DNA from: Pseudomonadota bacterium | GTDB lineage: Bacteria > Pseudomonadota > Gammaproteobacteria > Burkholderiales > JABEVD01 | Direction: 5' to 3' | DNA length: 32,658 nt | Assembly: GCA_021848705.1 (NCBI GenBank) | Contig: JAJZTT010000012.1 | Span: 1-32,658 of the forward strand | In this document: positions 1-32,658 of the stretch, piece by piece | Layout of the letters: every line of letters starts with the position of its first letter | Numbering within the stretch: position 1 is the first letter of the stretch | Position numbers and translations under genes: made by a program | The notes under the pieces: model-generated | What the model was told of the DNA's origin: nothing | Database searches by the model: none | What the model saw: the letters and a program-made list of their open reading frames with translations, nothing else

Positions 1-2
1 AA

Positions 3-1928
3 CGCCCGGAACACACCATGCGCATCCGGTATGGAGGAAGAACGGAATCCTATCGCAACGGAAACGGCGAAACCAGGGTGCGCTGGGTCGACACGCAGGA
101 CGTGCTCGCCGTTCCCTACGACGTCCCGGTTCCCGGCTACCGGAACGGAACGGTCAATACCTTGAGACTGTGGAGGGCGGCTGCGACCGACGAATTCGAT
201 CTCGCCGAATTCAATGCGGGGGGTTATGCCGAATCGGTTTCCGCGAAAAACGAGGCGGAGAACATCACCATGGTGCTCTATCCCAACGATGCGAGCGAAA
301 ACGGCAAGGAGCTTCGGCTCAGGCAGCAGTATTTCCTGGCATCGGCCAGCCTTCAGGACATCCTTTCGCGCTGGGTGGATCTGTACGGGGAAGATTTTTC
401 GGATTTCGCCGAAAAGAACTGCTTCCAGTTGAACGACACCCACCCCACCTGCGCGGTCGCGGAGCTGATGCGCCTGCTGATGGACGAGCACGGCATGGGC
501 TGGAATGAAGCATGGGCCATCACTTCGAAGACCATGGCCTATACCAACCACACGCTGCTTCCGGAAGCGCTGGAAAAATGGCCGGTGCGCCTGTTCGAGA
601 GGCTGCTGCCGAGGCTGCTGGAGATCATTTACGAAATCAATGCGCGCTTCCTCACCATCGTGGCGAGCCGCTGGCCGGGGGACAACGGAAGGCAGGCCAG
701 GATGTCCCTCATCGAGGAAGGACCGACTCAATATGTCCGGATGGCCTACCTCGCCATCGTCGGATCGTTCTCGGTGAACGGAGTGGCCGAGCTCCATTCC
801 GATCTGCTGAGAAAGGGGTTGTTCCGCGATTTCCACGAACTCTGGCCCGAGAAATTCAACAACAAGACCAATGGAGTGACCCCGCGCCGCTGGCTCGCAT
901 GGTGCAACCCGGGCCTGGCGAGGCTGATCTCTTCCAGGATAGGCGAAGGCTGGATCACCGATCTCTCGGAACTCAGAAAGCTCGCCCCCTTTGCAGAAGA
1001 CCCCGCCTTCAGGAAAGCGTGGCGGGAAGTGAAGCGAGGCAACAAGCTCCGGCTCATCGAATCGGTGGAAAAGCATTGCGACGGGGTGAAATTCAATCCC
1101 GATTCGATGTTCGATGTCCAGGTGAAACGCATGCACGAATACAAGCGCCAGTTGCTCAACATCCTGCATGTCATCCATCTCTACATCCGGATCAAGGACG
1201 GCGACACCAAAAACTGGACGCCCCGCTCGGTGCTGATCGGAGGGAAGGCGGCACCCGGATACTACATGGCGAAATGCATCATCAAGCTGATCTCCAATGT
1301 CGCGAAAATCGTGAATCAGGACGAATCGGTGAAGAAACACCTGCAGGTGGTGTTCATGCCCAATTACAAGGTATCGAGCATGGAAATCATCTGCCCTGCG
1401 ACCGATCTATCCGAACAGATCTCGACTGCGGGAAAGGAGGCTTCCGGAACCGGGAACATGAAGTTCATGATGAACGGTGCACTCACCATCGGCACGCTGG
1501 ACGGCGCAAACATCGAGATCCGCGAGGAAGTCGGCGAGGAGAATTTTTTCCTTTTCGGCCTGGATGCAGCCGAAGTCGAGGAGACCCGGAAGAATTACGA
1601 TCCGGCCGCCATCATCGCAGGGGACGAGGACCTCAAACGCGTTTTGCTGCTTCTCGAATCCGGACATTTCAACCAGTTCGAGCCGCATATCTTCGACGAC
1701 ATCCTACGCTCCATCCGGAGTCCCGGAGATCCCTGGGTGGTCGCAGCCGACTTCAGAAGCTATGTCGACGCGCAGGAACGCGCAGCGAAGGCATTCAAGG
1801 ACCAGGAAAACTGGACCAGGATGAGCATCCTCAATACCGCATCGAGCGGGAAATTCTCCACCGACAGGACCATGCTCGAATACAACCGGGAAATCTGGAA
1901 GCTGGAGCAGATCCCGCCGCTGCCGTAG
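3..1928 (+). CDS. glgP: Glycogen/starch/alpha-glucan phosphorylase, 5'-truncated by window edge
   Basis: Frame is open to the window edge. Protein contains ENITMVLYPND, NDTHPTCAVAELMRLLMDEHGMGW, FNNKTNGVTPRRWL, DVQVKRMHEYKRQLLN and the PLP-site region EASGTGNMKFMMNGALTIGTLDGANIEI, all typical of GT35 phosphorylases. Confidence 0.97.
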   Translation, partial: RPEHTMRIRYGGRTESYRNGNGETRVRWVDTQDVLAVPYDVPVPGYRNGTVNTLRLWRAAATDEFDLAEFNAGGYAESVSAKNEAENITMVLYPNDASENGKELRLRQQYFLASASLQDILSRWVDLYGEDFSDFAEKNCFQLNDTHPTCAVAELMRLLMDEHGMGWNEAWAITSKTMAYTNHTLLPEALEKWPVRLFERLLPRLLEIIYEINARFLTIVASRWPGDNGRQARMSLIEEGPTQYVRMAYLAIVGSFSVNGVAELHSDLLRKGLFRDFHELWPEKFNNKTNGVTPRRWLAWCNPGLARLISSRIGEGWITDLSELRKLAPFAEDPAFRKAWREVKRGNKLRLIESVEKHCDGVKFNPDSMFDVQVKRMHEYKRQLLNILHVIHLYIRIKDGDTKNWTPRSVLIGGKAAPGYYMAKCIIKLISNVAKIVNQDESVKKHLQVVFMPNYKVSSMEIICPATDLSEQISTAGKEASGTGNMKFMMNGALTIGTLDGANIEIREEVGEENFFLFGLDAAEVEETRKNYDPAAIIAGDEDLKRVLLLLESGHFNQFEPHIFDDILRSIRSPGDPWVVAADFRSYVDAQERAAKAFKDQENWTRMSILNTASSGKFSTDRTMLEYNREIWKLEQIPPLP

Positions 1929-2034
1929 GCTACTTCGCGAGGCGCTGGCAAAGCGCCTCGATGATGCGACGCGAGAGTTTCGTGCTCTCGCCCACCAGCG
2001 CATCGAAGGTATCCGGAGAAAATTCGAAAACGAG

Positions 2035-5000
2035 TCATGAAACCTCGCAGAAGGTGCCGTCCCTGAAAACAACCGCGGCGCGCACCGGCTTCCCGAAAAC
2101 CGAGGACATCGCGACCCGGTAGCGTTCGAGCTGGCTTCGATGGGATTCCCGCATTTCCCCGCTCTTGTAATCGAGCACCCAAACCTCGCTTTCGAATTCG
2201 ACCAGCCTGTCGATCCGCCCGATCTCTCCTTCCCCTCCCGCATAGGATACTTCGTTCCACGCCCCGAGATGCAGGGAAGGATCGAAGAACCGGGCAAGAT
2301 GAGGGGAGGAAAGGATCCTTCGCGCATCCTTCACTGCTGGATCCTCGTCGGGAAGGAGGCTTTTCCCGCCGCGCTGCAAAATCTCGTGAAGCAGCGTTCC
2401 ATAACGCATCTTTTCGCTTTTTTCCTCGCGCCGCCCGAAACATGCAGGCTTTCCTGAAGCCTTCGCTTCGACCGAATCGCGCTTCTCTTCGACTTCGAGC
2501 GGAACGAAGGAAGCGGGCTCTGCCGCTTCCCGGATCCGGTGATACCAGGTATTTTCCCTCCCGCCGGGGATGCCGCTCACGAAGAGCGCCTGCGCCGCCC
2601 GGGTCATCGCGACATAGAGCAGGTTCTGGTCCTCGCGGCTCGCCCTTTCCGATTCCGCTTCGAAGTACCCCATCCTGGAAGCCCCCCTTTCCGCCCTGGT
2701 CGAATGGAGGGAAAAATGGGCGGGGCGATCCGCTTCCGGTGGCCAGTCGATGACGACGCCGTAACCCTCGTCCCGGGTCTCACGGGAAGGATTCGCTCCG
2801 AGCAGCCAGACGATGGGCGCTTCCAGCCCCTTCGCCCCGTGGATGGTGTAGAAGCGCAGGGCATTGCCGGTCTCTCCGATCAGGCCCTCGTCCGGAGCAT
2901 CTTCCCCGATGCGTTTCAGTTCCGCGAGTTCCCTCATGAATTTCGGCAGGCTCGGGTAGCGTCCCGCATCGACTTCCAGTGCAAGTTCCAGATAGGCGAG
3001 CAGATTGGCGGAAACGGAAGCCTTGAGCGCAGGCGGCGCAGCGTTGCGGTAGCGGGGGACGACATTTCCTTCATGATAGATCGCATCAAGCAGGTCGTGC
3101 ACCGGAAGGATCCCGGCCTTCCTCATCCAACCCGAGAGCATTTCCCGTGCTTCTTCCATTCCGGTTCCGGAAGGCGCTGCCTGCATTTTCTCCCACCAGG
3201 ATCGCCCCGGAAGAAGCGCCAGTTCCATAATTTCCCTGTCCGAAATGGCGAAGAGCGGGCTTTTCAACACCTGGGCGAGATGGAGGTCGGCAAAAGGCGC
3301 GATGAGAAAGGAAAGCAGGGCAGTGATGTCCGAAGCTTCCAGGGTATCGAGCAGACCGCCCCTTCCGGATCCCACATAGGGAATTCCCGCCGCCCTGAGC
3401 GCACGTTCGTAGGTCGAAAGCCCCGCACGTTTTCTGACGAGCACCATGATGTCCCCATATCTCGCGGGACGAAACCTGCCGTCCGGTCCGGCGACAGGAT
3501 AGCGGCCGACGATTTCGGCTATCCCGGAGGCGAATTCTTGCGCCTCCCGCTCGAGCCGCTCGTCCCTTGCCTCCTGCCTTGCCGCGAGCAGGGGATTCCT
3601 CAACCCTTCCACCGGCGCCACGGAGGGAGAAGACGCTTCCTCTGCAAGCGGGACCGCCACCACCATTCCATCCAGATCCTGGCGATGGGTCCGGTGATCC
3701 GGGAAGCCGGGGATTCCGGAAAAAACCCGGTTCACGCATTCGATCACAATGGGCGAACTTCTCCTCGAAACGTTCATCAACAAATGATGCGCGCCATATT
3801 CCCTTTTCAGAAATTCAGCCGCGATGTCGAAAAGCCTGGGCTCTGCCCGCCTGAACCGGTAAATCGACTGCTTGGGGTCCCCGACCAGGAACACCACCGG
3901 CTTCACGCCAGCTTCGCAGGATGCGGAAAGCCAGGATTGCAGGATCTGCCACTGCACCGGATTGGTGTCCTGGAATTCATCGAGGAGCAGATGGCGAACC
4001 CTGGAATCGAGCTTGTACTGCATGTATTCCGCATGCTCGGAATGCCGGAGCAGCCTCCAGGTGCGCCATTCCACGTCGGTGAAATCGATCACTCCGACTT
4101 CTTCCTTCAATCGGTCGTACGCTTCGAGGAAGGCGCATCCGGCAATGAGGCCGGATTCGTTGAAACGGTAGACCTTCTGGTGAATCAGCCTGTCTGCGAC
4201 TTGCTGCAGTTCCTCCCCCAGACTCCGATGGAGTTCGAGGAGCCGTTCTTCCCCGGATTCCCCTAGTCTTGCAGCCTGCGCCTTGCCCGCCTTCCTGGAT
4301 CTCAGCGTGCCTTCCCCTGTGAAGAAAACGCCGTGGATCGCATCGAAGTCGATCTTCCCGGAAAGCGCCATTTCCAGCCTTGTAGCATGGTTCCTGTCCG
4401 AATCGGTGTTCCTTCCGAGCAGACCCGCATACTCCAGGAGGAGCGAGACGAATTCGCTGCCGAAGGCTTCCCCCAATACGTCCTGTTGCGGATCGACTTC
4501 GAGTTCCTGAGCGAGCTGCTCCAGCGCATATCGGGAAGGATCGCTGCTTCCGGAAACATGGGCCCACCATTCCGCGCGCTTTTCGAGAAAGGTTTCGAGG
4601 AGCTTTCTGGTATTGTGGAGACCGTATTCCTCGAAAAGCCCGGAAAGATGGATTGCGACCGGGCTTTCCGGGTCCTTCAGCAGATCGTCCAGAAAACGCT
4701 GCCAGGCTTCCTCTACGAGCGCTGCAACCGATTCGGCAAGATTGGCTCCCGCCAGATTTTCCGAAAGAGGTGCGCGCCTCAGGATTTCCAGGAACCAGCC
4801 ATGGAAGGTGGTGATGGTGGGGGAGTCCTTCATGGAAGCCTCGAAAAGCCGCCTCGCTTTCGGCATCGCAGCTTCGATCTCCGCTTTCGTTAGTCCGCGC
4901 TCCCCGAGGAAACGTGCCAGATCGGGATCCTCCATCAGCGCCATTTCCTTCAGCCACTTCGCGAGCCTCTCCTCTATTTCACGGGCAGCCTTGCGGGTGA

Positions 5001-5136
5001 AGGTGATGGCGAGGATTTCCGAAAACCCGACCCCGGACAGAAGCAGGCGAATGATCCTGGAAACCAGGGTCCAGGTCTTGCCGCTGCCCGCGCAGGCTTC
5101 CATCACCACGCTCGAATGCGGATCCAGTTGCCTCAT
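2035..5136 (-). CDS. addA: AddA-like UvrD/RecB-type helicase-nuclease (ATP-dependent exonuclease subunit A)
   Basis: Walker A (ACAGSGKTWTLVSRI), ITFTRKAAREIEERL, DEFQDTNPVQW, VGDPKQSIYRFRRAEP, FYTIHGAKGLEAPIVWL, YVAMTRAAQALFVSG, and C-terminal nuclease motif (VWVLDYKSGE). Start taken as the ATG overlapping the stop of the upstream ORF (AAATGAGG), not the longer ORF start at 5184. Confidence 0.9.
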   Translation of the reverse strand: MRQLDPHSSVVMEACAGSGKTWTLVSRIIRLLLSGVGFSEILAITFTRKAAREIEERLAKWLKEMALMEDPDLARFLGERGLTKAEIEAAMPKARRLFEASMKDSPTITTFHGWFLEILRRAPLSENLAGANLAESVAALVEEAWQRFLDDLLKDPESPVAIHLSGLFEEYGLHNTRKLLETFLEKRAEWWAHVSGSSDPSRYALEQLAQELEVDPQQDVLGEAFGSEFVSLLLEYAGLLGRNTDSDRNHATRLEMALSGKIDFDAIHGVFFTGEGTLRSRKAGKAQAARLGESGEERLLELHRSLGEELQQVADRLIHQKVYRFNESGLIAGCAFLEAYDRLKEEVGVIDFTDVEWRTWRLLRHSEHAEYMQYKLDSRVRHLLLDEFQDTNPVQWQILQSWLSASCEAGVKPVVFLVGDPKQSIYRFRRAEPRLFDIAAEFLKREYGAHHLLMNVSRRSSPIVIECVNRVFSGIPGFPDHRTHRQDLDGMVVAVPLAEEASSPSVAPVEGLRNPLLAARQEARDERLEREAQEFASGIAEIVGRYPVAGPDGRFRPARYGDIMVLVRKRAGLSTYERALRAAGIPYVGSGRGGLLDTLEASDITALLSFLIAPFADLHLAQVLKSPLFAISDREIMELALLPGRSWWEKMQAAPSGTGMEEAREMLSGWMRKAGILPVHDLLDAIYHEGNVVPRYRNAAPPALKASVSANLLAYLELALEVDAGRYPSLPKFMRELAELKRIGEDAPDEGLIGETGNALRFYTIHGAKGLEAPIVWLLGANPSRETRDEGYGVVIDWPPEADRPAHFSLHSTRAERGASRMGYFEAESERASREDQNLLYVAMTRAAQALFVSGIPGGRENTWYHRIREAAEPASFVPLEVEEKRDSVEAKASGKPACFGRREEKSEKMRYGTLLHEILQRGGKSLLPDEDPAVKDARRILSSPHLARFFDPSLHLGAWNEVSYAGGEGEIGRIDRLVEFESEVWVLDYKSGEMRESHRSQLERYRVAMSSVFGKPVRAAVVFRDGTFCEVS

Positions 5137-7682
5137 TTCCAGAAATCCTTGCGGCAAAGGCCGCGAATTTCGCAATGTGCGCAAACTTCCTCGATTCCCT
5201 GCGCAGGAAGTCCCGCGCCTTGCCGCATCATGGCAAAGATGGACGAAAGCCTTTGCGCATTTTCATCCGGAAGCAGGTTTTCACTGGAAACCTTCGCCAC
5301 CTTGCCATCCAGGGAAAGAAAGGCCGCCTCCAGAACCGGTTCGCCCAGCAGGAGCGCATAGGCTGGGAGCTGAACCTCCTCTCCGGGATCGGCAAGCATT
5401 TTCCTCAGCGCATCCGGTGACTTCACCTTGTAGTCGAGAATGGAACATCCTTCCGCGGATCTTTCCACCCGGTCTATCCTCCCCTCCAGCCGCAATTCCT
5501 TCCCGTCCGGATGGAGCAGATGAGTTCCCTTCATCTCCATGGAAACGATCCTCCATCCCTCTCTTTCCCGCCCGACCTGCCAGGAAATGTATTCCGGAAT
5601 CATCGCCTTCCAGCGAAACAGCCAGGCTCTGGCGAGAAAATCGGATTCGACCGCATCCCGGAATACCGCTGCGCTGATTTCGGAGAGTTTCCCTTCCGGA
5701 TCAGCGAGCCGCGAAACCTCCCGGTATCTTCCATGAAAGACCTGCAGCGCCTCGTGGACGAGGCTGCCGTAATCGGCCTTGCCAATCTCCGTTTCCACGT
5801 CTTCCATCGCGGCAAGCCCCAGTATCCTTTCCGCATGATACTGGTAGGGACAGGAAAGCAGGCTTCCGTAACCGCTCGCCGTGATGCTTTTCGGGATCAG
5901 CTCCTCTAAAATCGCAGGAGAAGGACGGTTCGTTCCTTCCATCCCGGCAAAACGCGGGTTTTCCAGCCGCAGTTCGGGAATTTTCGCTGCAAAATCCCGG
6001 TCGATGAGATCGGATCCGCAGGCATGAAGGTGGAATGCATTCAACTGTTCGAGAAAAGGACTCAGCAGGTTGGGCTCGCCCGCCCTCGTCTGCTGCCAGA
6101 TGCCGAGCACCTCGTCGCATCGGCAAAGGAGCCCCTTCAGGTCTCCGATCTGGCGCAACGGGTTTTTCAGAGGCAGCCCGAGTTCTGCCCGCACCGACTG
6201 GTTGAAGAAAATGCCCTGGTTTTCTTCGGCAGGAAGATGATCCGCATCGCAGCCGAGCAACAATGCCGCTTCGAACCTGCGCAGGCGGGTTGCAAACAGA
6301 TGGGTGAAGGAGACCGGGCTCCTGATCCCGGAATCGCGGAAAGTCGATTCTTCCAGTTCCAGGTCGAGCCAGCGCCGCCAGGAGGAAAAGCCGAATTTCC
6401 CTTCTTCAGGGAGGAGCTCGAGTCGCAGATCTTCCAGCTTCTCGAGAAGCGCCTCCCCTGCCACGTCCGACTGCAGTGCGTCCTTCATGCCGAGTCTGTC
6501 CAGCGAGGCAAACAGCGCATCGAGCCATTCAGACAGGCGCCTCTTTCCTCCCTTCAGGGCGGATTCGACTTCCTTCAGTGCAACAATGGCTTCGCTCGCC
6601 TGTTCCGAATCTCCGCAATGAGCAAGGCAACGGTCGAGTCCCGAGACGATCCCCCGCCTTCTGACCACCTGCTCGATAAAATGCACGGCAGCCTCCCTGA
6701 AGCCTTCCTCCCGGTCGCGAAAGGCGAACGGGGATTTCAGGAAATCGAGGAGATCTGCGTGATAGAAACCGCTCGCGACGCAATCGACGAGTCGCATCAC
6801 GGCGGTGCTGGCCGAAGCGGTGGAAAGCGTCCAGCCGGTCTCGTCTTCCACCAGAATCCCGGATCGTTACAGGAGCGCCTTCACCCTGCGCGCTGCAAGC
6901 CTGTCGAACGCGACGATTGCGATGCTTTTCCTGCCTTCTTCCAGCCAGCCTCGTACCGCGATTTCCGCCCTTTCCGCAGCTTCCTCCAGCCCGTTGGCAC
7001 CGAAAAGGGAAAAATTCGCTTCGAAAGGGGGAGCGGATTCCGCCCTCGTCTTGAGATCAGGGGCTTCCCCCTCCGGCCAAACCGATTCGAGAAAGGGGGG
7101 ATGGCACTCGTGAAGCACCATGACCCGATCCGACCAGGATTCGAGGAATTCCGTTTCGGCCGGATTGAGCGGATCTGGCGCGAGCACGTAAAGAGGCCCG
7201 GGGGCATTCCTTGCGATCCTCGAAAGTTCCATCCGGCTCGCAGCGATCCTTCCCGGCCCTTCGGACTCCATGACATGCCAAAGTTCATGCACGAGATGCG
7301 CTTCGAACATCATCGCGTCCCCTGCCTTCGCCTTGTACGCTCGCTCGAGTTCCGAGTAAAAATCCGCGAGATCCTCGGGAAGGCGCACCTTCCAGCGGGT
7401 CATTTCCTCGAAAAGCGCCACCAACTCGCGGCTGATTCTCCAAAGGTCCTCTTCGCGAAACCATTTTCTTTCCTTGAGCGCAAGGTGCACCCTGGTCGCG
7501 GCAAGGCTGGAAGGAAGGAATTCATCAGGATTCGCCAGGGAATCGAAGGTGTGCATTCCCGGAAGCAGCAAGAAGGGATGTCCGGAGGCTTCCTTCAGCT
7601 CCCTGGACAACCCGGATGCGGCATGCAGGTCGGGCAGCAGCACCGTGACCCTGGAAAGATCGCTTCCCGTGTTTTCGGACAC
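5133..7682 (-). pseudogene. AddB-like DNA repair nuclease (resembles the AddB-related 'probable DNA repair protein' family), interrupted by a single in-frame TAA at 6867-6869
   Basis: ORFs 6867..7682 and 5133..6851 are in the same frame (start difference 831 nt = 277 codons). Reading through gives ...RLAARRVKALL*RSGILVEDETGWTLSTASAST..., continuous AddB/RecB-like sequence. C-terminal PD-(D/E)xK region: GSLVHEALQVFHGRY, GRIDRVERSAEGCSILDYKVK, and terminal Cys cluster CAHCEIRGLC. Confidence 0.8.
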
Positions 7683-7746
7683 GATGATCCCTGCCGCATC
7701 GGCAAGGAAGCGACCGGAGTGAAGCGCTGACCGCCCGATCGCCAGA

Positions 7747-8070
7747 TCAGCGCTCCAGATATTTCAGCTTGTCCTTCACATGAAGCCAGTCGTCCGCGTC
7801 TTCAGGCGGATCCTTCTTTTCCGTGATGGGCGCGAAAGTCCTGGCGAGTTCGGCATTGAGTTCGATGAAATGCAACTGATCCTCCGGAACGTCGTCTTCG
7901 GCATAGATCGCTTCGGCCGGACATTCGGCCACACAAAGTGTGCAATCGATGCATTCTTCAGGATCGATCACCAGGAAATTTTCCCCTTCCCTGAAGCAGT
8001 CCACCGGGCAGACATCGACGCAATCCGTATATTTGCAGCGGATGCAGTTTTCAGTCACTACATAGGCCAT
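7747..8070 (-). CDS. fdxA: 7Fe ferredoxin ([3Fe-4S][4Fe-4S]), FdxA type
   Basis: [26 protein letters not shown]...[27 protein letters not shown]: canonical FdxA cysteine pattern and length (107 aa). Confidence 0.96.
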
Positions 8071-8209
8071 TGATCCATCCTCTGGAATATCTGGAGAATT
8101 GTTATTCTAGCAGCCCTATCCCCCTGTGGGGTTATTTTTGCCTGCGAGCTTCACACTTGGGTGCAATTTGGTTACGATATTGCATTTTCCGATTTCCCAC
8201 GAGGCGCAA

Positions 8210-8536
8210 ATGAGCGAGCATATCCACCATGTGACGGACGAAACTTTCGAGGAAGAAGTGAAAAATTCACAGATCCCTGTACTGGTCGATTACTGGGCGG
8301 AATGGTGCGGTCCGTGCAAGATGATTGCACCGATCCTGGACGAAGTCGCGCAGGAGTATGCAGGGCGCCTCAAGATCGCCAAGCTCAACATCGACGACAA
8401 CCAGGAAACTCCGCCGAAATACGGCATCCGCGGGATTCCCACGCTGATGATCTTCAAGAACGGCGAAGTCGAGGCAACCAAGGTGGGCGCGCTGATGAAG
8501 TCCCAGCTGACCGCCTTTATTGACAGCCACATCTAA
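8210..8536 (+). CDS. trxA: Thioredoxin
   Basis: [17 protein letters not shown]...[18 protein letters not shown]...[21 protein letters not shown] active site. Internal ATG at 8210 chosen over the longer ORF start. Confidence 0.97.
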
Positions 8537-8556
8537 ACCGGATAACCTTCAAAACG

Positions 8557-8580
8557 GGTCTGCAGCAAGCTCTGCAGACC
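8557..8580 (+). terminator. Stem-loop between trxA and rho (attenuator/terminator-like, weak T tract)
   Basis: GGTCTGCAG-CAAGCT-CTGCAGACC: perfect 9-bp stem, followed by tccgtccgatttt; no clean U-run. Confidence 0.45.
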
Positions 8581-8623
8581 TCCGTCCGATTTTCCGTCTC
8601 ACATCAGATATCTTCTTCCGCAA

Positions 8624-9883
8624 ATGCATCTATCCGACCTGAAATCCCTCCCCGTAACGCAACTCGTTGAAATGGCGATCGCCAACGAAATCGACGGAGC
8701 CAATCGCTTCAGAAAACACGAACTCATCTTCGCCCTGCTGAAGAACCAGGCGAAAAAGGGGGAAAGCATTTACGGCGAAGGAACCCTGGAAGTGCTGCAG
8801 GACGGATTCGGCTTCCTGCGTTCCCCGGACATCTCCTACCTCGCGGGACCGGACGACATCTATGTCAGCCCCTCCCAGATCAGGCGTTTCAACCTGCACA
8901 CAGGGGATTCCATCGAGGGCGAAATCAGGACCCCGAAGGACGGGGAACGCTATTTTGCGCTGGTGAAGGTGGACAAAGTCAACGGCGAACCCCCGGAAAA
9001 TTCCAAGCACAAGATCCTGTTCGAAAACCTCACCCCGCTGTTCCCCACCGAACCGCTCACCCTGGAGCGCGACAACCGCTCCGAGGAAAACATCACCGGC
9101 CGGGTCATCGACATGATCGCACCAATCGGCAAGGGGCAGCGCGGACTGCTGGTGGCCTCGCCGAAAAGCGGCAAGACGGTCATGCTGCAGCATATCGCGC
9201 ATTCCATCGCAAGCAATTTCCCGGACGTGCATCTCATCGTATTGCTCATCGACGAACGCCCCGAGGAAGTGACCGAGATGACCCGCTCGGTGCGAGGGGA
9301 AGTGGTTTCCTCCACATTCGACGAACCGGCCACCCGCCATGTCCAGGTGGCTGAAATGGTTCTGGAAAAGGCCAAGCGCCTCGTCGAGCACAAGAAGGAC
9401 GTGGTGATCCTGCTCGATTCGATCACCCGCCTCGCACGCGCCTACAACACCGTCGTTCCAGCCTCGGGCAAGGTGCTCACGGGCGGCGTGGACGCAAACG
9501 CGCTGCAGCGCCCCAAGCGCTTTTTCGGCGCAGCCAGGAACATCGAGGAAGGCGGCTCGCTCACCATCATCGCAACCGCACTGGTCGACACCGGTTCGAG
9601 GATGGACGACGTCATCTACGAGGAATTCAAGGGTACCGGCAACATGGAGATCCATCTCGACAGAAGGATCGCCGAGAAACGCACCTACCCGGCCATCAAT
9701 GTCAACCGCTCCGGTACCCGCCGCGAGGAGTTGCTCATCAAGCCGGATGTGTTGCAGAAGATCTGGGTGCTCAGGAAACTGCTCTATCCGATGGACGACC
9801 TTGAAGCGATCGAGTTCCTGCTCGACAAGATCAAGGCGACGAAGACCAATTCGGACTTTTTCGATTCGATGCGCAGGGGCTGA
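8624..9883 (+). CDS. rho: Transcription termination factor Rho
   Basis: 419 aa; [47 protein letters not shown], Walker [51 protein letters not shown]. Confidence 0.99.
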
Positions 9884-9949
9884 TGCTTGCAAAGATCCGC
9901 CCGTTGAAAGATAATAGCGAATTTACTGCGCCATTTTTAGGATTCCAAG

Positions 9950-10162
9950 ATGAAACCAGGCATACACCCCGTATATAACGATGTCACCGTGACCTGCAGT
10001 TGCGGCGAGGTTTTCACCACCCGTTCGACGATCGGCAAGCCGCTGCGCATCGAAGTCTGCGCAGCATGTCATCCTTTCTACACCGGAAAGCAGAAGATCG
10101 TCGACACCGCAGGGCGCGTCGAGAAGTTCCGTCAGAAATATGGCAAGAAGGCTGCCGTCTGA
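9950..10162 (+). CDS. rpmE: 50S ribosomal protein L31 (zinc-binding, CxC/CxxC type)
   Basis: 70 aa; [65 protein letters not shown]. Confidence 0.98.
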
Positions 10163-10190
10163 GGAATTGTTTCGGTCAAGGTTTGACGAA

Positions 10191-10212
10191 GGCAGCCGCT
10201 GGCTGCCTTTTT
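10191..10212 (+). terminator. Rho-independent terminator after rpmE
   Basis: GGCAGCC-GCT-GGCTGCC followed by TTTTT. Confidence 0.85.
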
Positions 10213-10227
10213 CATTGGGAGCGCGAC

Positions 10228-11649
10228 ATGAAGGCCGTCCTGATTTTTCTTTTGCTCGCCCTTCTCCAGGGTTGCGCAGTCAATCCGGTGAGCGGAAGGG
10301 AGGATTTCGTCCTGATGTCCGAGTCCGACGAAATCGCCATGGGCAGGCAGTCGGACCTGGAAGTGCGCAAGCAGTATGGCGTATACGAATCGAAGCACCT
10401 GCAGGAGTACGTGAACAGGGTTGGACAGCGCCTTGCGGCCAACAGTCACCGTCCCAACCTCGCCTATCATTTCACCGTGCTGGACAGCCCCGAAGTCAAT
10501 GCATTCGCGCTTCCCGGCGGATATGTCTACATCACCCGCGGCATCCTCCCCTATCTGGGCTCCGAGGCGGACCTTGCAGCGGTGCTGGGCCACGAAATCG
10601 GACATGTCACCGCAAGACATTCGGTGAAACAGTATACGGCTGCGACCGCAACGCAGATCGGCGCAGAGCTCGCCTCCATCTTCGTCCCTGAAATGAACAC
10701 CCAGGCAGGATACAGCCTCATCAATGTATCCGGAAATGCGCTTCTTTCCGGCTACGGCCGCGAACATGAACTGGAAGCAGACAAGCTGGGAAGCGAATAC
10801 CTGGCGAGGACCGGCTACGATCCTCATGCGATGATCGAGGTGCTTTCCGTGCTGAAGAATCAGGAGGAATTCGACAAGGTGCTCGCCCAGGAGGAACATC
10901 GCCAGCCCCGTTCCTATCATGGACTTTTCGCCTCCCATCCGGATACCGACACGAGATTGCAGCAGGTGGTGAACGAGGCTGCCGCCCTGGAGGTTTCCCC
11001 CCATCCCGTGGTGGGAAGAAGGATCTATCTTCAGGAAATCGACGGTCTCACCTTCGGCGACAGTCCTGCCCAGGGCGTGGTGAGAAACAACGAATTCCTG
11101 CATGCCGGACTCGGCATCGCAATCAACTTTCCGCCGGACTGGATAGTGAAGAACAGCCCGAAAAAGCTGCAGGCGATCTCGCCCGGAGCCGATGCCGCAA
11201 TCGAACTCACCCTCGTCGATCAGTATGCCGGGGACCCCGCCCTGTATCTGCAAAAGCGCTTTTCCAGCCAGGAGGCTACCCGGATCGGCGCTTCGGGTTT
11301 GCAGGGGGCAATGACCATCGTCTCGCCGAAAGCGGAAGCGGCCGCCTTCTTGAAGGACGGAAACCTGTTCGTCATCACCGCGGTCGCAAAATCCGCCCAG
11401 GCATTTTCAGGCCAAAGAGCCGGGATGGAAAAGGCGATATACAGCTTCCACACGCTCTCCGCCGCGGAGAAGAAGCTGGCCCGGGGTCTCAGGATCAGCA
11501 TCCGGCATGCCGGGCCTCGCGACACCTTCGAGTCCCTTTCCCGTGGATCCCCGCTCGGAAAAAATGCCACTGGCTATCTGAGGCTGCTCAACGAAGCCTA
11601 TCCGAACGGTGAGCCGCACCCCGGGGAAGAAATCAAGCTGGTCGAATAA
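10228..11649 (+). CDS. M48-family metalloprotease, predicted lipoprotein
   Basis: N-terminal signal with lipobox (LLALLQGC), zinc motif GHEIGHVTARHS, downstream ELEADKLG; SHPDTDTRLQQV. ATG at 10228 right after the rpmE terminator. Confidence 0.93.
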   Translation: MKAVLIFLLLALLQGCAVNPVSGREDFVLMSESDEIAMGRQSDLEVRKQYGVYESKHLQEYVNRVGQRLAANSHRPNLAYHFTVLDSPEVNAFALPGGYVYITRGILPYLGSEADLAAVLGHEIGHVTARHSVKQYTAATATQIGAELASIFVPEMNTQAGYSLINVSGNALLSGYGREHELEADKLGSEYLARTGYDPHAMIEVLSVLKNQEEFDKVLAQEEHRQPRSYHGLFASHPDTDTRLQQVVNEAAALEVSPHPVVGRRIYLQEIDGLTFGDSPAQGVVRNNEFLHAGLGIAINFPPDWIVKNSPKKLQAISPGADAAIELTLVDQYAGDPALYLQKRFSSQEATRIGASGLQGAMTIVSPKAEAAAFLKDGNLFVITAVAKSAQAFSGQRAGMEKAIYSFHTLSAAEKKLARGLRISIRHAGPRDTFESLSRGSPLGKNATGYLRLLNEAYPNGEPHPGEEIKLVE

Positions 11650-13274
11650 TGTATTACCTGGAACCGCAAGCAGAAGCCGAACCGCAGCTCGACAGGGTCG
11701 AGGCTGCCCTCATTTTCATCCTGATTCTTGCATGGATCCTGCCGGGCCTCATCGGCCACGAACCCTGGAAGCCGGACGAAGCCTACAATTTCGGCCTGAT
11801 CCATCACCTCATCGAATCCGGGAACTGGCTCACGCTCGGCTTGCCCGATGAAACCCCCTTCGTTCGCCCCCCCCTTTTCTACTGGACGGCGGCGCTTTTC
11901 GGTCAACTTCTTTCGCCGCTCATCGGCCTCCCGGATGCGGTCAGACTCGCGACCGGCTTTTACATGGGAATCGCCCTCCTCTTCCTCGTGCTTGTCGGGC
12001 GGATTCTTCACGGCAATGGAAGATATGCCGCGCTCATGCTGGTGGGCAGCTTCGGCCTGCTCGGGCACGCCCACCAGCTGATTGCCGACTCCGCCCTGTT
12101 CGCGGGATGCTCCATCGCCCTCTACGGTTTCGCGCTCAGGAGCCGCAACACCCTTTTCGCCGGCCTCGTCGCGGGAACCGGAATCGGCATCGGCTTCCTG
12201 GCCAGAGGTCCGATTGCGCTCGCATTTTTCGCACCTGTGCTCTTTTTGCTTCCCGTTTTGGGCGGGAGGATCCGCCAACAGATCCTCTTCGTTTTCATAC
12301 TGGCTGCCTCCCTCTCCCCGTGGATCCTGATCTGGCCATGGCTGCTCGGAGCGAACCATCCAGAACTTCTTTCCTCCTGGCTGAAAAAAAGCCTCGACAT
12401 CAATTTCGGACTGGTCAGGGCGCCCCATCCTTCGTGGTTCTTCTACGTCTCTCTCCTTCCCTGGTTCGCATGGCCGACCCTGCCGGTTGCCATCCTGGTC
12501 GCGTGGCGCGAAAGGACCAAGCTCCTCCAGGAAAGGTTTCTTCTGCCGCTCGCGGTCTTCCTTTCGATGCTGATTGTCCTGAGTTCGAGCCATACCACCC
12601 GGGAACTCTATGCCATGCCCATGCTCCTGCCGCTTGCGCTCCTTGCAGCCTCTTCGATGGAAAGCATGAAGCGCAACCTGGCGAGCGCCTTCAACTGGTT
12701 CGGAATCATCACATTCGGGCTTCTGACCCTGCTTTTCTGGACCGGATGGATCGCGATGATGACCGGATTCCCGCATTGGATCGCGGCCAGAATACACCAT
12801 TATCATCCAGATTTCGTGGCAAGCTTCCACCTCTTTCCGTTCATATTCGCTTTCGCAGCGACCCTGCTATGGATCTGGCTGATCACGCATACCGAGCATA
12901 ACGCGAAACGTGCAACCATCAACTGGGCAAGCGGAATCGTGACGGTCTGGATGATCCTGATGACCCTGTGGCTTCCCTTTCTGGACTCGATCAAGGGATA
13001 CCGGGAAATGTTCCTGGACATGAAGGCCGCGCTTCCCGGACAGTACACCTGTATCGAGGAAAGGCACCTGGGTGAAGCGCAGCGGGCAATGCTGGACTAT
13101 TATCTCGGCGTCGTGACCAGGAAGAGGCATTGCGATCTCGTCCTGGTGCAGACAGTTTCTTCCAACCGCAAGGAACCTGCCGGATGGAAGAAGCTCTGGG
13201 AAGGCGCCCGCGCCGGAGACCGCTTCGAGCGTTATCGACTCTACCGGATCACCACTTCGAAAGATAGCGGCTGA
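11649..13274 (+). CDS. ArnT/PMT-like membrane glycosyltransferase (GT39/GT83-type)
   Basis: 541 aa, multiple TM helices; N-terminal EPWKPDEAYNF and ETPFVRPPLFYW are typical of dolichyl-phosphate-mannose/ArnT-like transferases. Confidence 0.85.
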   Translation: MYYLEPQAEAEPQLDRVEAALIFILILAWILPGLIGHEPWKPDEAYNFGLIHHLIESGNWLTLGLPDETPFVRPPLFYWTAALFGQLLSPLIGLPDAVRLATGFYMGIALLFLVLVGRILHGNGRYAALMLVGSFGLLGHAHQLIADSALFAGCSIALYGFALRSRNTLFAGLVAGTGIGIGFLARGPIALAFFAPVLFLLPVLGGRIRQQILFVFILAASLSPWILIWPWLLGANHPELLSSWLKKSLDINFGLVRAPHPSWFFYVSLLPWFAWPTLPVAILVAWRERTKLLQERFLLPLAVFLSMLIVLSSSHTTRELYAMPMLLPLALLAASSMESMKRNLASAFNWFGIITFGLLTLLFWTGWIAMMTGFPHWIAARIHHYHPDFVASFHLFPFIFAFAATLLWIWLITHTEHNAKRATINWASGIVTVWMILMTLWLPFLDSIKGYREMFLDMKAALPGQYTCIEERHLGEAQRAMLDYYLGVVTRKRHCDLVLVQTVSSNRKEPAGWKKLWEGARAGDRFERYRLYRITTSKDSG

Positions 13275-16065
13275 GCGCATACTGGATCTCGCGATTCTGC
13301 GGATCCAGGACCAGCGCCTGCCGGTATGACGCGACCGCTTCGTCCTTTTTCCCCAGCGCCTCCAGGATCCCCCCTTTCTGGTAATAGGCCATCCCCGCAG
13401 GATCGAGAGAGATCGATCTTTCGATCGCAGCCAGGGCTTCCTCCCTCCTTCCCGCAAGGAGATATGCCCCGGCGGCCGCATAGGGGACAGATGCATTTTT
13501 TGGCGACATTTTTTCGGCAAGCTCGAACTGGCTGATGGCCTGATCGACTCTTCCCAGCAATTCTTCGCACTCGCCGATATCGAATACCGTCGCCACATCT
13601 CCAGGCCTTGCTTGCAGCGCCTTCTGGTATTGAGTGAGCGCAGCCTGGTAAAAACCCTGCCTTCTGTATTCCCTTCCCAGGATGCGCAGCGATTTTGCGC
13701 TACCCGATTTTTCCGCCAGGATTTCGTAGAATCTCATCCGCTGTTGGGCCAGCCTGTTGTCGAAATTCCGCACATAGATGCGCCCCTGCTGCATCCATTT
13801 TTCGGTGATGCCGGCATTGCCGAGCATGAATTCCGCTTCCGCGACATGCTCCACAGGATCGTATTTCATCGCAGGCTCCACTGCATTCTGCACTGCAGAA
13901 AAGTCGAAGGTCGATTCGAGTCTTTTCCTGAATTCGGTCAGATCGCTTTTTCCCAGCCTCGCCATTTCGAATTCGAGAACCGGATCGTCGAGGGTGTTCA
14001 CCGGAGGATTCAGTCCCTCGAGTATCCGGTAGGCATCGGGAGTCATCAGATGGTAGGCGAGCATGCGGGGAATGATGCCGTGTTCCCCCATGAGGTCCTG
14101 TTCCAGCGGTTTCGACCGGTCTGCGAGTTCGGGATGATGCAGCCTCACCGGATCGTCGGATGCGATCACGAGAAAATACCCGGACTTGATGAAGACGAGC
14201 GCGCAATGGCGGTACACGCTTTTCACCGTCTGCAGAATGATTTCCGCTCCTTTCGAGCCCACTCTTCCGTCCATCCAGGTCAGGTAGATTCCGCCGGGCC
14301 TCAGCCTTCTTTTCGTCATCTGCAGGAAATCGACTGTGTAGAGCTTGGAGGAGCTGAAATACAGCGGGCTCGTCACCGTATTCAGGATCATGTCATAGCT
14401 TTTTTTCGAGCTTTTCGAATAGTGGATGGCATCATCCACGATGATGTGCACCCCCGGATTCTTCTCGATGTCGAAGTTCCATTTCTTCATCCGGTAGAGG
14501 TTCTCGCGGATCACGGGATTGATTTCGACGATGTCGGTATGGGAAAAAAGCTGGCCGACTGCGGAACCTGTCGAACCGCTCCCGAGCCCCAGCACCAGCG
14601 CATCGTTCGTATCCTTCGAGAACATCGGTCCGATGGTGCCGACCGTCTTTTCGGACGGGTTGTTCATCGGAAAGCTGATGTAGCCGTTGATGAAGAAATA
14701 AGGCTCCCCCTTCACCCAGTTGATCGAGAAAACATCCTGGTAACCCCTGAATTTTTCCGGGAAACTGAAATCCTTGCGTTCTTCCTCGAGCTTCCTTTCC
14801 GAATGGAAGGAAGTGTAGCTGAGATAGAGCAGATTTTCGTCCCAGAAGGAATGGTGCGCCCCGAGGGTGAGCAGCAGAATTGCCGCTGCGGGAACCAGTG
14901 TCCTTTTCCTGGCATAAGCTGCCTGCGCAGCCAGCACCAGGATGGCGATTGCGATGAGTTCGATGCCGTAATCGAAATACCTGTGCAACACGAAAGCCAT
15001 CAGCAGGAATCCGGCGACATTCGCCATCGAAGCGATGTAGAGCAGCGCGCCCGATTCGCGCGCCACTTCCCCTTCCTTCGCCAGAAGCGCAGGAACCGTC
15101 GCGCCGAAGGTCATCGCGGGCAGGCCCATGAGCAGCAGAAGCACGATCCCTTTCAGGATCAGCACCGTCACGCCGTGATCGACCGCACCCTGGTAAAGCG
15201 CCGCATAAACATACAGGATGTCCTGATAGAAGACCATGAAAAACAGCAGGCCAGAGGCGTTGGCGAGAAGCAGGGCCGGGTAACCGAGCTTCATCCTCTT
15301 CACCAGGAAGGATCCGGCAGAAATGCCGAACAGGACGATGGCGAGCACCAGTGCGAAGGATTCGCGGAAAGGACCGAACATGAGTTCGGAAATCTTCACC
15401 ATGAACAGCTGGAACACCGCGGAAGCCATGCTGATCAGAACCAGGGAGACGATCTGGTTGACAGGAAGTCCGGATGCCCTGCCCGGGGCAGGAGGTGCGC
15501 ATGATTCGTGCTTTCCTGCAGGATACAGCATGGCCGATGCGAGCAGATTCAGCAACCCGAAGAAAACCATGGTTCCGGTGATGCCGAACTTCCTGATCAT
15601 CCAGAATTCGATCAGGATTGCAGTCGCAGCCGCGGCGAGATTGTAGGTGGAATAGACGCCTGAAAATACCTTTCCCTTCGCGGAAAGATACCCGGCGAAT
15701 AGCGGCACGCTGCAGCCGATCAGAAAGGCCGGAAAAAGCAGCAGGATGATTGCCGGAAGGATGGCCCCGGAAAGCCCCGGAAACAGACCTTCCCCTGCGT
15801 AGAGCAGGCTGTCGATCGGTCCCTGCAGCAGCGCAAATGCGACCCCGTACAGGCCGATCGAACCCTCGATCAGCCAGAGATGGCGCCAGAACCTGTGCGC
15901 ATGCCTGGATCCCAGGCCTATGCCGAGCAGGAAGGTGATGAGGACGGCGCTGGAAACCGCGAACTGGTCCCCGAGCATTCCGCCGAGGATTCTGCCATAG
16001 AGGATTTCGTAGGAGATCCCGCACAGCCCGGAAAGCAGCAGTACGAAATTCAACATGCGGACCAT
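13249..16065 (-). CDS. Membrane-fused spermidine synthase-like protein with C-terminal TPR repeats
   Basis: N-terminal TM helices (MLNFVLLLSGLCGISYEILYGRILGG); SpeE-like core (ALVLGLGSGSTGSAVGQLFSHTDIVEINPVI...VDDAIHYSKSSKKSYDMILNTVTSPLYFSSSKLYTVDFLQMTKRRLRPGGIYLTWM); C-terminal TPR units (YQAALTQYQKALQARPGDVATVFDIGECEELLGRVDQAISQFELAEKMSPKN). Start set at the ATG after AGGGGAG. Confidence 0.88.
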   Translation of the reverse strand: MVRMLNFVLLLSGLCGISYEILYGRILGGMLGDQFAVSSAVLITFLLGIGLGSRHAHRFWRHLWLIEGSIGLYGVAFALLQGPIDSLLYAGEGLFPGLSGAILPAIILLLFPAFLIGCSVPLFAGYLSAKGKVFSGVYSTYNLAAAATAILIEFWMIRKFGITGTMVFFGLLNLLASAMLYPAGKHESCAPPAPGRASGLPVNQIVSLVLISMASAVFQLFMVKISELMFGPFRESFALVLAIVLFGISAGSFLVKRMKLGYPALLLANASGLLFFMVFYQDILYVYAALYQGAVDHGVTVLILKGIVLLLLMGLPAMTFGATVPALLAKEGEVARESGALLYIASMANVAGFLLMAFVLHRYFDYGIELIAIAILVLAAQAAYARKRTLVPAAAILLLTLGAHHSFWDENLLYLSYTSFHSERKLEEERKDFSFPEKFRGYQDVFSINWVKGEPYFFINGYISFPMNNPSEKTVGTIGPMFSKDTNDALVLGLGSGSTGSAVGQLFSHTDIVEINPVIRENLYRMKKWNFDIEKNPGVHIIVDDAIHYSKSSKKSYDMILNTVTSPLYFSSSKLYTVDFLQMTKRRLRPGGIYLTWMDGRVGSKGAEIILQTVKSVYRHCALVFIKSGYFLVIASDDPVRLHHPELADRSKPLEQDLMGEHGIIPRMLAYHLMTPDAYRILEGLNPPVNTLDDPVLEFEMARLGKSDLTEFRKRLESTFDFSAVQNAVEPAMKYDPVEHVAEAEFMLGNAGITEKWMQQGRIYVRNFDNRLAQQRMRFYEILAEKSGSAKSLRILGREYRRQGFYQAALTQYQKALQARPGDVATVFDIGECEELLGRVDQAISQFELAEKMSPKNASVPYAAAGAYLLAGRREEALAAIERSISLDPAGMAYYQKGGILEALGKKDEAVASYRQALVLDPQNREIQYALSRYLSKW

Positions 16066-16126
16066 CCCGATCTCCCCTGAAAAAAACACATTATCCCGTT
16101 TTCCTGGCAGGGTTGAAAAATATTAT

Positions 16127-16150
16127 AAAAAAAGCGCCCCGAAGGGCGCC
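16127..16150 (-). terminator. Rho-independent terminator downstream of the pilin/Gly-rich operon
   Basis: Minus strand GGCGCCC-TTC-GGGGCGC followed by TTTTTTT. Confidence 0.85.
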
Positions 16151-16167
16151 ATTCGATGCAGAAAAAA

Positions 16168-17190
16168 TCAGCGCAGGGTACGGATTCCGCCGCTGTTGGG
16201 GATCGCAACCGGGATCGTGCAGGATACTCCGGGGGCATTGCAACCTGCTCCCTGGTATTGTGTGCCGCCGCTTCCGCCGCTTCCGCCACTGCCACTGCCA
16301 CTACCGCCGCCGCTTCCGCCATTGCCGCCGCCGCTTCCGCCGCCGTTATTCCCGCCGCCGGTTCCGGTGCTTCCGCCGCTTCCGCCGCTGCCGCCGCCGT
16401 AAACAGTGACCGTCGAGCCTGCAGGTGCGGCCAGGCAGGCAGAAAGCGAGGTGGCGGCCGTGGTAATGGTCTGCCCCTGGGCTCTGGCCTTGAGGGACTC
16501 CCTTGGCACGGCATCGTTGTCGGGATTCGAATCATCCTCGTCCTCGCATTTTCCGATGCTGTCCATGTCGTGGTTTCCATGGCCGTGCGCCTTGACTCCG
16601 TTGACCTGGTCGTCCGGAACGTCGAGCGTCACTCTGGCGCCGCCCATGCGATGGCAGATGGTGATCTTGCCGTCCGGGGAAGTGCCTACGCGCTCGCTAT
16701 GATCGACGTGATGGTCGTTGCCCTGGGAATCCTTGTAGTCGAAATCGAAGTCCGATTCGTTCTCCTGACCAGCATAGTGACGAGGGGAGATCCTGTCGTC
16801 GTCGGAATAAGTGTCCGAATTGCCGTTCTTGTCCTTGTGGTTGCTGTCCTTGTCCTGGCCGCGACCGGAATCGTGATGCTCGTTTTCTTCGTCCTTGTCG
16901 GTATCGGTGGCGACGTTGGAAGCGGTGGTGCAGACGGTCCTGATGATGTTGGTTCCGCAAGCGGAAACGATCGAAGAGGTGCAGTTCGGAGTGGTCGTGG
17001 CCGTGGTGCCGGTCTTGTCGCCGCTGCTCTTGTTGTCACTGCTCTTGTTGTCACCGCTGTTGTCGCTGCTGCTCTTGTTGTCGCCATTGCCGTTGCCATA
17101 ACCATTGCCATTGTTGTCGGCATGGGCTGTGGCGAGCCCCAGGCCGAGCAACAGGGCCACGAGGAGTTTTGCCGGTTTAAAAGTGTTCAT
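16168..17190 (-). CDS. Secreted low-complexity protein: signal peptide, Asp/Ser/Asn-rich region, 'ITICHR...' Cys/His domain, Gly/Ser-rich C-terminus
   Basis: ATG at 17190: MNTFKPAKLLVALLLGLGLATAHADNNGNGYGNGNGDNK..., ...DGKITICHRMGGARVTLDVPDDQVNGVKAHGHGNHDMDSIGKCEDEDD..., then ~50 residues mostly Gly/Ser. The longer ORF upstream of this ATG is read in the wrong frame of pilX. Confidence 0.8.
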   Translation of the reverse strand: MNTFKPAKLLVALLLGLGLATAHADNNGNGYGNGNGDNKSSSDNSGDNKSSDNKSSGDKTGTTATTTPNCTSSIVSACGTNIIRTVCTTASNVATDTDKDEENEHHDSGRGQDKDSNHKDKNGNSDTYSDDDRISPRHYAGQENESDFDFDYKDSQGNDHHVDHSERVGTSPDGKITICHRMGGARVTLDVPDDQVNGVKAHGHGNHDMDSIGKCEDEDDSNPDNDAVPRESLKARAQGQTITTAATSLSACLAAPAGSTVTVYGGGSGGSGGSTGTGGGNNGGGSGGGNGGSGGGSGSGSGGSGGSGGTQYQGAGCNAPGVSCTIPVAIPNSGGIRTLR

Positions 17191-17276
17191 GATGTTCCCT
17201 TTCCGTTGAATTGAGTTGGTTCCAAAGCACAGATTTCCTTCATACCATTCGCATCCCCCTCCCTGAACCCATACCG

Positions 17277-18125
17277 CTAGTTGACGGTATCCTCGGAGCC
17301 GATGAAATACTGCGCCATTCCGGTGGTGTTCCTCGGCCCCGTCACCATCACCGTCACCCTGAAATAAAGCCTTCCGGTTCCGGAAACCAGGGTGGTGGCT
17401 CCGGAACCGTCTCCTCCGTACAGGATCGCAATCGGGCCGGAGCCGTATCCTGAACCTCCGCTTGTGACGGTCACGCCGACCGTGCCTCCCGTGATGGTGG
17501 CCGTTGCGGTCGCTCCGCTGCCACCCGAGCCGGTATTGTCGAAAACCACAGTGGGCGGGGTGACGTTGTATCCGTTTCCGGTATTCTGCAAGGTGACTCC
17601 GTTCACCGCCCCGTTGCTCACCGAGGCCGGAAAATACACCGGAGCCGCCATGCAGTAGGCGAATGTAGGAGCCGCGCCGTTGGTATTGGCCGCAGCGCCG
17701 ACATTCGTCCCGCACATCCTCTCGATGATGTATTGCACCTGATATCCGGCAGGAACCCCGGTGGGCACAGGCGGGCTCCAGTTGAGCGAATTCCCCGTAC
17801 CGGGATTCGGAAGCTTGGTCTGACTGTCTATCGGCAGCGCATCGGGATAATAGAAGCTGGAGCCGCTACATGCGGTTCCGGGTGACTTCGACTGAATCAC
17901 CTGGCAACTGGTGGCCACGCTTCCGTTCATCATGTTGGAAGTGACCCACTGGTAGGCAGCCGCCTCGCCGACATCCTCCATCTGCACCGCAGCCTCTCCG
18001 AATGCGAGGTTTCCCGAAATGACATTGGTGGTATCGACCGTTCTCATGAGCGAGATGCCGGCAAGCGACATCGCGACCAGCGCGATCAGCGCAATGATGA
18101 GGACGATTCCTTTCTGATTGTTCAC
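17277..18125 (-). CDS. pilX: Type IV pilus minor pilin/assembly protein PilX-like
   Basis: GTG start overlapping pilW stop; NNQKGIVLIIALIALVAMSLAGISLMRTVDTTNVISGNLAFGEAAVQ is PilX-like. C-terminal half has GxGY/GATATATI repeats. Confidence 0.8.
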   Translation of the reverse strand: MNNQKGIVLIIALIALVAMSLAGISLMRTVDTTNVISGNLAFGEAAVQMEDVGEAAAYQWVTSNMMNGSVATSCQVIQSKSPGTACSGSSFYYPDALPIDSQTKLPNPGTGNSLNWSPPVPTGVPAGYQVQYIIERMCGTNVGAAANTNGAAPTFAYCMAAPVYFPASVSNGAVNGVTLQNTGNGYNVTPPTVVFDNTGSGGSGATATATITGGTVGVTVTSGGSGYGSGPIAILYGGDGSGATTLVSGTGRLYFRVTVMVTGPRNTTGMAQYFIGSEDTVN

Positions 18126-19318
18126 AGGTTCCCCCAGATCACGTTCCTGAGCGGCACCACGGTCCAGTACACCTTGTAGCGGTAACACTTCCAGCTGGTA
18201 TCCGCAGTGAGATCCACGGTGGGCGGAGCACTGCTTCCAGTGGGCAACCCTGTCGAAGGCCAGGTCGCAGGCGCCGTGGTAGTGGTATTGCAGGCCAGGG
18301 CGCCGGTCGAGGAAGTGCCTGTGGCCTTTTCCTTCAGGGGACTTCTCGCCACCACCGCGATCCGGATCGCCTTGATGCGCTGGTAGTCGGACATGTTGGG
18401 GGTCGCCCAGTCTCCCGAAGAAGGAGAGCACTTGCTTCCCGTGGCATCGGTCCAGCAGTTGACGGTCTGCCCTCCCCCTGCCGCAGCCACGCCATACTGC
18501 GCCTGGATGTTGACGATATTGGCCGCCTGCGGAGTGCTGGTCGATGCGTAATTGTCGGTCTGGACCAGATTGCCGCTGGAGATGTTGAAGGTGGAGATCG
18601 TCAGGGGATTGCTCGGTCCGAGATCGATGACCTGGGCACCTGCAGTGTAATTCTGCGCGGTCGGGCTTCCGCTGGTGTTGCCGGCCGCATTGGATACGGA
18701 AGAAACATTGACCGTGGTCGGATCGCCGATGGTGATCGGGGCGGTTGTACCGCAATTTTGCGTGCAGTAATTGAAGCTCGAGGAAACCTTGAGCAGCGTG
18801 CAGTCGAGCGTACCCTGCGAAATCAGGATATAGTCATTCGCCTTCAACCCTCTTCCGGTATCGAGGGTGAGCGAGGAAGCCGTGCTGGAAGCGCTCGCAA
18901 TCAGATAGCCGTGGCCGGAACCTGTCGATATCCCCCCCAGGGCGGAATCCATTCTCGCCGTGATCAGGGTGTCGGAAAGACCGGTTCCGCCGTCGACGAT
19001 CTTGACCGGAACGCTCTGAAAAATGCTGTTCGGATTGAATGCATCGATCTGCGTGCAGGGAATGCTCCCCTGCTGCTGTGTTCCTCCCACGATGAGACCG
19101 CTCCTGATGAGGCCGAATCCGCCCAGGCGGATGTCCTGCTCGAGCGCGTAAAGGGCGGTAAGACCGCTTTGCTGCATGTCGGCGCCCGCCCCGGTCGTCC
19201 TTCTCTGCGACTCGAAAAGCGCGAGGGTCTGGAAGATCGCCAGCATGGCGACCAGACCGATCACGAGGCCTACCAGGATCTCGATCAGGCTGAATCCGCT
19301 TTGTTTGGTCTTGTCCAC
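18122..19318 (-). CDS. pilW: Type IV pilus minor pilin PilW-like
   Basis: MDKTKQSGFSLIEILVGLVIGLVAMLAIFQTLALFESQRRTTGAGADMQQSG; prepilin cleavage motif G^FSLIE. Confidence 0.9.
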   Translation of the reverse strand: MDKTKQSGFSLIEILVGLVIGLVAMLAIFQTLALFESQRRTTGAGADMQQSGLTALYALEQDIRLGGFGLIRSGLIVGGTQQQGSIPCTQIDAFNPNSIFQSVPVKIVDGGTGLSDTLITARMDSALGGISTGSGHGYLIASASSTASSLTLDTGRGLKANDYILISQGTLDCTLLKVSSSFNYCTQNCGTTAPITIGDPTTVNVSSVSNAAGNTSGSPTAQNYTAGAQVIDLGPSNPLTISTFNISSGNLVQTDNYASTSTPQAANIVNIQAQYGVAAAGGGQTVNCWTDATGSKCSPSSGDWATPNMSDYQRIKAIRIAVVARSPLKEKATGTSSTGALACNTTTTAPATWPSTGLPTGSSAPPTVDLTADTSWKCYRYKVYWTVVPLRNVIWGNL

Positions 19319-19327
19319 TGCTTTTCT

Positions 19328-19807
19328 TCAGTAAAGGTTGATCTGAGCCATGGTGGTATAGCTGTGCGTCGCGCCGCTCTGCGGGGATTTCCAGGAAAGC
19401 GTCACGGTCACTGTATGACCGGTCAGAACGCCCTGCGGATCGGTCACATTGCCCACCACGATGGTCGGCTGGTTTACCTTATCGGTCACGCCCGGAAGGT
19501 ACGCGCTCTGGCTGTTGGTGCTCTGGATCTGCGTCACCCAGGCCTGGACGGTGGTATTGGTCGTAGACGTAGTACAGGGACTGCATGCATAGCCCGTCAC
19601 GTTCAACCTGTCCGCCCAGATCAGGGAAAGGATCTGGTTGCCGAGAAATGCAGCATCCACCCGATAATGCGCCTCCATGGTCTGAGCGATCGACCTCGCC
19701 TGCATCCCGATCACGGCGAGAATACCCATGGTGAAAATGAGGAGCGCAATCAGGGCTTCCAGCACCATCACGCCGCCCTGTTTCGAAATGTCCGCGACTT
19801 GCCTCAC
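19328..19807 (-). CDS. pilV: Type IV pilus modification/minor pilin PilV-like
   Basis: MRQVADISKQGGVMVLEALIALLIFTMGILAVIGMQARSI; size and order match PilV. Confidence 0.85.
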   Translation of the reverse strand: MRQVADISKQGGVMVLEALIALLIFTMGILAVIGMQARSIAQTMEAHYRVDAAFLGNQILSLIWADRLNVTGYACSPCTTSTTNTTVQAWVTQIQSTNSQSAYLPGVTDKVNQPTIVVGNVTDPQGVLTGHTVTVTLSWKSPQSGATHSYTTMAQINLY

Positions 19808-19819
19808 TTCAGCCCCTCC

Positions 19820-20392
19820 TCACTGACAACCTTCCGGGTTCGACGCAAGGCTCACTGCAGGGTTGCACAACCTGATCTGCCCGAAAGCCGACACGATGAT
19901 CACCAGCCTCGTCGCGCTGCTGTCCGCCGTATTCGTCACGTCGATCCGGGTGAGATCCGTACCGGAATTGACTTCCTTTCCCAGCGCATCGAATGTCACC
20001 GATGCCGGCATCCCGGTTCCCGCCGAAATCGCGCTCGAATAATCCTGGGTCGAAGAGGAACTCGCCCCCACCCCAACGTTCTTCGCCTGCGCTCCGCTCC
20101 AGCTCTGTACCGGTACATTCAGATTGATTCCCGCGACGGTCGGATCGTCCGAAAGCACCGACCAGTCCGGGACACCGGAGGCCGAAGTGAGCTTGAAGAT
20201 CGCCTGCGTATTCTTCCGGATCGCTTCCGCCCTTGCGATCTGCAACCCGTTCAGGATCGACTCTGCGGCAGACCTCACCTGGGTGCTCGAAAGCCAGGTC
20301 TTGATGCTCGGCATGGCGAGCGCAAACAGCAACCCAAGGACTGCCAGCCCGATGAACAGCTCGATGAGGGTTGCGCCTTTCTGTCTCAACAC
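19820..20392 (-). CDS. fimT: FimT/GspH-family pseudopilin
   Basis: VLRQKGATLIELFIGLAVLGLLFALAMPSIKTWLSSTQVRSAAESILNGLQIARAEAIRKN. GTG (20392) or TTG (20389) start inside the pilE stop region. Confidence 0.85.
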   Translation of the reverse strand: MLRQKGATLIELFIGLAVLGLLFALAMPSIKTWLSSTQVRSAAESILNGLQIARAEAIRKNTQAIFKLTSASGVPDWSVLSDDPTVAGINLNVPVQSWSGAQAKNVGVGASSSSTQDYSSAISAGTGMPASVTFDALGKEVNSGTDLTRIDVTNTADSSATRLVIIVSAFGQIRLCNPAVSLASNPEGCQ

Positions 20393-20820
20393 GAATCTCC
20401 GGATTTGGTGATCCAGCACGCATAATTGACCGTCGAGCCCGCGAATTTCGTCGTGGCCTGATTGTTGGAAGAATCCACCGTATACGTATAATCTCCGGAA
20501 TTTCCGAGACCCACGCCGGCATTTCCTGTGGCGGTCGCAGTATAGGAGTCGGTCGTCGTTCCCACGGCGCAACTGTAGGTGAAATACTTTCCGGTGGGAA
20601 CCGCCACGCCGCACGCACCGCCAGCCGTTCCATACACCCGGTTGTCCTGGTAATACTGTTCCATCTGGATTCTGAAATTCGCCAGATTGTTCGGAGCCTC
20701 GACCAGCTTCCCGCGCACGACATACGATCCGTACAGGGGCGCCGCGATCGCGGCGAGCAATCCGACGATGGCCACCACGATCATGAGCTCGATGAGCGTG
20801 AATCCCTTTTGCATTTGCAT
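20386..20820 (-). CDS. pilE: Type IV pilin-like protein PilE
   Basis: MQMQKGFTLIELMIVVAIVGLLAAIAAPLYGSYVVRGKLVEAPNNLANFRIQMEQYYQDNRVYG; paired C-terminal Cys (YACWITKSGDSC). Confidence 0.9.
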   Translation of the reverse strand: MQMQKGFTLIELMIVVAIVGLLAAIAAPLYGSYVVRGKLVEAPNNLANFRIQMEQYYQDNRVYGTAGGACGVAVPTGKYFTYSCAVGTTTDSYTATATGNAGVGLGNSGDYTYTVDSSNNQATTKFAGSTVNYACWITKSGDSC

Positions 20821-20942
20821 TTCGTCCCGTGCGAGTTTGACCCAATTCAAATCTAAACCAGCGCTCAGGTACATCACAACATGAATCCGATGAGCGGTCG
20901 ATTTGATAGAATGAGCGGTAATTGCATAAATGGGGAGCGGCC

Positions 20943-21938
20943 ATGTCGGCGGACATCGCCATCATCGGGGCAGGGATCATCGGCCTTTCAAGCGCCTATG
21001 TGCTTGCAAAGACAGGCAGAAGCGTCATCGTCCTGGATCGCGGCGAAGCCGGAATGGAAGCTTCCTGGGCGGGCGGAGGAATCCTTTCGCCCCTTTTGCC
21101 CTGGGACTATCCCGAGGAAGTCGCCCTGCTCGCAGCGCGGGGAGCAGCGCTTTACCCGGAATGGACTGAAGAGCTTCGCGACGCCAGCGGAATCGATCCG
21201 GAATACCGGAAATGCGGCATGAAGATCCTGCCCGGAAGCCGCTCCCTGGAGAAGGCCCGACCCTGGTGCGAAGCGCACCATGCGCCTCACCTCGCCCTCG
21301 ACGACGGAGTCATGCTCCCCGATGTCGCGCAGGTGAGGAACCCCCGCCTCATCCGATCGCTCCGGAAGGCACTGGAAGGAATTGGCGTTTCCATCCTGAC
21401 GCACCATGAAGTCGTCTCATTCGAAAGATGCAGCGACCGCATCAGCGCACTCCTCACAGCGGGGGGGGAAAAATTCACTGCCGACAACTATGTCGTATGC
21501 GCAGGAGCATGGAGCAGGGTTCTGCTCGAACCGGAATTTTCCAGCCCGGAAATCTACCCGGTCAGGGGGCAGATGCTGCTTTTCGATGCGCCCGGGCTTG
21601 CCGACTCCATTCTCCTCAGGGATGAAATCTATCTCGTCCCCAGAAAAGACGGGCATCTCCTCGTCGGCAGCACGCTGGAATACGCAGGCTTCGACAAGTC
21701 GGTTTCGGCGGATGTGGGTCGACAATTGCATCGCAAGGCGGCCGGGATGCTGGCGGGACTCGAAAGGCTGCAGCCAGTCCGCCACTGGGCGGGGCTCAGG
21801 CCCGGATCTCCTGGAAATCTCCCCACCGTAGGAAAACACCCCGAAATCCAGAACCTCTACCTCAACTGCGGACATTTCCGCTACGGAGTCACGATGGCCC
21901 CGGAATGCGCAAGGATGCTTTCCTCGGCCTTCACGTAG
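20943..21938 (+). CDS. thiO: FAD-dependent glycine oxidase ThiO-like
   Basis: MSADIAIIGAGIIGLSSAYVLAKTGRSVIVLDRGEAGMEASWAGGGILSPLLPW; GLRPGSPGNLPTVGKHPEIQNLYLNCGHFRYGVTMAP. Confidence 0.9.
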   Translation: MSADIAIIGAGIIGLSSAYVLAKTGRSVIVLDRGEAGMEASWAGGGILSPLLPWDYPEEVALLAARGAALYPEWTEELRDASGIDPEYRKCGMKILPGSRSLEKARPWCEAHHAPHLALDDGVMLPDVAQVRNPRLIRSLRKALEGIGVSILTHHEVVSFERCSDRISALLTAGGEKFTADNYVVCAGAWSRVLLEPEFSSPEIYPVRGQMLLFDAPGLADSILLRDEIYLVPRKDGHLLVGSTLEYAGFDKSVSADVGRQLHRKAAGMLAGLERLQPVRHWAGLRPGSPGNLPTVGKHPEIQNLYLNCGHFRYGVTMAPECARMLSSAFT

Positions 21939-21943
21939 AACAC

Positions 21944-21959
21944 CTGTCAGAGTTGACAG
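21944..21959. promoter_or_regulatory. Inverted repeat upstream of the Fur-family gene (candidate operator)
   Basis: CTGTCA-GAGT-TGACAG, perfect 6-bp arms in the thiO-fur intergenic gap. Confidence 0.4.
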
Positions 21960-21995
21960 ATGCGGCATGCGGATGCGAGTGCTATCCTTTCATCC

Positions 21996-22412
21996 ATGAA
22001 TACCTCCAGCACACATTCCATCGTATCCAGCCTGAGAAGCTACGGCATTTCGCCGACTTCGCAGCGGATAAAGATAGCGGAAGCCATCTTTTCCTGCATG
22101 ATGCATCCTTCTGCAGACCAGATCCTCGCGATGGTGAATTCGCACCGGACCATGGTATCCAAGGCGACCGTTTACAACACGCTGAGCCTGTTCGTGCAGA
22201 AGGGCCTGATCCGCGAAGTGATCGTCGATCCGACCAAGGTGCTGTACGACGCGAACACCAGCGCGCACCATCATTTCTACGATGTCGTCACGGGCGAACT
22301 GCACGATATCGATGCATCCGAAGTGACGCTACCTTCCCTGCCCCCCATGCCTTCCAACCGGGTTTTCGAGGGAGTCGACATCATCATCCGGACCCGCCCG
22401 GCCACGGCATGA
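21996..22412 (+). CDS. Fur-family transcriptional regulator (Irr/PerR-like subgroup)
   Basis: GISPTSQRIKIAEAIFSCMMHPSADQILAMVN...VSKATVYNTLSLFVQKGLIREVIVDPTKVLYDANTSAHHHFYDVVTGELHDI; no C-terminal CxxC pairs. Confidence 0.9.
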   Translation: MNTSSTHSIVSSLRSYGISPTSQRIKIAEAIFSCMMHPSADQILAMVNSHRTMVSKATVYNTLSLFVQKGLIREVIVDPTKVLYDANTSAHHHFYDVVTGELHDIDASEVTLPSLPPMPSNRVFEGVDIIIRTRPATA

Positions 22413-22441
22413 TTGCCGTCCGCGGCCGAAGCCATTATAAT
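22413..22441 (+). promoter_or_regulatory. Promoter of tRNA-Thr
   Basis: TTGCCG (22413-22418), 17-bp spacer, TATAAT (22436-22441), 12 nt before the tRNA. Confidence 0.65.
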
Positions 22442-22452
22442 TGCGCCGGGAT

Positions 22453-22528
<76 letters not shown>

Positions 22529-22689
22529 ATAAATCAATGTCTTACGATAAATTCGCAAGCCATTGCCCCCACCAAAAAAAGCGCCTAGGCTACATATGGG
22601 CTACCCCCCTCTCCACCCTCAAAATTTGGCCGGTTTACGCGCTGAAATCGGGCCGTTATAGCAGACCCTGATCATTATTTCAGGTCGCC

Positions 22690-23145
22690 ATGACACCAGG
22701 CGAACTGCTTTACATACTCAGAAACCTTCCGGCAGAGACGCCGATGACGGTCGAAGAAGTAGTCAACCTTCTCTCCTCGCTACAACCCTCCAAAACTGAG
22801 CCGGATCATCAAGAGGCATACAGCACATGGGACAACGACAAGCTCATCGACACGAAAACACTCGCCGCCCGGATCGGGGAACGACCGGAATTACTTTCAA
22901 GATGGAGAGTTGAAGGGAAAGGACCTAAATACATTTCCAAGCCAAGGTATGTCAGCTACAGGGTCGGCGACGTCAGGAAATGGCTCATCTCGCGAACGGT
23001 TCAACCGACCACCGAAGCCGATCATAAATTGGCGGCAACGCAAATTTCAAAGCATTCTCCAGGAAAATGGAAGCCCGATACAAATCTCATTAACCGACTC
23101 CATACCCTGTCAATGTTGACTGTCCCGGTCATGTCCAAAGCATGA
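22690..23145 (+). CDS. Small MerR/AlpA-like helix-turn-helix (excisionase-type) protein
   Basis: LIDTKTLAARIGERPELLSRWRVEGKGPKYISKPRYVSYRVGDVRKWLISR matches the HTH_17/AlpA pattern (RW..EGkGPkyi....vrYr..dv..Wl). Confidence 0.6.
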   Translation: MTPGELLYILRNLPAETPMTVEEVVNLLSSLQPSKTEPDHQEAYSTWDNDKLIDTKTLAARIGERPELLSRWRVEGKGPKYISKPRYVSYRVGDVRKWLISRTVQPTTEADHKLAATQISKHSPGKWKPDTNLINRLHTLSMLTVPVMSKA

Positions 23146-23170
23146 TACGATTGGGGAAAAGGGTTGAGGC

Positions 23171-25951
23171 ATGCCGAACGAACAGGACGCCAGGGGGAAT
23201 ATAGACAGGCAGCTTATTGCTGCGGGATGGGTCGTGTGTGACGCTGCGAAAGCGAACATCCATGCCTCGAAGGGCGTCGCCATCCGCGAATTCCCCCTGA
23301 AGAATGGTCACGGCTTCGCGGACTATCTTTTCTATCTGGACGGCAAGGCTGCCGGCGTGATCGAGGCGAAAAAGGAAGGCGTCACGCTTTCCGGGGTCGA
23401 AAACCAGTCGGACAAATACACCAAGGGGCTCCCCGACGGGTTGCCGAAATGGCACAATCCGCTCCCCTTTTCCTACCAGTCGACAGGTGCCGAGACCCGC
23501 TTCACGAACGGCATGGATCCCGAGCCGAGATCGAGAAGGGTTTTCTCCTTTCACAGGCCGGAAGTCCTCGCCGAGCTTCTTGAGAAGAAGAATTTTCTCG
23601 AAAATCTCCGGAGCATGCCCAAGCTTGTTACAGAAGGACTCTGGCCCGCCCAGATCCGGGCGATAGAAAATCTCGAAGGTTCGCTGCGGCAAAACAGGCC
23701 CCGCGCCTTGATCCAGATGGCGACCGGCTCCGGAAAAACCTTCACTTCCATCTCGTTCATCTACCGACTGATCAAGTTCGCAGGGGCAAGAAGAATCCTG
23801 TTCCTCGTGGACAGGGGAAACCTCGCAGACCAGACCTTGAAGGAATTCCAGCAGTATTCCTCCCCCTGCAACAATTACAAGTTCACCGAGGAATTCATCG
23901 TCCAGCGGCTCCAGGGCAACACGATAGACACGACGGCGCGGGTCTGTATCTGCACCATCCAGCGCATGTATTCCATGCTGAGGGGCAGGGAGCTCGATCC
24001 TGATCTGGAGGAAGAGTCCATCGACGGGATCGGCAGCCTGTTCAGGCAGCAGGAACCCATCGAATACAATCCGGACATCCCCATCGAGACATTCGACATC
24101 ATCGTCACCGACGAATGCCACCGCTCCATCTACAATCTCTGGGCACAGGTGCTGGAATATTTCGACGCCTACCTCGTCGGCCTCACTGCGACCCCATCGA
24201 AGCAGACATTCGGCTTCTTCAACCGGAACCTCGTGATGGAATACAACCACGAGATGGCCGTGGCGGACGGAGTGAACGTCAACTACGACGTCTACCGGAT
24301 CCGCACCGAGATCACGGAAAAAGGCTCCAAAGTCGAGGCGGGTTTTTCCGTGCAGATCCAGGAGCGCGACACCAGGAAAAAACGCTGGGAGCAACTCGAC
24401 GACGATTTTTCATATGACCCGAACCAGCTCGACCGCGATGTCGTGACCCCTGACCAGATCAGGAAGATCATCCAGACTTACCGCGACAAATTGTTCTCCG
24501 AAATCTTCCCCGGAAGGACGTGGGTGCCCAAGACCCTCATTTTCGCCAAGGACGACGCCCATGCGGAAAACATCGTGGAAATAGTGCGCGAAGTTTTCGA
24601 CAAGGGCAACGACTTCGCCCAGAAGATCACCTACCGAACGACAGGTGCCAGGCCGAAGGATCTCATCAACGAATTCAGGACCAGTCCAATGCCGAGGATT
24701 GCCGTGACCGTCGACATGATCGCCACCGGCACGGACATCAAGGCGGTCGAAGTCGTCATGTTCATGAGGGCGGTGAAATCGAGGGCCTTCTTCGAGCAGA
24801 TGAAGGGAAGAGGCGTCAGGGTGATTTCAAATGACGATCTCCAGAGCGTCACCCCCGATGCGGCATCCAAGGATCATTTCGTCATCGTTGACGCGGTGGG
24901 GGTTTGCGAGCAGGACAAGACCGATTCGCGCCCCATGGAAAGCAAGCCCACGGTGAGCTTCGAAAAACTCATGCAGGCCGTCGCTTTCGGCAATACGGAG
25001 GACGATGTGCTCACCTCTCTGGCGGGAAGGCTTGCCCGGATGGAGCATCGCATGAGCGCTGATGACGACAAGAAAATCCGCGCCATCTCCGGGGGCTTGA
25101 GCATCAAGGATTTGAGCCACGACATCATCGCAGCGTTGAATCCAGACCGTCATATCGAAGAGGCCAAGGCAGATCTGGGCATCCCTCCTGGAGACGACAC
25201 GCCGATTCCGGATGCGGCGCTCGAAGCTGCACGGCAGAAGATCATCATTGAGGCGGTCAAGCCCTTGCACGATCCGGCCTTGCGCGAACTCATCATCGAT
25301 ACCAAAAAGAAGAACGAAGTCGTCATCGACATCGTGAGTTCGGACGAAGTGCTGGAAGCGGGCTTTTCGCAGGATGCGGTCGACCGGGCAAAGGGAATGG
25401 TGAAATCCTTCGAGGAATTCCTGGAAAAGAACAGGGACGAAATCACCGCCCTCCAGGTGCTCTACGGCAAACCCTACAAACATCGGCTATCCTTCGAATC
25501 GGTGAAGGAACTCGCCGACAGGATCGAGGCGCCGCCCTACCTCTGGAACGAGTCGCAGCTCTGGAACGCCTATGCCGCGCTGGAAAAATCGAAGGTCAAA
25601 GGGGCCTCCGGCAAACGCATTCTCACCGACCTCGTTTCCCTGGTGCGTTTCGCGATCCACCAGGAAAACGAGTTGATTCCCTTCCCCGAGAAAGTGGATG
25701 CGAACTTCAGGGCGTGGCTGGCAAGCTTGCCTGCGCCCGAAGGGCAGTCAGGTCGGATGCCTTTCACGCCTGAACAAATGCACTGGCTGGAAATGATCCG
25801 CGACCACATTGCGGCGAACCTCGGAATCGAGCCGGAAGATTTCGAATACGCGCCCTTCTCGCAGCAGGGCGGACTGGGCCGCGTGCATCAGCTTTTCGGC
25901 GAAAAGCTGAATGACATCATCGAAGAATTGAACGAAAGTTTGGCGGCATGA
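23171..25951 (+). CDS. hsdR: Type I restriction enzyme endonuclease subunit R
   Basis: Nuclease motif region ADYLFYLDGKAAGVIEAKK; Walker A MATGSGKTFTSISFIYRL; VTDECHRSIYNLWAQVLEYFDAYLVGLTATP; VDMIATGTDIKAVEVVMFMR. Confidence 0.97.
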   Translation: MPNEQDARGNIDRQLIAAGWVVCDAAKANIHASKGVAIREFPLKNGHGFADYLFYLDGKAAGVIEAKKEGVTLSGVENQSDKYTKGLPDGLPKWHNPLPFSYQSTGAETRFTNGMDPEPRSRRVFSFHRPEVLAELLEKKNFLENLRSMPKLVTEGLWPAQIRAIENLEGSLRQNRPRALIQMATGSGKTFTSISFIYRLIKFAGARRILFLVDRGNLADQTLKEFQQYSSPCNNYKFTEEFIVQRLQGNTIDTTARVCICTIQRMYSMLRGRELDPDLEEESIDGIGSLFRQQEPIEYNPDIPIETFDIIVTDECHRSIYNLWAQVLEYFDAYLVGLTATPSKQTFGFFNRNLVMEYNHEMAVADGVNVNYDVYRIRTEITEKGSKVEAGFSVQIQERDTRKKRWEQLDDDFSYDPNQLDRDVVTPDQIRKIIQTYRDKLFSEIFPGRTWVPKTLIFAKDDAHAENIVEIVREVFDKGNDFAQKITYRTTGARPKDLINEFRTSPMPRIAVTVDMIATGTDIKAVEVVMFMRAVKSRAFFEQMKGRGVRVISNDDLQSVTPDAASKDHFVIVDAVGVCEQDKTDSRPMESKPTVSFEKLMQAVAFGNTEDDVLTSLAGRLARMEHRMSADDDKKIRAISGGLSIKDLSHDIIAALNPDRHIEEAKADLGIPPGDDTPIPDAALEAARQKIIIEAVKPLHDPALRELIIDTKKKNEVVIDIVSSDEVLEAGFSQDAVDRAKGMVKSFEEFLEKNRDEITALQVLYGKPYKHRLSFESVKELADRIEAPPYLWNESQLWNAYAALEKSKVKGASGKRILTDLVSLVRFAIHQENELIPFPEKVDANFRAWLASLPAPEGQSGRMPFTPEQMHWLEMIRDHIAANLGIEPEDFEYAPFSQQGGLGRVHQLFGEKLNDIIEELNESLAA

Positions 25952-27381
25952 GCGTAGTTAGAGAAAGTCATGGAATCCCTGAAACCTGGCAACTGGTACC
26001 ACTGAAAGAACTCGGTGTGTGGTCGGGCGGAGGCACTCCGTCAAAAGCCAAACCGGAGTTCTGGTCGAACGGCTCCATTCCTTGGGTTTCACCCAAGGAT
26101 ATGAAGACGGACCACATTACCGACAGTGAGGATCACATCACCTGGGCTGCTGTTGAAGGTTCAGCAACTAAGTTGATTCCAGCAGGCTCAGTGCTGCTCG
26201 TTACTCGAAGCGGAATTCTGAGTCACACACTTCCCGTAGCGATTACCACCATTCCGGTGACGGTCAACCAGGATTTGAAGACAATCACGCCAAAAGTTGG
26301 AGTTTTGCCCGAGTATGTGGCATGGGCGCTTCGTTGTTTTGCTCGCGAGGTACTGAATACCTGCTCAAAGCAGGGGACCACAGTTGCTAGTATCGAGACG
26401 ACGGCCCTACATCGTTTCGAGATTCCAGTCGCCCCCCTCGACCAGCAAAAACTCATCGTCGAAGAAATCGAAAAGCAGTTCTCTCGCCTCGACGAAGCCG
26501 TCGCCAACCTGAAGCGCGTCAAGGCCAACCTCAAACGTTACAGGGCGTCCGTCCTGAAAGCCGCAGTTGAAGGCCGCCTCGTTGAACTTGAGGCCGAACT
26601 CGCCCGCCGTGAAGGCTGTAGTTATGAGACAGGCGAACAGCTCCTTCAACGTATCCTCATCGAGCGCCGTGAAAAATGGTCCGGCCGCGGAAAATACAAG
26701 GAACCCGCCGCGCCCGATATATCCAATTTGCCCGAATTGCCCGAGGGGTGGGTGTGGGCAACCTATGAACAAGTCAGTCGTCTACAATTGGGACGCCAAC
26801 GTGCACCGAAGTATCATTCAGGTCCGAATATGCGCCCGTATCTTCGGGTCCAGAATGTATTTGAGGACCGGATCGACCTCTCCGATGTGATGGAAATGGA
26901 TTTTCCGCCCGATGATTTTGCGAAGTATCAACTTAACCCAGGCGATCTGCTCCTAAACGAGGGCCAAAGTCCCGAACTTTTGGGGCGCCCAGCAATATAT
27001 CGCGGTGAATTGCCCGGTAGTTGTTTCACAAATACGCTAATTCGATTCCAAGCGATTGAGGGTATCAGAGTGGAATTTGCCCTTTTGGTTAGCAGAAACA
27101 ATATGCACGCAGGGCGCTTTGTTGATGAAGGCACGATTACAACAAATATTGCACACTTGAGCATAGGCAGGCTTGCAAAAGTTGAGTTTCCTCTGCCGCC
27201 TTTTGCCGAGCAACTCCGCATCGTCGCCGAGGTCGACTGCCGCCTCTCACTTCTACGCGAAACCGAAGCACAGGTGGACGCCAATCTCAAGCGCGCCGAA
27301 AAACTCAAGCAGGCCATCCTGAGTCGCGCATTTTCCGGAGGGCTTGTTCCGGGAGGAGAAATTCGGGAAGGCGCTGCCTGA
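25948..27381 (+). CDS. hsdS: Type I restriction enzyme specificity subunit S
   Basis: Two TRD/coiled-coil halves: IPETWQLVPLKELGVWSGGGTPS...IPVAPLDQQKLIVEEIEKQFSRLDEAVANLKRVKANLKRYRASVLKAAVEG and LPEGWVWATYEQVSRL...FPLPPFAEQLRIVAEVDCRLSLLRETEAQVDANLKRAEKLKQAILSRAFSG. ATG overlaps the hsdR stop. Confidence 0.96.
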   Translation: MSVVRESHGIPETWQLVPLKELGVWSGGGTPSKAKPEFWSNGSIPWVSPKDMKTDHITDSEDHITWAAVEGSATKLIPAGSVLLVTRSGILSHTLPVAITTIPVTVNQDLKTITPKVGVLPEYVAWALRCFAREVLNTCSKQGTTVASIETTALHRFEIPVAPLDQQKLIVEEIEKQFSRLDEAVANLKRVKANLKRYRASVLKAAVEGRLVELEAELARREGCSYETGEQLLQRILIERREKWSGRGKYKEPAAPDISNLPELPEGWVWATYEQVSRLQLGRQRAPKYHSGPNMRPYLRVQNVFEDRIDLSDVMEMDFPPDDFAKYQLNPGDLLLNEGQSPELLGRPAIYRGELPGSCFTNTLIRFQAIEGIRVEFALLVSRNNMHAGRFVDEGTITTNIAHLSIGRLAKVEFPLPPFAEQLRIVAEVDCRLSLLRETEAQVDANLKRAEKLKQAILSRAFSGGLVPGGEIREGAA

Positions 27382-27383
27382 CC

Positions 27384-28112
27384 TTGGAAATCGTCGAAAT
27401 ACTGGGGCGTTCGCAACAGGGAATCACCAAACCCTTCATCTGCCGGGCAGAGGATGGCCTTGTCTATTTCGTCAAGGGGCCTGGTGGCGGTGCGCGTAGC
27501 CTGATCTGCGAATGGATTGCGGGCCAGTTGGGCCGTATGCTGGGACTTCCCATCGCGCCTTTCGTGATCGTCGAAATTCCGCAAGAATTGCTGACTTTTG
27601 CCATGAGGAATGATCTGTCCGAACTGGGAACGGGCAAGGCGTTTGGATCGCGCAAAATGGCTGTAGTCGAATTGTCTGCATCTCATGTCGATTATGTGCC
27701 GGAAGAAACGCGGAGAGATGTGCTGGCTTTCGATTGGTGGGTGCGCAACGGTGACCGTACTCTCGGCGAAGCCGGCGGAAATCCCAACCTGTTTTGGGAT
27801 GTCGAATCTGATGGTCTTGTGGTCTTGGACCATAATCAGGCTTTCGACAGGGAATTTTCGGCAGAAGCTTTTGCCGCTACCCATGCTTTTCGGGATCAAT
27901 TCGGCACGATTTCCGGGGACTGGATTTTGCAGCAAGAGTACCGGAGCCGCTTCGAAAATGTGATGACAGCCTGGCAATCGATCTGCGATACTGTCCCACC
28001 CGACTGGTGGTTTGTCGATGTGGAAAGAACGGTGCCGACCGATTTCAACCTTGATGAAACGCATCAAATGCTGCTGCGCTGCCTGGCCGACGGGTTCTGG
28101 AGTTTGAGATGA
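27384..28112 (+). CDS. HipA-like kinase-fold protein (HipA_2-like)
   Basis: TTG start 2 nt after hsdS stop. G..KPF.CRAEDGLVYFVKGP (ATP Lys region), ICEWIAGQLGRMLGLPIAPF, FDWWVRNGDRTLGEAGGNPNLFWD (catalytic D...N) and LVVLDHNQAFD (metal-binding Asp). Confidence 0.8.
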   Translation: MEIVEILGRSQQGITKPFICRAEDGLVYFVKGPGGGARSLICEWIAGQLGRMLGLPIAPFVIVEIPQELLTFAMRNDLSELGTGKAFGSRKMAVVELSASHVDYVPEETRRDVLAFDWWVRNGDRTLGEAGGNPNLFWDVESDGLVVLDHNQAFDREFSAEAFAATHAFRDQFGTISGDWILQQEYRSRFENVMTAWQSICDTVPPDWWFVDVERTVPTDFNLDETHQMLLRCLADGFWSLR

Positions 28113-28951
28113 GAAGGATTCCCTGCCTTTATTCGATTGTACGTTTTGCCCCTTTCGTGGAAACGGGCGAGTTCGCCAACGTGGGCGTGATCATGATCGC
28201 CCCTGAGCAACGGTTTTTCGAATTCAGACTTCTCATTCAGCGTCATTCGCGGATCACCCATTTCTTCGAGCAACTGGACGCCGGGGTCTACAAAGCCACG
28301 ATGCGCAATCTCGAGGAGGAATTGAACCGGGTGGCGGGTGTGCTGCGCCGCCATGGTTTCGACAAGCGGCTCAAGGCAAACGATGTCGAGTTCGCCAAAA
28401 ACCTGTTTGCCGAAGTCATTCGTCCCAGGGAGACCATCATCAAGTTTGGCGAGCCAAGGGTTGTTTTGACTGAAGACATGAAAGCGACCTTGGAAGAGCT
28501 TTATGGCTTTTATGTGGAGCGCAATTTCGCGACCCGCGAATATCAGGAAGCGGTGCTGGAGCGGGGAATGCGGAAATGGCTGAGTCAGGCCGGAATCATC
28601 GAGCGTTTTACCCGCCAGGATATCGGCGACGAGGAGTACCATGTCGCATTTCCTTTCGTGGAACGCAGTGAACTGAACCCGGTGAAGGCGATCAAGCCTT
28701 TGCATCTGGCGCATGATCAGCCCAGCAAGATTCTCGATCATGGGGGGCAATGGCTCTTCCGCCTGGAACAGCTCAAGCGCCGCAAGCAACTGCCGGGGAA
28801 GATCCTGATTGCGGTCAGGGGGCCAGACGAAGATGGGGCAAGAGAGCGCGCTTACAAGGAAATCTTCGACAGCCTGGAAAACTCCGGAGTCACCGTGCTT
28901 CCCTACGCCGACAGGGAGCAAATTCTCGACTTTGCGTCGAAAGCGGCCTGA
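28109..28951 (+). CDS. DUF3037 domain-containing protein
   Basis: IPCLYSIVRFAPFVETGEFANVGVIMIAPEQRFFEFRL N-terminus is DUF3037-like; ATGA overlap with the HipA-like gene. Confidence 0.75.
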   Translation: MRRIPCLYSIVRFAPFVETGEFANVGVIMIAPEQRFFEFRLLIQRHSRITHFFEQLDAGVYKATMRNLEEELNRVAGVLRRHGFDKRLKANDVEFAKNLFAEVIRPRETIIKFGEPRVVLTEDMKATLEELYGFYVERNFATREYQEAVLERGMRKWLSQAGIIERFTRQDIGDEEYHVAFPFVERSELNPVKAIKPLHLAHDQPSKILDHGGQWLFRLEQLKRRKQLPGKILIAVRGPDEDGARERAYKEIFDSLENSGVTVLPYADREQILDFASKAA

Positions 28952-29382
28952 TCTTCCTCTGCTGGCTTGAAAAGGCCGGCGGACATGGCCGGGGAACTCG
29001 CTACCGCTGGCCCAAGGGAGGCATTGGGGATTTGTTCGAAGGTGACGTCGATGAGGTTGAAAGCTCCGAACATAACGGCGAAAGCTCCGAACATAACGGC
29101 GAAAGCTCCGAACATTCGGAGGCCGAACAACAATTGCTGGCCATCGCTGCACCGATCAGGGAAAAAGCGAGGGTTACCAGGGCATCGATGGAAGAGGCGA
29201 TCCTTGCGCTATGTTCAAATGACTGGCGAACGATGCGAACATTGGCCGAACTCCTCGGAAGGGAGTCGGATTCCCTGCGCAACCATTACATCAACCCTAT
29301 GCTGAGAGACGGCCGTCTGGTTGCCCGGGTGCCCGGCAATCCGAACCATCCAAATCAAGCCTACAAAACGAAACCGGAATGA
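28952..29382 (+). pseudogene. C-terminal remnant of an AlbA_2/RecG-like ATP-binding protein (winged-helix tail)
   Basis: Translated tail ...WLEKAGGHGRGTRYRWPKGGIGDLFEGDVDEVESSEHNGESSEHNGESSEHSEAEQQLLAIAAPIREKARVTRASMEEAILALCSNDWRTMRTLAELLGRESDSLRNHYINPMLRDGRLVARVPGNPNHPNQAYKTKPE resembles the C-terminus of AlbA_2-type proteins; no catalytic N-terminal region and no plausible start codon at the correct place. Confidence 0.6.
29059..29115 (+). repeat. 21-bp in-frame tandem repeat (about 2.7 copies) encoding ESSEHNG
   Basis: GAAAGCTCCGAACATAACGGC x2 at 29059-29100, plus partial GAAAGCTCCGAACAT. Confidence 0.95.
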
Positions 29383-29487
29383 ACGCATCCAACATCGTCC
29401 AAATTTCCGGAATCTTCTGCCACGCCGGTTCTTTCCGCAATGCGCGTTTCGCGGAAATTCGTGATTCCTGAATTGTGAATACCTTAT

Positions 29488-29509
29488 TTCGCTATTCGCG
29501 AATAGCGAA
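29488..29509. promoter_or_regulatory. 22-bp perfect palindrome upstream of the HTH/nucleotidyltransferase cassette, candidate operator
   Basis: TTCGCTATTCG|CGAATAGCGAA; half-site CGCGAATA recurs at 29550-29557. Confidence 0.65.
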
Positions 29510-29513
29510 TATG

Positions 29514-29542
29514 TTGAATAATCAATTATCAAGTGTTATTCT
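29514..29542 (+). promoter_or_regulatory. Candidate sigma70-type promoter for the HTH/NTase/hsdM block
   Basis: TTGAAT (29514-29519), 17-bp spacer, TATTCT (29537-29542), just downstream of the palindrome. Confidence 0.5.
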
Positions 29543-29574
29543 TATATATCGCGAATACACATGAAGTCCATGTC

Positions 29575-30108
29575 ATGCGCCGTGCCGTCAACAAACAACC
29601 CGTCCTCAAGGCGCAGGATTTTTACCTGCTGCTGGCGCTGCTCGCCCGTCGGGGCGAAGCGATGTCATATCCTGAGCTGGCCGCTTTTTCCGGGCTTTCG
29701 ATATCCGAGGTGCATGGTGCGCTGAAACGCGCCGAGCAGGCGCGGTTGCTGGCGTTTGTCGACAAGCAGCCGAGCGTCATCATCCCTGCGTTCAGGGATT
29801 TTTTGCTTTATGGGGCGCGCTATGCTTTTCCCGCATTGCGCGGCTCGATGGTGGGCGGTGTGCCCACGGCCTATGCGGCTGCGCCGCTCAATGCCCTGAT
29901 TGCGCCGTCGGCCGATCCGGTTCCCGTATGGCCGTATGCGGAAGGCAGTGTGCGGGGCATTGCGTTGATACCGCTTTATCCCAGCGCGCCGGCGGCAGCG
30001 CTACGAAGCCCTGCGTTGTATGAAAATCTGGCGTTGTTTGATGCCTTGCGCGTGGGCAATGCGCGCGAGCGTAACTTTGCCGAGAAACTGTTCAAGGAGC
30101 GGTTGTGA
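29575..30108 (+). CDS. Winged-helix/MarR-like HTH protein, putative antitoxin-regulator of the adjacent nucleotidyltransferase
   Basis: MRRAVNKQPVLKAQDFYLLLALLARRGEAMSYPELAAFSGLSISEVHGALKRAEQARLL is HTH-like; GTGA overlap with the next gene. Confidence 0.7.
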   Translation: MRRAVNKQPVLKAQDFYLLLALLARRGEAMSYPELAAFSGLSISEVHGALKRAEQARLLAFVDKQPSVIIPAFRDFLLYGARYAFPALRGSMVGGVPTAYAAAPLNALIAPSADPVPVWPYAEGSVRGIALIPLYPSAPAAALRSPALYENLALFDALRVGNARERNFAEKLFKERL

Positions 30109-30815
30109 ATCCGCGCGACCCCAATATCCAGTTGCTGGAGGTTGTGGCGCATGCGTTGGATGAATTGTGCGAAGAACTGCTGTTTGTGGGCGGATGTGCG
30201 GTCGGCTTGTTGTGCACTTCGCCGAGTGCTGCACCTGCCCGTGTGACGTATGACGTGGATGTAGTGGCAGAGGTGCTTGCGTTATCGGCTTACCATGCGC
30301 TGGAGGAAAAATTCGCGGCACGCGGTTTTGTTCGCGATATGTCGCTGGATGCGCCTATCTGCCGCTGGCGTTTTGGTGAACTGGAAGTTGATCTGATGCC
30401 GACGGACGAACGGGTACTGGGTTTTGCCAACCGTTGGTATCCCCTGGCGAATAAGAGTGCTGCGCGCATGAAGCTTCCGAGCGGCAGGCAGATCAGGCTT
30501 ATTTCCGCCCCGGCGTTTTTGGCGACCAAGCTGGAGGCATTTGCCACGCGCGGTCATGGCGATATGATGTCCAGCCATGATTTCGAGGACATCATCAATA
30601 TTCTGGATGGGCGCCCGGAAATCGTGGATGAAGTGGCCCTTGCGGGGGGAGAACTGGCGGAGTATCTGGTGACCTGTTTTGGCGACATCGCACGCCATCG
30701 CGATTTTGAAAATACCTTGCCGGGACTGATTGAATTTGATGAGTTATATGAAGAAAGAGTGTGGCGGGTGCGTGAACGGATCAATGCAATTACAAGGATA
30801 AGAAATAATGAATAG
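30105..30815 (+). CDS. Nucleotidyltransferase-fold protein (AbiEii/DUF6036-like), putative toxin
   Basis: LLFVGGCAVGLL...TYDVDVVAEV...FGELEVDLMP: GG..., DxD and third Asp of the Pol-beta NTase fold; FLATKLEAFATRGHGDMMSSHDFEDIINILDGR typical of AbiEii-like proteins. Confidence 0.75.
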   Translation: MNPRDPNIQLLEVVAHALDELCEELLFVGGCAVGLLCTSPSAAPARVTYDVDVVAEVLALSAYHALEEKFAARGFVRDMSLDAPICRWRFGELEVDLMPTDERVLGFANRWYPLANKSAARMKLPSGRQIRLISAPAFLATKLEAFATRGHGDMMSSHDFEDIINILDGRPEIVDEVALAGGELAEYLVTCFGDIARHRDFENTLPGLIEFDELYEERVWRVRERINAITRIRNNE

Positions 30816-32307
30816 CGCCAGCATCGTCCAGAAACTCTGGAATTACTGCAACGTGCTGAGGGACGACGGCATGTCCTACGGCGACTACGTCGAACAGCTC
30901 ACCTATCTGCTTTTCCTCAAGATGGCGGACGAGCGCACCAGGGCGCCCTACAACCAGAAGAGCCCTGTCCCGGAAGGATATGACTGGCAGAACCTGATCA
31001 AAAAGGACGGGGACGAGCTTTTCGACCATTACCGCCACACGCTCGAAGCGCTCGGGAGGGAAAAGGGGCTGCTCGGGCTGATCTTCGGAAAATCGCAGAA
31101 CAAATTCCAGGACCCCGCGAAGCTCAGGAGGCTCGTCGTCGACCTCATCGACAGGGAACAGTGGGTTTCGATGAGCTCCGACGTGAAGGGGGATGCCTAC
31201 GAAGGGCTGCTGGAAAAGAACGCGCAGGACACCAAGTCCGGCGCAGGTCAATATTTCACGCCTCGCGCCCTGATCCAGGCAATCGTCGACGTGGTGAATC
31301 CCAAGCCGGGCGAGACGGTATCGGATCCCGCCTGCGGAACGGGAGGATTCCTGCTTTCCGCTCACGATCATGTGGTGAAACACAATCCGAATTTGACCCG
31401 CGACCAGCGCAAGAAGCTCAAGGAGGAAAGCTTCAAGGGATGGGAACTGGTTCAGGCGACCGCGAGGCTTTGCGCGATGAACATGCTGTTGCACGGCATC
31501 GGCAGCCAGGAATTCGAACCCATCGTCGTCGGCGATTCCCTCGGAGCGGATCCGGGCGACCGGTTCGATATCGTGCTCACCAACCCGCCTTTCGGCAAGA
31601 AGAGCAGCACCACCATCGTCGGCGAGGAAGGACGGGCGACGAAGGAGCGCGACATCGTCGAGCGTGGCGATTTCTGGACCACCACTTCGAACAAGCAGCT
31701 CAACTTCGTCCAGCACGTCAAGACGCTTTTGAAGCAGAACGGCAAGGCGGCAGTCGTCGTTCCCGACAATGTGCTCTTCGAGGGCGGCGCGGGCGAGACC
31801 ATCCGCAGAAAGCTCCTCCAGGAATGCGATGTCCACACCCTTCTGCGCCTGCCCACCGGCCTATTCTATGCGCAGGGCGTGAAGGCGAACGTCATCTTCT
31901 TCGAAAAGAAGCCGGCAAGCGAAGCTCCCTGGACGAAAAAACTCTGGATTTATGACCTCCGGACCAACATGCACTTCACGTTGAAAACCAATCCATTGAA
32001 GCGCGAGGATCTGGACGAATTCGTAAATTGCTACCATCCGGAAAATCGTCATGATCGGAAGGCCACATGGTCGGAGCAGAATCCGGAAGGAAGGTGGCGT
32101 TCATACGACTACGAGGATCTGGTCGCGCGGGACAAGGCCAGCCTCGACATCTTCTGGCTGAAGGACGAGTCGCTTTCGGACTCAGACAACCTTCCCGCCC
32201 CCGACGTGATCGCCCAGGAAATCGTCGAAGACCTCGAAGCTGCGCTGGAACAATTCAGGGAAATTCTTTCCGATTTGAGCCCGCAGTCAATGCAGGATGA
32301 AACATGA
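30808..32307 (+). CDS. hsdM: Type I restriction-modification system N6-adenine methyltransferase subunit M
   Basis: SDPACGTGGFLLSAHDHV (SAM motif), DIVLTNPPFGKKSS (NPPF), KSGAGQYFTPRALIQAIVDVVNPKPGETV. ATG lies inside the 3' end of the NTase gene. Confidence 0.97.
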   Translation: MNSASIVQKLWNYCNVLRDDGMSYGDYVEQLTYLLFLKMADERTRAPYNQKSPVPEGYDWQNLIKKDGDELFDHYRHTLEALGREKGLLGLIFGKSQNKFQDPAKLRRLVVDLIDREQWVSMSSDVKGDAYEGLLEKNAQDTKSGAGQYFTPRALIQAIVDVVNPKPGETVSDPACGTGGFLLSAHDHVVKHNPNLTRDQRKKLKEESFKGWELVQATARLCAMNMLLHGIGSQEFEPIVVGDSLGADPGDRFDIVLTNPPFGKKSSTTIVGEEGRATKERDIVERGDFWTTTSNKQLNFVQHVKTLLKQNGKAAVVVPDNVLFEGGAGETIRRKLLQECDVHTLLRLPTGLFYAQGVKANVIFFEKKPASEAPWTKKLWIYDLRTNMHFTLKTNPLKREDLDEFVNCYHPENRHDRKATWSEQNPEGRWRSYDYEDLVARDKASLDIFWLKDESLSDSDNLPAPDVIAQEIVEDLEAALEQFREILSDLSPQSMQDET

Positions 32308-32533
32308 GAACTCCCAATACAACAACCACTTTGATCAGATCTCTCGAAACACACCTGGAGAAAAATGCTGCTCGCTGGAACGTGCAGGAACAAGAGCGGG
32401 CGTGGAAGGACACAAACGTTCACAAAAGCGCCTGAAAGGGTAAAAAACACCCGAAATTCACCGTTTTCACGCAAAACCACAAATAAGACAAATTTGCAAC
32501 ACATTGTTTATTATTAGTTTTATTATTCTAAAT

Positions 32534-32588
32534 GAGCTACTGTTTCGTAATCAGTAGATCGGAAGTTCGATTCTTCTCATCAGCGCCA
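32534..32588 (+). repeat. Right direct repeat (attR-like), degenerate copy of the tRNA-Thr 3' part
   Basis: GAGCTACTGTTTCGTAATCAGTAGATCGGAAGTTCGATTCTTCTCATCAGCGCCA vs the tRNA; 4 mismatches in 55, and no 5' half of the tRNA upstream. Confidence 0.85.
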
Positions 32589-32658
32589 TACAGAATAGGA
32601 AAACCGCTTTGGGCCATGTTCGCAGGTCATACTCTCCAACGCCGACAGGAAGGGCCCT

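Follow-up and report, generated by a model that had tools for sequence, protein, structure and literature searches.

Pairs made of a HipA-like kinase and a DUF3037 protein, now called HipAD, were validated as defence systems only recently. In the DefensePredictor study, DS-6, a HipA-like kinase with a DUF3037/DUF1829 protein, was validated and renamed HipAD; mutation of a predicted catalytic residue abolished defence, and AlphaFold3 predicts binding to the partner and to DNA (PMC13092281). The HipA-DUF3037 pair of Retron-Sda1 protects against phage Bas51 without the reverse transcriptase, and deletion of HipA eliminates this defence while deletion of DUF3037 is toxic (PMC12548924). Phage PhiR5_1 carries annotated HipA toxin and HipD antitoxin genes, and PADLOC models a pair of the same kind as PDC-M66, the PDC names being derived from a guilt-by-embedding screen. 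Growth-stopping proteins and toxin-antitoxin pairs are also known inside type I restriction-modification (R-M) loci. PrrC, an anticodon nuclease encoded in the hsd locus with EcoprrI, is kept silent by the R-M enzyme, and DarTG2 lies between hsdS and hsdR in a type I R-M operon of EPEC, the RRDM island, a working defence island (PMC12255303).

We analysed a window of 32,658 nucleotides (the whole stretch of DNA under study), in which a HipA_2 kinase gene (27384-28112) and a DUF3037 gene (28109-28951) lie on the forward strand among type I R-M genes. With a probability of roughly 0.8, we read this pair as a HipAD toxin-antitoxin defence module that lies within a type I R-M operon and is probably co-expressed with it.

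Comparison with described systems

Both window proteins match the PDC-M66A and PDC-M66B models (PADLOC-DB 2.0.0), the M66A match being confined to kinase residues 25-155. The window kinase shares 32% identity with PhiR5_1 HipA over kinase residues 3-208 and the partner 27% with PhiR5_1 HipD over partner residues 5-278, and the phage genes show the same 4-nt overlap, the same Pfam families and similar lengths. As in HipAD/DS-6, a HipA-like kinase is followed by a DUF3037 protein, and PDC-M66 and the Retron-Sda1 pair combine the same two families in the same order. The features of HipAD found in the window are a HipA_2 kinase with intact catalytic residues, an overlapping DUF3037 gene directly downstream, and homology of the two proteins, along most of their length, to the named HipA and HipD. 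The setting is different: the PhiR5_1 genes adjoin a prophage cI repressor and the Sda1 pair adjoins a retron, whereas the window pair sits in an hsd operon. The DS-6 partner is described as DUF3037/DUF1829, whereas Pfam gives no DUF1829 match in the window partner. The first-pass annotation knew of no described function for such a pair, a statement that PDC-M66, DS-6/HipAD and Retron-Sda1 have made outdated. Its proposal of a toxin-antitoxin or abortive-infection module with DUF3037 as the neutraliser agrees with the tests on homologues, and the toxin-antitoxin reading of the window pair is supported by analogy with them.

Two other assignments were rejected. The window kinase has the kinase fold and catalytic residues in common with E. 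coli HipA, but it is a 242-aa protein that matches HipA_2, which sets it apart. The hipBA antitoxin is the HTH protein HipB, whereas Pfam finds no HTH antitoxin family in the window partner, which is a DUF3037 protein, and here the toxin gene comes first. An assignment to PrrC fails because Pfam detects no such domain, only HipA_2 and DUF3037, in the pair; the putative toxin of the window is instead a kinase that has a partner of its own, and pairs of this type, unlike PrrC, persist without R-M genes. DarTG2 resembles the window pair as a toxin-antitoxin pair within a type I R-M locus, but it is an unrelated DNA ADP-ribosylation toxin with a dedicated repressor.

Organization of the R-M operon

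The R-M genes and the pair lie on a single strand and each is intact. The restriction gene hsdR, of EcoEI_R_C type (23171-25951, 926 aa; Pfam and PADLOC), overlaps by 4 nt the specificity gene hsdS (25948-27381, 477 aa; Pfam and PADLOC Specificity_I), which is followed by the HipA_2 kinase gene (242 aa from TTG) and the DUF3037 gene (280 aa), both called by Pfam and by PADLOC (as PDC-M66A and PDC-M66B) and read here as HipAD toxin and antitoxin genes. The adenine methyltransferase gene hsdM (30808-32307, 499 aa; Pfam and PADLOC MTase_I) lies further downstream. The hsdR-hsdS-hipA-DUF3037 order and its coordinates stand as the first-pass annotation gave them, including the ATGA overlap of hipA with the DUF3037 gene at 28109-28112, although that annotation omitted a gene remnant and a PDC-M21A/B pair that precede hsdM. 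Unrelated defence genes are found between hsdS and hsdM on the same strand not only in the window but also in two close relatives (L018 and L019).

It had also been stated that hipA starts 2 nt after hsdS. This is correct for the annotated TTG at 27384, but the true start may be a CTG at 27378 that overlaps hsdS, because the hsdS stop and the hipA start share nucleotides in close relatives (TTGA in L018 and L019, GTGA in L087 and ATGA in L030) and the window has CTGA at that place, two codons before the annotated TTG. In scans for promoters and terminators, neither a terminator nor a good promoter was detected between hsdS and hipA; a single transcript would fit this result but is not proved by it. 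We infer that the pair is co-transcribed with the R-M operon.

The HipA_2 kinase and its DUF3037 partner

The kinase matches PF20613 with 293 bits (cut-off 27), and the kinase motifs proposed earlier (ATP lysine, catalytic Asp and Asn, metal Asp) are borne out by 47 relatives: no substitution of K31, D124 or D149 occurs in any relative that retains the region, N135 never varies, and N133 differs in a single case. The AlphaFold model (pLDDT 91.8, pTM 0.90) resembles PI4KII, CtkA and HipA (3tpt and 4pu3) in Foldseek, with TM-scores of about 0.45-0.5. Sequence and profile searches of the PDB returned no credible relative of the kinase, and its kinship to HipA therefore rests on fold and Pfam family. 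Four loci (L031, L033, L037 and L038) have an intact DUF3037 gene next to a kinase gene that is interrupted or truncated, whereas the reverse is seen in L089 only. This 4-to-1 excess is as expected for a toxin and its antitoxin, although few loci are involved and a lone stop codon in a draft genome can reflect a sequencing error.

The partner matches PF11236 with 93.6 bits (cut-off 22.6), the DUF3037 domain covering residues 8-136. Sequence and profile searches of the PDB gave no credible relative of this protein either. Past the DUF3037 domain, the predicted model runs through a helix, three strands, a helix, a strand and a helix. In fold comparison with PDB structures, this C-terminal half matches the restriction enzyme BstEII best (E = 4.7e-4, probability 1.00), and several nucleases of PD-(D/E)XK type, which share this fold, come next with weaker scores. 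The match extends over only part of the protein, which keeps the TM-scores low (0.2-0.36). Among 39 full-length relatives, K196-P197 is kept in the third strand, while no conserved acid occupies the usual PD and (D/E)xK places of the second and third strands. Thus, the C-terminal half of HipD has a predicted nuclease-like fold that probably does not cut, and we treat this as a lead rather than proof. In a far clade (L042, L043 and L091-L093) the partner consists of the DUF3037 domain alone (about 130 aa), without the REase-like half.

Distribution of the pair and its association with R-M genes

In an even sample of the class (387 genomes), DUF3037 exceeds the cut-off in 11 genomes, in all of which (11/11) it adjoins a HipA_2 gene, and almost all HipA_2 genes at the loci studied are followed directly by a DUF3037 gene. 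Co-occurrence outside this locus, a check suggested by the first-pass annotation, is therefore clear. The distribution of the pair is scattered and includes plasmids and prophages. An intact pair, its DUF3037 protein about 50% identical to that of the window, is present on an IMG/VR viral contig (L124:5225-6831), and the pair also occurs in Neisseria gonorrhoeae (NZ_CP119140.1, locus L097), at 37% and 31% identity to the window pair, on a 2.17 Mb record that is labelled a plasmid and is evidently a chromosome.

The proposed enrichment beside hsd genes was also found. Excluding the window, 10 of 39 genomes encode an HsdM N-terminal domain at most 10 kb from the pair, against 0.52 expected on the assumption that R-M genes are placed uniformly along genomes. 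Many neighbours had been picked up through similarity to the window kinase, which makes the sample non-random; among the family-search genomes only, the count is 3 of 19 against 0.23 expected. Since defence genes cluster in general, this excess shows an association and not a functional link.

Directly upstream of the pair and on the same strand, an R-M gene or remnant is found in 13 of the 47 pairs compared: hsdS in seven (window, L018, L019, L021, L029, L039 and L044), hsdR in three (L017, L023 and L086), an MmeI type R-M gene in L048, and R-M remnants in L030 and L087. The other 34 pairs have no R-M gene at this place, although in L026 and L045 hsd genes lie further upstream on the same strand. 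These neighbours come from several R-M families and gene orders (R-S-M, R-M-S, M-S-R and MmeI type). When the R-M label (15 loci, counting L026 and L045) is mapped on a tree of both proteins, it requires 11 changes, at least 8 of which are forced by well-supported branches, and it is clustered little more than in shuffles (about one shuffle in nine is as low). The association has therefore been gained or lost many times, and a single origin was rejected. That the pair repeatedly lies on the same strand immediately after genes from various R-M families suggests that the combination of a growth-arrest module with restriction has been favoured by selection. In the part of the literature that was covered, we found no prior description of this recurrent placement, of the decayed loci described below, or of the HipD fold.

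Retention of the pair beside decayed R-M genes

In the tree the window groups with L018, L030 and L087, and L019 and L017 are nearby. In L018 and L019 the pair occupies the same place, between hsdS and hsdM, and hsdM is about 85% identical to that of the window. L018 also carries, between hsdR and hsdS (L018:4417-5058), three tandem copies of about 252 bp, each encoding the C-terminal ~45 residues of HsdR. Very little of hsdR and hsdS survives in L030: an in-frame fusion of the beginning of hsdR with the end of hsdS leaves a stub of 175 aa, which still overlaps hipA. The sequence overlapping hipA in L087 combines a RhuM/Fic-like segment with portions of hsdS, and of hsdM only fragments remain downstream. 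The hipAD pair is intact in both loci, and these cases indicate that the module needs no R-M neighbour. The link to R-M systems thus stands as a recurrent location, and the back-up coupling to R-M put forward in the first-pass annotation is a hypothesis. Strict dependence on the R-M enzyme is argued against by the decayed loci and by the several R-M families involved.

Retention after R-M decay would also be seen if the pair served mainly to addict the cell to the R-M operon or island, with little role in phage defence. The toxin-antitoxin architecture, the occurrence on plasmids and prophages and the loss of the kinase with the antitoxin kept would all fit such a selfish stabiliser, but phage protection that depends on the kinase was shown for homologues in two studies, and we consider this explanation rather unlikely.

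A control resembling that of PrrC, in which contact with the Hsd complex would keep HipAD inactive, or HipAD would sense Hsd failure (for example when a phage anti-restriction protein is bound) and would then kill the cell, could draw on the recurrent adjacency and translational coupling to hsdS or hsdR. The C-terminal half of HipD, with its predicted REase-like fold and without conserved acids, might be a plausible sensor of DNA or of the enzyme, and PrrC offers a precedent (PMC2610378). A toxin checked in this way by the R-M enzyme would not be expected to survive the decay seen in L030 and L087, and the intact hipAD genes beside wrecked R-M genes therefore argue against it. Moreover, only a minority of pairs directly follow an R-M gene, the R-M partners differ in family and order, and the validated homologues are not described as requiring R-M genes. 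We find this control quite unlikely. Similarly, it is quite unlikely that HipD reads DNA or the state of a neighbouring R-M enzyme through its degenerate REase-like half, so that HipAD acts as a second line when restriction is evaded or inhibited, though that half would be a possible route for an antitoxin to sense infection. That the kinase phosphorylates Hsd subunits and tunes restriction, for instance on entry into a new host, is suggested by the tight coupling to hsdS in one cluster but is very improbable, given pairs that are intact without R-M genes, a homologue that is toxic, and R-M families that differ.

A probable HipAD module in an R-M operon

We return to the reading of the window pair as a HipAD toxin-antitoxin module. 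Our own evidence for it is the gene content, the intact kinase residues, the homology, the recurrent placement and the survival after R-M decay; defence, its need for the kinase and toxicity without DUF3037 would carry over from homologues studied by others. The HipA_2 protein would be a Ser/Thr kinase toxin that HipD binds and restrains. Phage infection would upset the balance of toxin and antitoxin, and the freed kinase might then phosphorylate a cell target, by analogy with HipA probably a component of translation, so that growth stops and infection fails. We infer this activity, target and trigger for the window copy. Its position in the operon could let it be transcribed and transferred together with the R-M genes and couple its translation to that of hsdS, and HipAD would form a second layer behind restriction without the need for contact with the R-M enzyme. 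Loci that combine hipAD with R-M genes are natural operons in which synergy between the two can be tested.

Other genes of the locus

Downstream of the DUF3037 gene, the remnant (28954-29382, forward strand) is a C-terminal winged-helix piece of a larger gene, with a weak match to the winged helix of Fic-like_C (E = 5.6e-5, below the curated cut-off in Pfam). It is 5′-truncated and contains a short in-frame repeat, SSEHNGE; a different gene (DUF4357) is found at this place in L019. It is followed on the same strand by PDC-M21A (29533-30108), a winged-helix protein, and its partner PDC-M21B (30105-30815), an AbiEii-like nucleotidyltransferase whose Pfam match is below the cut-off, both called by PADLOC. 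This pair (29533-30815) is directly upstream of hsdM and overlaps it. M21B is present in 22 of 243 genomes, almost always together with M21A at the loci seen. Only one of the flanks seen (L106) has a clear hsdM next to M21B, and hipAD occurs with hsdM without M21. A shared origin of the two pairs was rejected on these grounds. PDC-M21A/B is a pair independent of hipAD, so at least two unrelated modules have come together in the window operon.

Just upstream of hsdR, a small helix-turn-helix-like ORF (22690-23145) is a possible regulator of the operon; it has no Pfam match and no relative among the loci compared. Further upstream of the R-M locus, a cluster of type IV pilus minor pilin-like genes occupies the reverse strand (17277-20980).
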